A stretch of 64,000 bases of DNA from a virus, in IMG/VR virus record IMGVR_UViG_3300050343_000243, positions 1-64,000 of that record, one strand, 5' to 3'. The notes below the pieces were generated by a model. It did no database searches and was not told the DNA's origin. It was given only the letters and a program-made list of their open reading frames with translations. This document shows, piece after piece, positions 1 through 64,000 of the stretch. Position 1 is the first letter of the stretch; each line of letters starts with the position of its first letter. Both the position numbers and the translations under genes were made by a program.

Positions 1-1409
1 GAAATTTTTGTACTGCCGTCGGGGATTAATCCGGTTACACCGTTAGGCATTTCGCCTGACTCAAGTGTAACACCTAGTAAATCAACTCTTTTCTTCTCAT
101 ATGCCTGCATCTTCTTAAAGAACTTCTCATTCTCTGCCTGGAATTCCTCAAGATCTTCAAAGTCTTCTTGCAGTGGAATCTCGGGCTTTTTAAGACCCAT
201 AGCGACTGCAAAACTTTCGTTGAACATACGCTCTTCATGTTTGATCATAAGACCAAACAGTCTGCATAAACCATACGTAAATAGTGCACGTGCTTTCTTT
301 TCTGCTGTAGCAGCTACACGTCCATAGAGAGTTTTAATCTCATATGCCGTGGATGCAGTACCGATATCAATATCATCGACACCACCAAGGGCTAGACGGA
401 TTTCAGAGCGGTATTGCTTGACATACATGTTCTGATCACCACTGACACTGTCAGGAGTGAGATAGCCGACACGGTCAGTTGCTTCAAGGTTGGCGATAAC
501 ACGAGGAATACGTATCTGTCCATCTAGAGCAGATGCCCCACCAAAAGGCTCACTAACCCTGGTGCTTGATCTGCCCATAGCAGCGAATCCAGCTTGTGAA
601 CTAATGGTGGGTTTAAAGGTACTGTCTTCACCACTTTCAATAATGTCGTGTTTAGGACGACTAGAAATCAACGTAGGGTTGCCAAAGAACTTCAGATTCT
701 TACGTACGTTCTTGACAAGGTCATCGTGATACATGATCTGGTTGGCAAGCCATTCAAACTCACCATTTCCAGTCGCTTCGCCTGTGCAATCCATATAGTT
801 GAAAACTTCAACTGCAGGAATGAATCCGAGACTATTAGTTAATGTTTCTGTATTGCCAGGCATTGCAATGGAAGACTGACCCATGTTGTTTTCAAATTCA
901 ATCTTTTCATCAGAGATTGTTTGTTCAATCCGATCCTTGAAAACATTTAACTTGATATACTTTTTCTTGCCACCACGTACGGCCTCTGAAGGGAAGGGAT
1001 TTGCATTTTTACCTTCAGACTGAACGTTAAAACTGTATGTCAGAACAATATTGTTTAAATCACCAGCTTGATCCCTATATGCCCTGTAATTGTCTTTAGG
1101 GAAAAATAGCAACTGATAGTTATCTCCAGCAGGGCGGAAGTAAAACAATCCCTGTCCATCACACAAGAAGTAGTCAACAACACTATCCAACTTCATGTCG
1201 AGCATATTGTGCTCACAGACTTTGGCTATGAAATCCTTTCTGTATCCATAACTATCCTGTTCTGCATAAAACTCAATACCTCTGCGCAGCATAAACATCC
1301 TCATCTGTGCAAGATGGGATGAGACGATCATGGTGTCTACTGATAGATCACCACGACGCTCTTTAGCAGCAGTAAGAATTTGTTTAAAGCCGCTTTCTGC
1401 TTGATTCAT
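1..1409 (-). CDS. Portal protein (C-terminal end cut by window edge)
   Basis: The frame is open on the minus strand from an ATG at 1409 to base 1, so about 469 residues are visible and the C-terminus lies outside. It begins MNQAESGFKQILTAAKERRG and includes the segment GVDDIDIGTASTAYEIKTLY followed by a helical stretch (YGLCRLFGLMIKHEERMF), which fits tailed-phage portal proteins. The position next to TerL and the virion genes supports this. Portals form the dodecameric head vertex through which DNA is packaged. The assignment rests on size, context and general sequence character rather than a diagnostic motif. Confidence 0.6.
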   Translation of the reverse strand, partial: MNQAESGFKQILTAAKERRGDLSVDTMIVSSHLAQMRMFMLRRGIEFYAEQDSYGYRKDFIAKVCEHNMLDMKLDSVVDYFLCDGQGLFYFRPAGDNYQLLFFPKDNYRAYRDQAGDLNNIVLTYSFNVQSEGKNANPFPSEAVRGGKKKYIKLNVFKDRIEQTISDEKIEFENNMGQSSIAMPGNTETLTNSLGFIPAVEVFNYMDCTGEATGNGEFEWLANQIMYHDDLVKNVRKNLKFFGNPTLISSRPKHDIIESGEDSTFKPTISSQAGFAAMGRSSTRVSEPFGGASALDGQIRIPRVIANLEATDRVGYLTPDSVSGDQNMYVKQYRSEIRLALGGVDDIDIGTASTAYEIKTLYGRVAATAEKKARALFTYGLCRLFGLMIKHEERMFNESFAVAMGLKKPEIPLQEDFEDLEEFQAENEKFFKKMQAYEKKRVDLLGVTLESGEMPNGVTGLIPDGSTKI

Positions 1410-1440
1410 TTTTACCTATCTTTATTACTAGTCTATCGGG

Positions 1441-2241
1441 TTAGAACTTAGAATACTTCTTATACATCTTCTCATAATCAGGGGATTCTACTTTTTCTGG
1501 AGATTTCGCATCGTTCCAAGATGCAGTTGCAAAATTCCCCATATCTCCGAAGAGCTGTGAACGCATAACATCAGATTTAGCGTTGTTATAACGCTCTCTT
1601 TGACCAATGCGCTTATCTAATGCTGCAGGGTCTGAATATGAATTCTGCTTAGCACGTGAGATAGCACCTTGTGCAATATAGTCAGTATTTTGATATGCCT
1701 TTTGTAGATCCCTATTCTGTGTTGCCTGCCTATCTATGCGAGCAGCATTAGCAGCATGGCTGTCCTTAGGGGCATAGTATCCAGCCATAGTTGCTGCAGA
1801 AGCTGGGGTGTCTTTGGACGGATTACCACTACTTTGGTAGTTGAACACTCGGCTATCTCCACCGTAGTTACGTACGGAGTTATCTTGGTTCTGGTTTACG
1901 TAGTTGTTATCACCTTTGATTGAGCTCGTCTGATCGTTGTCTTGAGTGACTGTCTGGGTTGTATTGCCAATGTTCTTTTGAGTATTTGTATTAGACCCAC
2001 CTTCTTTTCCTGATAGAGCGCCGGATGCAATCTGGTCGTATAGTCCACCAGATCCTTTGGCGTTACCTGAATACAACGTATCAGGATTGGCATCTAACTG
2101 TCTCAAGATATCGGCATCAGAAGCACCACTTTTCTTGGCAGCATAGTAATCTTTATGGCCAAAGCGTTCAGAACTATTGCCATATTCCATGCTGTATTTC
2201 ATTGCTCTTTCTTTGGCGTTACTGTGATTTGAATTGCTCAT
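1441..2241 (-). CDS. Putative virion protein with QDNDQTSS/NNN motif
   Basis: A 266-residue polar protein, rich in Asn, Ser, Gln and Tyr. Its centre (about residues 90-135) holds a patterned segment, TVTQDNDQTSS then GDNNYVNQNQDN then RNYGG. The same pattern recurs in the next gene upstream in the operon. There is no signal peptide or membrane segment. It lies between portal and TerL in a tightly spaced leftward operon, so a head or connector role is inferred. I do not recognise the family. Confidence 0.55.
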   Translation of the reverse strand: MSNSNHSNAKERAMKYSMEYGNSSERFGHKDYYAAKKSGASDADILRQLDANPDTLYSGNAKGSGGLYDQIASGALSGKEGGSNTNTQKNIGNTTQTVTQDNDQTSSIKGDNNYVNQNQDNSVRNYGGDSRVFNYQSSGNPSKDTPASAATMAGYYAPKDSHAANAARIDRQATQNRDLQKAYQNTDYIAQGAISRAKQNSYSDPAALDKRIGQRERYNNAKSDVMRSQLFGDMGNFATASWNDAKSPEKVESPDYEKMYKKYSKF

Positions 2242-2254
2242 GATTAATAACTCC

Positions 2255-2830
2255 TTAAGCTGCGAATTTGCTGTTCATCCAGGCTGACTTCCAATCTTCC
2301 GGATTAAAAGTACGACCACCAAAGTTTCGGATGTTGTTGTCTTGGTCTTGGTTGACTGTATTGTTATTACCTACAACGCTGCTTGTTTGATCGTTGTCTT
2401 GAATCACTGTCTGTGAGACATTGCCATTATCCAAAGCAAAAGGACTTGTTCGGGGCATTGCAGAATCTGGAATAGTTACATCACCACTTCCCGTATCAAT
2501 TTCTACTTCAATAGGACCAGTAATAGCAGCAGGAGCAGGAGTAGGCGCCACTTCTGGTACTACTGGTTCTCCAGCCATTTCAGGCACAACACCGCCCTCG
2601 GGTTTATTAACTGGTGGACCGCCACCTGTAAGACGACGATAATCATCGTCACCGAAGCTATCTCCTTGGAAAGCCATAATTACATCTTTATCGCTATATC
2701 CTGAAAGGTCATAACCGGATACTTTTGCAAGTTTTGCTTCTGATTTCTCAGGATCAGCGGCAATGGCTTGACGGGCAGCAAAATTTCTATCTTCATTTAT
2801 TTTGTCACCGGCCATTCTTTTTTTAGACAT
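2255..2830 (-). CDS. Putative virion protein, paralogous motif to its neighbour
   Basis: A 191-residue protein with a Pro/Ala/Val-rich centre (about residues 70-105). A C-terminal segment reads TVIQDNDQTSS, GNNNTVNQDQDN, RNFGG. That segment closely matches the one in the gene at 1441-2241, so the two share a duplicated module. It lies 8 bases after TerL in the transcription direction. The function is unknown; a virion role is inferred from context. Confidence 0.55.
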   Translation of the reverse strand: MSKKRMAGDKINEDRNFAARQAIAADPEKSEAKLAKVSGYDLSGYSDKDVIMAFQGDSFGDDDYRRLTGGGPPVNKPEGGVVPEMAGEPVVPEVAPTPAPAAITGPIEVEIDTGSGDVTIPDSAMPRTSPFALDNGNVSQTVIQDNDQTSSVVGNNNTVNQDQDNNIRNFGGRTFNPEDWKSAWMNSKFAA

Positions 2831-2838
2831 ACCGCTAT

Positions 2839-4377
2839 TTATAAATTAAAGCTATCATTATTGTACTCTAATTGTAATCCACCTCTTCTTAATAACCCTC
2901 CCATAACTAAAACCATGGAATCAACAGCATCATCATGTTGTGAATGACCAAAATTCAATAATTCATCTTCAAGTACTGTCCATTTACGCCATTTATTCCA
3001 TACAACCCGACGACCTTCAAATAAACCAAGGACACCACGTAATCGGGCGAGCTTGTCTCCTTTAAATCCTTTGACTGGACTGACAGTCAGATTGTATAGA
3101 GCACGCTCTTCATGCATTATCCGTTTAAAGTCACCCTCAAATGATGTTTGATATGCAACAGCTTCTGGCCATATGATGCATGGAGACATCGTTGGGAAGT
3201 ACTGACCATCATCATTTTCAATAAGGATGTTCCAGTCAGTTAACATCTCACATAAGGTATCCATCTTTTTTATGTTGCCCATCGTACGCTCACGACGTTG
3301 ATCAATCAGATAGATTTTCCCGTCTTTGATACCTGCAAGAGTGAACACAGTCCAGTCATTCTTTTGAGACAGACCGGCACTTAAGTCAATACCTACGCCA
3401 AGGCAGTCGTAGTCATCAGGCACAGGAGCTTTAACTATCAGTTCTGGCGAGATACCTACGTCAGCATTACGGACAGCCGTGTTTAAGTACTGATATGCAA
3501 AAGCAACACGGTCCTCCATCTTTCGTTCATTCAGGTATTTCATAGACCAGAACTCTGGCCAATATGAACGTTGCTTACCGTCAGCGTCTGTGTGTACAGC
3601 TTGTTGAACTATCTGCTTCCAATTATTCTTTGGGACGAATAGGGTTTGATGAATGTCATCAAAATGAAAACGGGTACCCAGGCAAATAGCCCGTGCCCCT
3701 TGAAACATTGTCGGCGCAATAACATTAGACCATGTTTGTTCCATCTCACGGCGAATATCCGGATTGTTGATGGATACTGCAGACTTGATAGGGTCATCGA
3801 TAAGCACCAACTGGGATCTCTTTGAAGTAATGGCTCCCTTGAGACCCCCACACGCAATTGTGAAAGCCTCCTCACCCGCTGTATCAATCCCTGCAAAGTC
3901 ATAGTCAATACTCCAATATTCGTCCGATCTTTTAATCTTTGATAGCCTGACCATTGGAAATACTTCTCTGTACTTCGGGCTGCTCAAGATGCCCTTAATC
4001 GTCGCTGATTTTGCTCGGCTGATATCTACCATGTAGGCGATGTACAGAATACGCAGCATTTGCTTGGCAGCAGCATGTCGGCCAATCATCCAAGCTGCAA
4101 ACAAACCAAGGACAGTACTTTTCGCAGATCCACGAGGCGCAAGGATGGAAGTATTCTGTCCTCCGATTCCTAATAGACATTCACTATCCTTCCCTGTGCA
4201 TAACTCGTTATGCCATTCCATCATGTGTTTTGCAGGCTTTTTGCCCATAAATACACAGAAGTCATAGAAATCATCCCTTGCTTTTAATACTTCCTCTGAA
4301 GGTGGTTTAGTAGTAACCTTCGTTGCAGTCATTAATGCTGCACGTTTAAAAGCTAACGATGAACTTGCTATTGCCAT
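2839..4377 (-). CDS. terL: Terminase large subunit (ATPase/nuclease)
   Basis: The 512-residue length is normal for TerL. Walker A is APRGSAKST (residues 80-88), Walker B is VLIDDP (191-196), and a coupling-type motif ICLGTRFHFDD begins at 231. The C-terminal RNase-H-like nuclease starts with GVGIDLSAG (Asp331) and ends with the acidic HDDAVDSMV. These are the hallmarks of the DNA packaging motor that translocates DNA into the prohead through the portal and cuts it. It sits in the leftward virion operon between a small gene and two motif-sharing proteins. The call is firm; which subfamily (T7-like or other) I cannot tell. Confidence 0.93.
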   Translation of the reverse strand: MAIASSSLAFKRAALMTATKVTTKPPSEEVLKARDDFYDFCVFMGKKPAKHMMEWHNELCTGKDSECLLGIGGQNTSILAPRGSAKSTVLGLFAAWMIGRHAAAKQMLRILYIAYMVDISRAKSATIKGILSSPKYREVFPMVRLSKIKRSDEYWSIDYDFAGIDTAGEEAFTIACGGLKGAITSKRSQLVLIDDPIKSAVSINNPDIRREMEQTWSNVIAPTMFQGARAICLGTRFHFDDIHQTLFVPKNNWKQIVQQAVHTDADGKQRSYWPEFWSMKYLNERKMEDRVAFAYQYLNTAVRNADVGISPELIVKAPVPDDYDCLGVGIDLSAGLSQKNDWTVFTLAGIKDGKIYLIDQRRERTMGNIKKMDTLCEMLTDWNILIENDDGQYFPTMSPCIIWPEAVAYQTSFEGDFKRIMHEERALYNLTVSPVKGFKGDKLARLRGVLGLFEGRRVVWNKWRKWTVLEDELLNFGHSQHDDAVDSMVLVMGGLLRRGGLQLEYNNDSFNL

Positions 4378-4404
4378 ACAGATACTTTTTTATTAGTCTA
4401 ACTA

Positions 4405-4686
4405 TTAAGCTTTTCCTTCAGCGATACGTTGAGCTAATCGAGAGGCTGCTCTTGACTTTGCACGCATACGAATAGCCCTCTGTCTATCTTCTTCATATGC
4501 AATTCCAATAGCTGCACTCCTAGCAGCTGCTTCTTCTGCACCATTCGATGACATAAAGAATTTTTCTACGCTATATCCTGGTATGGAAGGTAAACGTCTT
4601 GAAAGAGTTCCGCTTCTACCAAGAGAAGCAACACTGTAGTTATCTACGATTGCTCCAGGCAGATCGTCAATGATTAGATCACGCAT
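4405..4686 (-). CDS. Small protein between putative TerS and TerL
   Basis: A 93-residue protein with a basic, Ala-rich helical C-terminal half (many Arg/Ala from residue 55 on). Its start overlaps the end of the upstream gene by 8 bases, which implies translational coupling. I see no recognised domain. A packaging or head-assembly accessory role is possible from position only. Confidence 0.55.
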   Translation of the reverse strand: MRDLIIDDLPGAIVDNYSVASLGRSGTLSRRLPSIPGYSVEKFFMSSNGAEEAAARSAAIGIAYEEDRQRAIRMRAKSRAASRLAQRIAEGKA

Positions 4687-5221
4687 TACTTAACTCCGAA
4701 TATATCTTTGCCCATACCGCATTGATTGCATTTTCAATGGGTTCAGCAAACTGTGGGTCATCCTTGAAGATGCTGGACATCTCCCGCATGACACGGTCTG
4801 CACCGGCAAGTACCAATCCACGTTTGTCTGTGGAGCGGTTCATCCGATCACTGGTTTCAATGTGAGAGCGAAGTTCTTTTTCTAGCGCAGCCAAGCGGGC
4901 AGCACCGTTATCACCTTTAATCTCTCCGGAGGTGATTGCCATTCGTAACTCTTGTATATCGGAGTGAAGTGCAGCAATTTCGCTATTAAGAATTTCACGA
5001 CGGTTAAGCTTCTTATACTTCATTTTGACCCATTTATTCAGGTCTGTAAATGTGCCAGGATATCCAGATATTCCGGCATATACCCAAATCTCAATGATGG
5101 AAGGAGTGACTTCAGCAAATTCTCTAAACTCCTCACTTTCACCTGCAGTCAAGGTATCAAGCCACTGCTCAACATAGTTCAGGTATACCTTGCCAGTTGT
5201 TATTTCTGTTTTAGTTGTCAT
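4679..5221 (-). CDS. Possible terminase small subunit
   Basis: A 180-residue protein. The N-terminal part looks like a helical DNA-binding region (around TPSIIEIWVYAGISGYPG) and is followed by a long charged helical, coiled-coil-like region (about residues 75-140). This architecture, and the location two genes ahead of TerL, fit small terminases that recognise packaging sites. No diagnostic motif was identified, so this is inference. It starts immediately next to the end of the upstream gene. Confidence 0.45.
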   Translation of the reverse strand: MTTKTEITTGKVYLNYVEQWLDTLTAGESEEFREFAEVTPSIIEIWVYAGISGYPGTFTDLNKWVKMKYKKLNRREILNSEIAALHSDIQELRMAITSGEIKGDNGAARLAALEKELRSHIETSDRMNRSTDKRGLVLAGADRVMREMSSIFKDDPQFAEPIENAINAVWAKIYSELSNA

Positions 5222-6195
5222 CAGAATGCTCTCGCCGTATTACGTGCATAACTATGCATGTTGGCCCGATCCTTGGCTTTCAACCTTGTCTCGTTGTCTT
5301 GGGTTTTCCGCGTTTCGTCTCCCGTTGCACGGGTGTTATCAATTGTTCCCTGTGCGTTTACACTTGCAACATCTACTGTTCTATCTGCACCATACTTGGA
5401 TGCATCAGCAGCTGAAGTTGCTTTGAACTTTTCAGCATCAGAAGAAATGAGCTGTTGTACTGTATTTGCATCTGACTCATATAGGGATGAATCCTTCTGC
5501 ATCTGTCCTACATCAGTTTTAGCCTTTGCACCGATGTTGGCTACATCACGATCTTTGTCGAAGCTACCAAAGTTAATTTTCTCGTTTGAAGCATTGTTCT
5601 GGGCATCAGTGAGACGCTGTTGTTCACCAATAACAATCGTGCCTAAACGATCTTGTTGCCCCTGCGCACCAATGGACAGACGATCCTGCTCTCCAGTCGC
5701 AGACACCATACCCAAATCTCTGTCATGCTGTGCATTAGCAAACTGATTTTGATATTTGAATTGAGCATCCATGGATTGCATTCCATAGTTAAACTCATCC
5801 TTCATCGCTGCAGACTGGTTACGTAGCTCCAGGTCTGCCTGATGGGTCATATTGTTCTGTGCCAATCCTGAGTTGAACTGACCCAGCTGCATTGCAAGCT
5901 GGCTATCAACAGCAGATTGTATAAAGTTCCCCTTGAACGCATTTTTTGCCATACGTCCAGCATCATCATTTGGTGATGACTTGTAAAAGTCATTCATCAT
6001 TCCTTGGAACTTAAACATTCCTTGTCCGTTATTACTACTACTGCTGCCACTACTTCTACTGCTAGGTCTACTTGCTCCCCTCTCCCTTACTAATTTGTCG
6101 TAGCGTGCTTGATCAGAAGCACCCCAATGCTTACCACCTTCAAGAGCTATTCGTGCAAGTTGTTGATCTAACCCTGCTGGAATCTTTGCAGCCAT
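5221..6195 (-). CDS. Long Gln/Asp-rich helical virion protein
   Basis: 324 residues. A Ser-rich linker (about 40-56) precedes a long, low-hydrophobicity region very rich in Gln, Asn, Asp and Ala, with repeated QDR/EQD units (about 165-200) that suggest an extended helical or coiled-coil rod. The C-terminus is basic. Such proteins are common among internal or ejection proteins of podovirus-like phages; that role is inferred. It abuts the putative TerS gene. Confidence 0.6.
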   Translation of the reverse strand: MAAKIPAGLDQQLARIALEGGKHWGASDQARYDKLVRERGASRPSSRSSGSSSSNNGQGMFKFQGMMNDFYKSSPNDDAGRMAKNAFKGNFIQSAVDSQLAMQLGQFNSGLAQNNMTHQADLELRNQSAAMKDEFNYGMQSMDAQFKYQNQFANAQHDRDLGMVSATGEQDRLSIGAQGQQDRLGTIVIGEQQRLTDAQNNASNEKINFGSFDKDRDVANIGAKAKTDVGQMQKDSSLYESDANTVQQLISSDAEKFKATSAADASKYGADRTVDVASVNAQGTIDNTRATGDETRKTQDNETRLKAKDRANMHSYARNTARAF

Positions 6196-6274
6196 CGTAC
6201 TCTTATTTAGTCTTTTCTTATTGTAACTACTCTATTTTTTTAAATACAATATAGATATTAACGACATTCGACAT

Positions 6275-7363
6275 ATGAGATTCAATAGTATTGGCAGACA
6301 AGGCAACTACTCACAAGCCGGTAAGGCAGTAGCTGATGATGCCTTGAATTCGTTTCTAGTAGCACGTCGTAAATCTCCTGACTACGGGAAAATTGCACAA
6401 GATGCTGCAAATATTGCTCGTGAAGAAAAGATCAACTCTATTAAGGCACAGGCTGAAGTAACGAAATTAGGTATTGCAGCTGCAGCAGGTGTTAAGGCTA
6501 AAAAAATTGACATCAAGGCTAAATCAGACCTTAAATCTGCCACTCGTAAAGCTGGTGTACTAGCCGCTGGTGGTCAGATGATTCAGGAAGGTGCTTCTTA
6601 CTTGGGTAATGAGCGTACTAAACGAAATGTTGGTGAAACCGATTCTGATTACACCGCTCGCATCACAAGAGCACAAAGTAAGATAGCAGAGCTTGATAAG
6701 AAGATAGAGGAATTAGGGATGGATAGCGAAGGTAACTTTACTGGCGGTAGTAATAGTGGTGGGTTAGTTGAAGAAAAGTCTCCGGGTAAGACTGTTCAAA
6801 ATACTGGAGACGGTTTACCTAAAAACAACGGAAGTACTACTCCAAAGTTTGACGGTGGTATTACCGGTCAAGGTGGTGGCACAGTAGATCAGCCTGTTGG
6901 TGGAGGAACAGGCTGGCAACGTTTAAGTAAGGTACTCAGATACGGTGAAGGTACAACTGGAGACGCTGGCTATACGACACAATTTACTGGTACTCAGTTC
7001 TCAGATATGTCTAAACATCCACGCCAGCTTCGTTCCTCTGGGAACCTTGAGTCAGACGCTGCTGGTGCATATCAGTTTCTGTCTAGCACCTGGGATGAAG
7101 CAAAGAGCGCATTAAATCTTCCTGACTTCTCAAGAGAAAGTCAAGAGAAAGCTGGACGTTTCTTGACGAAGCGTCGTGGTGTTAATCCCGATCAAGTCTT
7201 TAAGACTAAGGAGGAGTTCAAGGGAGTTATGGATAAGCTGGCTCCTGAATGGGCAAGTATGCCTTACTCACGTCAATCACCAAAGGGTTATGGTAATGGC
7301 TCTTCCTATTACGGCCAAGGTGGTATTAGTCTTGATAAAGCGTGGTCTCTATATAACTCTTAG
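6275..7363 (+). CDS. Virion-associated muramidase, GH104 (lambda R-like) C-terminal domain
   Basis: 362 residues, transcribed against the surrounding operon. The N-terminal module (1-110) resembles that of two neighbouring virion proteins (RF near the start, SPDYG, then AQDAANIAREE). A Gly/Asn-rich linker (about 150-215) leads to a C-terminal domain with YGEGT, SDMSKHP and AAGAYQFLSSTW. These match the catalytic-Glu and substrate-cleft motifs of lambda-endolysin-type GH104 transglycosylases. The inferred role is local peptidoglycan degradation during DNA entry. Its last 4 bases overlap the convergent gene at 7360. Confidence 0.7.
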   Translation: MRFNSIGRQGNYSQAGKAVADDALNSFLVARRKSPDYGKIAQDAANIAREEKINSIKAQAEVTKLGIAAAAGVKAKKIDIKAKSDLKSATRKAGVLAAGGQMIQEGASYLGNERTKRNVGETDSDYTARITRAQSKIAELDKKIEELGMDSEGNFTGGSNSGGLVEEKSPGKTVQNTGDGLPKNNGSTTPKFDGGITGQGGGTVDQPVGGGTGWQRLSKVLRYGEGTTGDAGYTTQFTGTQFSDMSKHPRQLRSSGNLESDAAGAYQFLSSTWDEAKSALNLPDFSRESQEKAGRFLTKRRGVNPDQVFKTKEEFKGVMDKLAPEWASMPYSRQSPKGYGNGSSYYGQGGISLDKAWSLYNS

Positions 7364-7983
7364 AGAGCAAAGGCTGCAGCAAGAGCTGCTAGCCCACCAC
7401 CCATACTGCTGATTGCCTTACGACGATCCTGCCTATCTAGTCGCTCCATCTGTTCGTTAAAACGCCTATCTTCACGACGATCTGCACGTATTTGTTGATT
7501 CAGCAGATCGAGACGACTTTGTTGTAAATCACGGCGGTCATCATAATATCGACGCTCTCGTACCATCCGTTCATTTTTTAATTGTGGATTGTCATACGCT
7601 GCTTCACTTCGTTTTCTATCTGCTTCAATAGTTTCGTTAAGGTTCAACTCTCTGATATCTGACGCATAAGTATCTAGAAAATCTTCGGCACTCATCCCAT
7701 TTAAAAGTTGTAGGCTTGGATCCATTCTTTGTGCAGAACGTACACGACCATCTTTCTTGGCCTTATCCATCTTCACCTTATTGGAGGTATCTTCTAAGCT
7801 ATCCGTATCTACGAATAACCTGTCACCCAGCTGTAGATCGTAGTCACCAAACTCATCTGGGCCTTGACGTACTAGATCTTTACGACGGTCTTTGCCGTAG
7901 CTGTTTAAACCAACAGCAGCACCTACTCCAGAAAGAGCAGTTAAGCCTAAACCAATTCCTTTTGCAACGCCAAGCGCACCCAT
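7360..7983 (-). CDS. Putative internal virion protein with hydrophobic ends
   Basis: 207 residues. A Gly/Ala-rich hydrophobic N-terminus (MGALGVAKGIGLGLTALSG) and a hydrophobic C-terminus (GGGLAALAAAFAL) flank a highly charged helical middle rich in Arg and Asp. This pattern fits a membrane-active ejection or internal core protein, but the family is not recognised. It ends convergently with the muramidase gene. Confidence 0.55.
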   Translation of the reverse strand: MGALGVAKGIGLGLTALSGVGAAVGLNSYGKDRRKDLVRQGPDEFGDYDLQLGDRLFVDTDSLEDTSNKVKMDKAKKDGRVRSAQRMDPSLQLLNGMSAEDFLDTYASDIRELNLNETIEADRKRSEAAYDNPQLKNERMVRERRYYDDRRDLQQSRLDLLNQQIRADRREDRRFNEQMERLDRQDRRKAISSMGGGLAALAAAFAL

Positions 7984-8010
7984 TTCTTTAACGCAATATC
8001 TTTTACTATT

Positions 8011-8733
8011 TTACACAGCTTGCAAAGCTTGTTTTGCTTCCATTCGTGATACCCGTGCTTGTAGTTCCTGGTTAGCACGAACCAATAGTCCGATTAGTTC
8101 TGTTGGATCAATGCACAACTTACCGATCGTCTCATCGTAGTAAGTAGCGTCAGGCATAACCTTCTGGTATTCCTGTGCAATGAATCCGTAGTGCATACGT
8201 TCTGGACTAGAGCTGTACTCTTCTTTGTAGAAGAAGGTGACAGGCTTCAGTTCCCGGAGAATTGCACACGCATTCTCTAGACGATCGATAGTGTGCTTTG
8301 TCGTTTCATCTGATGCCATTAAAAGTGGAGCTGCTGCACTGGCAATACCAGTAATGGCACTTATGAATCCTCCTTTCTTTTTAGCACTTGCTTGTGCTCT
8401 CGTATCTCTTGCTTGCTCTTCAGCTACTTCGATCCTTGCAGCACCCTGAATACCTACCATTGCTGCATCCGCTTCTGCATTTTCTACAGCCATACGTGTT
8501 GCTGCCGCATTAGATGCTGCTGTCAATCCAATGTCTTGATAGTTAGGGGACTCATCTGTAATACCTTTAAAGATATTTGATGTATTTACAATTCCTGCTG
8601 CACTTCCAGCATTAGTAGATAGACCCGCACTACTTAATGAGATTGGCTCAAATTCTCTAGCCTGTCCACTCTTGGGTGTGTACCTTGTACGTGGCGTAGG
8701 TGTACCAGCAAATCTAATTTGTGAACGTGCCAT
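8011..8733 (-). CDS. Virion protein with C-terminal Peptidase_S74 intramolecular chaperone domain
   Basis: 240 residues. The N-terminal half carries the shared virion module (IRFAG, then SPNYQDIGLTAASNAAATR). The C-terminal 90 residues are an S74/IMC domain: the DETTKHTIDRLENACAILRE start, LKPVTFFYK, YGFIAQEYQKVMPDA, and a terminal helical segment. S74 domains usually trimerise tail fibres or spikes and then cut themselves off. Finding one on a short non-fibrous protein is unusual, so it may act on a trimeric structure or be part of one. Family recognition is good; the role is inferred. Confidence 0.75.
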   Translation of the reverse strand: MARSQIRFAGTPTPRTRYTPKSGQAREFEPISLSSAGLSTNAGSAAGIVNTSNIFKGITDESPNYQDIGLTAASNAAATRMAVENAEADAAMVGIQGAARIEVAEEQARDTRAQASAKKKGGFISAITGIASAAAPLLMASDETTKHTIDRLENACAILRELKPVTFFYKEEYSSSPERMHYGFIAQEYQKVMPDATYYDETIGKLCIDPTELIGLLVRANQELQARVSRMEAKQALQAV

Positions 8734-8783
8734 GTCTACTTTGTATATCCTTTATTTATCTTATCTACTTTAGGACTGGCTAT

Positions 8784-9192
8784 TTACATATCATACCCAC
8801 CCAATGCTTCTCTACCTATTCCTGAAGCGTGGGGTTGACTGTACTGTGTTTTACCCATGTTAGTTCCAATATTGCTACCGCCGAAGTTCATGCCACCAAT
8901 AATTGCTCCACCGATCTTGTCCAATTCCAGACATCATTGCTGCCTGAGTTCCTGCATTAGCTAATGAACGATTCGCAGCACCCGTAATTGCCGCTCCTTC
9001 TACATCAGCTGCGGACAAAATACCAGTATTTAGTGCCTTGCTTTGCTTTCCAATACTGTTAACTAGTTCCTGTCTAGCTAAATTGCTGGCAGCCTGTGCA
9101 TTCATCCCATAGTCAGGGCTATCTTGCATATAATTCTCTACTCCGGTAACTCCACCAGTAAAGTTACTTACACGTTGTCCAGCAAATCTCAT
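8784..9192 (-). CDS. Shared-module virion protein with an apparent +1 frameshift near 8919
   Basis: The frame from ATG 9192 encodes the shared N-terminal module (MRFAG, SPDYGMNAQAASNLARQE) and then stops at 8875 after an atypical tail (DRWSNYWWHELRR). Skipping one base at 8919, after the codon for SGIG, restores a natural-looking Gly-rich end (KIGGAIIGGMNFGG to ALGGYDM) that stops at 8784. The total is about 135 residues. The extra base may be a mutation, an assembly error or a programmed +1 site; I see no classic slippery motif. Confidence 0.5.
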
Positions 9193-9207
9193 GGTATTAA
9201 ATCCTTA

Positions 9208-10338
9208 CTAATTGATTGTATCAATTTGATTCTCTTGGGCATTGCGACGACGCCTTTCGTCCTCAAATAAGTTACCCGCCAGCATTCCACCAGCGGTTGA
9301 TGCAATTCCACCAAGTAGTCCACCTTTGATGCCACCACGACGTGCGCCAATAGTGGTTCCTGCTAATGCAGCTGCGGTAGGTAAAAGACCAGTATTGACT
9401 GGGAGGCTACGACCAAGGAACTGAACTTCAGCTCCATGAATACCATCGTTAGTGTATTTGGCTACGCCTGTTGGCAGAATCATTTGACCATCATCTGTTG
9501 GATTTAGATCTCCTTCATTATCAAACTTAAATGCCTTATATCTCATGTACTCATCTTTCGAGACATCAGGACGTACTTGCTTAAACTCATCCCATGGAAG
9601 AAGATTCCCTGTCTTACCAAGGATGTACTTGGCAGCTACTTCACCTAATACGTTGCTGGTCTTAGACGGATCTTCTTCACTCTCAAGTACTGCCTTATAG
9701 CCCTCTTGTCCGCCAAGTGGGTTCATCAGTCCAATGGATTGATTAATTGCGAATCCGGATGGAATCAGTAAAGCTTCTGCAAGCCCTGGCTCATACTTAC
9801 GTTTGTAATATTCACCACTTTTGCGTGATACACCTGCTGTCGGTAATCCACTTTCACCAATCAATCCAGCTGCTTTTGCATCTCTTGTATTTCTAATACC
9901 AATTCCGGTAGGAGCTGCTTGATAAATATCTGGAGCAAATTTATGTAGGAGAGCTTCTTGTGCAGTACTGCCTACAGCTTGTGGTGCATTCAGAAGCCAC
10001 CACACGGACCTTCCACGGTCCTGTACGAGGTCTCCAGCCAATGTGCCAAGCACTTGCCCACCTCGCTCTACACGGTCGTTAGAGAGCCCTAGACCCATCT
10101 CCTGGCGTGCCTGCATATGTTCTGGATTCGCCTTACCCATCAGTTCACGGGCAACTGACACTGTTGGGTTAGATCCCATCATCTGGTTCCAACGTGAACC
10201 GTCAGTCTCTTTACCTTCTGCTTCGTAAGCACGTTTCAGTGCAGCCCGGTAGTCCTCTCGTCCATACCCAACATTCCGCTGGAATCCTTTGTTCAGTCTT
10301 CCAAGGATTTCGTTAATTCTGTTCTGTCTAGGTACCAT
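9208..10338 (-). CDS. Large virion protein, unknown family
   Basis: 376 residues with a basic N-terminal third, a mixed centre and a C-terminal Gly/Ala-rich hydrophobic stretch (about 325-360: LLPTAAALAGTTIGARRGG, GLLGGIASTAGG) followed by a charged end. The pattern resembles membrane-inserting ejection proteins. It ends 2 bases from its upstream neighbour. No catalytic motif was seen. Confidence 0.6.
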   Translation of the reverse strand: MVPRQNRINEILGRLNKGFQRNVGYGREDYRAALKRAYEAEGKETDGSRWNQMMGSNPTVSVARELMGKANPEHMQARQEMGLGLSNDRVERGGQVLGTLAGDLVQDRGRSVWWLLNAPQAVGSTAQEALLHKFAPDIYQAAPTGIGIRNTRDAKAAGLIGESGLPTAGVSRKSGEYYKRKYEPGLAEALLIPSGFAINQSIGLMNPLGGQEGYKAVLESEEDPSKTSNVLGEVAAKYILGKTGNLLPWDEFKQVRPDVSKDEYMRYKAFKFDNEGDLNPTDDGQMILPTGVAKYTNDGIHGAEVQFLGRSLPVNTGLLPTAAALAGTTIGARRGGIKGGLLGGIASTAGGMLAGNLFEDERRRRNAQENQIDTIN

Positions 10339-10340
10339 GA

Positions 10341-10958
10341 TTAAGCCAATCCGTTTTCAGCCATAAAGAGATCAGTTGGCCTATATCCAGCTAATCCGTA
10401 TTGAGCCAAGATCTGTCGTTCCATCTCTGTACGAATGTCTTGATCAGCTCCTTGTTGCACCTTTTCCCAAGGAGTAGTTCCGCCCCCTTTGACACGTAGT
10501 GCGGCATCACCGGCATACATACCTGCATAGTCACCAAGGATTGAACCTCCAATGTCAGCCGCTGTCTGGCCTATCCCCTTGGCACCCATATTCCGAGCAA
10601 GTCCAGCAGCTCCGATACCTCCGAGTGCACCACCTGCTGCTTGTGTAGTGCCTGCAATCAACTTGTCACCAAGATCACCTGGTGTCTGAAGCCCTGCTAA
10701 CCCACCAAACAAAATGTCAGGTGCAACACGGAATATACGTTGCTCGGTGTTATCACCTGCATTTCTTGCAATAAATCCACCAGCATTTTTTAATGCATCA
10801 CCTGCAAAGCGAGTAGCACCTTTTAAACCATCTTTACTTGCAAATGCTTTGGCGCCAGCAATTCCTGCTTGGACAGCTTTTGCACCTCGAAGTGCTGTAA
10901 GGGCTGCTCCTAATTTTGCACCGAGTGCACCCAGTGCTGGTATCGCTAGTGGAACCAT
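10341..10958 (-). CDS. Gly/Ala-rich virion protein, probably membrane-active
   Basis: 205 residues, very rich in Gly and Ala, with several amphipathic or hydrophobic segments (ALGALGAKLGAALTALRGAK near the start, GGALGGIGAAGLARN near 110). A charged C-terminus follows. It is probably an internal or ejection protein. Not recognised as a named family. Confidence 0.55.
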   Translation of the reverse strand: MVPLAIPALGALGAKLGAALTALRGAKAVQAGIAGAKAFASKDGLKGATRFAGDALKNAGGFIARNAGDNTEQRIFRVAPDILFGGLAGLQTPGDLGDKLIAGTTQAAGGALGGIGAAGLARNMGAKGIGQTAADIGGSILGDYAGMYAGDAALRVKGGGTTPWEKVQQGADQDIRTEMERQILAQYGLAGYRPTDLFMAENGLA

Positions 10959-10987
10959 CTGCCTAATCTCTAACCAATGTGTCTATT

Positions 10988-11263
10988 TTAGCTTGATGGT
11001 TCAACACCATTAAATTCCATTCCTGTTGGCTTGGATGAGAACCTAGCCATCCATCCTTCTACACGTTTCTGCTCAAATGGATTGTTCATAAGTTCCAATG
11101 CACGAGCACCCATTTCACCTGCCATGCGACTGTTGCTCTTAGATAGCTCCCTTCCTTCACGAGGAATTGTTGCGCCGTCAAGTCGAGCAAATGTTTCAGG
11201 AGTTTCCGAAGAAGCGTCCTGATTAGCCCGACCTTGTTGAATTGCTTCTTTTGAAAACTGCAT
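10988..11263 (-). CDS. Small virion-operon protein
   Basis: 91 residues, hydrophilic, with no clear domain. It overlaps the stop of the large upstream gene by 1 base, so the two are probably translationally coupled. The function is unknown; co-expression with virion genes is inferred from the operon. Confidence 0.5.
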   Translation of the reverse strand: MQFSKEAIQQGRANQDASSETPETFARLDGATIPREGRELSKSNSRMAGEMGARALELMNNPFEQKRVEGWMARFSSKPTGMEFNGVEPSS

Positions 11264-14100
11264 TAGAAACGCACCTCTTCTTCCTCTTCTTTACCTATGT
11301 TAGATAATCCGAGACCAGCAGCTAAAGCACCTAGTCCTGTGGCACCAATTGCAGCACGATTTCTTCCTCGTGCATATCGTGGACTTGTGCGGAATGCTTC
11401 AGCCTTTTGAGCAACATTGTCTACTCCATCTTGAATAGAGGAGATGATCTGCTCACGACGGCTAGGAGGCGTTGGGCCAGCACCATCTGGAGTACCCATG
11501 TAGTTACGGGTTGAAGGTGAAGGTCCTTGGCTTGGACCATCTAATGAGAACAGTTCGGAACGCAGATCTGGTGTCAGCTGACGACCTGACCGAGCAGGGG
11601 GTAGTGCCAACTGTGCACTTTGTGCTGATGGCTGTGACGCAACCTCCATACGGGCAGGACCTGTTCCAGCCCAAGGATCTGGAGCAATAGATGCTGCAAC
11701 AGTTGATTGTTGGATTGGTTGAACTGGGGTGACAGGTGTGCGATACATGCCGCTCCTACCTGCAGGTCCAGCAGCAATCATTGGGCCTGTACTTACAGCT
11801 TTACCAGCTGCGGCGTACTTCTCACCCATTGAACGGGCATCATCGATTGCACCACTGCGGCGTTTTGCAGATTCGGAGAAGATTGCGTCTTCTTGGTTCC
11901 GTACTCCACTTGGTGTGGCATCAAGTGCTGACCTACGTGCAGAGATTGCACTATCGGTTGCACCGAGTGCAGCTTCGTTCTGTAGATCTCTGTTTGCACT
12001 CTTGATAATTCCAGCAGTGTCATTTGGCTTGCCGAAGCCCTCATACTTATTCATTGCCCCGAGGATCACATCCTCACGACTACGGCGATCAATTGGTCCC
12101 TGATAAACACGGGGAACACTGGTATCACCGGAGAATGTTCCCTGTTGATTGGACCGCGCCATCTTCAGGACTAAATCCTTCTCTGTTGGGGACAGATCGT
12201 TTAAACCTTCTCCTGTCAGTCCACGAAGCTGTGGTCCGACTTCCATTTTCACTGGATTCCCCTTCTTATCCATACCCATGACCACACGGTCTTTGGATCC
12301 CATGGTGCCGATGTGATGTAGTGCATTACGTCCGAGAACGTTTGGATCTGCAGTGGGATCAACTCCATAGACAGGCTTGGTGTCAGGAATAGTCCGAATC
12401 ATTCCTGCAACGCTATTAGCACCAGCGCGTGCACCTGGCGTTACGCCTGCGTTACCCCCAGCGTAATAGTCTTCTTTGAACTGATGATTTGACCTAGCCA
12501 TGGGGCTAGCGTCCACTGGTACAGATGTATCCCTAGCAGCATCGAGCATCGTCAGTGCTTGGGACACGTTCCCGACTTCATCGGGTGAAAGCTTCAGTGT
12601 GTTGGCAAGGATGTCGCGAGCAGTTGGCTCTGTAGTTGGACGGGACCTGCCAGGGTTGGTTGGATCAAATGCGTACATCTTCCGTCCACCTGCACGCTCT
12701 GCGTCAGCGACTTGGTCAACTAGTGCCTGAAGATCAGCAAGAGAACGAGGCTGTCCAACTGTTCCTAATGCACCACTGCGACCAGCAGGAGAAGCGTTGA
12801 CTCGATCAACTAATCCGCCAAGGCTTCCGCTGATATCAACTTGGCGCATCCTTTCTGCACTCTGACGCTTGGCAATTTCCTGTGCAGCCAGATCCTGGAC
12901 TGTGACTGGGTTGATAGGCACGTTCAAAGCGCCTTTTCCAGATACATCAGCAACTTGACCTGGGGCGGTGTAGCCAACAGGGTCATCACCTCCAACAATG
13001 TTCCCTGATCCGTCGTAATAGACACGGGCAGGGCTATATCCTTCTGCGGCAATCATTGGAGTTGATCCAGGACTCCAGTTAGCAGGGCTATTGGGATCCT
13101 TGATTGCATAATCCTGCAACTTCACCCGTTGCATGCCTTGAGCATTACTGCTCCCCTGCATACCGTCGAGCATGAAGGCATCTTCAGTAGAAACACTGAT
13201 AGGTGCCCCTGCATCTTCAATCATTAGGGCACGAGCATCATCCGAGTTCTCATTACGGACATATGCCTTTCCGCCTGGCTCTAATTCAGGCAGAGAATCC
13301 AAAACCTTACGGGTACGGCGACGACCTGATTCACTAGCGATTGCATCACCTTTTGCTCGATCATCTGACATAGATGCACGTGCTGATTCAGTAATCGATG
13401 GAGCTGTAGCTCTTACTGCTCTTGCACCTTCTGCTCTGTCAGCCATAACTGAATTACGGCCTGGTTGGCTCCGTTCAATACGTGCCAACAGCTGACCAAC
13501 TGTTTTCCCTTCAGCAACAGGAGTATCAAGAGTTAATTCACCGGTTGCAAGCATTTCACGGATACGTGTAGCAGCATCTGCAGAGGCAGCGTTACCTCCA
13601 CCTGTATCCCGTTCGTTATCGAAGCCATATCCTTTGCGAAGTGCAGATTCACGGATCGCACGACGCTCTTGCCATGATTCACCCGGTGCGTTGCGGGTTG
13701 GAACACCATCTGGAAGTACTACTGCACGATTTTCTTTTGTGTACGGATCGAGATATGAAATACGGTTGTCATCTCTTGGTCCACTGCCAAAATCTTTGTC
13801 TTGATCAGTGCGATTTTGAAGATCTGACTGATCTTCACCATATGTAGCTGTCTCTACGTCATTAAAAAGGTCAGTTTCACCTTGAAGTGGTCCTCTTGGG
13901 TTGATACCAAGATTTGCCAAACCTTCTTGCTGAATACGCTGCTGTTCACGTGTTAATCCTTTCCGTTCTCGCGCTCGACGACCCTCAAGTACTACTTCTG
14001 CTCCATCAAGCAGCATCTCAATCTCTTCATTGCTAGCTGTTTGGTTAGCAGCGCGAGATTCAAGTAAATCTCTACGTAATCTTTGGTTCTCTAAAGTCAC
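11263..14100 (-). CDS. 945-residue internal virion protein
   Basis: The largest structural protein in the window. It is mostly polar, rich in Arg, Ala, Ser, Gly and Pro, and looks largely unstructured or helical with no enzymatic motif. It ends with a hydrophobic segment (AAIGATGLGALAAGLGLSN) and an acidic tail. Size, composition and operon position fit the long internal or ejection proteins of short-tailed phages. The ATG at 14100 is followed by a normal charged start. Confidence 0.6.
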   Translation of the reverse strand: MTLENQRLRRDLLESRAANQTASNEEIEMLLDGAEVVLEGRRARERKGLTREQQRIQQEGLANLGINPRGPLQGETDLFNDVETATYGEDQSDLQNRTDQDKDFGSGPRDDNRISYLDPYTKENRAVVLPDGVPTRNAPGESWQERRAIRESALRKGYGFDNERDTGGGNAASADAATRIREMLATGELTLDTPVAEGKTVGQLLARIERSQPGRNSVMADRAEGARAVRATAPSITESARASMSDDRAKGDAIASESGRRRTRKVLDSLPELEPGGKAYVRNENSDDARALMIEDAGAPISVSTEDAFMLDGMQGSSNAQGMQRVKLQDYAIKDPNSPANWSPGSTPMIAAEGYSPARVYYDGSGNIVGGDDPVGYTAPGQVADVSGKGALNVPINPVTVQDLAAQEIAKRQSAERMRQVDISGSLGGLVDRVNASPAGRSGALGTVGQPRSLADLQALVDQVADAERAGGRKMYAFDPTNPGRSRPTTEPTARDILANTLKLSPDEVGNVSQALTMLDAARDTSVPVDASPMARSNHQFKEDYYAGGNAGVTPGARAGANSVAGMIRTIPDTKPVYGVDPTADPNVLGRNALHHIGTMGSKDRVVMGMDKKGNPVKMEVGPQLRGLTGEGLNDLSPTEKDLVLKMARSNQQGTFSGDTSVPRVYQGPIDRRSREDVILGAMNKYEGFGKPNDTAGIIKSANRDLQNEAALGATDSAISARRSALDATPSGVRNQEDAIFSESAKRRSGAIDDARSMGEKYAAAGKAVSTGPMIAAGPAGRSGMYRTPVTPVQPIQQSTVAASIAPDPWAGTGPARMEVASQPSAQSAQLALPPARSGRQLTPDLRSELFSLDGPSQGPSPSTRNYMGTPDGAGPTPPSRREQIISSIQDGVDNVAQKAEAFRTSPRYARGRNRAAIGATGLGALAAGLGLSNIGKEEEEEVRF

Positions 14101-14153
14101 AGCAATAATGTCAACAACCTAAACCCATTGTAGTTAGATTTAGGTCGCTATAT

Positions 14154-15314
14154 TTACACTGCTGGGTCTTCTTCTTCTGGTTTGATTAGTTTCACATAAG
14201 AACCAAGCAGATCTTGCGCTTTTTGCTGATCACGTCCAAGTAATGTACGCTTATCGTCCTGACTGATGGCCATCATCTGTCCATCATTGTTTGGATCAGT
14301 GATATATGACTGACCTTCGAAAGTTGCCATACCTTTTTGTGCTTTCACTGCACGCATACCATCAAATTGGTCCTTTGCATCCAAGAATGCACGGCGTCGA
14401 GCCATATCAAACCCAGCTGTTGCTGGAGATCCGTTCTCACCACCAATTTTGTTGCCAAGAACGTCGGTAAGCACGGGTGGTAAAGCAGTATTTCCGTTGT
14501 TTCCTGCAGAAATAGCTCCATTTTCTACTAATTCTGGGGAACCTTGGCGCTGAATTACGGTAACTGGGGGCTTGCTGCCGTCAATTGTGGTCTCAGGGAA
14601 GAGGCCTAGCCCTCGTGCCTTATCTTCTTGGTCAAGTTGTGCGTTTTGTGCTTTCGTTAATTGTGGTCTCGACGATCCTTTTTCTGGGTTCCGCATCACA
14701 GCAGCATCTTCGGCCGAATAGTCGATACCAGGCAGGTTGTTAGAGCTAAATGGGTCAGCCAGCGAGGGAATTCCGCGATTATTCAGGTACTTGTTGACCT
14801 CATCCATCTGTAGTACGGAAGATCCCATGGATGTTCCTTTTCCTGCACTTTCATCGGGGGCGGGAACGTCTCTTCTTGTGGCAACAGTTTGTGGTGTGGA
14901 CTTCTTTTCACCCGCCTGTATTGCTTTTTTATATCCACTCTGACCTTCTGGTGTAGCAACGTTAAAGGACTTATTTCCTACGTTTTTAACTACAGGTTTG
15001 CCAGCACGAAACTTGTCATAGCCAGATGTGTCCTGACCTGTGACGACCATCGCACCGCGCACAGCTTCACCAGCAATAGCGTCAATTGGTTTATCGATGA
15101 TTCCGAAGTTCTGACCGCGTGCACCGAACATCCCAATACCACCACCAGGCACACGAGCACCACCAGGGACTTTTAAGTTTGTCGTGATCTGTTGAATCCC
15201 ATTTGGGTTTAGCAACTGTCCTGCTGTAACAGGCACGATTGCTCCACCTTTGGGGGCAGCAGCAGCAACTCCACGGTTAATTACATTCTGTTGAAACCAC
15301 TTAATAGGATCCAT
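14154..15314 (-). CDS. First gene of the leftward virion operon, unknown structural protein
   Basis: 386 residues starting MDPIKWFQQNVINRG, Gly/Pro-rich in the first half, hydrophilic, without an enzymatic motif. It is the first leftward gene after the control region at 15.3-16.0 kb, so the operon promoter should lie just upstream of 15314. An internal virion role is inferred from neighbours. Confidence 0.55.
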   Translation of the reverse strand: MDPIKWFQQNVINRGVAAAAPKGGAIVPVTAGQLLNPNGIQQITTNLKVPGGARVPGGGIGMFGARGQNFGIIDKPIDAIAGEAVRGAMVVTGQDTSGYDKFRAGKPVVKNVGNKSFNVATPEGQSGYKKAIQAGEKKSTPQTVATRRDVPAPDESAGKGTSMGSSVLQMDEVNKYLNNRGIPSLADPFSSNNLPGIDYSAEDAAVMRNPEKGSSRPQLTKAQNAQLDQEDKARGLGLFPETTIDGSKPPVTVIQRQGSPELVENGAISAGNNGNTALPPVLTDVLGNKIGGENGSPATAGFDMARRRAFLDAKDQFDGMRAVKAQKGMATFEGQSYITDPNNDGQMMAISQDDKRTLLGRDQQKAQDLLGSYVKLIKPEEEDPAV

Positions 15315-15347
15315 CTCTATAAATACTTATCATCCCCCTATTCTAAT

Positions 15348-15470
15348 AACTACAAAACTACGCTTACTACGCTCATATCTAACCCTTTCTAAATTAATTA
15401 CTTATAGGGGGACACGAGGGGGATTAAAAAAGGGGTATATAGAAAACTACTGTAGTTTGCGTAGTTTTTC
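15348..15470. repeat. CTACGC repeat element, copy A
   Basis: Direct repeats AACTACaaAACTACGCttACTACGC (15348-15372) are followed by CTAACCCTTTC and an A/T-rich spacer with GGGGTATATAG. The element ends with the palindrome AAACTACTGTAGTTT plus GCGTAGTTTTT (about 15445-15469), which is the same unit inverted. Related copies occur at 25331-25452 and 53785-53908. It sits between the leftward virion operon and the rightward small-gene array, so it may be an operator, promoter or replication or partition site. Confidence 0.65.
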
Positions 15471-16002
15471 CGGTTGACTCCAATAACAACCGTTTACAAG
15501 CAGCAGCGCAATGCTCTCATTTAGTGTCCACGAAGCCATACAGTGTATTTGGCTTACCTGTGGAAAACTATATTATTTTATTGAGAAGTATTACGAGCTG
15601 CTTTTTGCCAAAAGTTCGCCTATAGGGGGCTAAAAATGGTACAAAATTTTAGACGTGTTTAATACCCTCTGTACCCGAACTACTGGTGCAACAAAAAAAA
15701 TAACTACTGATACAACTGATGTTTCACCGCTCGCTTCGCTCGCTTGTTAACAACTGTTGTTCGATTGCTTCGCAATCTCACGTTTAATCCTTTGTTCACG
15801 CAAGTCAACACACTTCAGTTAGTACACGATTGTGTAACACATCTGTTCTTCTGCATCGTGTGTTTCCTACTTGCGCTCACATCTGTTAGCAGAAGTTACT
15901 ACCGCTGTCTTTCATTCGTTGAAATCACACGCGAGAACTTATGCGTAACTTAAGTGAACCCTTGATTCGCTTCGGGTACTACACCCTACCTCACCTACCC
16001 GT
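15471..16002. other. Non-coding stretch of the 15.3-16.0 kb control region
   Basis: No convincing gene was seen. It contains a tandem 9-base repeat CGCTCGCTT (15728-15745), a small perfect hairpin GATTGC-ttc-GCAATC (15763-15777) and many short A/T-rich tracts. Small possible reading frames (for example ATG at 15720 and at about 15941) have no ribosome site or recognisable product. Promoters for both flanking transcription units are expected here, but I could not assign exact boxes. Confidence 0.4.
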
Positions 16003-16020
16003 GCCCACTCCGTGGGCTTT
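16003..16020 (+). terminator. Hairpin ahead of first small-gene cassette
   Basis: Perfect stem GCCCAC-tcc-GTGGGC followed by a short T-run (CTTTAT). It is the first of the series of leader or terminator hairpins in the array. Confidence 0.55.
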
Positions 16021-16048
16021 ATAACCATGTGTCTTTTACATAATTCAC

Positions 16049-16162
16049 ATGTTTCTTGTATTCAATTCATGGCTCGTTAGTAACGCGCTCATCATCAATG
16101 AATTCGGTAATCGTTACGCCTATACCTGGCGTGGTGAACCATTGTTCTGTTCAATTAAATGA
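16049..16162 (+). CDS. 37-residue orphan peptide, cassette 1
   Basis: ATG MFLVFNSWLV to CSIK. The start codon lies in CACATG (16046-16051), which pairs with CATGTG at 16026-16031, so the start would be in the stem of an RNA hairpin with a 14-base loop. The gene lies between two GC hairpins. No known family. The regular cassette structure supports expression. Confidence 0.45.
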   Translation: MFLVFNSWLVSNALIINEFGNRYAYTWRGEPLFCSIK

Positions 16163-16171
16163 ACCATAACT

Positions 16172-16190
16172 CCCCACTCTGTGGGGTTTT
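16172..16190 (+). terminator. Rho-independent terminator
   Basis: CCCCAC-tct-GTGGGG stem followed by TTTTT, 9 bases after the preceding stop. Confidence 0.75.
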
Positions 16191-16217
16191 TCTTCATGTG
16201 TCTTCTATCTAATTCAC

Positions 16218-16373
16218 ATGCGTAACTTCCAACTTCAAGTTCAATTCAACGGTGTTGGTGAACTCTATACGACCACGTGGTCACCACGTTCTTACAAGTC
16301 CGTATCCACGTTGTACAACATCTACACACGCAGGTTTCCCAATAATATCTATTGGATCTTACCAGTTGATTGA
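16218..16373 (+). CDS. 51-residue orphan protein, cassette 2
   Basis: MRNFQLQVQF to WILPVD, rich in Tyr, Thr and Asn. Its ATG is again inside CACATG (16215-16220) with an upstream CATGTG (16195-16200) at the same 14-base spacing as cassette 1. A terminator follows directly. Unknown function. Confidence 0.5.
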   Translation: MRNFQLQVQFNGVGELYTTTWSPRSYKSVSTLYNIYTRRFPNNIYWILPVD

Positions 16374-16380
16374 ACCTTAT

Positions 16381-16398
16381 CCCCGCTCTGCGGGGTTT
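16381..16398 (+). terminator. Rho-independent terminator
   Basis: CCCCGC-tct-GCGGGG followed by TTTAT, 7 bases after the preceding stop. Confidence 0.7.
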
Positions 16399-16490
16399 AT
16401 CTTTCATTACTTCTTCGATGTAATTGCTTGTGCGTCTATCGCATTTCTTTTGCATCGTTGCTTGTCGGCATCTCTTTATATCTAAATTCA

Positions 16491-16670
16491 ATGACTAACA
16501 ATCCATATGTGGATCAAATAATCCAGCAGACAGGTTGCACTGAACGTGAAGTTCGTGCCTTCTCTGTTCCTATGCGTCCGATGACCTTCCCTTGCGTCAT
16601 CCACGGACGGACATTCGAATCACATGATGACTACATCAATGCGATGTATGACTACCTCGATTCAATGTAG
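16491..16670 (+). CDS. 59-residue small protein
   Basis: MTNNPYVDQIIQQTGCTERE, then a Pro/Met/Phe-containing middle and an acidic Tyr/Asp-rich end. The region between the previous terminator and this ATG is unusually long (about 95 bases). It contains ATTAC and GTAAT arms around an ATG-TAA start-stop pair (16418-16423). Function unknown; a terminator follows. Confidence 0.55.
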   Translation: MTNNPYVDQIIQQTGCTEREVRAFSVPMRPMTFPCVIHGRTFESHDDYINAMYDYLDSM

Positions 16671-16675
16671 CTTTT

Positions 16676-16694
16676 ACCCCCTCCGGGGGTTTTA
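16676..16694 (+). terminator. Rho-independent terminator
   Basis: ACCCCC-tcc-GGGGGT followed by TTTA, 5 bases after the preceding stop. Confidence 0.75.
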
Positions 16695-16722
16695 TTTGCG
16701 CGTGTTCTTCTTACTCACCACT

Positions 16723-16902
16723 GTGTCTAACACTTACACGCCTGTTCTCGTCGGTGCAACTATCGGCCTCGGCCTTGCTGCCGTTGGCTTCTTCACCCTC
16801 CCCTGGTACCACGACTTCCTCGTCTGGTCCTACGCCTCACCTTGGACCTGGATCATTGGTATCTCAGGTGGTGCTGCTCTAGCTATTGCTACAGACGATT
16901 GA
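16723..16902 (+). CDS. Small two-helix membrane protein (GTG start)
   Basis: I chose GTG 16723, giving MSNTYTPVLVGATIG; an in-frame GTG at 16702 is the alternative. The 59 residues contain two hydrophobic segments (PVLVGATIGLGLAAVGFFTL and WTWIIGISGGAALAIA), so an inner or thylakoid membrane location is likely. It does not match a photosystem subunit I can name. The upstream GTGTT and the AACAC after the start could pair. Confidence 0.5.
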   Translation: MSNTYTPVLVGATIGLGLAAVGFFTLPWYHDFLVWSYASPWTWIIGISGGAALAIATDD

Positions 16903-16908
16903 ACCTTA

Positions 16909-16928
16909 ACCCCCTTCGGGGGGTTTAT
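16909..16928 (+). terminator. Rho-independent terminator
   Basis: CCCCC-ttc-GGGGGG stem followed by TTTATTT, directly after the preceding stop. Confidence 0.75.
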
Positions 16929-16957
16929 TTGCATGTGCAATTCATTTACCAATTCAC

Positions 16958-17155
16958 ATGCTTGCCACTAAAGCTATCCTTCACAAAGTCAACCGTACCC
17001 GTGGTCTCATCACTTGGCACTTCGTCGAGAATGAATCTAACGGTAGATGTAAAGCTATCCGCAATGACGGACGAGTGTTCGATTACTTGAACATCAAAGA
17101 CATGCGAGAAGGCTACCGCTTCATGCGTGATACCTACGGTTTTCAACCTATGTGA
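16958..17155 (+). CDS. 65-residue basic protein, start-hairpin cassette
   Basis: MLATKAILHKVNRTRGLITW, rich in Arg and Lys with a DMREGYRFMRD helix. The ATG is in CACATG (16955-16960), complementary to CATGTG at 16932-16937. No family recognised. Confidence 0.6.
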   Translation: MLATKAILHKVNRTRGLITWHFVENESNGRCKAIRNDGRVFDYLNIKDMREGYRFMRDTYGFQPM

Positions 17156-17166
17156 ACAGAGGATAT

Positions 17167-17187
17167 GCCCCTTCCAGGGGCTTTTTC
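17167..17187 (+). terminator. Rho-independent terminator
   Basis: GCCCC-ttcca-GGGGC followed by TTTTTCC. Confidence 0.75.
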
Positions 17188-17233
17188 CTTCTTTGCCTTA
17201 ATTGGCATTGTTCACTTATGATTTAATTTAACT

Positions 17234-17455
17234 ATGGCTTTTCGTATCCCTGGACGTAAAGAAAGCATCCGTGTCTTCGACCGTGTCAAATGTCTGGATA
17301 CACAGTATGACGTCTTCGATGTTGGTGTACAACACGCTGACGGTGGTATCGACTCTGTAGTTGTCGGTGTATCTGCCTACTCTCTCAAGAAGGCTATTGC
17401 TGCACTCAACTCCAAGGCTGATGCCAAGGAAGCAGAAGCTCCCGCTACTGTCTAA
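17234..17455 (+). CDS. 73-residue small protein
   Basis: MAFRIPGRKESIRVFDRVKC; compact predicted alpha/beta with an Ala/Lys/Glu-rich C-terminal tail. Its leader contains the recurring GCATTGTTCACTTATG but no clear start-codon hairpin. A terminator follows 8 bases after the stop. Unknown function. Confidence 0.6.
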   Translation: MAFRIPGRKESIRVFDRVKCLDTQYDVFDVGVQHADGGIDSVVVGVSAYSLKKAIAALNSKADAKEAEAPATV

Positions 17456-17463
17456 TGACTGCT

Positions 17464-17486
17464 CCCCCTTCGGGGGGTTTTTTCTT
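17464..17486 (+). terminator. Rho-independent terminator
   Basis: CCCCC-ttc-GGGGGG followed by TTTTTTC. It lies just before the convergent minus-strand gene. Confidence 0.75.
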
Positions 17487-17507
17487 TTGTTTCGGACAAC
17501 CGTTGAT

Positions 17508-17990
17508 TTACTTGTAGCGAATCATCAGGTTCTCGTCCTCATCCTCCGGTGCTAACGCTGCGGCGATGTCCATCAGACCTTTGCCTGCAAGTGATACACC
17601 TGTTGCTGGTAATACATACCTAGCACTAGCGGAGACTACGGGTTGTCCATATTTCATTGCTTGATGAGCAAGCATCGTTAACCGATCATTCGGATCAACT
17701 CCCTCAATAGTTCCCAACCCTCGTGTAATTGGTGATCCAACAATCTCACCTGTCATATTACGGACAACTCCCATAGGTGTGCCTCCCCTAGGGTCACCTT
17801 CGGGTAGGACAATGGCGTCCCGTACTTTGTCAGCGTACATATCATCAAACTGACGTAACTGTCCTCCAATAGGAGCAGCTGCGGCTACCACTCGTTCTCC
17901 AAGTGAACGCAGCATGTGATCAACCTGATCCTTAACTGTACGTGCATCTCCACGACGGTAAGTACGTCCGGGCTGATTACGATATGCCAT
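17508..17990 (-). CDS. Leftward virion-like protein embedded in the small-gene array
   Basis: I chose ATG 17990 (MAYRNQPGRTYRRGDARTVK) over one three codons upstream because basic starts are typical here. 160 residues, with a Gly/Ala hydrophobic segment near the end (ATGVSLAGKGLMDIAAALA) and an acidic tail. Composition matches the virion proteins at 9-15 kb rather than the small-gene neighbours, so it is probably a dispersed structural gene. Confidence 0.55.
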   Translation of the reverse strand: MAYRNQPGRTYRRGDARTVKDQVDHMLRSLGERVVAAAAPIGGQLRQFDDMYADKVRDAIVLPEGDPRGGTPMGVVRNMTGEIVGSPITRGLGTIEGVDPNDRLTMLAHQAMKYGQPVVSASARYVLPATGVSLAGKGLMDIAAALAPEDEDENLMIRYK

Positions 17991-18043
17991 TGTTACCATT
18001 TATTTAACACCCCTCTATTGTATTCAATTAGGCTTATAAAGAA

Positions 18044-18229
18044 ATGATTAAGATACTAATAGCTACCCTGCTAATAATACCCCCTACCGTACTAATTCCC
18101 GCTACTGCAACACCTAATCTCTGCGAAGAGATAGAAGCTGTGCTGTGGGAAGCGGTAGAGGATGGGTACATAAAAGAGCAGGTGGCCATAAGAGTGGCTG
18201 GTAACTGCTCACTCGAAACATACGAATAA
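18044..18229 (+). CDS. Small exported protein with signal peptide
   Basis: 61 residues. MIKILIATLLIIPPTVLIPATATP is a classic signal peptide, with cleavage likely after ATA, leaving about 38 mature residues with two Cys that could form a disulfide. One of several MIK-starting exported small proteins in this genome. Periplasmic location is inferred; function unknown. Confidence 0.55.
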   Translation: MIKILIATLLIIPPTVLIPATATPNLCEEIEAVLWEAVEDGYIKEQVAIRVAGNCSLETYE

Positions 18230-18237
18230 CAGCCATT

Positions 18238-18258
18238 ACCCCTTCCAGGGGTTTTTTC
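18238..18258 (+). terminator. Rho-independent terminator
   Basis: ACCCC-ttcca-GGGGT followed by TTTTTC. Confidence 0.75.
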
Positions 18259-18283
18259 AAACGTTGTCCTTTGATAAATACGC

Positions 18284-18361
18284 ATGACTACTGCTGTAAT
18301 TATCTTCAGCTGGTTATTCGCCTTTTACGTAATAAAGACGGAAAACCCTTTTGGCTTATGA
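18284..18361 (+). CDS. 25-residue membrane peptide, first of four coupled genes
   Basis: MTTAVIIFSWLFAFYVIKTE followed by NPFGL: one hydrophobic segment. The stop overlaps the next start as ATGA, which suggests translational coupling through four consecutive genes. It is preceded by the recurring leader GTTGTCCTTTGA. Confidence 0.4.
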   Translation: MTTAVIIFSWLFAFYVIKTENPFGL

Positions 18362-18483
18362 CAATGGTGCTATACGCAGCACTCACTATGGTTCTCCATC
18401 TTGAGCTAACTGCAACTCCAATTGTCCTACTGCCATTCATCTTCCCACGGGAAGAAATTGTTCCTATTTCTCTACAACCATGA
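18358..18483 (+). CDS. 41-residue hydrophobic peptide
   Basis: Starts at the ATGA overlap (MTMVLYAALTMVLHLELTAT) and ends IVPISLQP. It is largely hydrophobic, probably a membrane peptide. Its stop overlaps the start of the next gene. Unknown function. Confidence 0.4.
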   Translation: MTMVLYAALTMVLHLELTATPIVLLPFIFPREEIVPISLQP

Positions 18484-18605
18484 TTCAATTCGACTCACAA
18501 ACTATCATCCTGGCTATCATTGGTATGACAGGACTATTTGCTACTGCAACAGTCCTTTCGTACAGCTTTAAGCGCAACAGAACAGGTAACGGAAGGTACC
18601 AATGA
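18480..18605 (+). CDS. 41-residue single-pass membrane peptide
   Basis: MIQFDSQTIILAIIGMTGLF then ATATVLSYSF and a basic tail KRNRTGNGRYQ. One transmembrane helix with the basic end probably cytoplasmic. The stop overlaps the next start (ATGA). Confidence 0.45.
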   Translation: MIQFDSQTIILAIIGMTGLFATATVLSYSFKRNRTGNGRYQ

Positions 18606-18823
18606 GAACATTAGATGGGAAAGAGCTCTCTGCTCTCAAAGACGAATATGCTTCTGCCGTTGTCGAAAAGATGACGAATGCAGAAGCTCGATCATATCTA
18701 CGTCAGATTATCTACAACGATGTTGCTGTAGCTGACGGTCTGGACCTCTCTAAACGAATACTCAAAGTGTTCGGTGAAGAAGAGTACGACGATATGGTTG
18801 AGTTCGTCACCCGTAATAACTAG
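18602..18823 (+). CDS. 73-residue acidic helical protein
   Basis: MRTLDGKELSALKDEYASAV; predicted all-helical, soluble. It is the last member of a four-gene coupled unit whose first three products are membrane peptides. Not recognised. Confidence 0.55.
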   Translation: MRTLDGKELSALKDEYASAVVEKMTNAEARSYLRQIIYNDVAVADGLDLSKRILKVFGEEEYDDMVEFVTRNN

Positions 18824-18851
18824 GTAGGGTATCCTCTCCTCTAAACCGAAT

Positions 18852-18880
18852 AGCCTGGTCAAAAGATCAGGCTTAATATA
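18852..18880 (+). terminator. Probable terminator hairpin
   Basis: AGCCTGGTC-aaaa-GATCAGGCT stem with one G-U pair, followed by a weak T/A tract. Confidence 0.5.
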
Positions 18881-18905
18881 AATCTAGTGATATATAAATA
18901 AGCAC

Positions 18906-19148
18906 ATGGGCTTCTATAACAATCCCTTCCAACTAGTGAACGACCTAGTGAACATCCCTTTCGGCTCCGATGTATATGTCATCTCTGATGAGAAATATAA
19001 GGAGTTAAAACAGAAACAGGCAAGAGATGAAATCTCTGTGCTCGAACGTAGGCTCGAATCTTACGAAGTCGCGGCTACGAAACTACGAGATACCATCGCT
19101 TCTCTAAATGAGGAGCATGGTTTGCTCCCACCTCCTACTGATAAGTAA
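18906..19148 (+). CDS. 80-residue coiled-coil protein
   Basis: The N-terminal part (MGFYNNPFQLVNDLVNIPFG) is followed by a charged helical region (about 32-70) with heptad-like spacing. No family recognised. It has its own terminator. Confidence 0.6.
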   Translation: MGFYNNPFQLVNDLVNIPFGSDVYVISDEKYKELKQKQARDEISVLERRLESYEVAATKLRDTIASLNEEHGLLPPPTDK

Positions 19149-19153
19149 CCAAT

Positions 19154-19173
19154 GCCCCCTCCGGGGGCTTTTT
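19154..19173 (+). terminator. Rho-independent terminator
   Basis: GCCCCC-tcc-GGGGGC followed by TTTTT. Confidence 0.8.
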
Positions 19174-19199
19174 AGTCAGTTGTTCTTTGATTGTCTCTT

Positions 19200-19445
19200 A
19201 TGACTATCATCTCAACTGCGAAACCTGTATCTCTTGAAGATGCTTTGGACATCGCTGAACAGCGTGCTTATGCCGCTAAAACACCTGCCTTCCCTCCTAT
19301 TACCGACACTATTGTCTGGTTTAAACAGGTGGACTGGGCAGATGTACGTCAACGTGCTCGGGCTGGTGTCAACAATGTTGGTCTTGTCCTCGCTGTCGTT
19401 GGCGAGAAAGTACATGACTTTGGTGCCTTCTTGGCAAACGTCTGA
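19200..19445 (+). CDS. 81-residue small protein, start-hairpin cassette
   Basis: I chose ATG 19200 (MTIISTAKPVSLEDALDIAE) over an upstream TTG. The sequence TGACTA overlapping this start (19201-19206) is complementary to TAGTCA at 19173-19178. The C-terminal half is mildly hydrophobic (NNVGLVLAVVGEKVHDFGAF). Unknown function. Confidence 0.6.
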   Translation: MTIISTAKPVSLEDALDIAEQRAYAAKTPAFPPITDTIVWFKQVDWADVRQRARAGVNNVGLVLAVVGEKVHDFGAFLANV

Positions 19446-19451
19446 ACTTAT

Positions 19452-19473
19452 GCCCCCCCTGGGGGCTTTTCTT
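19452..19473 (+). terminator. Rho-independent terminator
   Basis: GC-rich stem (run of C, single T, GGGGGC) followed by TTTTCTTT. Confidence 0.75.
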
Positions 19474-19498
19474 TCATTTGTCCTACAAATGATTGCAC

Positions 19499-19585
19499 AT
19501 GTCATCAATCCTGATTGCACACCTGCAAAAACAAGCAGCTCGTCGCTTACGTATTGAGAAGCAATATGCGCTCGCTCGTAAGTAA
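19499..19585 (+). CDS. 28-residue basic peptide (start uncertain)
   Basis: MSSILIAHLQKQAARRLRIE then KQYALARK; amphipathic basic helix. The stop lies 8 bases before the next terminator, which favours this frame. A competing 22-residue frame starts at ATG 19489, the one sealed by the leader inverted repeat CATTTG/CAAATG. Only one is probably real. Confidence 0.35.
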   Translation: MSSILIAHLQKQAARRLRIEKQYALARK

Positions 19586-19592
19586 GGAACCT

Positions 19593-19615
19593 GCCCCCTC
19601 TGGGGGCTTTGTTTT
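19593..19615 (+). terminator. Rho-independent terminator
   Basis: GCCCCC-tct-GGGGGC followed by TTTGTTTT. Confidence 0.8.
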
Positions 19616-19638
19616 CCATTGTCTTCTATTTCTGAACA

Positions 19639-19785
19639 ATGGAACTCTATTCAGAACTTTCCTTGATCTCCGATTACAAGGAAGAAACCTACGACTGGAT
19701 GTCATCTGATGACATTGACGTCGATGACTACGAGTACGTCCAGAACCTCGCTTCGGGCGTTGCCTCTCAATCTCGGTACTTCTGA
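19639..19785 (+). CDS. 48-residue acidic protein, clearest start-hairpin cassette
   Basis: MELYSELSLISDYKEETYDW, very acidic (DDIDVDDYE). ACAATGG (19636-19642), which contains the start codon, is a perfect inverted repeat of CCATTGT (19616-19622). Flanked on both sides by terminators. Unknown function. Confidence 0.5.
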   Translation: MELYSELSLISDYKEETYDWMSSDDIDVDDYEYVQNLASGVASQSRYF

Positions 19786-19791
19786 ACTTAT

Positions 19792-19813
19792 GCCCCCCCT
19801 GGGGGCTTTTCTT
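19792..19813 (+). terminator. Rho-independent terminator
   Basis: GC-rich stem followed by TTTTCTTT; nearly identical to the one at 19452. Confidence 0.75.
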
Positions 19814-19837
19814 TAATTTGTAGTTCTCGTTATATTC

Positions 19838-20230
19838 ATGAGCGATTCAATCGAAAACACTCTTCCCAACTCAATCAGCACTGCTGATCTACAAAAGTTG
19901 GCAGACGCTGCTGCAGAAGCAGGGTCTAACAAGAAGACTGAAGAGGAGAAAACCTACGGTGGACTCACCGTTGACGAACTCTGGGATGTCGCAGACGCAG
20001 GTTTAACTCTTATTCAAGAGAATTGTTCCCATCCCCTTGGACACAAGGTTGCTGCCATCATTGTCATGGGTAACATGCTCAATTGGCACAATAAGATGGC
20101 TGAGCAAATGATGGAAGATGGCGAATTTTCAAATGTTGCCGCTTGGCTCAAAGACGCAGGTAAATTCCAAGCCATCATGAACATCCTTCAAACCATTGAA
20201 ATTGGTGACGACGACCCTACAACTCTCTGA
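19838..20230 (+). CDS. 130-residue acidic helical protein
   Basis: MSDSIENTLPNSISTADLQK; predicted mostly helical and acidic, with a central TVDELWDVADAGLTLIQENC helix. It is the largest unassigned product of the array. No enzymatic motif seen. Terminators lie on both sides, so it is a monocistronic cassette. Confidence 0.65.
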   Translation: MSDSIENTLPNSISTADLQKLADAAAEAGSNKKTEEEKTYGGLTVDELWDVADAGLTLIQENCSHPLGHKVAAIIVMGNMLNWHNKMAEQMMEDGEFSNVAAWLKDAGKFQAIMNILQTIEIGDDDPTTL

Positions 20231-20236
20231 TCCTTT

Positions 20237-20262
20237 GCCCCCCCCCTGGGGGCTTTTCTTTT
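20237..20262 (+). terminator. Rho-independent terminator
   Basis: Long C-run, single T, GGGGGC, then TTTTCTTTT. Confidence 0.75.
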
Positions 20263-20284
20263 ATTTGTACTTAGTAAAATACAA

Positions 20285-20446
20285 ATGCAGTGGGCAGTTA
20301 TGACCAACGCTCAAGAATGTCTTGGCGTATGGGTTTCATATGTAGATGCAGCACAGTTTGTATCTGACAACTGTGAACATGAGAATGACATCTATGTCAT
20401 CCCTTCCGAGGAGCTCACTAGTGAGACTGTCCTCTTGAATGCCTGA
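20285..20446 (+). CDS. 53-residue acidic protein, start-hairpin cassette
   Basis: MQWAVMTNAQECLGVWVSYV, acidic C-terminus. ACAAAT containing the start codon (ACAAATG, start 20285) is complementary to ATTTGT about 20 bases upstream. Followed by a terminator 4 bases after the stop. Unknown function. Confidence 0.5.
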   Translation: MQWAVMTNAQECLGVWVSYVDAAQFVSDNCEHENDIYVIPSEELTSETVLLNA

Positions 20447-20450
20447 CCTT

Positions 20451-20470
20451 GCCCCCTCTGGGGGCTTTCA
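20451..20470 (+). terminator. Rho-independent terminator
   Basis: GCCCCC-tct-GGGGGC followed by TTTCA; short U-tract. Confidence 0.7.
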
Positions 20471-20499
20471 CAATCATTGTTCTTCAATTGATTGCGTTT

Positions 20500-20712
20500 A
20501 TGGCAACTTCCTTCGATTTCACCATCATCAGTGACACCACTGTACCTGGTATTTCGTTGGTCGTAAGTCATAACGAAGATGCATTCAGCTACATCACGGA
20601 AGAAGAGAACATGACCTGTCTAGATGATGGATCTGTTCCTCTTGCTACTGACAAAGTCGGTGACTTCATTTCTGACGCTGGTTGGGATAAATACTCCTGC
20701 GAACTCGTTTGA
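20500..20712 (+). CDS. 70-residue acidic protein
   Basis: I chose ATG 20500 (MATSFDFTIISDTTVPGISL). Its leader has a strong hairpin CAATCaTTG-ttctt-CAAtTGATTG that ends 5 bases before the ATG rather than including it. Probably a small beta-rich protein. Unknown function. Confidence 0.55.
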   Translation: MATSFDFTIISDTTVPGISLVVSHNEDAFSYITEEENMTCLDDGSVPLATDKVGDFISDAGWDKYSCELV

Positions 20713-20727
20713 CTTCGATCAACCATT

Positions 20728-20748
20728 GCCCCCTCCGGGGGCTTTATC
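20728..20748 (+). terminator. Rho-independent terminator
   Basis: GCCCCC-tcc-GGGGGC followed by TTTAT. Confidence 0.75.
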
Positions 20749-20773
20749 TCTCATTGTTCTTTACATCACATTC

Positions 20774-21202
20774 ATGACTGACAAGACCTACGCATCATTC
20801 AACGCTCTCACCATCACTGGTCGCGTTTCTCATGCGGAAATGGTAGAAGGTAAGTATGGCAAGTTTCTTGCTGTAACTCTCCTGTCTGAATTGCAGAATG
20901 ACGCACCTGCTGTCGCTGTTCAATTCAATCAAACTTCTGGTCTTCTCTTCTCCATCTTTGGTAAAGACGAGACTGCACTGCAGGGTCGTCTGGTTACTAT
21001 CACTGGACATCTTGAGTCCTTCACCGAACTCTACTTCGATAAGAAGATCGGTAAGACCAAGCGCCTTCAGCGTCCCCGTCTCCAACTGTCCAAGGCAGTT
21101 GTTCTCGACGGTGGTCTTGGACCTAGCAAGCGTAAGGATGAGCCAGTCGATTCCGATATCGAGATCGATGAAGCTCCTGAACTTGCATCTGCAGAGTACT
21201 GA
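20774..21202 (+). CDS. OB-fold-like protein, possible ssDNA-binding protein
   Basis: I chose ATG 20774 (MTDKTYASFNALTITGRVSH); the upstream in-frame extension would run through the terminator. 142 residues with alternating beta segments (ALTITGRVSH, GRLVTITGHLESF) and a strongly acidic tail (DSDIEIDEAPE) like the protein-interaction tail of SSBs. The SSB role is inferred from fold-like pattern only. It has its own strong terminator. Confidence 0.5.
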   Translation: MTDKTYASFNALTITGRVSHAEMVEGKYGKFLAVTLLSELQNDAPAVAVQFNQTSGLLFSIFGKDETALQGRLVTITGHLESFTELYFDKKIGKTKRLQRPRLQLSKAVVLDGGLGPSKRKDEPVDSDIEIDEAPELASAEY

Positions 21203-21214
21203 TGCAGCCACGTG

Positions 21215-21248
21215 GCACCCTTCGGGGTGCTGCGTTTTTTATTTTTTA
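21215..21248 (+). terminator. Strong Rho-independent terminator
   Basis: GCACCC-ttcg-GGGTGC stem, extended by GCA/TGC, followed by GTTTTTTATTTTTT. Confidence 0.85.
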
Positions 21249-21267
21249 AAACTGACTAGGACATACT

Positions 21268-21477
21268 ATGACTACATCAAAAATCACTTATGAGATCCAA
21301 AAGAGCCGCTACGGACTCTATACATCAGTACAAACTGATGGAACTCGTATGGTCACAGGACCCACAGAAGACGCTTGTCGTTGGGTGACTGATAATATCC
21401 ACATTCCGGTGCTTGAAGGCACCTACAAAGGCTTCACAAGTGTCCCTCGTAGCGCTACTGTTGACGGGAAACTATAA
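21268..21477 (+). CDS. 69-residue small protein
   Basis: MTTSKITYEIQKSRYGLYTS; beta-rich pattern, basic. Followed by a virion-like small gene without a terminator between them. Function unknown. Confidence 0.6.
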   Translation: MTTSKITYEIQKSRYGLYTSVQTDGTRMVTGPTEDACRWVTDNIHIPVLEGTYKGFTSVPRSATVDGKL

Positions 21478-21503
21478 ACTAGTAGTACTACTAATTAAAG
21501 CAG

Positions 21504-21680
21504 ATGAATATCCAACGCTTTGCCGGTGACAGCAAAATAATGCAAAAGATGGCAGCTGATATGGCAGCCAACGAAGCACTCATGCGTCGTAATCAAAGCG
21601 AAGCTATGCAGAATGCATACCTAGCAAGATCTAGAGATATATCCGCTACTGGTATCACTAATGCCGGAGCATTTTTTTAG
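21504..21680 (+). CDS. 58-residue short relative of the shared virion module
   Basis: MNIQRFAGDSKIMQKMAADM: an RFAG-type start followed by an Ala/Met/Asn-rich helix and a TGITNAGAFF end. It resembles the N-terminal region of the virion proteins at 6275, 8011 and 8784. It converges with, and overlaps by 23 bases, the leftward gene ending at 21658. Probably a minor virion component. Confidence 0.5.
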   Translation: MNIQRFAGDSKIMQKMAADMAANEALMRRNQSEAMQNAYLARSRDISATGITNAGAFF

Positions 21681-22554
21681 AACCATTCTTGCCATTGCCA
21701 TTTGAACGCAGTACGTCGTGACCAATACTGACATCACCACCACCACTGTTAATAACTAGAGCACGATCTCTATTCTCACCTGGGCTATCCATCCTCTCTG
21801 CTGTATTACCAGGACTTTCAAACCTAGTTGAGGCAATCTCTGGTGCAACTTCAGGACTATCGTATTGATAAGCGTTAGCTAACTCAAGTGGAGACAGACG
21901 ATCAGCTTTCAGTCGCTTAAGAATGCTGTTCTTCAATGAATTGATCATTTCATCCCCTTCCCTGGCACCTTTAGTTCTATTCTCATACTTGCTTTCAAAC
22001 ATCATATTACTCCTGTCAGCAGACTGGCCACCATATTTCGCGTGAGGATTCTTATGTCCTCCATCAAGCCCTGTCTCTTCATATAAAGAACCGGTGACTG
22101 GGTTCTTACCACCATCTAATTCCTCTATTCGATCTAAAGCACGAGCCAAACGTTCAGCACCATCTAACTGTTCTACAGCACCAGAACGTAAACCAACTTT
22201 AGCTAGCTGGCTGGCACCTGCAGGGGCAAGAATCCGTTCACCTGCTTTACGTAACTCTTTTGTATGAGCACTAGGTGAACTAGGCATAACAACAGGTCCG
22301 TTCTTCTCTGCATCTATAGCCATCAACAAAGCATCGATGGTCTGTGGACTATCGCTACCCCCATGCATCTGCTTGGGGATTAACTTCATTTTTCCCCGAT
22401 CTTCAATTCTGCCATTAGTTAATTCGGCTAAGTCATAGTGACTACCTACTGCTTCTTGAAGCATTGCAGCATCACCAAGACCCTGCAGTAGCTCAGGGCT
22501 GATATCACCGTTTTTAATTAATTGTGCTACTAATAATGCTTCATCGAAGACCAC
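21658..22554 (-). CDS. 298-residue leftward virion-like protein
   Basis: Hydrophilic protein rich in Gly, Ser, Asn and charged residues, with a Ser/Asn/Gly-rich basic C-terminus (NSGGGDVSIGHDVLRSNGNG). No enzymatic motif. Composition is like the internal virion proteins at 9-15 kb and unlike the flanking small genes. It is on its own, so it needs a promoter between 22555 and 22679. Confidence 0.55.
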   Translation of the reverse strand: MVFDEALLVAQLIKNGDISPELLQGLGDAAMLQEAVGSHYDLAELTNGRIEDRGKMKLIPKQMHGGSDSPQTIDALLMAIDAEKNGPVVMPSSPSAHTKELRKAGERILAPAGASQLAKVGLRSGAVEQLDGAERLARALDRIEELDGGKNPVTGSLYEETGLDGGHKNPHAKYGGQSADRSNMMFESKYENRTKGAREGDEMINSLKNSILKRLKADRLSPLELANAYQYDSPEVAPEIASTRFESPGNTAERMDSPGENRDRALVINSGGGDVSIGHDVLRSNGNGKNGSKKMLRH

Positions 22555-22679
22555 TCACATACATACTTATGATTATGTTTTTCCCATAAGTATCACTTAC
22601 TACTCCTACATGTTATCTATAACTAATAACTTACTAAAATAAATAAAGAACCCAAAAATACCTATTAGTCAAAACAAAT

Positions 22680-22699
22680 GCCCCCACTGGGGGCTTTAT
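22680..22699 (+). terminator. Cassette hairpin with no rightward gene upstream
   Basis: GCCCCC-act-GGGGGC then TTTATT. The upstream gene is on the opposite strand, so this hairpin belongs to the leader of the following gene as much as to any termination event. Confidence 0.6.
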
Positions 22700-22724
22700 T
22701 CGTTGGTGTCCTTTGAATACATAT

Positions 22725-23285
22725 ATGAGAAGTTTCGCCAATGAAATGTATGTAGGTGTGGAAATCAATCCACCCTGCCCTCACTCTGTAGTTCACGCAT
22801 TCGACCTAGACGACACGCTCTCTTCCAAACCTCAAGGGTTTGACAACACAGGAATGACCAAAGATGAATTCTTTGATGCCAGTCGTGACTTTGAGCCTGA
22901 TATCGCTGTCAAAGATGTTGTTGAACTAATGCATATGCATGGTGATTGCATTGCTATCACTACTGCCCGTCCACCTGAACGCTTGGCCGAGACAGTCCAC
23001 TGGCTGTCAAAGCATGACATTCCTTTTGATCAAATCATTTTGAGCCAAGGAACTGTTCCTTCATCCATTGCCAAACAAGCAATGCTTCAGAAGTTACAAG
23101 ACGACTATCACGAAGTCGGCGTTCTATTTGATGACTCCCCTTACAACATTGAGGGTGCTCGTCTACAAGGCATATCAGCTATTCATCTACGTAAGAACGA
23201 TGAGTACTGGGCCGCTAACCCCGAAGATGTTTACAGGTACGAAGATGAACAAGCACGAGAAGAAGCAAATCAAACTCATTGCTAA
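22725..23285 (+). CDS. HAD-superfamily hydrolase (phosphatase)
   Basis: I chose ATG 22725 (MRSFANEMYVGVEINPPCPH). HAD motif I is FDLDDTLSS, motif II is ITTARPPER (hydroxyl-bearing TT), and the late acidic motif is GVLFDDSPYNIEGA. This is the layout of small phage HADs such as 5'-nucleotidases or polynucleotide 3'-phosphatases, which dephosphorylate nucleotides or DNA/RNA ends. The substrate cannot be assigned. The leader has the recurring GGTGTCCTTTGA but no evident start hairpin. Confidence 0.75.
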   Translation: MRSFANEMYVGVEINPPCPHSVVHAFDLDDTLSSKPQGFDNTGMTKDEFFDASRDFEPDIAVKDVVELMHMHGDCIAITTARPPERLAETVHWLSKHDIPFDQIILSQGTVPSSIAKQAMLQKLQDDYHEVGVLFDDSPYNIEGARLQGISAIHLRKNDEYWAANPEDVYRYEDEQAREEANQTHC

Positions 23286-23391
23286 AGCAGACGCTTGCAC
23301 CTCACGTGAGGAAGCTGTGAAACTTATACTCAAAGCAGAGAAACTTCGAGCTAAATTATTAGCGAAGAAGCTTTTATCTGATGCCAATTAA
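23245..23391 (+). CDS. 48-residue Lys-rich helical protein
   Basis: MNKHEKKQIKLIAKADACTS then an amphipathic Lys/Ala/Leu helix. It starts inside the HAD gene (41-base overlap) in another frame and overlaps the following gene by 11 bases. Nucleic-acid binding is possible from charge only. Confidence 0.5.
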   Translation: MNKHEKKQIKLIAKADACTSREEAVKLILKAEKLRAKLLAKKLLSDAN

Positions 23392-23464
23392 CACTGTATT
23401 ATTCGGTCTCGCAATGTTCCTCATTGGCGAGATCACCGGAATAATTATACCTACCTTACATTAA
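23381..23464 (+). CDS. 27-residue membrane peptide
   Basis: MPINTVLFGLAMFLIGEITG then IIIPTLH. Single hydrophobic helix. Its stop overlaps the start of the metallopeptidase-like gene by one base, so the two may be coupled. Confidence 0.4.
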   Translation: MPINTVLFGLAMFLIGEITGIIIPTLH

Positions 23465-23952
23465 TGATCAAAAAAATATTTACTGTACTTGCAGGACTTG
23501 CAATTGCTTCTCCTGTCAATGCAACTAGTTGGACAGATGTCAATACTCTGACCGATCTAGTAAAACAAACTGGAACTACCGTTGAAGCGCGAGACTGTCA
23601 ACGCGAAGGTCTACAAGGCTTTTATCAATATGATCAAGAAGCAGGGATAGATCTACTCGTTGTTTGCTCAAACGTTGTTGATATGTCTGACTCCGATGCT
23701 GTATGGGAAGTTGTTTCTCATGAAGCAACGCATGTCATGCAAGCATGTATAGGTGGACCTGTCTTGAAAGACACCTATATCCCCCGTGTATTGCGTGAAC
23801 TGCAAGAAACAGCTCCTCACTATTATCAAACTCTTCAGCAATATCGTGGCGATCACAAACGCTACGAGCTAGAAGCGTTCTGGATGGAACTACGTGCTCC
23901 AAATGTTGTCCATGAATTCTTGGACAGATCTTGTTTCGCACAACCTGAATGA
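23464..23952 (+). CDS. Exported protein with HEXXH zinc-peptidase-like motif
   Basis: 162 residues. The signal peptide MIKKIFTVLAGLAIASPVNA has probable cleavage after VNA. HEATH (residues 86-90) fits the HEXXH zinc-binding motif within WEVVSHEATHVMQ, followed by Cys95. Several conserved-looking Cys suggest an oxidising, periplasmic environment. A secreted metallopeptidase is plausible, but the third zinc ligand is not obvious. Role in infection unknown. Confidence 0.5.
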   Translation: MIKKIFTVLAGLAIASPVNATSWTDVNTLTDLVKQTGTTVEARDCQREGLQGFYQYDQEAGIDLLVVCSNVVDMSDSDAVWEVVSHEATHVMQACIGGPVLKDTYIPRVLRELQETAPHYYQTLQQYRGDHKRYELEAFWMELRAPNVVHEFLDRSCFAQPE

Positions 23953-23957
23953 CATCT

Positions 23958-23978
23958 GCCCCCTCCGGGGGCTTTGTC
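23958..23978 (+). terminator. Rho-independent terminator
   Basis: GCCCCC-tcc-GGGGGC followed by TTTGT. Confidence 0.75.
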
Positions 23979-24004
23979 TGTTCATGTTCTTTCTCTAGGA
24001 ACTT

Positions 24005-24223
24005 ATGAACATCCCAATGGTGAGTATCCCTCAAGTCCAACTTGATCAACTCATTCGAGATCTGCAAAAAGCAGAAGGTTACTGCCGTAGGGCACGTCCT
24101 GCTTCACGTCATCCGTCTCGTGAAGAACTATTCGCAGAACCTACCGAGTTCTACTCCGGTGCATCTGGCTTTGCCGGTGCAACTCTGCGGAATGCGATTC
24201 AAACTATCGAATCGTACCTGTGA
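24005..24223 (+). CDS. 72-residue small protein, start-hairpin cassette
   Basis: MNIPMVSIPQVQLDQLIRDL, basic middle, helical ends. TTCAT-GTTC (23981-23989) pairs with GAAC (23999-24002) and with ATGAA (24005-24009), so the start codon lies in the stem. Unknown function. Confidence 0.6.
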   Translation: MNIPMVSIPQVQLDQLIRDLQKAEGYCRRARPASRHPSREELFAEPTEFYSGASGFAGATLRNAIQTIESYL

Positions 24224-24231
24224 TTGGTACA

Positions 24232-24264
24232 AGCCACTGCCTTCGGGTAGTGGCATTTTTTTAT
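24232..24264 (+). terminator. Strong Rho-independent terminator
   Basis: GCCACT-gcc-ttc-ggg-tAGTGGC stem followed by ATTTTTTTATT. Confidence 0.85.
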
Positions 24265-24277
24265 TTAAACTACAAAT

Positions 24278-24442
24278 ATGTGTGAAATCTTATTTGCTTA
24301 CTTAATTATCAACGCTATTGAAGCCACTCCTGGCCACATGCGGGTTGAACAGTTGCGTTATACCGACGGTATCCATACTGAAACTCGTGTAATCCATGTT
24401 CCTACCCAAGAGTATTTAGACTGTTGGGATGGACAAAGATGA
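24278..24442 (+). CDS. 54-residue small protein
   Basis: MCEILFAYLIINAIEATPGH, hydrophobic start, then a polar stretch ending QEYLDCWDGQR. Overlaps the next gene by 14 bases. The N-terminus could be a membrane anchor. Unknown function. Confidence 0.45.
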   Translation: MCEILFAYLIINAIEATPGHMRVEQLRYTDGIHTETRVIHVPTQEYLDCWDGQR

Positions 24443-24623
24443 ACTAAAAACTAAAATTCTAGAGGAGATTGATGATGTCGAATATCGATACTACGCTCTC
24501 CCTCATTCTGGTCTTATCGCTGACTGGTTTATTCACTACTGGGATCTCGCAGAGCTTGTCATGCAGTACTTTGACGAGCCTTTTTATAAGCCGCAAAAGT
24601 CAACTGAGGATCAGATAAAATAG
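24429..24623 (+). CDS. 64-residue acidic protein
   Basis: MDKDELKTKILEEIDDVEYR; acidic, aromatic-rich (many Tyr, Trp, Phe). Starts within the preceding gene. Unknown function. Confidence 0.5.
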   Translation: MDKDELKTKILEEIDDVEYRYYALPHSGLIADWFIHYWDLAELVMQYFDEPFYKPQKSTEDQIK

Positions 24624-24644
24624 AAATATTGCTTCTATATTCTC

Positions 24645-25262
24645 ATGGGTAAAAATCGGTTTAAAGATAAGTCATACAACCCTAAATACGGCATTGGCGG
24701 GCGTGTAACAAGTGACGATCTAAGTATCGACGGTAGGAGTTGGGATTACCGTGACCCACAAAATAAGAAAGAGAGTGCACATCGTGCAATGGATGACAAA
24801 AACCCGAACTCATATGACTACACCAATCCCTTGTACGATTACTCATACGGTGCAGTCCGTGATGCTAGTGAGGCAGTAAACGTTACCAACGTCAATAGTA
24901 AAGGCGACGTTAAGCAACTCATCGACTACCTCCAGAAAGGTCCCGAAGATAAGCCTGCTGAAGTAAAAGTATTGCCTGTTACAGACAAAAAGGAGGTTGA
25001 TGCTCCTCCTCCTAAGCCTTATGAGCAATCACCAGAACTAACTGAAGCTAAAGAGCGTGTCCAAGTTTGGGAAGATTCCAATGCTGGCACTGATCCCTCT
25101 CCCTTTGGAGGCGAAAGGTTGGACTTCAAGTCAATGGTCTTCGATGTTGATTCCAACAATGGCGCTTCTGCTCAAACATCTAGTGGAGAAAAAGCACAGA
25201 GCCAGCTCGAAGTATTCAAGAACAAATTAAAAAATCGATTACACTTCCGGCCAGTACTCTAA
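24645..25262 (+). CDS. 205-residue putative virion protein
   Basis: MGKNRFKDKSYNPKYGIGGR. Tyr/Asp/Asn-rich N-terminal half (DYTNPLYDYSYG), Pro-rich linker (APPPKPYEQ) and basic C-terminus. Composition is structural rather than enzymatic and similar to the QDNDQTSS-type proteins near 2 kb. It ends the small-gene array and is followed by a terminator. Confidence 0.5.
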   Translation: MGKNRFKDKSYNPKYGIGGRVTSDDLSIDGRSWDYRDPQNKKESAHRAMDDKNPNSYDYTNPLYDYSYGAVRDASEAVNVTNVNSKGDVKQLIDYLQKGPEDKPAEVKVLPVTDKKEVDAPPPKPYEQSPELTEAKERVQVWEDSNAGTDPSPFGGERLDFKSMVFDVDSNNGASAQTSSGEKAQSQLEVFKNKLKNRLHFRPVL

Positions 25263-25291
25263 AAGCTACATAACTTGCGTAGCTTCGAAAG

Positions 25292-25315
25292 CCCAGTCAA
25301 GTACTGGGTTTTTTA
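25292..25315 (+). terminator. Rho-independent terminator
   Basis: CCCAGT-caagt-ACTGGG followed by TTTTTTAG. Just upstream, AAGCTACataacttgcGTAGCTT (25263-25285) is another CTACGC-type inverted repeat. Confidence 0.8.
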
Positions 25316-25330
25316 GTGCCTACTACCAAA

Positions 25331-25452
25331 AAGCTACGCTAACTACGCTGGGAGCCCTATATACCTTTTAAAAAATAGATAGAAGGGGATACCCCAGTGT
25401 GCGTATATAAAAAAGAGATATATAGAGAAGATGTGTAGCAAACGTAGTTTTT
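25331..25452. repeat. CTACGC repeat element, copy B
   Basis: AAGCTACGCTAACTACGCT (25331-25349), an A/T-rich spacer with several TATATA tracts, then GTGTAGCAAACGTAGTTTTT (25433-25452). It matches the outer arms of copies A and C, but its spacer is more diverged. It lies between the small-gene array and the putative regulator pair. Confidence 0.6.
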
Positions 25453-25674
25453 ACATATTTCTATTGGGGTACTGTTTGGACAGTTCCCTTGCAGCGCAGC
25501 GGAATACGAGCAAAAAACCACGATTAGACTTAGCTACAGTAGCTCTGTGGCAAGAGTATTTATACGCCATTAAATGATCGATTAATAAAAATTTACCGAG
25601 CCCAGTTCTTAATACAGAGCTTCCTTTCGGCTAGTAGCACAGTAACGTTTATGCGAATAATGAAATTCGCATTT
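25453..25674 (+). promoter_or_regulatory. Control region upstream of the regulator pair
   Basis: No gene seen. Two features stand out: AGTATTTATACGCC (25555-25568), nearly repeated upstream of psbA at 28265, and the perfect inverted repeat ATGCGAAT-aatgaa-ATTCGCAT (25651-25672) ending 2 bases before the ATG at 25675. The first may be a promoter element. The second may be an operator for autoregulation or a translation-start hairpin. Confidence 0.45.
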
Positions 25675-26022
25675 ATGCAGCGGATAGACGTCAAGGTTGA
25701 CGAACGATTTGCTGCTGTCCTCAAAGGGTACTGCGCTTATTGGGGTCTGACTCTGGGAGAACTCATGTATGAGGCTGCCAAACAACACGTACACTCATCT
25801 GCGCAAGTTTGTACACTTGCAGATGACTTAATGCGAAAGCACGGAGTAATTGCTGACAAGCGTTCAGCCAAGCACTGTTACGGCTATCTTTGCCGTTGCT
25901 GCAAGCATCAGCTTATGTGCAGAACTGGCCTGTATCAAAACGAATGGGAGATTGCTGACGAACACAAGCACTTGCAAAAAGATCAATCAAACGATTACCC
26001 CCTTGACTCCTATAAACAATGA
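25675..26022 (+). CDS. Putative RHH-like regulator with Cys-rich C-terminus (copy 1)
   Basis: I chose ATG 25675 by alignment with the next gene. 115 residues. The N-terminal 45 resemble a ribbon-helix-helix unit (short strand RIDVKV, then helices ending LTLGELMYEAAKQHV). The C-terminal part has C-Y-G-x2-C-x2-C-x-H-x3-C, a plausible metal-binding knuckle. It forms a tandem paralogous pair with the following gene, overlapping by 4 bases. A DNA-binding role is inferred. Confidence 0.5.
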   Translation: MQRIDVKVDERFAAVLKGYCAYWGLTLGELMYEAAKQHVHSSAQVCTLADDLMRKHGVIADKRSAKHCYGYLCRCCKHQLMCRTGLYQNEWEIADEHKHLQKDQSNDYPLDSYKQ

Positions 26023-26336
26023 AAAAACTTCAAGTCCAAATGCCTGACCCATGTCATGCGGTATTAAAGGACTATGCCAATGCTTGGGGCATGACAATGT
26101 CTGAAGTGATGTATGAAGCCACTCGTTGCTTTATGCACAAACATTCAGAGAATTGTGGATACATCAATTCATTATTTACATTTAGACGTATCAAAGCTGA
26201 TAAACGACTTACCAAAGAATGTTATGGACATCCTTGTTTTGCCTGTGAGCACTTAGTTGCTTGTAAAACAGGACAATACAAAGGTGGCTGGGAAATGTCT
26301 GAAAAAGTTTCTGAGTACATCAATCTGAAAGCATAA
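26019..26336 (+). CDS. Putative RHH-like regulator with Cys-rich C-terminus (copy 2)
   Basis: 105 residues. Same layout as the upstream gene: LQVQMPDPCHAVLKDYANAW, MTMSEVMYEATRCFM, then IKADKRLTKECYGHPCFACE with spaced Cys and His. The order of conserved blocks is identical, so this is a tandem duplication that has diverged. ATGA overlap implies coupled expression, and the pair could act as a heteromer. Confidence 0.55.
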   Translation: MKKLQVQMPDPCHAVLKDYANAWGMTMSEVMYEATRCFMHKHSENCGYINSLFTFRRIKADKRLTKECYGHPCFACEHLVACKTGQYKGGWEMSEKVSEYINLKA

Positions 26337-26410
26337 TTTTTTTTGCCTGAAAGCTTAACAATAAGTTAGACGATTGATATCTGTATGTCTCGATATATTT
26401 AATCAAAAAA

Positions 26411-26602
26411 ATGTATCAACGCAAACGTTGCGCTTGTGGCGTGAATAATCATACTTTCATTGTCGCTTGTCTGCGGCCTTCACAACTGATCGAATACATG
26501 ACTACAAATAAACACCCACAAATCTCACATTTAATTGTCTCGTTTATGACAAGCATGAATAGCATGAGCAGGGTGTTGTTACACAACAAGTCTCAAAAAT
26601 AA
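26411..26602 (+). CDS. 63-residue Cys/His-containing protein
   Basis: MYQRKRCACGVNNHTFIVAC; Cys and His near the start could bind metal. It is followed by a basic helical tail. Weak evidence beyond an open frame and a plausible start. Confidence 0.35.
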   Translation: MYQRKRCACGVNNHTFIVACLRPSQLIEYMTTNKHPQISHLIVSFMTSMNSMSRVLLHNKSQK

Positions 26603-26639
26603 AGGCACACCTAGTTGCTTCACTTGTATAGCAATTATT

Positions 26640-26656
26640 GCCCCCTCCGGGGGCTT
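26640..26656 (+). terminator. Rho-independent terminator-like hairpin
   Basis: GCCCCC-tcc-GGGGGC with only a short T-run (TTGATCC). Followed by another hairpin CGCTTT-gaaaa-AAGCG in the leader of the DUF932 gene. Confidence 0.6.
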
Positions 26657-26705
26657 GATCCTTTCGTGCGCTTTGAAAAAAGCGTGTTCTTTATATGTCA
26701 ATTCA

Positions 26706-27650
26706 ATGCCCGCAAATTTCACATCTGGCTGGCTCGGCAACGGCGAACGTGCATGGCACGAAATGGGGGTCGTCACCGACGGCACCCTGCCAGCGCGAGA
26801 AGCGTTTGAAACTGCCGACGCTTTATTCACAGTCGAAAAGCGAGAACTTCTCGTTCCAGTCACATTTAACGGACAAGCCTCAGTTGCCGCATCAGGCACC
26901 TACGGAGTTGTCCGTACTGACAGTCAAGGATTACTCGGTGTTGTCAGCAAGCAATATGAAATCGTTCAAAACGATTCGCTCCTTCGGATGGCTGAATTCA
27001 TCCGCGAGGAGGCAGACATGGACTGCGTCATCGTTCTATCGGACGGAGCCAAAGTCTGCTTTACCGCCACACTCCGTGGTGCGGAGACGGACATCGTCCC
27101 TGGCGACACAGTCAAACGACGCATCGTTGGCTATCTAGGACACGACGGCAAGACTGGTTGTGGTGCAAAGTTCACCAACATCCGTGTTGTCTGTCAAAAC
27201 ACACTGACTGCCGCTCTCAATGAGAGTGGTGCTCAATCAAGCATCACCCATAAGGGTACTGCCAACGCTAACTTCGATGCTCTTATCAACAGTATTGACG
27301 TAGCACGGCAAGACTTTGCCGCTGAATGTGATCTGATGCGTGAGTTTTCACGTACCCACATGAGTGCTACTGGCTTCAACGAGTTTGCTGACCACGTTTA
27401 CAACATCAGTGAAGGTGAAGTATTTCGCAAACGTCAGAAGCTAGAGCAAGCATTCCGTGCTGGTTATGGTTCGGAGTATGCCTCATTCTCACTATGGAAT
27501 GGCTTGAATGCCATCACCCAAGTAGAAACAAGCACCCGTGGCACTACAGCTGCCAAGGGTAGAGCACAGTTTGCACGTGGCACCTTTGGTTCTGGTGCTG
27601 TTATCAGCAAAAAAGCTTTCTCTGTTGCACGTGACCTAGTTACTGGCTGA
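26706..27650 (+). CDS. DUF932 phage/plasmid-like protein
   Basis: I chose ATG 26706 (MPANFTSGWLGNGERAWHEM) because the WLGNG..AWHEMGVV start is typical of the DUF932 (TIGR03299-type) family. 314 residues, including VRTDSQGLLGVVSKQYEIVQ, another family hallmark. Members occur in phages and plasmids and are often near replication genes. The biochemical role is not established. It has its own leader and terminator. Confidence 0.75.
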   Translation: MPANFTSGWLGNGERAWHEMGVVTDGTLPAREAFETADALFTVEKRELLVPVTFNGQASVAASGTYGVVRTDSQGLLGVVSKQYEIVQNDSLLRMAEFIREEADMDCVIVLSDGAKVCFTATLRGAETDIVPGDTVKRRIVGYLGHDGKTGCGAKFTNIRVVCQNTLTAALNESGAQSSITHKGTANANFDALINSIDVARQDFAAECDLMREFSRTHMSATGFNEFADHVYNISEGEVFRKRQKLEQAFRAGYGSEYASFSLWNGLNAITQVETSTRGTTAAKGRAQFARGTFGSGAVISKKAFSVARDLVTG

Positions 27651-27663
27651 TAGAAATACAATT

Positions 27664-27692
27664 GGGAGTACTTAATTGTGCTCCCTATTTGT
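27664..27692 (+). terminator. Rho-independent terminator
   Basis: GGGAGTAC-ttaatt-GTGCTCCC stem with one mismatch, followed by TATTTGTT. Confidence 0.65.
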
Positions 27693-27726
27693 TAGCTTAA
27701 GGTTTCATCCATAATATGAATTATTT

Positions 27727-28068
27727 ATGTTATCTAAAATCTTTGGTGTTACTAGTGCCGTTCTATTGGCTCTGTCTACACCCGCAACCGCTGCAAGCAC
27801 TATGCTTACGAGCTGGTATGGACCATACTTTCACGGTCGCCTCACTGCGAACGGAGAAGTGTATGACCAAATGGGATTCACCGCAGCACATAAAACTCTC
27901 CCTTTCGGAACGAGGCTACGGGTCTGTTATCAAGGATGTGTCAACGTCCGAATTAACGACCGTGGTCCGTATATCGGGGCTCGTGAGCTTGACCTCTCTC
28001 TGGGTGCTGCTAAAACAATTGGATTAGTAGATCCAGGCGTTGCAAATGTTCAGGTTACTTATCTCTAA
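27727..28068 (+). CDS. RlpA-like double-psi beta-barrel protein, exported
   Basis: 113 residues. Signal peptide MLSKIFGVTSAVLLALSTPA with cleavage near ATAA. The mature part carries the RlpA pattern: SWYGPYFHGRLTANGE, THKTLPFGTRLRV-type strand (AAHKTLPFGTRLRV), NVRINDRGPYIGARELDLS. RlpA proteins bind or cleave denuded peptidoglycan. Here it could act in lysis or cell-wall remodelling. It lacks a SPOR domain, so it is the minimal form. Confidence 0.75.
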   Translation: MLSKIFGVTSAVLLALSTPATAASTMLTSWYGPYFHGRLTANGEVYDQMGFTAAHKTLPFGTRLRVCYQGCVNVRINDRGPYIGARELDLSLGAAKTIGLVDPGVANVQVTYL

Positions 28069-28124
28069 TTAACCACAATCGTCTGCTCCCGAAGATAAAC
28101 TAAAAACAGTTCAAGGAGATACAA

Positions 28125-28265
28125 ATGTCTAGAACAACTAAACATCCCATTACCAAAAATTGCTTTACTGATTTAGAGCACGAACGCAAAGAACGTAAAC
28201 AACAACGCGCACAGAATATCGAGCTACTTAATGCTTCACTCGACTTAATCGTTAAAGAAAATTAA
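28125..28265 (+). CDS. 46-residue charged helical peptide
   Basis: MSRTTKHPITKNCFTDLEHE then a basic Lys/Arg/Gln helix. It is preceded by a clear ribosome site (AAGGAG 6 bases upstream), which is rare in this window. Unknown function. Confidence 0.55.
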   Translation: MSRTTKHPITKNCFTDLEHERKERKQQRAQNIELLNASLDLIVKEN

Positions 28266-28366
28266 GTATTTATACGCCGTTATTTGTGCATTTCTTAACA
28301 TAGACTAGTTAAGTAGCGTTAACCACACGTGAGTATTACCCAAAAATAAAACACCGCACTAATTAA
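28265..28366 (+). promoter_or_regulatory. psbA: psbA upstream region with shared TATTTATACGCC motif
   Basis: AGTATTTATACGCC (28265-28278) repeats the sequence at 25555-25568. It lies about 90 bases before the psbA ATG and ahead of an A/T-rich leader that contains CACACGTG. It is the best candidate for a promoter element of psbA; no standard -35/-10 pair is obvious. Confidence 0.4.
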
Positions 28367-29452
28367 ATGGCTTCATCAATCTCAGTAGCACGCACAGGCG
28401 TGCAATCAAACTGGGAGGAGTTTTGTAAGTGGGTAACATCAACTGACAACCGCCTTTATGTGGGCTGGTTTGGCATCTTGATGATTCCTACGCTCCTCGC
28501 AGCAACTATTTGCTTCATTATCGCCTTTGTAGGCGCACCACCTGTTGATATCGATGGCATTCGTGAACCAGTTGCAGGATCGCTCCTGTACGGAAATAAC
28601 ATTATATCGGGAGCAGTTGTCCCGTCTAGCAACGCAATCGGTCTGCATTTTTACCCAATCTGGGAAGCGGCTTCATTGGATGAATGGCTTTACAACGGAG
28701 GCCCATTCCAACTCGTTGTCTTCCACTTTCTCATCGGTATCTTCGCTTACATGGGACGCGAATGGGAACTTAGCTACCGGCTAGGTATGCGCCCCTGGAT
28801 CTGCGTTGCATACAGCGCACCTGTGGCTGCAGCTTCTGCCGTATTTCTTGTCTATCCTTTTGGACAGGGATCCTTCTCTGACGCAATGCCTCTCGGCATC
28901 TCCGGTACATTCAACTATATGTTGGTGTTCCAGGCAGAGCATAATATCCTTATGCATCCGTTCCACATGTTGGGCGTGGCTGGTGTCTTCGGCGGCAGCT
29001 TATTCAGTGCTATGCACGGTTCTCTTGTTACATCATCTTTGGTGCGTGAAACCACCGAAAGCGAGTCCCAGAACTACGGTTATAAGTTCGGACAAGAGGA
29101 AGAGACCTACAACATCGTTGCAGCTCATGGCTACTTCGGTCGATTGATCTTCCAATATGCTTCGTTCAACAACTCCCGTTCATTGCACTTCTTCTTAGCA
29201 GCATGGCCTGTCGTTGGTATTTGGTTCACCGCATTAGGTGTATCCACAATGGCCTTCAACTTGAACGGCTTCAACTTCAACCAGTCCATTAACTCTGCTG
29301 ACGGTCACGTCATCAATACCTGGGCAGACATTCTGAACCGCGCAGGTCTTGGAATGGAAGTGATGCATGAGCGTAACGCTCACAACTTCCCTTTGGATCT
29401 TGCCTCTGCAAGTACCAGTCAAGTCGCATTGACTGCACCATCCATCGGTTAA
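28367..29452 (+). CDS. psbA: Photosystem II D1 protein
   Basis: 361 residues, full length, colinear with cyanobacterial D1 (two extra N-terminal residues by alignment to the remembered consensus). It contains the five-helix core, the Mn/Tyr-Z region ([20 protein letters not shown]), the quinone-site loop ([20 protein letters not shown]) and the C-terminal processing site after NFPLDLA (15-residue extension). The residue at D1 position 130 is Glu (MGREWELS), the form of high-light D1 copies. Known role in cyanophages: replacing rapidly damaged host D1 so photosynthesis continues during infection. Confidence 0.98.
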
Positions 29453-29474
29453 TATCAACTCGGAAGAGTTCCAC

Positions 29475-29500
29475 AGCCTCACTTCAGTGGGGCTTTTTAA
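29475..29500 (+). terminator. Rho-independent terminator after psbA
   Basis: AGCCTCAC-ttca-GTGGGGCT followed by TTTTAA. Confidence 0.8.
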
Positions 29501-29514
29501 TATCAAGAATTAAT

Positions 29515-29733
29515 ATGGCTAAAAGTGAATTCATCGATCAACTAGCATCAGCTATGGAACAACTAGGATTTACATCTGATGTTCCCTTAGATATTGCTAT
29601 TGCCGGTGGCCAGGTCTACGAGATCGAAGGTACTGGCACTAAGTGGTCACCTAAAAAAGGTACCCGCAAATACAACAATGATGCATTCATTGTTATCCGT
29701 AAAGTTACACCTGTTATATCTTCCAATGCTTGA
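29515..29733 (+). CDS. 72-residue small protein
   Basis: MAKSEFIDQLASAMEQLGFT then a beta-rich basic C-terminal half (GGQVYEIEGTGTKWSPKKG). Overlaps the next gene by 8 bases. Family not recognised. Confidence 0.55.
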   Translation: MAKSEFIDQLASAMEQLGFTSDVPLDIAIAGGQVYEIEGTGTKWSPKKGTRKYNNDAFIVIRKVTPVISSNA

Positions 29734-29938
29734 ACTTCTCACTTATTACGTGATCGGAGGAGCACTACTTGTTGGTGCCCCTGCTGTATTTTTCCTGATT
29801 GCCTTTATGCCTGCATTGCAAAACACAAAAGGTAGGATGGTTGGATATAAAGATCACAAGCAATACGGTGACATCTCTTCCTATGAGAATGCACCTGTAG
29901 ATCAAACAAAGTTTTATCTGGTGCTGTCAGATGATTAA
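29726..29938 (+). CDS. 70-residue single-pass membrane protein
   Basis: MLELLTYYVIGGALLVGAPA then VFFLIAFMPAL, one strong transmembrane helix, followed by a soluble tail of about 40 residues. The proximity to psbA makes a thylakoid role conceivable, but it does not match a photosystem subunit I know. Overlaps both neighbours. Confidence 0.5.
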   Translation: MLELLTYYVIGGALLVGAPAVFFLIAFMPALQNTKGRMVGYKDHKQYGDISSYENAPVDQTKFYLVLSDD

Positions 29939-30170
29939 AGTACTATTAGCTGCTTCATTGCTACTTGCTGGATCATCAGTACTAGCAGAAGAAACACGTT
30001 GGCCTAGCTATTGCATACGTTCAGTAGAACAGAATGCTGCTGGATATCTATTAGATATGCCTGGCTGGCCTTATGGTATGGATAACAAACCAATGCAAGT
30101 CTCATCATTAGATAGGCTTGACAATACAAACGAATGTTCACCTAACGACCCAAGAATAAGCAATGATTAA
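29931..30170 (+). CDS. Small exported Cys protein
   Basis: 79 residues. Signal peptide MIKVLLAASLLLAGSSVLAE with cleavage after VLA. The mature part is about 60 residues with two Cys (probable disulfide) and several Trp/Tyr. Overlaps the next exported-protein gene by 8 bases. Periplasmic or surface function inferred. Confidence 0.55.
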   Translation: MIKVLLAASLLLAGSSVLAEETRWPSYCIRSVEQNAAGYLLDMPGWPYGMDNKPMQVSSLDRLDNTNECSPNDPRISND

Positions 30171-30417
30171 AGCACTCTTCAGTCTTATGTTCGCTGCACT
30201 TATGTGGGTGCAAGTCCCACAGTGGAGTGATGACTGGAGCAAGTGCTCCGTTGATGTCCCTGACGTTGCTTGTCATTGGTATATCACGGCACCTGATTCA
30301 ACTATGGGTGAAGGATTTAGCTGGGCTAATGCACCTTGGTTCTCTGTTGAAGGCTTGCGTGACGTAAGTCAACTAACAGATACCGTGCAATCTATACAAA
30401 CAACCCATAATCTGTAA
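30163..30417 (+). CDS. Small exported Cys/Trp protein
   Basis: 84 residues. N-terminal hydrophobic MIKALFSLMFAALMWVQVPQ is a signal peptide or anchor. The mature part has two Cys and six Trp (WYITAPDSTM, FSWANAPWF). Coupled to the upstream exported protein. Function unknown. Confidence 0.5.
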   Translation: MIKALFSLMFAALMWVQVPQWSDDWSKCSVDVPDVACHWYITAPDSTMGEGFSWANAPWFSVEGLRDVSQLTDTVQSIQTTHNL

Positions 30418-30419
30418 GT

Positions 30420-30470
30420 CCTTGCTATATTTAATCAGGGACTAATAAGTCTCTAGAGTAGTAAGCAAGG
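30420..30470 (+). other. Possible structured RNA element
   Basis: CCTTGC (30420-30425) pairs with GCAAGG (30465-30470). Inside lies a second hairpin AGGGACT-aata-AGTCTCT (30437-30454). It follows directly after a stop codon and precedes a terminator at 30511, so a short stable transcript or processing signal is possible. Confidence 0.35.
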
Positions 30471-30510
30471 ATAATAACTTGTTTGTTTCATAGGTTGTAT
30501 CAATGGGTGT

Positions 30511-30537
30511 AAGCCTCACTTCGGTGGGGCTTTTCAT
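30511..30537 (+). terminator. Rho-independent terminator
   Basis: AAGCCTCAC-ttcg-GTGGGGCTT followed by TTCATT. Confidence 0.8.
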
Positions 30538-30567
30538 TAAGTGTTAACTGTACCCCAATAAATAATT

Positions 30568-30852
30568 ATGAAAAGAGAATCTCCGGAGTTTTGGGGAGCC
30601 TTATGGGGCTCATCTATTGGGTGTGGCGTTATCGCCATACTCGTACTGCTTACATCATGCAAAGTAAATGACAGATTTGCGGCAAGTATCATCGACGATT
30701 CAGCTAACACAAGCTGTGTCGCTGGGTATGTGGAAGATACGCCCGGTAAAGGCACGATTGATATCTATACCGAGACCATCGGTACTGAAAGTATCTCCAA
30801 CGTTAGCATTGAAATTGCAGATGAAATCTCTCACTCAATCGGCAACTGCTAA
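30568..30852 (+). CDS. 94-residue membrane-anchored or lipoprotein-like protein
   Basis: A hydrophobic segment (SSIGCGVIAILVLLTSC) ends at a Cys in a lipobox-like context (LTSC). The remaining 60 residues are acidic with two more Cys. A Rz1-like spanin lipoprotein is one possibility, but the mature part is not Pro-rich. Its stop is next to the following start. Confidence 0.4.
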   Translation: MKRESPEFWGALWGSSIGCGVIAILVLLTSCKVNDRFAASIIDDSANTSCVAGYVEDTPGKGTIDIYTETIGTESISNVSIEIADEISHSIGNC

Positions 30853-30995
30853 TGGACTTTACTCAAGAAGAACTAAATGATATTCGTGCTGCAGTAGTTC
30901 TCTATATGCAGAACAATATCTCAATTAGAAATCCTCGTTACCAAGAGTTCGAGGTTATACTAAAGAAGCTTAATAAAACATTACAAGAGAAATGA
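30852..30995 (+). CDS. 47-residue helical peptide ahead of hli
   Basis: MDFTQEELNDIRAAVVLYMQ then a basic helical tail. It overlaps hli by ATGA, so it may set hli translation by coupling. Unknown function. Confidence 0.5.
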   Translation: MDFTQEELNDIRAAVVLYMQNNISIRNPRYQEFEVILKKLNKTLQEK

Positions 30996-31183
30996 CTACA
31001 ATTACAGAAGACGGCGGAAGAACAAATATCTACGCCAAAGAACCACAAGTACAAGTAATGGAGGTCTCCGTGACACACAACGAAATCGCTGAAAAACTAA
31101 ATGGACGGCTTGCAATGCTGGGTGTTATCGCTGCCATTGGTGCTTATGCTGTCACCGGTCAGCTGGTTCCCGGCGTATTTTGA
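30992..31183 (+). CDS. hli: High-light-inducible protein
   Basis: 63 residues with a single chlorophyll-binding-type helix: EIAEKLNGRLAMLGVIAAIG then AYAVTGQLVPGVF. The ExxNGRxAM signature is diagnostic. Hli proteins sit in the thylakoid membrane, bind pigment and protect photosystem II under excess light. They commonly accompany psbA in cyanophages. The N-terminal 28 residues are a polar extension. Confidence 0.95.
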   Translation: MTTITEDGGRTNIYAKEPQVQVMEVSVTHNEIAEKLNGRLAMLGVIAAIGAYAVTGQLVPGVF

Positions 31184-31249
31184 TTGGTCTAATGGGTTCT
31201 ATTCAGGACCTGCACTAATGATTAAACTATCGCAATGGTAGTTGTGAAT

Positions 31250-31264
31250 GCCCCCTCCGGGGGC
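31250..31264 (+). terminator. Cassette hairpin (weak U-tract)
   Basis: GCCCCC-tcc-GGGGGC, followed by TATATT rather than a T-run. A second small inverted repeat GCCC-ggcgatt-GGGC (31279-31293) precedes the next start. Confidence 0.55.
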
Positions 31265-31316
31265 TATATTAAATAGGTGCCCGGCGATTGGGCCTGAACA
31301 TATATATTTCAATTGA

Positions 31317-31490
31317 ATGCAAATATCAAGAGAGCAGCTTGCGGAACTCCGTGAGCTCATTGAAGACACAGCAGAATACTTCTGCGACGAAAACAAATTG
31401 TCTGGCGAACTCGCATGGACATGCATCGAATGTTTAGCCACTGCAAAGCTGGCTGAAATGCAAGGTCTCATCACAGCGGATCAAGCCTGA
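31317..31490 (+). CDS. 57-residue acidic helical protein
   Basis: MQISREQLAELRELIEDTAE; all-helical, acidic, with three Cys. Its TGA overlaps the next ATG. Unknown. Confidence 0.5.
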   Translation: MQISREQLAELRELIEDTAEYFCDENKLSGELAWTCIECLATAKLAEMQGLITADQA

Positions 31491-31654
31491 TGAAGGATTC
31501 CCGTGGTCTTGCAGAACTATTCATGCACTTTGTTCGTCAACTGATAATCGAAAATGAAGCGGACAACCCACAAGAGTTGTACCAACTAGTGGCTGATCGC
31601 AGTCAAGCAGAAGCCAATCGATTGATGGCTTTAGATCCTGATCGCAACAAATAA
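31490..31654 (+). CDS. 54-residue helical protein
   Basis: MKDSRGLAELFMHFVRQLII; helical, amphipathic. Coupled to the preceding gene by a TGATG junction and followed by a terminator 7 bases after the stop. Unknown. Confidence 0.5.
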   Translation: MKDSRGLAELFMHFVRQLIIENEADNPQELYQLVADRSQAEANRLMALDPDRNK

Positions 31655-31661
31655 AACTTAT

Positions 31662-31680
31662 GCCCCCTCCGGGGGCTTGA
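31662..31680 (+). terminator. Cassette hairpin/terminator
   Basis: GCCCCC-tcc-GGGGGC followed by TTGATTCTT. Confidence 0.65.
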
Positions 31681-31723
31681 TTCTTCCATGCCCATATGGG
31701 CTTCAACTACATCCAAACTAACT

Positions 31724-32368
31724 ATGACTATCGCTCCTGTTAATACCTCTGTTCTTTCTCAATTCATTGGCGAAGTACAAGACAGCTACGACATGATGAT
31801 CGGCATCGCTCTTGTCAAAGAGTCCGATGCAGTGTTCTTCGAGTACCAGGGCGACAAGCAACAGCCTGTGCCTCTCATGCTGTCGAACGGTCGTCCTCTC
31901 ACATACCTGCGGAACGTGCGTCTGGGTGGTATCAGCATTGCCGAAGACATTGGTGAGTTCAACTCCACCAAGCTCAACATCATTCTCGAAGCTGGCGGCA
32001 AGCGTGTACTTGTTACCTCTGGTCTCACTACTCTCTGGTCTCAAGCTGTGATGACTGGCCTCATGGGCATGTTCAACAGCTACGACCTTGATACTCCTTT
32101 CACTCTCAACACATGGAAGGGTACCTCGAAGATGCGACCTGCATTCGCTTCTATCAAGCTTGCTGGTGACGTCAAAGTTTCTGATCAGATGCTGTACGAC
32201 CAGCTCTGTGAACTCCGTAGTGATCGCGCTGCCGACAAGATCAAAGCTGTCATGCGTGACTCCGTAGAGATCCTGGCCGCTGGCCTGGCTGGTGGTATGC
32301 CTGCCATCAGTGTTGTTGTCGAAGAGCCCAAAGCTCTTACCTCTGTTGAGGAAGCTCTCGACTTCTGA
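31724..32368 (+). CDS. 214-residue protein, unknown, first of a long coupled gene run
   Basis: I chose ATG 31724 (MTIAPVNTSVLSQFIGEVQD) because its distance from the hairpin matches the other cassettes; an in-frame ATG at 31688 lies inside the palindrome GCCCATATGGGC. The protein is mixed alpha/beta with a central beta-rich region (YLRNVRLGGISIAEDIGEF) and a helical C-terminus. No motif recognised. It heads a rightward operon of overlapping genes. Confidence 0.6.
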   Translation: MTIAPVNTSVLSQFIGEVQDSYDMMIGIALVKESDAVFFEYQGDKQQPVPLMLSNGRPLTYLRNVRLGGISIAEDIGEFNSTKLNIILEAGGKRVLVTSGLTTLWSQAVMTGLMGMFNSYDLDTPFTLNTWKGTSKMRPAFASIKLAGDVKVSDQMLYDQLCELRSDRAADKIKAVMRDSVEILAAGLAGGMPAISVVVEEPKALTSVEEALDF

Positions 32369-32545
32369 ATGACTAATCGGGTAGTCACCGAGATGCATGC
32401 AGCACGTAGGTATCTAACCAACGTGCTCTTGCACTTAAGTGTTGACGCAGACAATCTCACTGTCTATCAGTTGATCCAATTACTTGATCACTTTGCAGAA
32501 CACCCAAATGAATACATCGAACTAACCAATGACAACTATCTCTGA
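32369..32545 (+). CDS. 58-residue helical protein
   Basis: MTNRVVTEMHAARRYLTNVL; His-rich helical peptide. It starts at the base after the previous stop and overlaps the next gene by 17 bases. Unknown. Confidence 0.5.
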   Translation: MTNRVVTEMHAARRYLTNVLLHLSVDADNLTVYQLIQLLDHFAEHPNEYIELTNDNYL

Positions 32546-32753
32546 ACTACCTGACTATGACGTCCTCGATGTCGTACTCCTGTGCCACGCAGCACTGGCC
32601 CAAGACTCACCAGAATTTCCTACGCACTATCTCAACCAGATACTCAACATCATGTTTGGTTATCTCACTAGCGATCAGCGCCAGGAAGTCGAAGTGTACC
32701 TTGCTGAAAAGAAGTATCTACCTCCACTGAAACTACACCGTCCTAACTCATGA
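32529..32753 (+). CDS. 74-residue helical protein
   Basis: MTTISELPDYDVLDVVLLCH; acidic N-terminus and basic C-terminal tail. ATGA overlap with the following gene. Unknown. Confidence 0.55.
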   Translation: MTTISELPDYDVLDVVLLCHAALAQDSPEFPTHYLNQILNIMFGYLTSDQRQEVEVYLAEKKYLPPLKLHRPNS

Positions 32754-32893
32754 TTTGCATTCAACAACAAGTTTGGATTACCAAAGAATCCTTTGAAGAC
32801 GAGGAACTTGCAAAAAAAGAATTGGAGCTGCTCAATCGTCGTTTAATTAATGGTGAACAACGTACAGCCTTTCGTCTAATCACTAAATCATGA
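32750..32893 (+). CDS. 47-residue charged helical peptide
   Basis: MICIQQQVWITKESFEDEEL then a Lys/Glu/Arg helix. ATGA junctions at both ends. Unknown. Confidence 0.45.
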   Translation: MICIQQQVWITKESFEDEELAKKELELLNRRLINGEQRTAFRLITKS

Positions 32894-33108
32894 CACTCTC
32901 AGTAATTGAACAAACCAACTTTCGTAACTACATCGTTCATCGATTGATGCTTGAAATCGAACGTCTTATTCCTGAGTACATAAACACTAATCAATATCTC
33001 ATTGAGCATATTGAAGACAAAGGCTATGAGTCTGTCGAAGAATCTTACGTCCAAGACGCAAGCAACATCACCTTTACCTGGCCACCTGACCCTTTTGGAA
33101 GATCATGA
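32890..33108 (+). CDS. 72-residue acidic protein
   Basis: MTLSVIEQTNFRNYIVHRLM; acidic helical centre, aromatic end (ITFTWPPDPFG). The start resembles that of the next gene (short hydrophobic start, then a Gln/Leu helix), so the two may be distant duplicates. Unknown. Confidence 0.55.
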   Translation: MTLSVIEQTNFRNYIVHRLMLEIERLIPEYINTNQYLIEHIEDKGYESVEESYVQDASNITFTWPPDPFGRS

Positions 33109-33308
33109 ACCTATCAACTGACCAACTCGAAGACTTTCGATGGCATCTACGCAATGCTTTAGACAATAACATTCTTGAGGAAATCAACTTCTATGTAGAT
33201 CAAGTTGCATCACAGCTGCATAATGATAATGAAGCTAAGCGTGCACAACTTATAAATACATTGTGCGATGAGGCTCAACTATTACGTATTACCTTTGACG
33301 ACGAATGA
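33105..33308 (+). CDS. 67-residue acidic helical protein
   Basis: MNLSTDQLEDFRWHLRNALD; acidic, helical, ending LLRITFDDE. ATGA overlap on both sides. Unknown. Confidence 0.55.
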   Translation: MNLSTDQLEDFRWHLRNALDNNILEEINFYVDQVASQLHNDNEAKRAQLINTLCDEAQLLRITFDDE

Positions 33309-33472
33309 AAGACTTTGACGTAGTTTATGTAGATCAATCAGGTAACAAACAAGACTATGTAGTTACCGCTATCGATACCAATACAGCGATTGCAAATACA
33401 TTAGAGCTTCGCTCTGATTGTCGTCGTGTAATTCGCTGTGCACCTAAACCAATGTTTGAAGATGACAATTAA
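33305..33472 (+). CDS. 55-residue small protein
   Basis: MKDFDVVYVDQSGNKQDYVV; a beta-rich start then a helix and a two-Cys segment (SDCRRVIRC). Overlaps the next gene by 11 bases. Unknown. Confidence 0.5.
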   Translation: MKDFDVVYVDQSGNKQDYVVTAIDTNTAIANTLELRSDCRRVIRCAPKPMFEDDN

Positions 33473-33653
33473 CCATCACGTAATTCTGACAGAAAAAGAA
33501 CAATTGATTGCTGTCCAAGCAGTTGATTTTTTCTATCGCTACTTCAAAGGAACTATTGAATCAGATGACTTTGAACAAAGTCGTCTAGCTGCTCGTGAAT
33601 ACGGGCATGAATCAATCAGTGACCTAGCCACCAAAATTGCTACCTCAAACTAA
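33462..33653 (+). CDS. 63-residue helical protein
   Basis: I chose ATG 33462 (MTINHHVILTEKEQLIAVQA). Helical, with aromatic residues in the centre (VDFFYRYFKG). The last base is the first base of the next start. Unknown. Confidence 0.5.
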   Translation: MTINHHVILTEKEQLIAVQAVDFFYRYFKGTIESDDFEQSRLAAREYGHESISDLATKIATSN

Positions 33654-33961
33654 TGTTCAAGCTCAACACCGAGATGGAAGCAGTTCCTGTGACTGCTCCT
33701 GAAGTTCGCACTGTCTTCAATCCGGTCACACTAAATGAAGACGAGCACCTTGCTTACGATGCTGAAATCCAGTACAAACGTAAGCCACCTGCTGTTCGCA
33801 TGATTATGTGCAGCAGATTAGATAATGTAAATGTCGGTGAACCTGTGATGATCTCCTATCACATGGGCATGCGTTGTTACCAACATGCGCGGCATTTAGT
33901 AATATCTAATAGTGAGAATTGTATTGGTGGTTTCTATTACACCAATGGACAACCTGCATAA
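33653..33961 (+). CDS. 102-residue protein
   Basis: MFKLNTEMEAVPVTAPEVRT; mixed alpha/beta with three Cys and a Tyr-rich end (GGFYYTNGQPA). No family recognised. It lies just before the thioredoxin-like gene. Confidence 0.55.
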   Translation: MFKLNTEMEAVPVTAPEVRTVFNPVTLNEDEHLAYDAEIQYKRKPPAVRMIMCSRLDNVNVGEPVMISYHMGMRCYQHARHLVISNSENCIGGFYYTNGQPA

Positions 33962-33964
33962 CTA

Positions 33965-34312
33965 ATGATGAAAAATTACAAGCTCTATGTTTTTACCCAA
34001 GACGGCTGTGCTCCATGCACTCGTCTTAAAGATCACGTTTCTACCCTCACTAATGATGAGCAAGCTGAACTGGACTTTGTTCCTCTTAAAACGCCCACAG
34101 GCAGCCGTACAGCGCTTGCGGAGGAGCTTGCGGTGGAGTTGTCACCAACACTCGTCGTTGTACACGAGGAGGTCTCTTGCAAACTTGATGAAGATGGTGA
34201 CGAAGACTGCGACTATGTCGAACAGTCAGTCGAAAGATTCGTTGGGGCGAACAGCATCATCGAACATCTCCAAGCAACATTAGACGCCTACACCTACGCA
34301 CATCCTGAATGA
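33965..34312 (+). CDS. Thioredoxin/glutaredoxin-like protein
   Basis: 115 residues. YKLYVFTQDGCAPCTRLKDH has the thioredoxin-fold strand followed by a CxxC redox site (CAPC). The cis-Pro position is likely SPTLVVV. It is a plausible electron donor for the ribonucleotide reductase encoded 1.3 kb downstream. A short acidic insert with two extra Cys (CKLDEDGDEDC) near residue 73 is unusual. Confidence 0.75.
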   Translation: MMKNYKLYVFTQDGCAPCTRLKDHVSTLTNDEQAELDFVPLKTPTGSRTALAEELAVELSPTLVVVHEEVSCKLDEDGDEDCDYVEQSVERFVGANSIIEHLQATLDAYTYAHPE

Positions 34313-34488
34313 CAATCGACTTAACCCGAGAAGAGATGATCGACCGGATTATTGAAGAACAATATGATGGTATGGATTACAAAGCTCTTTGGCACTTCTT
34401 TGAGTGGCATCAACAGCGTGAATACGCTGACTACAAGACAGAAGAAATTGAAACTGAATACAAAGAACTGTTTTCCGAAGAAGAATGA
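34309..34488 (+). CDS. 59-residue acidic helical protein
   Basis: MTIDLTREEMIDRIIEEQYD; very acidic, aromatic (WHFFEWHQQ). ATGA junctions at both ends. Unknown. Confidence 0.55.
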   Translation: MTIDLTREEMIDRIIEEQYDGMDYKALWHFFEWHQQREYADYKTEEIETEYKELFSEEE

Positions 34489-34685
34489 CACCTAACGAAC
34501 GCGAAGAGCTTATATTTGATTTAGCACAGGCAAGAGTAAGCAAACTATCTCACGCAGGCATCTTTGCCATGGCTGTAGATCAGATGTGTGATCTCTTGAA
34601 GAATGAACCTGATGAGCAATTGCTCAAGGTTTCACTTGGCTATGCACCTAAAGAGAAGAAAAAAAAGAAAGCTAAAGGATTCTAA
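34485..34685 (+). CDS. 66-residue helical protein with Lys-rich tail
   Basis: MTPNEREELIFDLAQARVSK, ending in a run of Lys (EKKKKKAKGF), which suggests nucleic-acid contact. Ends at the first base of the next start. Unknown. Confidence 0.55.
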   Translation: MTPNEREELIFDLAQARVSKLSHAGIFAMAVDQMCDLLKNEPDEQLLKVSLGYAPKEKKKKKAKGF

Positions 34686-34906
34686 TGAAAATATATGTCA
34701 ACTACAACGTGAACGTCTCGTACACGGTTCCGATTGAACGTGAAACTCTTCCAACTGAAGATGAGTTGCTTGAATCAATTACTAGAGACGAGCTTTGCGG
34801 AGGCGATGGTGAACTGACTTGGGATGCAATTAAAGATGCATGGAGATTCTCCGATCCTTCAGATGTCATCGTCACTGACGACGAATTCAATGAACTATAT
34901 ATCTGA
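34685..34906 (+). CDS. 73-residue acidic protein upstream of IF-1
   Basis: MKIYVNYNVNVSYTVPIERE; beta hairpin-like start, then an acidic region. Ends 3 bases before the infA-like gene, so they are probably co-translated. Unknown. Confidence 0.55.
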   Translation: MKIYVNYNVNVSYTVPIERETLPTEDELLESITRDELCGGDGELTWDAIKDAWRFSDPSDVIVTDDEFNELYI

Positions 34907-34909
34907 CAA

Positions 34910-35134
34910 ATGGCTAAAGCAAATGTCATCCAAGCTAAAGGGGTGATTAATAAAGAAAGCGGCAACGGCTTCTTTCGTGTTGAACTCGAAGATCCTGCAG
35001 GACACCTGTGCCTTTGTCGTGCGTCAGGTAAACTTATTACTAGAAAAATTCAACTACTTGTAGGTGACAGAGTCACAGTAGAACTCTCTCCATATGACTT
35101 AGATCGTGGTAGGATTGTTCTCCGAGAGAAGTGA
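34910..35134 (+). CDS. infA: Translation initiation factor IF-1 homologue
   Basis: 74 residues, full length for IF-1. The S1-type OB fold is readable in order: an N-terminal strand (VIQAKGVINKE), FRVELED (bacterial FRVELEN), SGKLITRKIQLLVGDRVTVE and a C-terminal SPYDLDRGRIVLREK, closely matching bacterial SPYDLTKGRIVYRYK. IF-1 binds the 30S A site and tunes initiator-tRNA and mRNA selection. The AHISGK-type loop is altered (CLCRASGK, with two Cys). It lies in an operon with nucleotide genes. A role in redirecting translation to phage mRNAs is inference. Confidence 0.88.
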   Translation: MAKANVIQAKGVINKESGNGFFRVELEDPAGHLCLCRASGKLITRKIQLLVGDRVTVELSPYDLDRGRIVLREK

Positions 35135-35174
35135 CTCTCGTTGCTTATAAGATAAACAAACTGATCACTATATT

Positions 35175-35612
35175 ATGTCCCGACTAGAAGAAGCCAAGCA
35201 GTTTCGTGAAACGTTTGGCCAAGAGATACTACCGAATATCTCCCGCTTTGGGTTTATCAAAACTCCACTGTGGAAAATGCAAATCAATCTTATCAAGGAA
35301 GAAGCATCTGAATTCCTTGTAGCAGCTGACGAAGTATATGCAGACCCTGAAAAAGATCCATTGCGTTCAGAGCTCCTCAAAGAGCTCTCTGACCTTGTTT
35401 TTGTTTGCTATCAGTTTGCTGCTACTTATAACCTTGATTTGGACGAGGCTTTACGTCGCGTTTACGAATCTAATATGAGTAAGCTAGACGAACAAGGCCA
35501 CGTCATCTATCGAGAAGATGGCAAGGTTCTCAAAGGACCTAACTATAAAAAGCCAGATCTCAACGGACTATTCCCTTCCTCTAATACTCTCTACGACACT
35601 CATGGAAAATAA
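35175..35612 (+). CDS. mazG: MazG-like nucleotide pyrophosphohydrolase
   Basis: 145 residues, all-alpha NTP pyrophosphohydrolase fold. IKEEASEFLVAADEVY and ELLKELSDLVFVCYQFAATY provide the EExxE and ExxD-type Mg-binding helices. The C-terminal KVLKGPNYKKPDL is common in phage MazG/HisE-like enzymes. The family hydrolyses (d)NTPs or ppGpp-type nucleotides; the substrate here is unknown. Overlaps the RNR alpha start by 11 bases. Confidence 0.82.
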   Translation: MSRLEEAKQFRETFGQEILPNISRFGFIKTPLWKMQINLIKEEASEFLVAADEVYADPEKDPLRSELLKELSDLVFVCYQFAATYNLDLDEALRRVYESNMSKLDEQGHVIYREDGKVLKGPNYKKPDLNGLFPSSNTLYDTHGK

Positions 35613-37023
35613 TGTAATCGCCCGTACTGGACGGGTGCAATCTTGGATCGATGATCCCAACTCGCGCCTCCCCGTCAGCTGCACAGTTTTCGTGTGTGAC
35701 GACAGCATGACAGGACCTAATGGAATTGAGGCCAGCTGGCGCTACGTAAGTCACGGATTGCGCTTCGGGGCAGGAGTTGCAGTACATCTCTCAAACATTA
35801 GAGCAGCAGGAACTGATAACGGAAACGGACTAGTTGCAAGTGGGCCCTGCTCATTCGGCAAAATTTATTCCTGTCTCAACGAACAACTACGTAGAGGTGG
35901 GGTATACAAAAATGGCGCAGTAGTTCTGCACCTTGACCTCAACCATCCTGACATCCTTGAGTTTGTCAGTATGCCTAGGCAAGAAATTCCTTGGGCAAAG
36001 CGTTGCGTCAACCTATCCCCTGTCATGTGGGACATGGCTATTCCCGCTGTCAAAGAAGCAATCCTTAAAGGTATTGCTCGTGGTGACATCTGGCTTGCAA
36101 AGATCAGACGTGACCAGCACGGTGAACGCATTTACGCGAATGTGTGCCTCGAAGTTTTCCTCCGTAGCCGTGGCACTTGTCTCTTGGAGCACATAAACCT
36201 GGGGGCTTGTTCACCTGATGACCTTCCTGCTGCATTTATTGAAGGTATGGAAGAACTCATTGATCTCCACGCAAAGACAGGAGTCGAGAACACTGGTGAG
36301 TATTTAACTCAAGCTGAAGATCGTCAAGTCGGTCTTGGAATGCTTGGTCTCGCCAATCTCCTTGCACTGGAAAAGGTTACATACGCCCAATTTGGTGAAG
36401 CACTCACTGCTCATAATTACCCCGAAGGCGATTACATCGTGACTCCAGAAGCCAGTAAGATTGTTAAAGCACTTCAGCTAGGAATTGATTCTGCAGCTGC
36501 TGTAGCAGCACGAGCCAACATGGATCGTGCCTTTGCTATTGCTCCTACTGCGTCATGTTCCTACCGCTATACAGACAGAGCAGGCTATACAACTGCCCCC
36601 GAAATCGCACCGCCGATCGGACGCACCGTTGATAGGGACAGCTCTACATTTGGCGTTCAACAGTTCGACTACGGAGACGTAGAAACGGCAGAAGAATGTG
36701 GCTGGACTGACTACAGAAAAGTAGTTGACGGCATCATGGAAATGCTTAACCGAACTGGCCTGGCGCATGGCTACAGCTACAACACATGGAGTGATGTAGT
36801 TCAGTACACAGACGAGTTCATCGAACAGTGGCTGGATTCACCACAAACCAGTATGTATTACTCACTTCAAGTAATGCAAAACACCCAAGCCAAAGACGAC
36901 GCACTCGCTGCTTTGGATGGGAACTTTGGCACCATGTTCGGATTTGACGAACTAGATGCTGAACAAGATGATGTCCTTGACATTTTTAATGACCCCGCAA
37001 GTTGCGTGGGTTGTGCCGAGTAA
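35602..37023 (+). CDS. nrdA: Ribonucleotide reductase alpha subunit (short class I form)
   Basis: I chose ATG 35602 (MENNVIARTGRVQSWIDDPN). 473 residues, much shorter than bacterial NrdA and lacking an ATP-cone. Active-site features are kept: an N-terminal Cys (TVFVCDDSM), NxCxE (NVCLE in IYANVCLEVFL), APTASCSYRYTD, and a C-terminal redox pair CVGC just before the stop. It reduces ribonucleotides with the beta subunit encoded immediately downstream. Such short forms are known from marine cyanophages. Confidence 0.88.
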   Translation: MENNVIARTGRVQSWIDDPNSRLPVSCTVFVCDDSMTGPNGIEASWRYVSHGLRFGAGVAVHLSNIRAAGTDNGNGLVASGPCSFGKIYSCLNEQLRRGGVYKNGAVVLHLDLNHPDILEFVSMPRQEIPWAKRCVNLSPVMWDMAIPAVKEAILKGIARGDIWLAKIRRDQHGERIYANVCLEVFLRSRGTCLLEHINLGACSPDDLPAAFIEGMEELIDLHAKTGVENTGEYLTQAEDRQVGLGMLGLANLLALEKVTYAQFGEALTAHNYPEGDYIVTPEASKIVKALQLGIDSAAAVAARANMDRAFAIAPTASCSYRYTDRAGYTTAPEIAPPIGRTVDRDSSTFGVQQFDYGDVETAEECGWTDYRKVVDGIMEMLNRTGLAHGYSYNTWSDVVQYTDEFIEQWLDSPQTSMYYSLQVMQNTQAKDDALAALDGNFGTMFGFDELDAEQDDVLDIFNDPASCVGCAE

Positions 37024-37040
37024 ACCACTTATTAATACCA

Positions 37041-37772
37041 ATGAAAGCAGCAACTCCCTACCTCCATCTACACGGACGTAAGCGTACGTGGACTCCCGTC
37101 GCAGTTTCAGCAGGCACACTGCTGGAAGGCGGTGAGGAAGTCATTCAACGAGCACTTGCACTCCGTTGTCTTGAGATTCCTGTCGGAGACTTCATCAGTG
37201 AAGCAATGAAAGGCGATCTTCCTCAAGTTGAAGGTTGCAAAGAGCTGCTTCTATCTAATGTTGTCGATGAAGAGAATCATGATGTTGCCCTCAACTTTGC
37301 AGCAGCTGCTCACAAAGTGCCTACTCGCTTTGAAGCAGAAGCTGACAGAATTAAAAAAGCATGGCTTGAACTGGACCGCCATCCGGTCCTTAAGGCCGTG
37401 GTGCTTGAGCGTTCCGTCTTCTTTGTCCTACTCCCGATCTTCCGATTCCTCGGAGACACAGGATTACGCACGACAAGTGCCGATATCTCACGGGACGAAC
37501 AGACCCACGTAGCGGCTAACACGCTTGTTTGTGAAGAGCTAGGACTTAAGTCTGACAAGGAGTTGAACAAACTGCGTCGTGCAACTGTTGCTTGGACACT
37601 CCAGTCTTTGCAAGCAAAAGCTGATCAGCGTTATTTGTCCAGTAACTTCTGGATGAAGAGTTCAGATTCTCTTTACACAATTGGCAAGGCTGAAGGGCTT
37701 GCTGAAACTAGAGCTTCACGAATGCCTGCCTTCTTTGAAACCGCTAATCAAAACCTTCCGCAGTACGCTTAA
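37041..37772 (+). CDS. nrdB: Ribonucleotide reductase beta subunit (ferritin-like)
   Basis: I chose ATG 37041 (MKAATPYLHLHGRKRTWTPV). 243 residues. Two metal-site helices are visible: VVDEENHDVALNF (ExxH) and SADISRDEQTHVAAN (ExxH), with an intervening VLERSVFFVLLPIF. These match the carboxylate-bridged metal site of class I beta subunits. It is short, like its alpha partner. Whether a radical Tyr is present cannot be settled without an alignment. Confidence 0.8.
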   Translation: MKAATPYLHLHGRKRTWTPVAVSAGTLLEGGEEVIQRALALRCLEIPVGDFISEAMKGDLPQVEGCKELLLSNVVDEENHDVALNFAAAAHKVPTRFEAEADRIKKAWLELDRHPVLKAVVLERSVFFVLLPIFRFLGDTGLRTTSADISRDEQTHVAANTLVCEELGLKSDKELNKLRRATVAWTLQSLQAKADQRYLSSNFWMKSSDSLYTIGKAEGLAETRASRMPAFFETANQNLPQYA

Positions 37773-38059
37773 TGCCACCTATTGAATTCACACTGAAAGA
37801 AAAAAATAAGATTCAAATTTTAGATCAAGAAATTGTCCCAGATTCATTTGACGACAGTAAGTTACCTACTGATATTCATATCGTCACCTATTCCTTGGGT
37901 GGCGAAACTAAATATGATGTTGTTCGTGCCTATGTCAAAGTAGATATCTTTGACGCCTACTACGACAAACTGAAGGGACAAGGAGAATTGCTAGAGATTA
38001 AATCTGGCTATGGAAAGATCAGACCAAACCTATATGGCAAAATCAAAAACGAAGAGTGA
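37772..38059 (+). CDS. 95-residue protein in the RNR operon
   Basis: MPPIEFTLKEKNKIQILDQE; mixed alpha/beta, basic C-terminus (GYGKIRPNLYGKIKNEE). It starts on the last base of the nrdB stop, so it is co-translated. No CxxC, so not a glutaredoxin. Unknown. Confidence 0.6.
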   Translation: MPPIEFTLKEKNKIQILDQEIVPDSFDDSKLPTDIHIVTYSLGGETKYDVVRAYVKVDIFDAYYDKLKGQGELLEIKSGYGKIRPNLYGKIKNEE

Positions 38060-38150
38060 GTTAATCGAAGACTTGCTAATGTTAGTTAAGACAAAAGCAT
38101 CCTCATGCACTGTCAAACAACTACGCGTATTACTAACTAGTTATAAATAA
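38034..38150 (+). CDS. 38-residue basic peptide coupled to thyX
   Basis: MAKSKTKSELIEDLLMLVKT; Lys-rich helix. It overlaps both neighbours (26 bases upstream; stop-start junction TAATG with thyX). It may serve mainly for translational coupling. Confidence 0.45.
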   Translation: MAKSKTKSELIEDLLMLVKTKASSCTVKQLRVLLTSYK

Positions 38151-38782
38151 TGCATTCGGCAAACCTAGTCTGGATAACACCAGACGCTGAAAAACTTATC
38201 GGGAAAATTGCCCGAGTATCCAATCCAAACAACGAGGATAATCCCAATGTCGAAGGCTTACTCAAGTACCTCATCAAACACAAGCACTGGAGCCCATTCG
38301 AAATGGCGTCCATGTGCGTCGAGATCGAGACTACTAGAGCTATTAGCCCGCAAATCTTACGCCACCGATCCTTCTCATTTCAGGAGTTCTCACAGCGCTA
38401 CGCACCAGCAATGGCAGTAGAGCTCCCTCGTCTACGTCGTCAGGACACAAAAAACAGACAAAACTCCATCGATGACATAGCTGAAGAGACTGCTGAATAC
38501 TATGAGAAACGGATTGAAGATCACTTCAGAGAGTCAGAAGCGTTATATGAATCACTTCTGCACTCTGGAGTAGCGAAAGAATGTGCACGTGCGGTGCTTC
38601 CTATTAACACTGGAACACGTATGTATATGTCTGGATCTATTCGATCATGGTTGCATTACTGTGATCTCCGTGCATGGCATGGAACCCAGTGGGAGCACAC
38701 ACAAATCGCTCTTAATTGCATGGATATATTGAAGGATGTTGTCCCAACTGTTGCTCGCGCAATGTGGCCAGAGACTCTATAG
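38150..38782 (+). CDS. thyX: Flavin-dependent thymidylate synthase
   Basis: 210 residues, normal for ThyX. The RHRX7S motif is exact (Arg71-His72-Arg73 to Ser81 in RHRSFSFQEFSQRYA), with the FAD/dUMP region ARAVLPINTGTRMYM and a C-terminal RAWHGTQWEH (related to the usual RxxxxAQxE). It converts dUMP to dTMP using FAD, NADPH and methylene-THF, feeding dTTP synthesis with the adjacent RNR. Firm call. Confidence 0.95.
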   Translation: MHSANLVWITPDAEKLIGKIARVSNPNNEDNPNVEGLLKYLIKHKHWSPFEMASMCVEIETTRAISPQILRHRSFSFQEFSQRYAPAMAVELPRLRRQDTKNRQNSIDDIAEETAEYYEKRIEDHFRESEALYESLLHSGVAKECARAVLPINTGTRMYMSGSIRSWLHYCDLRAWHGTQWEHTQIALNCMDILKDVVPTVARAMWPETL

Positions 38783-38808
38783 TTGAGACTGGATAATGAA
38801 CACCCTAT

Positions 38809-39465
38809 ATGAACTTTATTGCAGCAACTGTTGAACTCAAGTCTATTGTCACAGATTCAATTAATGCTTACGGGCTCGCTTATCGCGGTGCTGATGCTGT
38901 TATTCCCGCTGGCAGCAGTGGTAGTGAGGTACGACTCCGAGCACTCTGTTACGACAGAGCCGGAGCCAAGCTTGATTCCTTCCTTGACTGGAAACCAGGC
39001 ACACGTGCATTGATTACTGGATACGTGGTCTTCTCTGATGACACATCGCAGCCACTAGATCTGTTGGTAACAACTATTGAATTCAACGTCCCGCAAGAAA
39101 TGTACTGCAACCAAGTCGTACTTGGTAATGCATTCTTTGCATCAGACGAAATTAAAGAACGTAAGAATGATCAAGTCGCAATCAAAATCGGTACGTCACT
39201 TGACAATTCAGATACCGTTACCTGGCTATTTATGGAACTCCATTCAAGCCGTAAAGCCAAGCTCGCTGATCGAGTCCGCAAAGGTCGCAACATTTGTGTT
39301 CATGGCTACTTGCGTGAGTACCGCAAAGAAGGGGACACAAGTCCTTATCGGGCTATCGTCGCGAATGACTTCAGCACTCGCAAAGAAAGAGAGCAAACTA
39401 AAAATACTAGAAGTACGGGCCAAGCTAAAGGCTACGCAGAAGTTGACCCCGTCCCGGACTACTAA
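38809..39465 (+). CDS. Probable tandem OB-fold ssDNA-binding protein
   Basis: 218 residues with two SSB-like units. Unit one: MNFIAATVELKSIVTDSINA, RALCYDRAGA, RALITGYVVFSDD. Unit two: MYCNQVVLGNAFFAS, VTWLFMELHSS, NICVHGYLREYRKEG. The order strand, strand, helix, GxL-type strand matches SSB OB folds, and the tail is basic rather than acidic. A replication role fits the neighbourhood; it is inferred from pattern. Confidence 0.6.
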   Translation: MNFIAATVELKSIVTDSINAYGLAYRGADAVIPAGSSGSEVRLRALCYDRAGAKLDSFLDWKPGTRALITGYVVFSDDTSQPLDLLVTTIEFNVPQEMYCNQVVLGNAFFASDEIKERKNDQVAIKIGTSLDNSDTVTWLFMELHSSRKAKLADRVRKGRNICVHGYLREYRKEGDTSPYRAIVANDFSTRKEREQTKNTRSTGQAKGYAEVDPVPDY

Positions 39466-39519
39466 AGACTACAACTGGATGGACTAACCATCTAATTAAC
39501 ATAAACATTATTTTTTACT

Positions 39520-39819
39520 ATGAACATCGACATCAACAATATCTTCAGATCAGCAACTATTGCTGTTGTTGGACTACCACTGGCACTTTCTACAAGTGGT
39601 CTTATTAACTCTGCTGCATCAGCTGCACGTAATGCACAAGGCGTTCCTGAAGTTGTTCAGGTCAGGCAAGAGTTTGCAGGTAAAATTGCAAAAGCTTGCT
39701 ATGGGTATGCACTGTCTAAAAATGACAGCACTTTAGAGCGTGAGTCAAAGACTGCAATCGATGAAGTATTTGGCGGAGAAGTTAACTACCAAGCTGTATG
39801 CAACGCTCTCGTTTTCTAA
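39520..39819 (+). CDS. 99-residue protein with N-terminal hydrophobic segment
   Basis: MNIDINNIFRSATIAVVGLP then LALSTSGLINSAASAA: a signal-anchor or exported start, followed by a helical domain with two Cys. Membrane or periplasmic location inferred. Unknown. Confidence 0.5.
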   Translation: MNIDINNIFRSATIAVVGLPLALSTSGLINSAASAARNAQGVPEVVQVRQEFAGKIAKACYGYALSKNDSTLERESKTAIDEVFGGEVNYQAVCNALVF

Positions 39820-39941
39820 TCGAGTAACGTTAACTAAAGGACCGAAGAAGAACTACGTCAGGTCCTACTAACGGTTGCAGTGTTTTTTGTAGTTTCCAAC
39901 TGCGTAATTGATGGGGTTGCCAGTTAGCTACTGGTGATCCT
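39820..39941 (+). other. Non-coding stretch with inverted repeats
   Basis: No gene. AGGACC (39838) can pair with AGGTCC across a segment containing AACTACG, and CAGT/ACTG arms flank GTTTTTTGTAGTTT. It may encode a short structured RNA ending at the terminator at 39942. Confidence 0.3.
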
Positions 39942-39977
39942 GCCCCACAAGAAAGCCTCATGTGCGGGGCTTTTTTA
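39942..39977 (+). terminator. Rho-independent terminator
   Basis: GCCCC-ACA and TGTG-CGGGGC arms around an 11-base loop (one bulge), followed by TTTTTTAG. Confidence 0.75.
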
Positions 39978-39989
39978 GTATCAAAAATT

Positions 39990-40163
39990 TTACGCCTTAC
40001 GAAGTCGTGCTGGAAGACTTGGCACCATTTCTTTCATGTGCTCATCGTACCTGTAATTAGTTGGAGCACCTCTTCCTGAATCTTTAATACTAGGCCATGC
40101 TGAATTCTCAGCTGCTGCAATAAGTTCTAGTACTTCTAGTGGAATACTTCCAGCTAAACGCAT
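39990..40163 (-). CDS. 57-residue leftward protein
   Basis: MRLAGSIPLEVLELIAAAEN to LPARLRKA. Amphipathic helical with a Pro/Gly/Ser middle. It is the only leftward gene between 22.5 and 47.4 kb. Small size and isolation make it tentative, but its composition resembles virion-associated small proteins. Confidence 0.45.
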   Translation of the reverse strand: MRLAGSIPLEVLELIAAAENSAWPSIKDSGRGAPTNYRYDEHMKEMVPSLPARLRKA

Positions 40164-40227
40164 AACATTTATAGCTCACATTTATCTATTGTATTACTTA
40201 TATTTGTAGAGTCTAATCATTAATTAT

Positions 40228-40968
40228 ATGACGCTACAAGTACTGCCTCCGGAGATGCTGGAAGGCTCAAAAGATAAAATTGAAACTAAAGAAGCACAGC
40301 CTTATTGGAAACCAAGCAGCCTTAAAGATGGAGAGTCAGAAGAATTTCGACTACTCGGTTGCTATGAGACAGGGCACGCAATCATGGGTTGGCAATATGC
40401 ATCGGAAACAAATGGATCTGATGGCAATCTGCGCTTTAACGGTTATGTCGTTACGCGTACTCACCCAGGTCAGCCTGCTGACTTGGCTCGTGAAACTGAT
40501 TGGAGCAAACCAGATCGACCAAAGATTGATGGAACTTATGTCAAGCCTCGTCGCTTCCTTGCTTGGGTTGCCACGAGTGCAGCTCGCGGTCGTCTAGAGG
40601 TATTATTCATTGAACAAAAATCACTACGAGAACAGCTCACCGAAATCCTTCAAGAGATTGAAGACTACACTTGGACAGAAGATGGGCTTGCTAACTTTTC
40701 GATTAAGATTAGTCGCAAGGGAGCCGGTCTGGAAACTTCATACAGCATTCTGCCGAAAGTACGTAAAGTGCCAGATAAAATTACAAAGGAATGGTCCACT
40801 CAAAAAGAATCAATCTGGCTTCCTAATTTCTTTGAAGGAAAGGATCCTTTTGACGGGCGTCAAGTTGACGAGAAAGGTCTTCCAGCTGGTGGAACCGACA
40901 AACGCGGTGCCCACGTAACACCTACTACAGCAAAGAAAAAAGTAGAACAAGAAGAACAAGAGTTCTAA
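40228..40968 (+). CDS. Putative ssDNA-binding protein heading the replication module
   Basis: 246 residues. WKPSSLKDGESEEFRLLGCY and GYVVTRTHPGQPADL fit beta-barrel-like strands. RRFLAWVATSAARGRLEVLF and helical/strand alternation follow, with a charged flexible tail ending in acidic EQEEQEF. The acidic C-terminus and first position in the replication operon suggest an SSB (T7 gp2.5-like in logic). No specific family motif identified. Confidence 0.5.
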   Translation: MTLQVLPPEMLEGSKDKIETKEAQPYWKPSSLKDGESEEFRLLGCYETGHAIMGWQYASETNGSDGNLRFNGYVVTRTHPGQPADLARETDWSKPDRPKIDGTYVKPRRFLAWVATSAARGRLEVLFIEQKSLREQLTEILQEIEDYTWTEDGLANFSIKISRKGAGLETSYSILPKVRKVPDKITKEWSTQKESIWLPNFFEGKDPFDGRQVDEKGLPAGGTDKRGAHVTPTTAKKKVEQEEQEF

Positions 40969-41028
40969 GTGTCACCATATATGGCACCAGGCTTGTATCA
41001 ACTACATAACAACTAGATGAATTAGAAA

Positions 41029-41214
41029 ATGATCGAATTAAAAATTAGTAAAAATGAACTAGGTCTGTTCCAAGCAGACGCAGTACTGACCCTACCTCCT
41101 ATCTGTGTCTCACGTCAGAAAGCTGATCGTGATGACCTGGAGTATGAACTCCGTAATGCATTCAGCCAGTTGGTTGAAGAAATCGTTTCTAAACAAATCA
41201 AAGAAGAATTCTAA
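41029..41214 (+). CDS. 61-residue small protein
   Basis: MIELKISKNELGLFQADAVL; strand then helix, charged. Its stop overlaps the next start by one base. Unknown. Confidence 0.55.
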   Translation: MIELKISKNELGLFQADAVLTLPPICVSRQKADRDDLEYELRNAFSQLVEEIVSKQIKEEF

Positions 41215-41612
41215 TGTCAAACGTAAACACCGATGGATTGCCTCCAGAAATGCAGGCACGCATTGCACAAATCATTGAAGGTGCAAAACAAAAAGCTATT
41301 GCACAACATCAGACCCAGTATCCACCCGAGTCACCACATCAAGCAGCAATTGCAATGCCTGCTGCACCTGTAGCTCCTCCAACTCCTCCAGCTCCACCAG
41401 TACCCAACTTGATGGATCACACAATCGCTCTTCGTCAGGAAGTAGCTGCATTGTCACAGCAAGTGACTGCAATGGGTCAAGTCGTTGAAGCATGTGGTCA
41501 GGCTGTAGGTTCGATGTACTCAATGTTTCAATCGCAAACCACACCTACAGATACGGGCGCAACGTATAGCCAGAACTTCCAAGAACAAGTAGACGTGGGG
41601 GACGATTACTAA
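41214..41612 (+). CDS. 132-residue protein with Pro-rich linker and coiled coil
   Basis: N-terminal helix (PPEMQARIAQIIEGAKQKAI), a Pro/Ala-rich linker (about 40-65), then a heptad-patterned helix (LRQEVAALSQQVTAMGQVVE). Probably an oligomerising adaptor. Unknown. Joined to its neighbours by TAATG junctions. Confidence 0.55.
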   Translation: MSNVNTDGLPPEMQARIAQIIEGAKQKAIAQHQTQYPPESPHQAAIAMPAAPVAPPTPPAPPVPNLMDHTIALRQEVAALSQQVTAMGQVVEACGQAVGSMYSMFQSQTTPTDTGATYSQNFQEQVDVGDDY

Positions 41613-41965
41613 TGCCATACAAGGATCCGTCAAAGCAAGCCAACTATCGACGAATGTATCTGGCGGATCCTGCTAAAAAGGCAAAGCACAAAGCAACAAA
41701 GGATAAGAATCGCAGACAAAATTCCACAAAACGCAAAGAAATTTTATCCCGATTCCCTTGTGTCTTATGCGCCGAATCAGACCCAGATCTAATTGACTGG
41801 CACCACGTATATCCAGAAGACAAAGTCTTTGATATCAAAGGTTCACTGAGTCAGGCGTACACCACTTGGTGGGATGAAGTTATTAAATGCATACCTGTAT
41901 GCGCTCTATGTCACAGAAAAATACACAAAGATAAACTATGCCTGATACCACAGAAGAAGCGGTAA
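41612..41965 (+). CDS. HNH endonuclease
   Basis: 117 residues. A very basic N-terminal half precedes a compact HNH: FPCVLCAES (CxxC), LIDWHHVYPEDK (catalytic His region) and CIPVCALCHRKIHKD (CxxCHRKIH). It is embedded between replication genes with overlaps at both ends, which is typical of either a resident processing nuclease or a homing-type insertion. Confidence 0.85.
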   Translation: MPYKDPSKQANYRRMYLADPAKKAKHKATKDKNRRQNSTKRKEILSRFPCVLCAESDPDLIDWHHVYPEDKVFDIKGSLSQAYTTWWDEVIKCIPVCALCHRKIHKDKLCLIPQKKR

Positions 41966-42708
41966 ATAAACCGTACAGGATTCAAACTGCCAGTGGCTAC
42001 CGAAAGTATTTATGTTCGGGACTTTACATGCCGTCTGTTACTACAGTCTTATCTGCTACGGAAACAGAGAAAGCAAAAGCTGGTTTACGCAACTGGCAAG
42101 CTAATAACCCTGGTGCATTAGAAGCTGCATCAACTAGAGGTTCAGCAATTCACCTTGGGTGTGAAAACTATTTACGTGGTTTAGATCCAGGTGTCCCAGA
42201 AGAATATCAAGATTTCTGGACGGGAATGACCCAATACCTCGACTGGTTTGATACACTTCATTGGAGTGAAAGACCACTCCGACCTGACTGGAATCACCTC
42301 CGCTCTGACGATCGTGAGGTTGCCTATGTCTGGTCAACAGAGCATCTTTACGCTGGATGCCCTGACTTGATTGGAGAAATCGGTGGTGTAAAAATTATCG
42401 CTGACTTCAAGACAAGTAACGCTCCCTACTCTGCTGTCTTCCCTGAAAAAGGTGACCGCGCTGGGTTCGGAGGATTTCGAAAGTATCAGAAGTGTGCTCA
42501 ACAAATGGCGGCTTATCGCCTTGCATTGTTTGAACGTACCGGCTATAAATGTGATGCTGCTTTGATTATTGTTTCTACACCAGAAACATCTCAAGGCATA
42601 TTCATCGATTCAGATCAGATGGATAGATTCGAAGCAAAGTTTCTGACGCGTTGTAAAATGTTCCACGATAAAGAGAGTGACGAAAATACTGAAGATCGCG
42701 GTCAATAA
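41938..42708 (+). CDS. RecB-family exonuclease (PD-(D/E)XK)
   Basis: 256 residues. AASTRGSAIHLGCENYLRG provides the GxxxH helix. EVAYVWSTEHLYAGCPDLIG followed by VKIIADFKTSN gives the D-x(n)-D-x-K catalytic core. KYQKCAQQMAAYRLALF is the conserved QxxxY helix. It fits the phage nuclease that degrades host DNA or processes replication intermediates in T7-like cyanophages. It overlaps the primase/helicase start by 32 bases. Confidence 0.82.
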   Translation: MPDTTEEAVNKPYRIQTASGYRKYLCSGLYMPSVTTVLSATETEKAKAGLRNWQANNPGALEAASTRGSAIHLGCENYLRGLDPGVPEEYQDFWTGMTQYLDWFDTLHWSERPLRPDWNHLRSDDREVAYVWSTEHLYAGCPDLIGEIGGVKIIADFKTSNAPYSAVFPEKGDRAGFGGFRKYQKCAQQMAAYRLALFERTGYKCDAALIIVSTPETSQGIFIDSDQMDRFEAKFLTRCKMFHDKESDENTEDRGQ

Positions 42709-44905
42709 GAACTGCGTAAATAAACAAAACCCTCAGCTAGTAGCACGGGGTTGGTCAAACGTACTAGTCGATATCGACTGGTTAATGGGATGGGTAGGCA
42801 ACGGCTATGGCTGGTGCGCTACCCATTTTCATCAGAAGCACAGGCTCGCTGATAATGCTGCTGGTAGCAACCTCGTAGTCATTGACTTCGATGGTGACAC
42901 CACACTTGATACGTTCTGGGCTACCGACACCGCACAACAGTGGTGTGCAGGTACCTATACCTCTGCTTCTTACACAGAAGAAGAGCACAGATTCCGTGCT
43001 CTATTCCCTCTAGCTATAGATCTAGAGAGTTCCGCGCAGCACCGTGGTGCCTACTGGCTCATTGTCAATCGGTTACTGGCAGACCTAGGTCTTACAGAAC
43101 TCAAAGACAACTGTGGTCAAAAGCCTGAACGGCTCTGGTATGGCAACCAAAAGACGCAAACTAAGTTAAATCCTGGCGCAGAAGTCCCTGACTTTCTGCT
43201 TAATGACATTGACTACGACGAGCCCGCAGAGTTTACTCACTCTGACTGTGCAGAGATCGATGTCAAACGCTGCCAGTGGCTACTGCGTGAGTTCCTAGAG
43301 CCCTCAAACGACGATGAGTACGAGTCTTACTACGTGCCCGTTATGGCCGCTTGTGCAGGCGTAGGGACAGTGATCTTTGATGACTGGGTTGACTGGGTAA
43401 TCCGTGGTCATCATGGTCATAAAGAAGAAAATATCCGAAGGTTTAAGTGGAAAGGTCTTGGTAAATATGCAGGTCATACTAAACTGTATTCGCTTGCTAA
43501 AAAGCAAGATCCCAATTGGACTAGACAACTACCTAGTCAGCTCCGCTTTGGTGCTGCAGGTAGTGCCGTTGGATATACAGAGCTTGATCCAGTTATCAAC
43601 TTTGGAGAATTCATATCAACAAGTAAAGGAGAGACGATGGATTTTGATGTAGAACCGCTTGCGGATTCTCAACAAGCGCCGAAGAAGCGCGGACGTCCCA
43701 AGAAAAGTAATGACGACGCTGCCAAAGAACGTGAGGCTGACGTAGACAAAGTATCTACGATCCTCTCTGGTTTACGTAAGAACCGTCTTACTAACACCAT
43801 TGAGTACGACGGTCCCAATGGTCAAGTCGTACAGCTCGAAGGCAATGACCTCGATCTAATGACAACAAAGATGGCTTGTGAGCACGGGGTGTTTATCCCC
43901 GAGCCTCGTATCAAGTCAGCTATTCAGTACGCAGCTATCAAAAATAGCTACTGCCCTATCACTCGTTACCTCGATGGGTGTGCAGCTCATTCCACACCTC
44001 ACCCCGAGTGGGAGCGTATTGGTGAAGTGTTTCTAGGTAACAAGCACCAGCTTGCGACCTTGGCAATGAAGCGCATGATGATTGGCGCAGTTGCTCGTGC
44101 ATACAACCCAGGTCAGTCAATGTCCTGGCTTCCAATCCTTGTGGGTGCACAGGGTGTTGGTAAGTCGATGTTTGCTCGCAACCTTGTACCTGATGCACTG
44201 TTCTCGGAGATCACTACTCCACTAGAGACACTGATCAAAGAGCAGTATCGACTTCATGTGGCGTGGCTCCTAGAGCTTCCCGAGATTGATAACTACTTCA
44301 ACATCAGGAACATTGAGAACTTCAAGAACCTGATCACCAGTCGGGTTGATGAAGTCCGATTCCCTTATGCATCACTGCCATCGAAGCTGCCTCGTCGCTT
44401 CGTAATGATTGGAACCACGAACCGTAACCAGTTCCTTGTGGACTCCACAGGTAACAGACGTTTCGTTCCTCTTGAGATTGGCGCAGGCTTTCAAATTCCT
44501 TGGAAGCAACTGATTGCAGAACGCGACAGCCTCTGGGCTGCTGCTGTTGCTGATTATCGAGCCAACGTTGGATACGAATTCAACAGTGGTGAGATCGCTG
44601 CTATCTCGGAGTACATCCAAGAGTTTGGCGATCCTGATCCATGGCTCGACAAAATCGGTGCTTATGTCGCTATCCGTGAGGAAGTGACTGCTGCAGATGT
44701 TCTATCGCATGCACTGGAACTAGATCCACGTAACCAAAGCAGACGTGAAGGTAGACGTGTTGCTGATGTGCTGCAGTCTATGGGCTGGAGACGATTAGTA
44801 ACTAGCAGGAAAGATCCTGTTACTGGTAAATCAAAGTCAGTTCGTATATGGAAACGTCCTAAGGACGATCCGATTGACGAAACTCATATCCTTAACGATT
44901 TCTAA
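42677..44905 (+). CDS. PrimPol-type primase fused to VirE-family helicase
   Basis: 742 residues from a GTG start that follows an AAAGAGA ribosome-like site. The N-terminal domain has VVIDFDGD (67-74) and YTEEEHRFRALFPL, consistent with the catalytic motifs of archaeo-eukaryotic primase-polymerases. A charged linker (KKRGRPKKSND, about 340) precedes a VirE-type ATPase: GAQGVGKS (about 490-497), AWLLELPEID, VDEVRFPYASLPSKLPRRFV, MIGTTNRNQFLVD. It should prime and unwind DNA at the fork. This replaces the T7 gp4 type of primase-helicase usual in PolA-encoding podoviruses. Confidence 0.85.
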   Translation: MTKILKIAVNKNCVNKQNPQLVARGWSNVLVDIDWLMGWVGNGYGWCATHFHQKHRLADNAAGSNLVVIDFDGDTTLDTFWATDTAQQWCAGTYTSASYTEEEHRFRALFPLAIDLESSAQHRGAYWLIVNRLLADLGLTELKDNCGQKPERLWYGNQKTQTKLNPGAEVPDFLLNDIDYDEPAEFTHSDCAEIDVKRCQWLLREFLEPSNDDEYESYYVPVMAACAGVGTVIFDDWVDWVIRGHHGHKEENIRRFKWKGLGKYAGHTKLYSLAKKQDPNWTRQLPSQLRFGAAGSAVGYTELDPVINFGEFISTSKGETMDFDVEPLADSQQAPKKRGRPKKSNDDAAKEREADVDKVSTILSGLRKNRLTNTIEYDGPNGQVVQLEGNDLDLMTTKMACEHGVFIPEPRIKSAIQYAAIKNSYCPITRYLDGCAAHSTPHPEWERIGEVFLGNKHQLATLAMKRMMIGAVARAYNPGQSMSWLPILVGAQGVGKSMFARNLVPDALFSEITTPLETLIKEQYRLHVAWLLELPEIDNYFNIRNIENFKNLITSRVDEVRFPYASLPSKLPRRFVMIGTTNRNQFLVDSTGNRRFVPLEIGAGFQIPWKQLIAERDSLWAAAVADYRANVGYEFNSGEIAAISEYIQEFGDPDPWLDKIGAYVAIREEVTAADVLSHALELDPRNQSRREGRRVADVLQSMGWRRLVTSRKDPVTGKSKSVRIWKRPKDDPIDETHILNDF

Positions 44906-44934
44906 TTACACTAATTAATACATAGGTATATAAA

Positions 44935-45171
44935 ATGCAAGCAACAGATATCAAGCTGGGCCTTCGTGTCTGTGTAAAAACTAATGGCATGACTGCACTA
45001 GTTGTGGGTCGTCCGGAGTACTACACACCACGATCAAAACTTGTACGAATCAAATATGAAAACAGTACACGTTTTGAATACATGATTAGCAATCAACTCT
45101 CGCCACTGCCTACTGAAGATCAGTATCCAGCACTGGGAGGCACATACGTAAAACCTGAAGGAGAATTCTGA
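44935..45171 (+). CDS. 78-residue small beta-rich protein
   Basis: MQATDIKLGLRVCVKTNGMT; SH3-like strand pattern (VCVKTNG, ALVVGRPEYY, LVRIKYEN). Shares its last base with the next start (TGATG). Unknown. Confidence 0.55.
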   Translation: MQATDIKLGLRVCVKTNGMTALVVGRPEYYTPRSKLVRIKYENSTRFEYMISNQLSPLPTEDQYPALGGTYVKPEGEF

Positions 45172-45986
45172 TGGCTGAAGCTCAACCTCATAAAGGCCGT
45201 GGTGGCCATGCATATGGCAGGCGTGTCAAGCAACTCTCCAATACTGCAGAAGAGGGAGAGCTTTGCCTGTATTCAGGACACTCACTTGGCAGGTTCTCTA
45301 CTCACAGCATGCGGTATGACAGTCACCAAGCATGTGTTCGCTGTGTAGCTGGTGCTCGTGAAGGGCGTATGTCCTTTGACATCAGCAAACTGCTAAAGAA
45401 AAATCGAATTAAAGCTCTTAAATTTTGGTCACAAGTAGACATTGCATCACCCGAAGAATGCTGGGAATGGCAAGGCAACATCAACAAACACACAAAACAA
45501 CCACAGTTTTCGTGGAGACGACACGGGATTAGCTCTTCTACACAACATCATCCCCAGCGGGTTGCTACTTGGTTTACTTGGGGTGATCTTGGATTTACCG
45601 GCGTTAAAACTACTTGTGGTAATAAGTATTGCTGCAATCCTTTTCATCTTATTCCGCAAAATATTGGTGTCTTTGTAGATCACGACAGTTATCTAGAAAG
45701 CTTTGAGCTTGCATGTGAAATTCATACGCTGAAGCAACAAGTTGCCGAGTATGTAATGGAGCAAGCAATCAAGGAGCAAGAGAAGCTAGAACGTATCGAG
45801 CACCTAGATGGTAAAGAAGAGCTAATACTTAATCCAAACACGTTGTTTGATCAGAGGTATGCAGCTGTCATGGTGGATATGCTCAACGGAAACCATACCA
45901 GTCAAATAGATCCTAAGTCTTTGGGACTCCATGGTCAACCAGAGGACCATGAAACTGATGAGGATGACCCCACATCAGACTTTTAA
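45171..45986 (+). CDS. HNH-type endonuclease relative
   Basis: 271 residues. The central block EECWEWQGNI, HHPQRVATWFTWGDLGF, TTCGNKYCCNPFHLIPQN has the layout of HNH_3-type homing nucleases (CWEW, HR-like, CxNPxHL). The usual catalytic His of the second block is replaced or shifted. A zinc-like knuckle (CVRCVAGAR) precedes it and a coiled coil follows (about 185-220). It may be an active nuclease or an exapted DNA-binding protein. Confidence 0.6.
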   Translation: MAEAQPHKGRGGHAYGRRVKQLSNTAEEGELCLYSGHSLGRFSTHSMRYDSHQACVRCVAGAREGRMSFDISKLLKKNRIKALKFWSQVDIASPEECWEWQGNINKHTKQPQFSWRRHGISSSTQHHPQRVATWFTWGDLGFTGVKTTCGNKYCCNPFHLIPQNIGVFVDHDSYLESFELACEIHTLKQQVAEYVMEQAIKEQEKLERIEHLDGKEELILNPNTLFDQRYAAVMVDMLNGNHTSQIDPKSLGLHGQPEDHETDEDDPTSDF

Positions 45987-46018
45987 ATAACCTATTCTTA
46001 TACAAGAGTCATTACATT

Positions 46019-46441
46019 ATGTCTAGACGAACTGACCTACTACAGCAACTTATTAAATCAGATAAGTGGGGTGATGAAAAAGATCAGGAGCAGAAGTTTT
46101 TAGCTGCAACTGCTGAACTCATCCTCACTGATCTCATTAATATCGCTATCAAAGGTGTTGAAAGTCAAGGCGCTGGATCTCTGATTATTAATTTGCAGAA
46201 CGACTCCACGACATTCATGTCAGGTAGCAGCATTGAAAGTGACATCATTGTTGCTGAAGCTGAAGAAGACACTGATGTACTGGAGTTCTTGCGCAAACTG
46301 ATTGAAGAAGTTGATGAAAATGATTGGTCACAAAACGTACTCGTAACCTTGATCAGTGATGCTGGAACAAGAACATTTAGTCTCGAAGCAGGAGGGAGCC
46401 AAGAAAGCTTCCGATCGATCGCAGCAGAATTTAGCGGATAA
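46019..46441 (+). CDS. 140-residue acidic helical protein
   Basis: MSRRTDLLQQLIKSDKWGDE; helical with acidic blocks (ESDIIVAEAEEDTDVLEF). No motif. It overlaps the following gene by 83 bases in a different frame. Confidence 0.55.
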   Translation: MSRRTDLLQQLIKSDKWGDEKDQEQKFLAATAELILTDLINIAIKGVESQGAGSLIINLQNDSTTFMSGSSIESDIIVAEAEEDTDVLEFLRKLIEEVDENDWSQNVLVTLISDAGTRTFSLEAGGSQESFRSIAAEFSG

Positions 46442-47027
46442 GTTAAAAGAAAAAGGATTAAAGCTGCCTCTCTATCCAACGCCACAACTCATTGAAAGAG
46501 CGCGGCAAGTGATGGGGAGCATTGACTTTGATCCAACATCTGATCCTGTCCAGCAAGTTCTAGTTGATGCAACATCTGTGCCATCTGTAGAAGTAAACCC
46601 ACTACAAGAACACTGGCACGGCAATGTTTGGGTTGCTCCTAAAGGGGCAGTACGTAATACACGTATCTGGCTTAATAAAACCATTAACGAGTATCGCAAC
46701 AACTACATCAAAAGCTTCGTATTCTTTACTAGTGCCAGTGAAATTATTCGTGCCACTCCTATTATTTGGGACTATCCTGTATGCATTCCTTTCAGGAGAG
46801 TTAAACAGCTTCGCGCTACAGCAAATGGCTTCGAACCTGTCTGTCCTTCCACATGGAACGTACTGATCTACGGTCCACCCCTAGATGAAGCGATCAGTGA
46901 CATCGATAAGGTGACACTCTTTTACAACACGTTCAGAGATATCGGACGTGTCATCTTTAACGAATATGCCGGTGATAACTGGTCCAAAGACCTAGAACAT
47001 TTTGAAGAGCACAGAGGTGAAGTATGA
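46359..47027 (+). CDS. Phage N6-adenine methyltransferase relative lacking the catalytic motif
   Basis: 222 residues from ATG 46359. LYPTPQLIERARQVMG, FDPTSDPVQQ, EHWHGNVWVAPKG and TRIWLNKTINEYRNN follow the order of the Dam-type phage methyltransferase family (PTP, DPCS, W..NVWVNPPY, W..K). Where the family has NPPY, this protein reads APKG, so it should be unable to methylate. A non-catalytic DNA-binding or decoy role is possible. Confidence 0.6.
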   Translation: MLEQEHLVSKQEGAKKASDRSQQNLADKLKEKGLKLPLYPTPQLIERARQVMGSIDFDPTSDPVQQVLVDATSVPSVEVNPLQEHWHGNVWVAPKGAVRNTRIWLNKTINEYRNNYIKSFVFFTSASEIIRATPIIWDYPVCIPFRRVKQLRATANGFEPVCPSTWNVLIYGPPLDEAISDIDKVTLFYNTFRDIGRVIFNEYAGDNWSKDLEHFEEHRGEV

Positions 47028-47437
47028 GTAGGCACATCAACCCCAAGGCTTTCTACAACCTACCGTCTGGTGCTCGTGTTCATCCCTGTAGGTTGATCCA
47101 AAAAGATGGCACGTTGATGTGGAAGCACGCGCTGCTTTCACAAAACGAACTTATCTGCATTCCAACTGTGCAGCCACACGAGGCTCACATTATTAAAACT
47201 GCTCAACGCATTGAAGAACTGAACTCCTGGGTCTCTCAAGACCTTGACCCATGGGAGTTTCTTAAGCCAGTGTCTTGGTATAACCCTGAAGTTCCGGGAA
47301 TGGATCAAGGTATTTCATTGTTCTTTAAACATACGAGCTTGCCTAATAATCAAGTCTATGACATATTAAACAGGCACATAAGTGAGTATGAAACGTTAAA
47401 GCAACATCAAGGTCTTCTGTTTTTCCAAAGGTGTTAG
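47024..47437 (+). CDS. 137-residue protein, last gene of the rightward replication run
   Basis: MSRHINPKAFYNLPSGARVH; mixed alpha/beta with several Trp and Pro. It overlaps the methyltransferase-like gene by ATGA and is followed by a cassette-type terminator. Unknown. Confidence 0.6.
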   Translation: MSRHINPKAFYNLPSGARVHPCRLIQKDGTLMWKHALLSQNELICIPTVQPHEAHIIKTAQRIEELNSWVSQDLDPWEFLKPVSWYNPEVPGMDQGISLFFKHTSLPNNQVYDILNRHISEYETLKQHQGLLFFQRC

Positions 47438-47438
47438 T

Positions 47439-47458
47439 GCCCCCTCCGGGGGCTTGAT
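47439..47458 (+). terminator. Cassette-type terminator hairpin
   Basis: GCCCCC-tcc-GGGGGC, 1 base after the stop of the 47024 gene, with a weak T-run. It separates convergent genes. Confidence 0.6.
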
Positions 47459-47461
47459 CCG

Positions 47462-47818
47462 TCAGCCAGAAATCTTTTCGATCAGTCGATTCAGATACCA
47501 ACGAGCTTTCTTGGCATCCTCAACAGGATTGTCCTTAAGCCAAATACGCAACATATATTTCAAGACTTGACCATGAAGCATTGCCAAGCTGCTGCTAGGT
47601 GCTGGTTCAATTGCCTCTTCAATGATGTCAATTGCTTCCTGCTTACCAGCTGTGTAATGACTAGGGCTATTAACCCGGTCCTCTACTCCAAATACAACAG
47701 AGTCAGGAGTAGCTAGGTGGAAAGGCGATGCCTTTTTGTACACCTCGTCAATGAATCCATTCTCGGTATTCCATTTCTCAAACTGCTTATTGGCATTGAA
47801 AAAATCTTCGTAATTCAT
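47462..47818 (-). CDS. DUF3310 protein
   Basis: I chose ATG 47818 (MNYEDFFNANKQFEKWNTEN). 118 residues. RVNSPSHYTAGKQEAIDIIE followed by GQVLKYMLRIWLKDNPVEDA and KKARWYLNRLIEK matches DUF3310 (NHPSHYT...VLKYL.R...K...DL.KA.WYL..LI). This family is widespread in phages, often near nucleotide or replication genes, with no established function. It is divergent from the deaminase-like gene. Confidence 0.85.
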   Translation of the reverse strand: MNYEDFFNANKQFEKWNTENGFIDEVYKKASPFHLATPDSVVFGVEDRVNSPSHYTAGKQEAIDIIEEAIEPAPSSSLAMLHGQVLKYMLRIWLKDNPVEDAKKARWYLNRLIEKISG

Positions 47819-47876
47819 GTATCCGCATCTATGTGATTCACTTCCTAATATAAGAATGTATAAGCCATAATGTGAT
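47819..47876. promoter_or_regulatory. Divergent intergenic region, likely bidirectional promoter
   Basis: 58 bases between divergent starts at 47818 (minus) and 47877 (plus). It contains TATAAGAATGTATAAG-type A/T-rich boxes (about 47850-47863) suited to -10 elements. This is inferred from arrangement. Confidence 0.35.
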
Positions 47877-48425
47877 ATGCCAGCCCCAAAAGGTGACCCA
47901 ACATATATAAAGAACAAAGATAAGTATTTCGTAAGTGTCGCTAAAACTATTGCCACTGCTTCATCTCACCCCACTGCACCAGGTGGATGTGTAGTTGTAC
48001 GTGACCGAGAGATCCTCGGTGACGGACGAAGCATTCTTACCGACAGCAAGATTGAAATTGACTGTGTCTCATATGCCATTGCTGCTGCGTGTAAACGTGG
48101 CACAGGCATGACGGGTGCTGTTATCTACACCACTCGATACCCATTCTCCGCGTCAATCTTCCAAGCTCACATCATGGGCATCAGGAAGTTTGTAATCGTG
48201 GCACACGAATGGGAGCCGTATTACAAGGATGAATTCCGCAGAGCTGCGCGGCTAGCTCGTGAACTGAACATATCTATTGAACCCCATTTTGATGATGAAG
48301 ACCCAAGATTTGCAGTCAACTCCCGTGCAAGCAGAAAAGTTGACAAGACTCTCTACACCACAGAGGACCACGCCCCTGACGACTACGACCCAACCACTAC
48401 TGAAGAAGCAATCCATGAAAACTGA
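47877..48425 (+). CDS. Deoxycytidylate-deaminase-fold protein with degenerate active site
   Basis: 182 residues. The order GGCVVVRDREILGDGRS, then a helix where HAE should be (IDCVSYAIAAACKRG), then TTRYPFSASIFQAHIMGIRK where TxxPCxxC should be, then FVIV fits the dCMP/cytidine deaminase fold. The zinc ligands are missing: no HAE, and PFSAS replaces PCxxC. It is probably a catalytically dead, possibly regulatory relative. It overlaps the exonuclease gene by 11 bases. Confidence 0.6.
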   Translation: MPAPKGDPTYIKNKDKYFVSVAKTIATASSHPTAPGGCVVVRDREILGDGRSILTDSKIEIDCVSYAIAAACKRGTGMTGAVIYTTRYPFSASIFQAHIMGIRKFVIVAHEWEPYYKDEFRRAARLARELNISIEPHFDDEDPRFAVNSRASRKVDKTLYTTEDHAPDDYDPTTTEEAIHEN

Positions 48426-48945
48426 ACTGCTGTTTGACATTGAAAGTACTGGACTTCTACGCAAGGGATCCACTATTCATTGCATCGTGATGCGTGACAT
48501 GGCTAACGTAGAAGAAGCAGAAGTCTTTGACTACAAGCCAGAACGTGCTGTTATTCAAGGCGTCAAACTACTAGAAAAAGCTGACACTCTTATCGGACAT
48601 AACATTGCTGGCTATGACATCCCCTTGCTGCAAGAACAATATCCAGACTTTACGCCAAGAGGTGAAGTCATTGACACACTTGTTTTGTCTCGCTTGTATT
48701 ATCCTCACATTGCTGACAGAGATTATGAGCGCAGACCTGCTGGAATGCCTCAACGCCTCTATGGCAGGCACAGCCTCGAAGCCTGGGGCTACAGACTGAA
48801 GTGCTTCAAAGGAGACTTCGGTAAGAACGAGAGCAATGACTGGTCTACATACACACCAGAGATGCTCGACTATTGCATTCAAGATACTCAAGTAACAGTA
48901 GCTCTCTATGAGCTACTCAAGCGCCGCATGGCGGACTACTCGTAA
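48415..48945 (+). CDS. DNA polymerase 3'-5' exonuclease subunit (split PolA)
   Basis: I chose ATG 48415 (MKTELLFDIESTGLLRKGST). 176 residues. DEDD exonuclease motifs: Exo I LFDIES (Asp8, Glu10), Exo II IGHNIAGYD, Exo III MLDYCIQDTQVT (YxxxD). This corresponds to the N-terminal proofreading domain of T7 gp5. The polymerase domain is a separate gene 240 bases downstream, with a small gene between them. Confidence 0.9.
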   Translation: MKTELLFDIESTGLLRKGSTIHCIVMRDMANVEEAEVFDYKPERAVIQGVKLLEKADTLIGHNIAGYDIPLLQEQYPDFTPRGEVIDTLVLSRLYYPHIADRDYERRPAGMPQRLYGRHSLEAWGYRLKCFKGDFGKNESNDWSTYTPEMLDYCIQDTQVTVALYELLKRRMADYS

Positions 48946-48962
48946 ACCAATTAATTAATCTA

Positions 48963-49205
48963 ATGACAACTAAAGCACCAAAGAAGACAGATCCTCTTAC
49001 TCTTGAAGAGGTACAAGCAGCGTCAGATATATTCTTCCCACTGTTCAATGAAGTCCATGCTCGTATGCCTGCTGGGTCTACGACAGAGGACGCTCTAAAG
49101 ATCATGGAGGCTGTGGCCAAGCTTGGTCATAAGACTCGTGCTGATGTTGCAGAGAAAAAGCGCAAAGAAAAATTCGGATTCAACAACCATGACGACAATT
49201 CCTGA
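48963..49205 (+). CDS. 80-residue linker-gene protein between polymerase halves
   Basis: MTTKAPKKTDPLTLEEVQAA; helical, ending in a basic EKKRKEKFGFNNHDD tail. It overlaps the polymerase start by 17 bases. Its position suggests it could help hold the exonuclease and polymerase polypeptides together; that is speculation. Confidence 0.55.
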   Translation: MTTKAPKKTDPLTLEEVQAASDIFFPLFNEVHARMPAGSTTEDALKIMEAVAKLGHKTRADVAEKKRKEKFGFNNHDDNS

Positions 49206-50514
49206 CTATGTAACTCTCGAAATGCGCATGGCAATGCTCATGTCGCAGCAAGAAGCCAGCGGTTTCCGTTTCGATATGGATGCTGCCATCCGGGTTCGTA
49301 CCGAACTACAGGATGAGTACGACTCACTAGTCAACGAGATCACTTCTATCTATCTCTACGTTCCTGGCAAGGTGTTTACACCCAAGCGTGCAGATAAGAA
49401 GAAGGGTTATGTGGCTGGCGCACCCATGACTCGCCTCACTGACTTCAATCCAACAAGCAGGCAGCACATTGCGTGGGCTCTACAGACCTACCGTGGCGCT
49501 CGCTTCACCAAGGTGACTGCTACAGGTAAGCCACAGGTAGACGAAGCAACCATCTCCGAGGTGCGTGACCTTGCTCTTTCACAGGGCAAGGATCAACTGC
49601 ATCACGAATGCGAGATGTTCATCCGTCTGCTGACATTGCAGAAGTGGCTGGGACAGTTATCAGAGGGAACCAACTCTTGGTTCAACTCTATTGAGGGTGA
49701 TAACTGCATCCACCACAGCTGCTCACTGGCAACACAGACGGGTAGAAATGCTCACCGTGGTCCCAACTTGGGCCAGGTCGTTTCAGCACCTTGGGCACGT
49801 GAACTCTTTGTTCCACACCCTGGTCACGTCATGGTCGGCGCTGACCTTGAAGGACTGGAGCTCCGCTGCCTCGGGCACTACCTAGCCAAGTTCGACCAGG
49901 GGGCCTTCGCTGACGTCGTACTGAACGGCGACATTCATCAACAGAATGCTGACCGTGTAAGTACCCCAGACGTTCCTGTCTCTCGGAAACTCGTCAAAAA
50001 TCTAACTTACGGGTTCATCTATGGGGCTGGAGATGTGAAGTTGGGGCACATCATTAAGCCTGAACTGTCAGACGCACAGAAGAAAACTCTCGGTCAAGAG
50101 TTACGTCGCAAGTTCCTAGATGCTATTCCTGGTCTAGAGCCACTGATCGATGCAGTTAAGGAACGAGTTCGTATTAACGGCCGCCTCCGTGCTCTTGATG
50201 GGCGTCCTATTTTCTGTCGCGCAGAGCATGCCTCACTCAACTATCTTCTGCAATCAGCAGGAGCCATCCTGTCGAAGCGTTGGGTGGTAGTTGGCCAAGA
50301 GATGCTGGACAGCGCTGGCTTGACCTATGACCATGACTACACTCGCTGTGCATACGTACACGATGAAGTTCAACTATCAGTCGTTCCAAGCGAAGTCGAT
50401 CGTGTCAAATCACTACTCGTAGCAGCAGCTCCCGAAGCTGGTAACTACTACAACTTCCGCGTTCCCATTACTGCATCAGCAGAGCATGGTGAGAATTGGG
50501 CAGCAACACACTAA
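49189..50514 (+). CDS. DNA polymerase I-type polymerase domain (T7-like, split)
   Basis: I chose ATG 49189 (MTTIPDYVTLEMRMAMLMSQ). 441 residues. Family A motifs: TGRNAHRGPNLGQV, motif A VGADLEGLELR (Asp219), motif B RKLVKNLTYGFIYGAG (Arg266, Lys270, Tyr274), motif C VHDEVQ (His-Asp-Glu, 391-393). Tyr at the sugar-selecting position is as in T7 polymerase. It lacks a fused exonuclease, which is provided in trans by the gene at 48415. This is the replicative polymerase. Confidence 0.95.
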   Translation: MTTIPDYVTLEMRMAMLMSQQEASGFRFDMDAAIRVRTELQDEYDSLVNEITSIYLYVPGKVFTPKRADKKKGYVAGAPMTRLTDFNPTSRQHIAWALQTYRGARFTKVTATGKPQVDEATISEVRDLALSQGKDQLHHECEMFIRLLTLQKWLGQLSEGTNSWFNSIEGDNCIHHSCSLATQTGRNAHRGPNLGQVVSAPWARELFVPHPGHVMVGADLEGLELRCLGHYLAKFDQGAFADVVLNGDIHQQNADRVSTPDVPVSRKLVKNLTYGFIYGAGDVKLGHIIKPELSDAQKKTLGQELRRKFLDAIPGLEPLIDAVKERVRINGRLRALDGRPIFCRAEHASLNYLLQSAGAILSKRWVVVGQEMLDSAGLTYDHDYTRCAYVHDEVQLSVVPSEVDRVKSLLVAAAPEAGNYYNFRVPITASAEHGENWAATH

Positions 50515-50522
50515 TCAATACT

Positions 50523-50969
50523 ATGCAAACACTCGAAGTAAAAACTGGCTATATCTATTTTCTCAAGAGCACTCTGCTCGGTGGATACAAAATCGGAATT
50601 ACAACTGCACCTGCCTCACGGTTTAAAGCACTGGCTGTCGGTACCAAAGCAAAGCTTATTGGCTACTGGAAGCTCGATGAATACCGTGAGCTAGAGAAGC
50701 AGCTACATAAGGAGTATTCAAAGCAGAGAGTCCCACAGAGCGAATGGTTCGACCTTGACTGCATCCAAGTCCGTGAAGTGATCGACAAAATTTCCTCTAT
50801 CTCCGAGCAAGAGTTTCTTATCCCTGAAGTTGCACAGACTTTCGTAGGTCCTCAATACAAGATCACCAAGGTTGCACCCTACGAATTGGCTGCATACGCT
50901 GGCTGGAATTACTTTGCTGCCACAGCATTACTTACAATAGTAGGATTGATTGTTGGCTTAAGTCTATGA
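50523..50969 (+). CDS. GIY-YIG-like (T5orf172/MUG113) protein with C-terminal membrane helix
   Basis: I chose ATG 50523 (MQTLEVKTGYIYFLKSTLLG). 148 residues. GYIYFLKS, YKIGITT.P..RF and YRELEKQLHKEYSKQRVPQS then EWFDLD match the T5orf172/MUG113 branch of GIY-YIG nucleases. The C-terminus is hydrophobic (FAATALLTIVGLIVGLSL), so it is probably membrane-anchored. Such anchoring is unusual for a nuclease; host-DNA degradation at the membrane is one idea. Confidence 0.75.
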   Translation: MQTLEVKTGYIYFLKSTLLGGYKIGITTAPASRFKALAVGTKAKLIGYWKLDEYRELEKQLHKEYSKQRVPQSEWFDLDCIQVREVIDKISSISEQEFLIPEVAQTFVGPQYKITKVAPYELAAYAGWNYFAATALLTIVGLIVGLSL

Positions 50970-51148
50970 AAGATGGGCCCCATATAACATTTAGCTGCAA
51001 TGAGAATGCTATACGCACACTCTCATGGGCTGTTGACTACTCCCTTGCTACCTGGAGTGGACAAGGGGAGGTAGATCAAGAAATGCTTATAGGGCTTAAG
51101 CATCAATTACACGGCTGCATCCTTGAGTTCTTATTTGATAAGGACTAA
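50966..51148 (+). CDS. 60-residue small protein
   Basis: MKDGPHITFSCNENAIRTLS; helical with an acidic end. ATGA overlap with the membrane GIY-YIG gene. Unknown. Confidence 0.55.
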   Translation: MKDGPHITFSCNENAIRTLSWAVDYSLATWSGQGEVDQEMLIGLKHQLHGCILEFLFDKD

Positions 51149-51189
51149 ATGTTCGCCGTAAACTAGTAGCCATAGCTACAATAAAGATA

Positions 51190-51240
51190 TCGTTCATCCC
51201 TCACATAGGGACGCAAGTAAGACAGAGTCTGAAGGAACGG
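51190..51240 (+). promoter_or_regulatory. Glutamine riboswitch (glnA/Downstream-peptide type)
   Basis: CGTTC (51191-51195) pairs with GAACG (51235-51239) as P1, and TCCCT-cacat-AGGGA (51197-51211) forms the second stem. The junction carries the conserved-looking GACGCAAGTAAGAC then CTGAAGGAACG, close to the remembered consensus GGACGGAAGTAGG...CGAAGGAACG. The start codon of a DUF4278 gene follows 17 bases later. In cyanobacteria this RNA class binds L-glutamine and controls small nitrogen regulators. Confidence 0.8.
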
Positions 51241-51256
51241 GAAATTTCACCTCATT

Positions 51257-51454
51257 ATGGAGTTTCCAATGACCCAATTACAAGCACGTGCCATCGAGAA
51301 TGCACGCCGTGAATTCAGTCGCGCCAAAAAAGAACTGAACATGCATCGCCTCAACGAAACCGCATACCGTGGTGTTCCCACCATTCGTGAGCGTCAAGAG
51401 GCTGCCGAAGTCCACGGTACTTTCGTTTACCGGGGCCGTACATACAGCAAGTAA
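51257..51454 (+). CDS. DUF4278-like (PirA-type) small protein
   Basis: 65 residues from ATG 51257; ATG 51269 is an alternative. The end FVYRGRTYSK and the earlier TAYRGVPT are YRGxxY-type units characteristic of cyanobacterial DUF4278 proteins, which include the PII-interacting regulator PirA. It is preceded by the glutamine riboswitch. Inferred role: tuning host nitrogen/arginine metabolism in response to glutamine during infection. Confidence 0.6.
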   Translation: MEFPMTQLQARAIENARREFSRAKKELNMHRLNETAYRGVPTIRERQEAAEVHGTFVYRGRTYSK

Positions 51455-51561
51455 TGCCTGAAATTGTATGGAGTATCGTCACCCTAGTAGCTATAGCTAT
51501 GGGTGGCGCTGTTTACACCGTCTATTGGTTACTTACCTACGACGATCGGAATCCCAACTGA
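51454..51561 (+). CDS. 35-residue single-pass membrane peptide
   Basis: MPEIVWSIVTLVAIAMGGAV then YTVYWLLTYDDRNPN. One transmembrane helix. TAATG junction with the DUF4278 gene, so it should share riboswitch control. A strong terminator follows. Unknown. Confidence 0.5.
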   Translation: MPEIVWSIVTLVAIAMGGAVYTVYWLLTYDDRNPN

Positions 51562-51567
51562 CTACTG

Positions 51568-51599
51568 CCCCCGCTTCGCGGGGGTTATTTTTTTGTTTA
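51568..51599 (+). terminator. Strong Rho-independent terminator
   Basis: CCCCCGC-ttc-GCGGGGG followed by TTATTTTTTTGTTT. It ends the rightward replication/riboswitch block before the leftward genes. Confidence 0.88.
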
Positions 51600-51917
51600 T
51601 TCGTCTTTCTTAAACATGTCACCCTTGCTAGAAGGAGTGACGTTACTGAATTCTGATTTCTTATTCTTGCCGTACTCACGCAGACGCTGCTGCTGAATAG
51701 AAATACCACCACGCAACGCTGGATCTGCTCCAGGTCTCTTGTCTGTAGTCCTTGGTGGAGTGTTCTTGCGGTATGACTGTTGACCTTTGTACGCACGCAC
51801 GCGAGCTATTGCCATTGCCTGTTTGCCATGGGCACCACTACGGTTAAAATCAGACTTGTCCTTATCACTTAAGTAACGACGGTCTAGTGGTTTATTTCTT
51901 AAGCCTGCAGTTCTCAC
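51597..51917 (-). CDS. 106-residue basic protein
   Basis: MRTAGLRNKPLDRRYLSDKD; Arg/Lys/Gly/Gln-rich throughout, probably disordered or nucleic-acid binding, maybe virion associated. Last gene of the leftward group that begins at 53.75 kb. Unknown. Confidence 0.55.
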   Translation of the reverse strand: MRTAGLRNKPLDRRYLSDKDKSDFNRSGAHGKQAMAIARVRAYKGQQSYRKNTPPRTTDKRPGADPALRGGISIQQQRLREYGKNKKSEFSNVTPSSKGDMFKKDE

Positions 51918-51930
51918 ACTATGCCTTCAG

Positions 51931-52128
51931 CTACTTAACCATTGTATCGAAGTAGCCATCTTTAGGGATAACGTTCCCATCACAGATAAGTTTATCCAAG
52001 TAATCTCTATCAGGATCCTTTAGCTCTACATCATTGTCATAGAGCCATTGCCAAGCAGCAAAGTATTCATCAAGGGTATCTGCACCGCTGGTGCCAAAAG
52101 CAATGGTCTTCGCCTCTTTGACGTTCAC
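51931..52128 (-). CDS. 65-residue acidic protein
   Basis: MNVKEAKTIAFGTSGADTLD; acidic, aromatic, helical (YFAAWQWLYDNDVEL). Overlaps the upstream gene by 4 bases (ATGA). Unknown. Confidence 0.55.
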   Translation of the reverse strand: MNVKEAKTIAFGTSGADTLDEYFAAWQWLYDNDVELKDPDRDYLDKLICDGNVIPKDGYFDTMVK

Positions 52129-52352
52129 AGTCCAAGTTGGTTGTTGATCTTACGCACACTGTCTGCCATTGGCAGCATCATCTTCAGTGTTTGTTGTGAC
52201 ACGTTGCTTGTGTTCTGTGTAATCAGTGAAGTGACTTCATTCCTGTGCACTTCAAGTGCTTTAGTTCTTTCAGCAGCACAACGCTTATTTGTGAAAGCAG
52301 TGAATTTCATGCTAATCAGGACCGCAAGTACTGGCCCGAGTACATATTCCAT
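52125..52352 (-). CDS. 75-residue membrane-anchored helical protein
   Basis: MEYVLGPVLAVLISMKFTAF is an N-terminal transmembrane segment. The rest is a soluble helix (RTKALEVHRNEVTSLITQNT). A lysis-related (holin or spanin-like) role is possible from topology only. Confidence 0.5.
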   Translation of the reverse strand: MEYVLGPVLAVLISMKFTAFTNKRCAAERTKALEVHRNEVTSLITQNTSNVSQQTLKMMLPMADSVRKINNQLGL

Positions 52353-52380
52353 ATCTAATGTTTAACTAATCGAAGTCTAA

Positions 52381-52713
52381 CTAAATTCCTTCTACAAAGA
52401 GACCATCATCATCGAGGTCATCATTCTCATATCCTTCGTCTTCAATAGATGTAGGCATGTCATCATCTTGCATCATTAAGAGATCCATAAAAGTCTCTTC
52501 GCTAATGATTTCAGGCAGACCCTCTTGCTGTTCATCAATCTTGAACATGATGCCATTAGCCATCAGTGTTCTTTGAACGCCGTTCTTCTGTTCCATTCGG
52601 GACTTAAGCAGCCGCAAGGCAGTCCTCTCCAACGAGTGGCGGCTCATTTTCGATACTTCGTACCTTGCTCTCGTCAGAGCAAACCGTTGCTCGATTGATA
52701 ATTGCTCCATCAC
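52381..52713 (-). CDS. NblA-like phycobilisome-degradation adaptor with acidic tail
   Basis: 110 residues. Residues 5-55 (LSIEQRFALTRARYEVSKMS, RHSLERTALRLLKSRMEQKN) align without gaps to the remembered NblA consensus LSLEQEFKLR..E.QVQ.MSRE....LL.EL.RQMM.KDN. NblA is a short helical-hairpin adaptor that delivers phycobilisomes to Clp protease. The acidic 50-residue C-terminal extension is unlike cellular NblA. The first 37 residues overlap the HNH gene in another frame. nblA genes have been reported in other cyanophages. Confidence 0.5.
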   Translation of the reverse strand: MMEQLSIEQRFALTRARYEVSKMSRHSLERTALRLLKSRMEQKNGVQRTLMANGIMFKIDEQQEGLPEIISEETFMDLLMMQDDDMPTSIEDEGYENDDLDDDGLFVEGI

Positions 52714-53056
52714 CGATCTCTTCCTCTATAAAACGTTTGTTTGAAATCCATTCTTCGATTAGTTCTTTTGCAGTCTCGTTATAAAAAGACTGCCTTTGAA
52801 ACCATACTAGCCAAGGTTCAGTACCTTTAGAGTGATTACACTCTAGGCACGCAGGTAGTAAGTTACTACGCAAGCTACTTCCACCTTTAGATTTCGGTTT
52901 TATGTGGTCCAGTGTAGTGGCGCGGTTACATCTGCAATAGCTACAGAGGCCGCCCCATCCATACTTAATTGACTTTTTAAATCTGCGCTTGGCTACTTGT
53001 TTAGATAAACAAGAGAGGTCGAACATTAGGTCCTTCCAGTCTTCAGCAATTCCCAT
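52604..53056 (-). CDS. HNH endonuclease
   Basis: 150 residues. GGLCSYCRCNRATTLDHIKP then KSKGGSSLRSNLLPACLECN-HSKG is a textbook HNH (CxxC, DHIxP, N, CxxCN). The C-terminal 37 residues overlap the start of the NblA-like gene. The role may be DNA cleavage in packaging, recombination or homing; it is distant from the terminase here. Confidence 0.88.
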   Translation of the reverse strand: MGIAEDWKDLMFDLSCLSKQVAKRRFKKSIKYGWGGLCSYCRCNRATTLDHIKPKSKGGSSLRSNLLPACLECNHSKGTEPWLVWFQRQSFYNETAKELIEEWISNKRFIEEEIGDGAIINRATVCSDESKVRSIENEPPLVGEDCLAAA

Positions 53057-53125
53057 AGTTGTTATTAGGCAACTGCTTTTACTTTACTTAACTTCCGTCT
53101 CTTGGAGAGTTATGTAGTGTAATTA

Positions 53126-53359
53126 TTAGAACTTTTTGGCAATTAGCTGATCCATCTTATCTTCAATTCTGATGAGATGGTCACCCATACGTGCCATAGC
53201 TTGAGTAAAATCCTGCTTTGACGTATAAGATTCAACAACTTTAAGTTCGAGCTTGTCTATACGATTGTCTAGCGTCGTTACGCGTGTATTTACTTTATTA
53301 AAAAGCACAGCAGTACCTGTGACAATAGCTATTACAACTGGGATGGCGGTTTCAATCAT
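53126..53359 (-). CDS. Membrane plus coiled-coil protein, possible holin/antiholin
   Basis: I chose ATG 53359 (MIETAIPVVIAIVTGTAVLF), which overlaps the stop of the frameshifted upstream reading frame. 77 residues: one transmembrane helix then a heptad-rich helix (TRVTTLDNRIDKLELKVVES). This topology occurs in haemolysin XhlA-type phage lysis proteins. Role inferred. Confidence 0.55.
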   Translation of the reverse strand: MIETAIPVVIAIVTGTAVLFNKVNTRVTTLDNRIDKLELKVVESYTSKQDFTQAMARMGDHLIRIEDKMDQLIAKKF

Positions 53360-53749
53360 CTTTCTGTAGATGCTTATAAGAAGTAGAAATGGACCAGCTG
53401 TCTTCGCCAAACGTTCCTGTCTCGTTGGTTTCCCATTGAGTTTGTTCAGGAGGCTGCGCTTGATTCCATTCTTCCTCTGCCTGGTCAAGCTTATGTGGAA
53501 GGGAGGTGTAAAACTTTTTTGCTTGGATTCCTCGGCGGAGTCGCTCAACGTTTGAACGACTGTCGTAGCGCCATAACCATTGCCCATCGTCTGGGATGTT
53601 TAGATCTTTTTTTCAGAGCCGGGCTTAATCGAGTTCAATGCAGAGAGCACAAGCTGTACAACACTGTTGGACTTTAATGGAGTAAGAGCAATAATTTCAC
53701 TTGCTGCTGCAATAACAATCCAAAAGATTGCGGATTCTAAAATAGCCAT
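53352..53749 (-). CDS. Small membrane protein with programmed -1 frameshift extension
   Basis: The zero-frame product (53749 to 53600) is 49 residues: MAILESAIFWIVIAAASEII, a membrane segment, then KPGSEKKI and stop. The codons for Lys-Lys lie on A_AAA_AAG (53612-53606), the classic bacterial -1 slippery heptamer, just before the stop. A -1 shift opens 84 more codons (DLNIPDDGQWLWRYDSRSNV to YKHLQKDD) ending at 53352. This extension has no start codon of its own, fills an otherwise empty gap and ends by overlapping the next start. Fusion length is 132 residues. Possibly a holin-like pair. Confidence 0.65.
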
Positions 53750-53784
53750 GGTACTTATATGTAGATGCTTTATATATTTTAGCC

Positions 53785-53908
53785 AACTACGAAACTACGC
53801 TAACTACGCTACTCACTAACCCTTTCAAAATAAATCCCCTGTACTGCATAGAGAACAAGGGATTAAAAAGCAGGTATATAGAAAACTACGGTAGTTACCG
53901 TAGCTTTT
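53785..53908. repeat. CTACGC repeat element, copy C
   Basis: AACTACGAAACTACGC then TAACTACGCTACTCACTAACC (53785 onward), GGGATTAAAAAGCAGGTATATAG and finally the palindrome CTACGGT-agtt-ACCGTAG (about 53886-53903). It is highly similar to copy A over its full length. It lies between the leftward membrane-protein operon and the rightward Xis-like gene. Confidence 0.65.
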
Positions 53909-53962
53909 GCAGTTTTTCTCGATTGGCTATATGCTTACTAAGCGTAGATGCATATATAGATT

Positions 53963-54241
53963 ATGGAATTCTCAACAGAGCAACAATTGTTTCTGGCGAT
54001 TCGCAGCCTCGACACAAAGCTCGACAGCGTGCTTCGTCGTCTTAACTCAGAAGAACAAGCAGAGTGGCTAGACACTAGAGACACTTGCTCGATGCTTGGT
54101 TGCACCGACCGTCACCTCCGCAACTTGATGGCAGAGGGCACCATCGCTGGTGACTGCATCCGTAATGTCGGCACCATCAAACGTGCTCGTTACAAGTTTC
54201 ACCGCAGCAAGGTTATGAGTCAGTACCTCAAGCGCGTTTGA
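53963..54241 (+). CDS. HTH protein, excisionase/MerR-like
   Basis: 92 residues. EWLDTRDTCSMLGCTDRHLR and NLMAEGTIAGDCIRN read as a winged helix-turn-helix of the excisionase (HTH_17) type, followed by a basic RARYKFHRSKVMSQY. It lies next to the integrase, ending convergently with a 14-base overlap, so an Xis or lysogeny-control role is likely. Repeat copy C is its upstream region. Confidence 0.65.
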   Translation: MEFSTEQQLFLAIRSLDTKLDSVLRRLNSEEQAEWLDTRDTCSMLGCTDRHLRNLMAEGTIAGDCIRNVGTIKRARYKFHRSKVMSQYLKRV

Positions 54242-55338
54242 ACTTGTCGCGCTGCTTTTCCCTCAGTGCACGCATGTTTTTCTTGTTGATCCACAGGTGG
54301 TAGTGCTTTCTATGTGTCGTTTCTGTGTGACCCATCAGCCTTGCAGCAGTGCTGATTTCAATCCCCTGAACTAGCGATCGAATCGCGTAGGCGTGACGCA
54401 GGTTGTACAGAGACCAGTGTTTGAGATTGTTACGATCCATGTAATCGGAGAACTGCCTGGCGACGTTCAAGCGATGGCAAGGTGGGCTTGTGTATTTCAC
54501 GCAGGTTCAGCTCCTTGATCCATTCGTCTGGCAACGCCCAAGCTTCACGCAAGTAAGGCTTGCCTTTGGTTTTGTAGGTCATCACATTGATTACCTCATC
54601 CTCGAACTCGACGCTCAGTAATTCGCTGGGCCTAGTGCCAAAGGCCATGCTCATGCCATGTACCCATTTCCAGCGTGGATCTTTGATGCTGCTCCAGATC
54701 GACAGCAATTCCTCATCACTAGGAATGTCCCGCTCAGTGAGTTGAGAAATTGTGTATCCCTTACATCGCCTCGTACAGGGGCTGCTTATCCCACTTCAGT
54801 CCCATGTGATCAAGGGTGACTGAGACGATCGAGCCGAAGTTTCCTCGACTGCTCGGTGACTCGATGTCCTTAATCACCTGGCAGATCGCCTCTAGATCAG
54901 CAGAGCCATAGAACTTGCTGAACAGGCTGATCGTCGGTTTGTACTTAGCGGTGTAGATGCCCGCGCCTGTCTTGGGCTTGTCTGGGTAATGGGCATCGAA
55001 GCGTGACTCGATCGCCTGGCACAGCTCTGTGAACAGGATCGAATCACGTGTAGCACTGCTTTTCTTTGCAGTGATCTTGTCTTTGCTCCAGTTGCTCCAG
55101 CTGAAAGTGCCCATCGAAAGCTCCTCGTCCAAGCGGAACGCCAGCTCTTTGGCCTTATCAGGTGTACTTAAATCGCTGGCCCTTCAAGACCTGTCGGAAT
55201 TTGCTGCTGCTTTACGCTTGCTCGGCTCCGTTTTGCAGGGCAGTGTGGCGACTAAGTACACAGCCTGTCGATCAGGCAGGGTTTTGATAGCGCAACGGTC
55301 AGCTTCTTATTGAGGAACGTGACCCAATTTCTGTCCAT
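54228..55338 (-). pseudogene. int: Decayed tyrosine integrase (multiple frameshifts)
   Basis: Full-length remains of about 370 codons, broken across frames. Pieces in order: MDRNWVTFLNKKLTVALSKP (start 55338), YLVATLPCKTEPSKRK, QQQIPTGLEGPAI, ASDLSTPDKAKELAFRLDEE to LYEAM, CKGYTISQLTERDIPSDEEL with AFGTRPSELLS (catalytic Arg), and finally YNLRHAYAIRSLV with MGHTETTHRKHYHLW (Arg, His, Tyr). At least four or five frame changes are needed. Every catalytic residue is still present, so decay is recent, or the region is misassembled. Confidence 0.8.
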
Positions 55339-55451
55339 CACTGACTTCTCGGCTGATCCGAGTATGCCCCAAACTCACTGATGCTGTGTACTTAAAAACC
55401 GTCTTAAATCCCTGGTTTTGGTACCGGAACAGACCGGAACACAGGTGAACC
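55339..55451. other. Intergenic region between integrase and att site
   Basis: No gene. It contains a direct repeat, CCGGAACA twice (accggaacagaccggaaca, about 55421-55440), that could be integrase arm-type or Xis binding sites. Confidence 0.35.
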
Positions 55452-55477
55452 AATAAAAAAAGGACCCTTGCGGATCC
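55452..55477 (-). terminator. Minus-strand terminator downstream of tRNA fragment
   Basis: On the minus strand GGATCC-gcaa-GGGTCC is followed by TTTTTTT. It sits 35 bases after the tRNA 3' end, as a host tRNA terminator would. Confidence 0.75.
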
Positions 55478-55511
55478 CCTGGTATGACTGGTGTTTCAGC
55501 CGTTGACTGAA

Positions 55512-55558
55512 TCGGAGCGGCGGGATTTGAACCCACGACCCCTACTACCCCAAGGTAG
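55512..55558 (-). other. attP-like tRNA-Pro(GGG) 3' fragment
   Basis: Read on the minus strand, the 47 bases give an anticodon arm CTACC-TTGGGGT-AGTAG (anticodon GGG), variable loop GGGTC, T-arm GTGGG-TTCAAAT-CCCGC, 3' acceptor strand CGCTCCG and discriminator A. There is no D-arm or 5' acceptor strand upstream, so it is not a functional tRNA. A partial tRNA 3' end beside an integrase is the usual form of attP, restoring the host tRNA on integration. The attB is predicted in a host tRNA-Pro gene. Confidence 0.8.
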
Positions 55559-55636
55559 TGATAATTCTTTATAAACCCGCTTCATGGCTGGCTTTTGATT
55601 CGTCAATTTTGTAAATGTGCTTAATTTTGTGCTTAA

Positions 55637-55930
55637 TCACTGAGGTGGTTTGCCACTCAGCAGTCCTCTAGAAGCACCTTCGTCAGGAAAATCTCTGGGC
55701 CTGGATTCGATGCTGCTCTTTCCACCAGACACACGTTCGTGTGATTGGAACGTTGCTCGCTTGTACCTATGCTTGAACACATCAGGTAGCCAGTAAGTTT
55801 CTACCCAGTTAATTGTAGAGTTTAGTTTTAGGTGCTTTTCAAGTGAGTGCGACATAGCTCCCATTTGTATATAACCATCGTGAGTTACGCAGGTGTTATC
55901 ACCTGTGCGGTATATGTATAAAGTTCTCAT
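55637..55930 (-). CDS. 97-residue basic protein
   Basis: MRTLYIYRTGDNTCVTHDGY; beta-rich start then a basic C-terminal half. Last gene of a leftward group of small basic proteins. Unknown. Confidence 0.5.
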   Translation of the reverse strand: MRTLYIYRTGDNTCVTHDGYIQMGAMSHSLEKHLKLNSTINWVETYWLPDVFKHRYKRATFQSHERVSGGKSSIESRPRDFPDEGASRGLLSGKPPQ

Positions 55931-55939
55931 TGTATTTTT

Positions 55940-56194
55940 TTAACGGCGATGCCTTGCAGTCTTTTTGGCAACGTCTTCCGGTTGCTTACTGTGCTGTTGT
56001 CCTTTACGCATTGCCGCACGTTTCTTTGCAGTCGATCTTGCATACTCTTTATCTGACAAAGACTCCCGTGCTTTTTTCGGAAGGTATCGTTCACCCGTAG
56101 CTTTCTTACCTTGGGTCGAGTTTTTACCGGACTTGGTGCCCCACTCCTCGTTCGTCCAAGCAGAAAGAGATTTCTGTGATTCTTTCTTAGCCAT
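55940..56194 (-). CDS. Small very basic protein, cyanophage DUF5872/DUF6321-like
   Basis: 84 residues. SLSAWTNEEWGTKSGKNSTQ, GERYLPKKARESLSDKEYAR and KKRAAMRKGQQHSKQPEDVA resemble the 'W...W.TKSGK...G.RYLP..A' family seen in many marine phages (family name from memory). Possibly DNA- or virion-associated. Shares one base with the upstream stop. Confidence 0.6.
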   Translation of the reverse strand: MAKKESQKSLSAWTNEEWGTKSGKNSTQGKKATGERYLPKKARESLSDKEYARSTAKKRAAMRKGQQHSKQPEDVAKKTARHRR

Positions 56195-56397
56195 CAGTCT
56201 TTATACCCCCCGCCTTTTGCTTTGTACTCTTTCGCCATCATCTGTGCTTTACGAGCAGACCACTGCCCTGGCTTCCCACCTTTGCTGCCAGCTTTGATGC
56301 GGTTGAAAATTGACTTACGCAATCCAGGCTTGGTGTAGTTACCTGCCTCATTGACACGAGACTTAGCTTTTTCTTTTGCCTTTGCTCGATCAGCCAT
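56194..56397 (-). CDS. Small basic protein with KGGKPGQWSARKAQM motif
   Basis: 67 residues. GLRKSIFNRIKAGSKGGKPG then QWSARKAQMMAKEYKAKGGG matches a small basic family common in phages (DUF5872-type, from memory). A nucleic-acid-binding role is plausible. Chained to its neighbours by one-base overlaps. Confidence 0.65.
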   Translation of the reverse strand: MADRAKAKEKAKSRVNEAGNYTKPGLRKSIFNRIKAGSKGGKPGQWSARKAQMMAKEYKAKGGGYKD

Positions 56398-56549
56398 TAC
56401 TTCTTACCTTTTTTCTCGTAGTACTTACGTAGACCTTCAGGCATCTTGGAAGTATCGCGTTCCTTAGATTCTTCTTCTTTACCTTTCATCTTGCCTTTGG
56501 TTTCTTCTTTCTTTTTTTCGAAGAATGCCTGTGCTTTCTTTTTAGACAT
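56397..56549 (-). CDS. 50-residue Lys/Glu-rich peptide
   Basis: MSKKKAQAFFEKKKEETKGK then a charged stretch ending MPEGLRKYYEKKGKK. It starts within the end of the upstream gene (8-base overlap) and ends on the next start. Unknown. Confidence 0.5.
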   Translation of the reverse strand: MSKKKAQAFFEKKKEETKGKMKGKEEESKERDTSKMPEGLRKYYEKKGKK

Positions 56550-56694
56550 AGCTCTTGATAATTTTAGGACCGTGGCTCATACCACCATTTGGTTTGGCTG
56601 GATAACGTTCAGGTTTCTTGGCACAGCCTTCACCTGTGTTCACCATTGGAAGCAAGGCTTGCCCTGCCATACGTGTAGGAAAATCGGTGTCCAT
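56542..56694 (-). CDS. 50-residue small protein
   Basis: MDTDFPTRMAGQALLPMVNT then a Lys/Pro-rich end (KPERYPAKPNGGMSHGP). TGATG junction with the upstream gene. The compact chain of overlaps supports it being real. Unknown. Confidence 0.5.
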   Translation of the reverse strand: MDTDFPTRMAGQALLPMVNTGEGCAKKPERYPAKPNGGMSHGPKIIKSYV

Positions 56695-56987
56695 CACCAC
56701 TTAGAATGATTGGCCCAGTATGCGGCTGACATTTTTCCTTTCTTGATGTTCTTAGCGTGGCGTGCCTTGAACGATGCACGCTTCTTCTTCATCTTCTCTG
56801 ACTCACCTTCTTTAGGTTTGCCAGCGGTCTTTGCTCCTTGCTCACCAAAACGAATAAGTTTCTCTTTGCCATTCTCTTTTGCAAGAACCACATGAGATTT
56901 AGTCGGGTGGTTAGGAGTGCGCTTAGGTTTGTTTGGAGTCAAATTCTCCTTGCTCAACCTATCTCCTGCCATGCGTTTTTCAGCCAT
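56694..56987 (-). CDS. 97-residue basic protein (DUF6321-like)
   Basis: MAEKRMAGDRLSKENLTPNK, Lys-rich, ending RHAKNIKKGKMSAAYWANHS-KW. The terminal 'FKARHAKNI..GKMSAAYWA' segment recurs in marine phage small proteins (family name from memory). Note MAGDRLSKEN resembles the start of the protein at 2255 (MAGDKINEDR). Unknown role. Confidence 0.6.
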   Translation of the reverse strand: MAEKRMAGDRLSKENLTPNKPKRTPNHPTKSHVVLAKENGKEKLIRFGEQGAKTAGKPKEGESEKMKKKRASFKARHAKNIKKGKMSAAYWANHSKW

Positions 56988-57008
56988 AGCAATATATAAC
57001 AGACCCTA

Positions 57009-57149
57009 CTATTTTAGCTTCTTATCTAATGGATCATCTCCACCAGAAAGTATTGCTTTTGCTCTTTTGTAGTAGTAAGTATCCGTCTTCCCAGCATCTT
57101 CAAGAGCCTGTTTAATCTTGCGCCAATTTTCAATGTCGGTGTTATCCAT
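57009..57149 (-). CDS. 46-residue small protein
   Basis: I chose ATG 57149 (MDNTDIENWRKIKQALEDAG). Helical, charged. Overlaps the upstream gene by 8 bases. Unknown. Confidence 0.5.
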   Translation of the reverse strand: MDNTDIENWRKIKQALEDAGKTDTYYYKRAKAILSGGDDPLDKKLK

Positions 57150-57417
57150 CAGTAGTAGTAATAAATTCCATTTCGGCGTGCATCTGATCGGACAGATTGC
57201 ACACTTGTGCACAAGCACCAAGTACCAGGCCGCGCTGGTTAGGAGTTAGTTCCTTTGCTGTTTCAGCATCTTCTGCCAAGATGTTGCCGATATCACCTAG
57301 GCACATAATGATTGCCGGCAATCCCCACTTTTCGACAAGTCCATGCATTACAGATAGCAGCGGATTATCACCGCTTTCTACTGCTTCCCAGAATGCTTGA
57401 CGTTGTTCAGTAGTCAT
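57142..57417 (-). CDS. 91-residue helical protein
   Basis: MTTEQRQAFWEAVESGDNPL; mostly helical with a moderately hydrophobic middle (WGLPAIIMCLGDIGNILAED) and several Cys. First gene of the leftward group. Divergent from the endolysin gene, so a promoter lies between 57418 and 57479. Unknown. Confidence 0.55.
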   Translation of the reverse strand: MTTEQRQAFWEAVESGDNPLLSVMHGLVEKWGLPAIIMCLGDIGNILAEDAETAKELTPNQRGLVLGACAQVCNLSDQMHAEMEFITTTDG

Positions 57418-57479
57418 ACAAATAGCAAGTAGTATATCTATTTTACAGTTAGAATTCTTATAGCAGGTATAAATATGTT

Positions 57480-58271
57480 ATGTCCCTATTAAGTGTTGAG
57501 TCTTTTAAGAATTTTTTTAAATATTATTCAGATGAACCACATCAACAGGCAGCAATAGAGGAACTGTATAAGCAAATAAGTATTAGTGGGCTAGACGAAG
57601 ATTCTATATGGGTAACAACATATCGAACACCATTTGAGCCGCCTCAACAGAAAACGCCTATTATTATTACTCCACCTGTTAGTCGACCAGCGGCAAAGAA
57701 TAACTGGCCTATTACCAAGCAAGAGATGGCAGACATAATGCAATGCAAGGCTAGCCAATTACCTGATGAACTAATGGATGACTTTGGTGTGTGCGCTGAA
57801 CTCTATGGAATGAATAGAACTAACATTGGCTATTTTTTGGGACAGTGCGGGCACGAGTCAGCGGGCTTGCGATACCCTATGGAATTAGCTTCTGGGGCTG
57901 ACTACGAATACAGAACTGACCTTGGCAATGTTTATACAGGTGATGGAGTTAAGTTTGCTGGTACAGGATGGATCCAAGTAACTGGACGATATTGGCATCA
58001 GACTTTTGCTGATTATTTACAAGCAGTAGGCAAACCTGATCCGAAGGTTATGGAGATTGGCAAAACCTATACATGCAATAAGTACCCTTGGTCTATAAGC
58101 GGGCATTGGTGGAACTGCAATGATATGAATGCCTACACAAATGGAAACCCGCCAATCGATCGAGTTGGTCAGCGGGTAAATGGTCGGTATTTACCGATCG
58201 GATTTGAAGATCGACGGAACTATTCGTGGAGAGCCTTTGAAGTTCTCAGGCTCCCATATCCAGGCAATTAG
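57480..58271 (+). CDS. GH19 (chitinase-class) endolysin
   Basis: 263 residues. The N-terminal 80 are unassigned. The catalytic domain has YFLGQCGHESAGLRYPMELA (general-acid Glu in HES), then YRTDLGNVYTGDG and KFAGTGWIQVTGRYWHQTF, matching the GH19 pattern (GHESGG, GRGPIQLTGRxNY). GH19 phage enzymes cut peptidoglycan glycan strands at lysis. No signal peptide, so export would need a holin. It is transcribed alone, against its neighbours. Confidence 0.85.
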   Translation: MSLLSVESFKNFFKYYSDEPHQQAAIEELYKQISISGLDEDSIWVTTYRTPFEPPQQKTPIIITPPVSRPAAKNNWPITKQEMADIMQCKASQLPDELMDDFGVCAELYGMNRTNIGYFLGQCGHESAGLRYPMELASGADYEYRTDLGNVYTGDGVKFAGTGWIQVTGRYWHQTFADYLQAVGKPDPKVMEIGKTYTCNKYPWSISGHWWNCNDMNAYTNGNPPIDRVGQRVNGRYLPIGFEDRRNYSWRAFEVLRLPYPGN

Positions 58272-58531
58272 ATATCCAATATTTCTGCAATTTGATCTGC
58301 AGTGTAACCTGCCTCTTCTAATGCTTTCGCTGCATTAAGCTTGACAGTTACATAGGATTCAATTGGATAAAATGTCTTACTGTCTATTTTATGAAATCCC
58401 ACAGGTACATAATCAGGCTGGATAGACAAATTAAAGATACCCAATTCAGGAATAGCTTGGAGACTGCCATACTTGGCTATAAGCTCTTCCCCATCAATAA
58501 GACTATCTGCGGTTAAGTTGTAGTACTTCAT
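58268..58531 (-). CDS. 87-residue tail-fibre-associated protein
   Basis: MKYYNLTADSLIDGEELIAK; ends AAKALEEAGYTADQIAEILD. It lies directly downstream of the tail fibre with a one-base overlap, the usual place for a fibre assembly protein. Role inferred from position. Confidence 0.55.
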   Translation of the reverse strand: MKYYNLTADSLIDGEELIAKYGSLQAIPELGIFNLSIQPDYVPVGFHKIDSKTFYPIESYVTVKLNAAKALEEAGYTADQIAEILDI

Positions 58532-61422
58532 TAGGTTCCTGATTGAAAGGTGTTGTAAGTGGATTCCAAAGCATCTGCATTGTCAGACTCATACTTAACT
58601 TTAACTCGATAATAAGTATTAGCAGACAAAGTAGGATTGCTCCAAGCAGTGGAACCATCCTGGCTGGCATTAGCTGCAGTATCAGAATAAGTTCCGACTA
58701 CAGTCCAAGGACCTGAGGCACTGCTACTAGTTTCAAGCGTCCAGACTCGTCGAAGAAGGGTTGCATCCAAACCTGTGACAGGCGTTGTGTTGTTATTCGA
58801 TGAAGTAAACACAATGCTGCTAGGTGAAGGAGCGGCCCTTGTGACTGTTGCACCCTCTGCATAGAGATTAGGTAACCAGTTCCCAGTAGTACCCGAGAGC
58901 GTGATAGTGCTTCCAGCCTGAGAATCGACAGTCGTTGAGACTGTGTCCAGGGTTGGACCTGTCAGGGAGGCACCTGTAGGAACAGGAGAATCCACGACCA
59001 TCTTCTTCGTTGTTGGGTCAGCATCCGTTACAACACTGGCATTCGTACCGAATGAACCTGCGGTTGCGTCTTCCTCGATGGCGATGTAAATAAAAGTTTC
59101 CCCTGAACTATTAAAGTCTGAGTCAGAACGATCGTCGATTTGAAACCCATTGGAGTTAAACCATACATACGGACCAAAGCCGCCATCAATTGTTTCGCCC
59201 CATAGTCCGTCAGCTCTTAAATACCTATCAACATTAGTAGCGCTGGACCTTTTGTTGTCGAATATACTCCAAGAGCCAGAACCAGTAGCTCGCTTAACCA
59301 TCAGCCAACCAGGCTTAAATCCGACACCGTTAACATACACACCACTACCACTGGTATAGCCCGTATAGGTGCCGCACTTAATGCTTCCAGTGTTAGCAAA
59401 TAGGTAGGCGACATATTCCTCTCCATTCTGATTAACATCAGTAGACGATGAAAGTGTGAAATGAGTAGAAGTAGGCGTTGTGTCATCCCACGCTGTAGTA
59501 CCTGCTTGTCCGTTACTTGAGTTTAATCTCAGAGTCTTTTCGTTTCCTGTAGATGTATGATAGACCTCCCAGCTTCCACTACCGCTTGTCTTCTTAACAA
59601 TCATCATGCCAGGCACGCTCGTGAGGCCATGCGGAATGTTTCTAGTCGAACCGTTCCCCGTCCAGGTAACAATATCCATGAAATTAGGCGCTGCACGGAA
59701 GTTCCAGGCGACCATATTCCCGTTGTTTGTAGTATTACTACCTCCAACATCAAACCCAGTGCTGTTTAAACCATTAACTGCGTAAGGTGTTTCAACTAAT
59801 CCACCTGTAGTATTAGTTGAAAACGCATACAAATCAGTTCTACCAGATGCCACTGGTGCACTTGTATGAGTTAAAATGTGATCACCACTTGAGTTTCTTT
59901 TTTTAAGCCAAAGCAACGAATTCTTGGTATTATCAATTCCAGTAGTAATTGACTGTGTTGAGCTGTTACCCGTATAAAGCGTCGTGCTAAAAGCATCGGT
60001 CTGAGTTGTGCTTGCAGGTGAAGAGACAGCGGCACCGGCCTTCAGGAACTGCAGATCGGTGTCATCTGTAAAAGTCAGTTCAGTTGTGTCTGCGGAGAAC
60101 GCACTGTCGCTGATAGCGATGTAAACGTACTTAGTCGAAGAGTTAATGCTGATCTCACTGTATCCGGGGTTTCCGTTGAATCCGGTAGAAGTGAAACCAA
60201 AGCCCCAACCACCTTCGTTGACTTCTGCGTCGTCTGTATTTGGTCTGAATATCATCGAGCCTCTGACATTGTCCATCAAGACCCAATTTGAGCCACCATC
60301 AACTCGCTTGATGATCACAAAGGCTGGCCTAAAACCGCAGTTAATGCCGCTGCTGAGCTCGTTACCCATATATGAGCCGCACTTAATGTTGGTGTCGTCG
60401 CTGGCAAATAGGTAGGCGACATAGTCCGAACCCTGATCATTCGGGGTGCCGTTCTGGCCCAAAGTGAACGTAGTGTCTGTGTCACTCAAGAAGGCGTCTG
60501 AAACGCTCACTGCCCCCGCGGATGAATCCAGCCGCAGCATTTGTGACCTGGTTAAGTCTTTATGCCAGAAGCCCCAGTTAGAAACTTGACTAAGGTTCTT
60601 CGTGATGATTACACCAGGAATTGCGCCAAGGTCATGGGGGATAACATTATTAGTTGTGCTCGTACCTGTTCCTGTGTATTCGACAATATCCATGAAGCCT
60701 CGGGCCTTCACGAACGAATAGGCCATCATGCCTTTAGAACTTTGATTCACAGAACTGTCGGTCCCGATCGTAAAGCCAGTAGATCCGAAGGCCTTAAGTT
60801 GATTCGTGCTGTTGCCCTCAGAGCCGCTCGAGTTGGAGTTGAGGGCTTTGTTTGCCCCTCTTACAGTGTCAGTAAGGATGTGATCCTGACCGCTGCTGCC
60901 CCTGTTCTTGATCCAGACCAGTCCACCTGATCCGGTCATGTCGAGATTGTTCGTGATTGTTTTTTGCGTAGCGTCGCCCCAATAGGCATTGATTGCGAAG
61001 AGATCCTCGCCCGTAATTGTTGTGGCTGCCGTGATGGCTGTGGTCTGTGGGGTCTTCACGTTGCCGTTGGCATCCACCATCTTGACGGGGCCAACAATGT
61101 TCGCCAGTTCGGTGTCATCTGTGAAAGTGATGACGCCACCGGTCTCGCTGACAATTGCAGTAGACAATGGTTCGTAAGACTGACCTGCGTTTAGTCCTGC
61201 CCCGTTGAGAGGTGTTAGTACCTGAACAGGAGAGTCGAAATAACCAGAAGTACCAAGCTGATCTTTAACATCGAGACCAGTGACTTTATAGCTGTCCGTA
61301 CCTCTTTGGATTAGTAATAGGTCAGTATCGTTAATAGTACTCATTAGATCTTCCGCGTTAAGTTTATAAGAATTGGCTCCTCTTTGAACCAGGAACTGGT
61401 CGTCATCATTTAAAGTGCTCAT
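58531..61422 (-). CDS. Tail fibre/adhesin with duplicated DUF7483-like lectin domains
   Basis: 963 residues. Two short N-terminal repeats (DDQFLVQRGANSYKLNAEDL and DTDLLLIQRGTDSYKVTGLD) anchor two large tandem units. Each contains a WIKNRGSSGQDHIL-type strand, FMDIVxxTGxG, IPHxL..PG..I.K and EEYVAYLFA. The unit layout is that of cyanophage fibre domains with a concanavalin-like fold (DUF7483, from memory). The C-terminus is fibronectin-like (YYRVKVKYESDN). Receptor binding is inferred. Confidence 0.8.
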   Translation of the reverse strand: MSTLNDDDQFLVQRGANSYKLNAEDLMSTINDTDLLLIQRGTDSYKVTGLDVKDQLGTSGYFDSPVQVLTPLNGAGLNAGQSYEPLSTAIVSETGGVITFTDDTELANIVGPVKMVDANGNVKTPQTTAITAATTITGEDLFAINAYWGDATQKTITNNLDMTGSGGLVWIKNRGSSGQDHILTDTVRGANKALNSNSSGSEGNSTNQLKAFGSTGFTIGTDSSVNQSSKGMMAYSFVKARGFMDIVEYTGTGTSTTNNVIPHDLGAIPGVIITKNLSQVSNWGFWHKDLTRSQMLRLDSSAGAVSVSDAFLSDTDTTFTLGQNGTPNDQGSDYVAYLFASDDTNIKCGSYMGNELSSGINCGFRPAFVIIKRVDGGSNWVLMDNVRGSMIFRPNTDDAEVNEGGWGFGFTSTGFNGNPGYSEISINSSTKYVYIAISDSAFSADTTELTFTDDTDLQFLKAGAAVSSPASTTQTDAFSTTLYTGNSSTQSITTGIDNTKNSLLWLKKRNSSGDHILTHTSAPVASGRTDLYAFSTNTTGGLVETPYAVNGLNSTGFDVGGSNTTNNGNMVAWNFRAAPNFMDIVTWTGNGSTRNIPHGLTSVPGMMIVKKTSGSGSWEVYHTSTGNEKTLRLNSSNGQAGTTAWDDTTPTSTHFTLSSSTDVNQNGEEYVAYLFANTGSIKCGTYTGYTSGSGVYVNGVGFKPGWLMVKRATGSGSWSIFDNKRSSATNVDRYLRADGLWGETIDGGFGPYVWFNSNGFQIDDRSDSDFNSSGETFIYIAIEEDATAGSFGTNASVVTDADPTTKKMVVDSPVPTGASLTGPTLDTVSTTVDSQAGSTITLSGTTGNWLPNLYAEGATVTRAAPSPSSIVFTSSNNNTTPVTGLDATLLRRVWTLETSSSASGPWTVVGTYSDTAANASQDGSTAWSNPTLSANTYYRVKVKYESDNADALESTYNTFQSGT

Positions 61423-61643
61423 GGTAAAGTCGTCAGTAAATCAACTCGAAAGCCAGATGCGCTAACGGTTGAAGCAACAGTTAAACTGCCGGTGACGCTG
61501 ACGTTCCCGTTCGAATCGGGAAGCAATGGAAGACCAGAGGTTTGTGCTCTAGACGTCCACTTATCTCCGTCCCATACATATGAAGAACCTTGATAGGTAT
61601 AAACGTCGTTAACGGATGGTGATTGGGGGAATGTTAATGCCAT
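61419..61643 (-). CDS. Short fibre-related protein
   Basis: 74 residues: MALTFPQSPSVNDVYTYQGS, YVWDGDKWTSR, then a fibre-like NGNVSVTGSLTVAS. The 'P.SP..ND.YTY.G..YVWDG.KW' block is a common phage fibre/baseplate unit. Overlaps the main fibre gene by 4 bases, so the two may be made in fixed ratio. Confidence 0.65.
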   Translation of the reverse strand: MALTFPQSPSVNDVYTYQGSSYVWDGDKWTSRAQTSGLPLLPDSNGNVSVTGSLTVASTVSASGFRVDLLTTLP

Positions 61644-61645
61644 GA

Positions 61646-61927
61646 TTATTCAAATGGTGAGGTGGGGAATGTAACTTGTACTGGATATCCTGTTTGTTCT
61701 GGTAGATCCCGCAAAGCTTGTCTGTACGTAGCCCATGCCTCCTTATCAGTAGGAGTATCAGGTAGTTGTGTCCAGTCTGATGCTGCCAAAAGTTCGTTGC
61801 GCTTGGCAACTAATTGACCGGCGAGTGTTTCAGACCAGGCTTCTTCTACGGTTAAACCAGGATCTTCGACACGAGCATCGTAGGTGTCAAAGATTTTCTT
61901 TGCTTCTGCATATTGTTGTGCATTCAT
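61646..61927 (-). CDS. Tail-fibre assembly chaperone-like protein
   Basis: 93 residues. WSETLAGQLVAKRNELLAAS, DWTQLPDTPTDKEAWATYRQ and ALRDLP match the phage tail assembly chaperone domain (DWTQ..D.....K..W..YRQALRD). Located between two fibre genes as expected. Confidence 0.8.
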   Translation of the reverse strand: MNAQQYAEAKKIFDTYDARVEDPGLTVEEAWSETLAGQLVAKRNELLAASDWTQLPDTPTDKEAWATYRQALRDLPEQTGYPVQVTFPTSPFE

Positions 61928-61929
61928 GA

Positions 61930-64000
61930 TTAAGCGGGGGTAATGATGTTAGACGAGAAGGTATCAGTAGCAGAGCTGTTAGTTGCGTCTACCTCTACTT
62001 GCAGAGTTGTTCCAGCAGGCAGTTCCGAATCAGGAGTATTGCCTGTTGGGAATGTTGCTGGAAAACTAATCTGTTGTGAAGTGCCTGGACCAAGTTGGGT
62101 AAAACCAGGGTCACTTGACTGTGTAGTAGTGACAGCACCGCTGCTATTAATCACAAGGAAACGAGTTGAAGTGGCGTTTCCGGTTGAGGCAGTAGCCTCC
62201 ACGAAGTCACCTGTTGCAAAATCATCGAAACCATTAACTACAATGTCTGTGGTCCCATTGCCATTTGAAGTAATAGAGCCGATTTTTGCGAACAACATTG
62301 GATTTGTTGCACCAGGCTTTTTCACAACATCACCAACATTAAGTAAACTTAAATCAGCACCATCAGTTACGGTTACTGTCTGAGAGCGGATTGAGGTTAC
62401 ATAATAGTAAAGGTTGTTGTTGGTGCCATCCTTTCTGGCACGCTGTCGGCGGCCGTATAAATAATTGTCAGGTACCATGAATTCAGCTTCATGGCCACTT
62501 GTTTCTGTTGGGTAAGCATTAGCAACCCAGGTAGCTCCTGAGTTATTACTGGAGTAGTAATGGGCTGCCCGGGCGGAGTAGCTTGAATTGTAATTTGTAT
62601 TTCTTGCGATTAAGTTGCCAAAAGGGTCTTCCCAAATACAGTAATATTCGTTTACATAGCCAGAAGGTGCTGAAGGTAATGTATACGACTGAGGAGTTGA
62701 ATTACCCGGAGTAAACCTACGAATCTTATCTCTGAAGACCGTAATTACGGCCCCTTTATGCCAGATAACGCAACCTACTTCGTTGCGCATATAGGTTGAT
62801 ATAGATCCGTCTTTGTAAATATAGCTGCCTTGTGAAAGGCTTGCACTTTGAGCGTCTGTAAGTTCTCTATACCAAAGATTGTTTGACGTGCTATCTCTTC
62901 CAATAATAAAGACCCTGTCGGACAAAGTTTCAATAGCATGCATACCACCACCGGATCCATTTATTCCAGTACATGAAATGGTAGTATAATTACTTCCATC
63001 AAGTTCAGTACGATATACCGTACCGTTAGCCCGAAAATCGTAAATGTAAGCATCCGTTGAAACTTTACATCCCGAGGATTTTGATGGGTTGCCACCAAGA
63101 ATATTTGAAATGTTAAAAGATGAATTATAATTATCGTCTCTCCTACCAAAAACGTTAAGGAATGTGCCCAGCCTATTTGCTTTTACATGTCTTGGATACT
63201 CATCCGAAAATGATGTATAGAAATTATTTTTAAGTACTGTGTAGGCAACTAAATCTTTGCTCGCATTTTCCAACATATCGTCATTGCTATTACTACCATC
63301 GGGGATCCACATAAAACATCTAACTGCATTAGTAGACGGATCAACTAATTGAAAAGCAGATACCCAATAACCGTTATTAAGAGTACTGCTACCACTTTTT
63401 GTAGAATTACCTATATTTGAGGCACTGGTAGAAACTGTTTCAGCAGTAATAGCTGTTGTTGATGGGAACTGTTGAAATTGTGCAGTAACCTTACCTTTGA
63501 TACCCTTTTGACTTACAGGTGCACCTTCATCAAGCATCGTAATAGCAACAGAAAATGCTTCACTAGTAAAGCGATCACCTGAAGTATTTTGCTCTGTAAG
63601 TACTACATTACCAATTGATGGAGGAGAAACAGATGCACCACCCGCTGCTTCCCAAACAGTTCCATTCCAGATTTGAAGTTTACTGTCTGATGAGTTGAAG
63701 ATCATGTCTCCAGCATTCAACCCAGTCAGGCTATTACGTGCTGTTGTTGTGTATGCACCGGGATTTATAACCGCACCATTCAACTTGGGTGATGTAACCG
63801 TGTTCTTATCTGGATTATAAGACAGAGATGTTGAATAATTAAATTCATCATCTGTACCATCGAAAGCGCCAGAGATACCAGTCAAGTAGTACTCAACATC
63901 ATCTGTGTTGATTACTGTTGCTGCCAAGATAGTCGTTTCAGGGACTGCAGGTATCCACTGCGATGAGTTAGCGTCTGTGTAGTAGACATATAAACGACCG
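61930..64000 (-). CDS. Tail fibre protein (N-terminus beyond window)
   Basis: The frame stays open past the TTG at 63927 to the window edge (GRLYVYYTDANSSQWIPAVP, a common fibre segment), so the true start lies outside. At least 690 residues are visible. They include ARNSLTGLNAGDMIFNSSDS-type fibre motifs (MIFNSSDSKLQIWNGTVWEA) and a Ser/Asn/Thr/Gly-rich beta region. The C-terminus has beta-strand repeats. A fibre or tail-tip role is inferred. Confidence 0.75.
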   Translation of the reverse strand, partial: GRLYVYYTDANSSQWIPAVPETTILAATVINTDDVEYYLTGISGAFDGTDDEFNYSTSLSYNPDKNTVTSPKLNGAVINPGAYTTTARNSLTGLNAGDMIFNSSDSKLQIWNGTVWEAAGGASVSPPSIGNVVLTEQNTSGDRFTSEAFSVAITMLDEGAPVSQKGIKGKVTAQFQQFPSTTAITAETVSTSASNIGNSTKSGSSTLNNGYWVSAFQLVDPSTNAVRCFMWIPDGSNSNDDMLENASKDLVAYTVLKNNFYTSFSDEYPRHVKANRLGTFLNVFGRRDDNYNSSFNISNILGGNPSKSSGCKVSTDAYIYDFRANGTVYRTELDGSNYTTISCTGINGSGGGMHAIETLSDRVFIIGRDSTSNNLWYRELTDAQSASLSQGSYIYKDGSISTYMRNEVGCVIWHKGAVITVFRDKIRRFTPGNSTPQSYTLPSAPSGYVNEYYCIWEDPFGNLIARNTNYNSSYSARAAHYYSSNNSGATWVANAYPTETSGHEAEFMVPDNYLYGRRQRARKDGTNNNLYYYVTSIRSQTVTVTDGADLSLLNVGDVVKKPGATNPMLFAKIGSITSNGNGTTDIVVNGFDDFATGDFVEATASTGNATSTRFLVINSSGAVTTTQSSDPGFTQLGPGTSQQISFPATFPTGNTPDSELPAGTTLQVEVDATNSSATDTFSSNIITPA

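Follow-up and report, generated by a model that had tools for sequence, protein, structure and literature searches.

A hairpin-motif cassette and frequently paired start codons in the small-gene array of uncultured cyanobacterial viruses

Among uncultured cyanobacterial viruses there is a group in whose small-gene array most genes have a composite cassette ahead of them, in which a 6-bp GC hairpin (SL1) is followed after exactly 12 nt by the motif TGTYCTTTR and, after another 11-20 nt, by an ATG, GTG or TTG start codon. The SL1 stems are compensated, the start codons are specifically paired beyond chance expectation, Shine-Dalgarno sites are largely lacking and the cassette is restricted to a single viral clade. 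As far as this analysis could tell, the composite has not been described before; its parts resemble known kinds of signals, and the cassette as a whole is assigned to no single known family. Rfam contains no family that matches it above the gathering score, with only sub-threshold chance matches being returned. The array genes are likely to be under a shared mode of control, which may act on translation or on transcription. A translational mode, released for example by timing, a phage factor or temperature, had been proposed from the start-codon hairpins. However, the start hairpin is not universal. It represents one part of a larger cassette, because the leaders share TGTYCTTTR and SL1 at a 12-nt distance, and these common elements had been missed when the leaders were described by their differing, complementary start stems, a difference which itself was confirmed.

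The array and its relatives

The window analyzed here, a stretch of 64,000 nucleotides, is part of a 79,462-base IMG/VR virus record, which carries genes for psbA, ribonucleotide reductase, ThyX, a helicase and the large terminase. The terminase of the record shares 54% identity with its counterpart in Synechococcus phage S-EIV1 and 81-93% with those of several viral contigs. Among named phages, nothing useful was retrieved either by megablast with the array region or by tblastn with the SSB-like and PNK-like proteins, and no named phage in the searched collection has a match to the PNK-like gene of the array at useful identity. When the window array was used as a DNA query, no match was found in the terminase relatives. 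The loci matched by the exact hairpin and motif DNA pattern of the window all lack a recognizable array, and the pattern missed the arrays of the relatives because these use other stems. The loci of relatives were gathered with the PNK-like protein as the query, the SSB-like protein alone being unproductive. This query yielded 15 further loci, most of which contain an array of the same type with different leader sequences. The non-coding leader that lies ahead of the first cassette (Table 1) is probably the upstream start of array transcription.

Anatomy of the cassette

The motif ahead of the array start codons, TGTTCTTT, precedes most genes of the array, with SL1 located 12 bases upstream, so that the first part of the cassette in its RNA form reads SL1-12-TGTTCTTTA. 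SL1 has a GC-rich 6-bp stem and a loop of 3-5 nt, the spacer between the hairpin and the motif is T-rich, and a 6-bp hairpin is present upstream of the motif in every cassette. A GC stem ends exactly 12 nt upstream in 71 of the 168 TGT[CT]CTT sites. The counts at stem-to-motif distances of 11 and 13 come from the same stems as those at 12, other distances gave 0-2, and permuted motifs produced no peak of GC stems at 12 nt. The same architecture is recovered by a reverse selection, in which hairpins were chosen before an ATG reading frame and the motif was not used as a criterion. The consensus of the 103 array-strand hairpins selected in this way has TYT at positions 1-3 and reads TGTYCTTT from position 13 to position 20; the motif is present in 0 of 15 opposite-strand hairpins. 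Both partners of the SL1 stem vary freely, with a covariation score of 1.02 versus 0.22 in shuffled controls, and the 100% pairing of SL1 is by construction, because pairing of the stem was itself used to select the hairpins. In contrast to the rigid distance between SL1 and the motif, the distance between the motif and the start codon is variable. Where ATG is absent after the motif, it is usually replaced by GTG or TTG. Shine-Dalgarno-like sites are rarer than chance, being found in 4 of 78 cassette leaders versus 13% of random positions, which agrees with the earlier impression that recognizable sites are mostly absent.

Table 1. Array leader, cassettes and IF-1 gene in the window (start stems are given as arms, then coordinates)
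Feature	Coordinates	Strand	SL1	Motif	Start	Start stem	Remarks
Non-coding array leader	15600..16002	+					Partly conserved in relatives (CTATAGG..., CCGGTGGAACAAAAAAAATA), alignment
Cassette 1	16003..16051	+	16003-16017	TGTCTTT 16030-16036	ATG 16049	CATGTG/CACATG 16026-16031/16046-16051	
Cassette 2	16172..16220	+	16172-16186	TGTCTTC 16199-16205	ATG 16218	CATGTG/CACATG 16195-16200/16215-16220	
Cassette	16676..16725	+	16676-16690	TGTTCTT 16703-16709	GTG 16723	Not found	
Cassette	16908..16961	+	16908-16925	TGTGCAA (degenerate)	ATG 16958	GCATGTG/CACATGC 16931-16937/16955-16961	7 bp including flanking G-C
Cassette	18238..18286	+	18238-18252	TGTCCTT 18265-18271	ATG 18284	None	
Cassette	19154..19206	+	19154-19168	TGTTCTT 19181-19187	ATG 19200	TAGTCA/TGACTA 19173-19178/19201-19206	One folding run favours an alternative fold
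Cassette	19452..19501	+	19452-19466	TGTCCTA 19479-19485	ATG 19499		Hairpin CATTTGT/ACAAATG sits upstream of start
Cassette	19593..19644	+	19593-19607	TGTCTTC 19620-19626	ATG 19639	TTCCATTGT/ACAATGGAA 19614-19622/19636-19644	Perfect 9 bp
Cassette	19792..19840	+	19792-19806	TGTAGTT 19819-19825 (degenerate)	ATG 19838	No 5-bp stem	
Cassette	20237..20287	+	20237-20253 (5-nt loop)	TGTACTT 20266-20272	ATG 20285	ATTTGTA/TACAAAT 20263-20269/20280-20286	7 bp
Cassette	20451..20502	+	20451-20465	TGTTCTT 20478-20484	ATG 20500		Hairpin CAATCA/TGATTG sits upstream of start
Cassette of SSB-like gene	20728..20776	+	20728-20742	TGTTCTT 20755-20761	ATG 20774	Only 4 bp	
Cassette of PNK-like gene	22680..22727	+	22680-22694	TGTCCTT 22707-22713	ATG 22725	None	Stands after an opposite-strand gene
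Cassette	23958..24011	+	23958-23972	TGTTCTT 23985-23991	ATG 24005	TGTTCAT/ATGAACA 23979-23985/24005-24011	7 bp, inner GTTC/GAAC
IF-1 homologue, 74 aa	34910..35134	+					Pfam PF01176 7e-17; solved IF-1 structures 3e-16

SL1 is terminator-like in that it has a GC stem with 5.0-5.7 T among the 8 nt that follow, and it often lies 4-15 nt past the preceding stop codon. Its T-runs are short (2.5-3.7), and the hairpins that close the gene blocks (17464, 21218, 24236) have T6-T7 and lack the motif. SL1 is also present before first genes and, at 22680, downstream of a gene on the opposite strand. These positions, and the fixed distance that ties SL1 to the motif, suggest that SL1 is part of the signal of the downstream gene, even if it may also bring about termination. 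SL1s within one genome are slightly more alike (0.65) than orthologous SL1s (0.60).

Pairing of the start codons

All seven pairs of complementary arms that the sequence-only reading had placed over start codons of the array leaders are present in the window. Two of the stems are longer than it had described, with 9 bp in the stem beginning at 19614 and 7 bp in that beginning at 23979. Chance pairing was estimated by re-pairing 5' and 3' leader halves at random, which keeps the composition and the conserved motif. Perfect stems of at least 6 bp (6-9 bp) cover the start codon in 7 of the 14 window leaders, whereas 1.57 are expected from the re-paired leaders (p<0.001). The three leaders with CATGTG are probably paralogs of one another. 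Retaining one of them leaves 5/12 versus 1.01 expected (p=0.0008), and retaining none leaves 4/11 versus 0.91 (p=0.006). In the leaders of relatives, start stems of at least 6 bp are found in 10 of 64 versus 2.7 expected; here, an initial, narrower test that admitted the 5' arm only ahead of the motif or within it gave a weak result (4/64 versus 1.7), and the excess became clear once an arm after the motif was allowed, the wider test being chosen after the narrower result had been seen. For all independent leaders of the clade, the count is 16 of 72 versus 3.5 expected, and the excess is maximal at the start codon and declines on both sides of it. The proposal that pairing at start codons exceeds chance in spite of differing sequences is thus upheld in the window and in the clade.

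The excess is specific to the start codons of cassette genes. Random ATGs are not significantly enriched in stems (0-4 of ~72 versus ~2.3), start stems are found in 3 of 117 non-cassette genes of the same genome versus 3.4 expected, with none among the 62 of these genes that lie on the array strand, and the open reading frames of cassette-less relatives have 3/111 versus 2.9. The sequence-only reading had further supposed that pairing is kept while the sequence changes, and orthologous leaders of relatives do retain it with unrelated stem sequences. The SSB-like orthologues have a stem of at least 5 bp over an ATG, TTG or GTG start in 11 of 14 loci, a count that includes several near-identical genomes, and four stem types are used (ATGAG/CTCAT, TCAAAGG/CCTTTGA, TCAAAGT/ACTTTGA and ACTACT/AGTAGT). 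Start-codon pairing is nevertheless a tendency, not a rule, the stem being missing in about half of the window leaders and in most leaders of relatives. The mean accessibility of the start in the folding ensemble is only slightly lower than in chimeric leaders (0.377 versus 0.406 +- 0.026), and the leaders are clearly more folded (-7.9 versus -6.85 +- 0.19 kcal/mol).

Distribution in the clade

A covariance model of the cassette identified 11 cassettes in this record and 4-29 in the 14 other array-bearing records of the clade; most of the longer records contain 11-29, record G045 has 7 and a 16.7-kb fragment has 4. The cassettes are confined to one strand in the clade genomes. No cassette was detected by the model in S-EIV1 (79 kb) or in the relatives of 80.5, 70 and 66 kb, and a 43.7-kb relative yielded two weak matches. 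A homologue of IF-1 is common to the cassette-bearing clade and absent from the long cassette-less records, a co-occurrence that counts once because both features lie within one clade. The IF1 protein of E. coli is known to act as an RNA chaperone and in transcription antitermination (PMC3017892, PMC8956599), making the phage protein a natural, although unproven, candidate for a factor that acts on the hairpins. Such a role would provide a testable reason for an 80-kb phage to carry a translation initiation factor. The clade also encodes a complete sigma-70 factor, RpoD-like by eye.

Possible modes of action

The reading that we favor, tentatively and as a possibility well short of an expectation, is that the hairpin and the motif constitute a signal in the RNA which the elongation machinery recognizes, and that the start hairpins gate a translation that proceeds without Shine-Dalgarno sites. 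The rigid 12-nt spacing combined with a free stem sequence suggests that the hairpin and the motif are recognized as one unit on the nascent RNA, and the readers would be the elongating RNA polymerase and its factors. In rrn nut-like signals, too, a hairpin is followed by a boxA-like sequence, so the likely task would be the control of pausing or termination along an array with terminator-like hairpins between its genes. A hairpin-stabilized pause, in which the hairpin lies 11-12 nt behind the RNA 3' end and TG is at the active site, would also fit. The second, weaker hairpin, present in many cassettes, would block translation at the start codon until the ribosome, on its arrival, or an RNA chaperone opens it, with the IF-1 homologue of the clade as a candidate opener. 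Genes without Shine-Dalgarno sites normally have open starts (PMC3121790), and paired starts thus ask for an opener. Against the elongation-complex reading, most leaders have no start stem, the mean accessibility of the start is barely lowered, the motif differs from the host boxA and lies farther from its hairpin than in rrn, and no boxC, NusB, NusG or N-like gene came to light in the phage. A bolder version, which we regard as very unlikely, has the phage IF-1 melting both SL1 with TGTYCTTT and each start hairpin, thereby coupling antitermination with Shine-Dalgarno-less initiation in one viral regulon.

The main rival is a compact terminator-promoter, a somewhat doubtful explanation in our view. 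Here, SL1 would end the preceding transcript, TGTYCTTTR would be the central element of an unusual phage-type promoter, and every gene would have its own mRNA, leaderless or nearly so. The start hairpin would form only in read-through RNA, its 5' arm lying upstream of the real transcription start, and would silence translation of that RNA, as start hairpins do in the e and soc genes of T4. Such an arrangement accounts for the missing Shine-Dalgarno sites, for GTG and TTG starts and for a motif 11-20 nt ahead of the start; the clade encodes its own sigma factor, and terminator-promoter units known as PeSLs occur between small genes of T4-like phages, according to their mention in PMC4503421. 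However, position counts reveal no -10/-35 consensus at a fixed distance from either the motif or the start codon, the phage sigma factor appears RpoD-like, the motif-start distance varies from 11 to 20, and the rigid 12 nt between SL1 and the motif are left unexplained. A sigma-70 promoter with the motif as its -35 or -10 element is ruled out by the position counts.

A purely translational operator, in which an RNA-binding protein of the phage or host, or IF-1 on the 30S subunit, reads the leader with its hairpin, TGTYCTTT and start hairpin and represses or activates the gene set without affecting transcription, appears unlikely. It would be in line with a motif that usually precedes a start codon, GTG or TTG included, with start-specific pairing and with the IF-1 gene in the clade, but the rigid spacing lies between SL1 and the motif rather than between the motif and the start, IF-1 is the only RNA-binding regulator identified and a large share of the leaders have no start stem. 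It is improbable, too, that only ordinary parts are involved, with SL1 serving the preceding gene as an intrinsic terminator, TGTYCTTT as a U-rich landing stretch for the ribosome (S1-type), cassettes that resemble each other through copying within genomes and functionless start stems. The GC stem with its T-rich tail, the frequent location of SL1 shortly beyond a stop codon and the slightly greater likeness of SL1s from the same genome speak for this explanation. Conversely, SL1 is found before first genes and after the opposite-strand gene at 22680, its T-runs are shorter than those of the motif-less hairpins at array ends, the spacing has stayed at 12 while the stems changed completely and the start stems are specific to the start codons of cassette genes.

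Comparison with known systems

In rrn nut-like signals, a hairpin is likewise located upstream of a linear motif. The boxB-boxA order is found in rrn, and in M. tuberculosis a stem-loop contains boxA (PMC6614801). In the rrnA leader of E. coli, boxA comes after the boxB hairpin (GCCGCT..AGCGGC AC TGCTCTTTAACA), and the cassette motif shares TGYTCTTTA with this boxA. However, the hairpin and boxA are 2 nt apart versus 12 nt in the cassette and, unlike the rrn nut-like signal, the cassette recurs before each of at least 12 small protein genes, with no boxC apparent. The motif does not correspond to boxA of the likely host group, since the sequence in the Synechococcus ITS, AGAACCTTGACAACTGCATA / AGAACCTTGACAAC, is different. 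Lambda-type nut sites also combine a hairpin and a boxA-like motif in a phage, but there boxA precedes boxB, the reverse of the cassette order, and no N-like protein was found. Hairpin promoters of the N4 virion polymerase type were set aside, as the bases of stem and loop are not conserved in the cassette.

The PeSLs of T4-like phages are likewise stem-loops between small, fast-changing genes and are copied within genomes. They have a sigma-70 early promoter beside the stem-loop, whereas the position counts show no -10/-35 consensus for the cassette, which also differs in its rigid hairpin-motif distance and its start-codon hairpins. Hairpins that sequester start codons are known from T4 e and soc, RNA thermometers and phage operators, where, as here, the start codon lies in a short stem. 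In the cassette, by contrast, many genes are concerned, the stems are unrelated, there is no Shine-Dalgarno site to hide, and SL1 and TGTYCTTTR are present. Starts that are translated independently of Shine-Dalgarno sites are unfolded (PMC3121790), while those of the cassettes are paired beyond chance, and a viral regulon with Shine-Dalgarno-less yet often paired starts contradicts the rule of unstructured starts. For cyanobacterial viruses, the rigid hairpin-12-TGTYCTTT unit would provide a control signal that is both compact and portable, and with the covariance model of the cassette, members of this phage group and their control elements can be picked out of metagenomes.

Cassette leaders and their exceptions

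SL1 hairpins are slightly more similar within one genome (0.65) than orthologous SL1s are between genomes (0.60), as judged over all cassettes of the window and of L101–L115, the loci of its relatives. Typical loops per genome are TAAT, TATC, TCTC, TGTC and TTTC. The leader of the DUF932 gene is off-pattern. It has 30 nt between GCCCCCTCCGGGGGC and the downstream TGTTCTT. Immediately next to this motif is the end of a second hairpin, CGCTTT/AAAGCG. The same position in the relatives carries a regular cassette with the 12-nt spacing. The non-coding stretch preceding the first cassette is also present in relatives.

Features in and beyond the window
Feature	Position	Strand	Remark
Non-coding DNA, ~400 nt, 5′ of first cassette	15600-16002		conserved in part
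DUF932 gene leader	26655-26710		off-pattern
IF-1 homologue, phage-encoded	34910-35134	+	common to cassette-bearing clade
Sigma-70 factor, complete (regions 1.2-4)	L002 (same record, beyond window) 16226-17164 = contig 76226-77164	-	

Associated genes and terminase relatives

Full-length hits to the IF-1 homologue within the clade are 77–89% identical; few named phages have IF-1 relatives, the Lak megaphages being an example. The sigma-70 factor is kept across the clade and is also found in close terminase relatives. Outside the clade, the 43.7-kb terminase relative G021 gave two weak matches to the cassette model (best E 0.004). The terminase of the Synechococcus phage S-EIV1 (L020:14080-16617) contains a large insertion, which looks like an intein; the window's terminase lacks this insertion.
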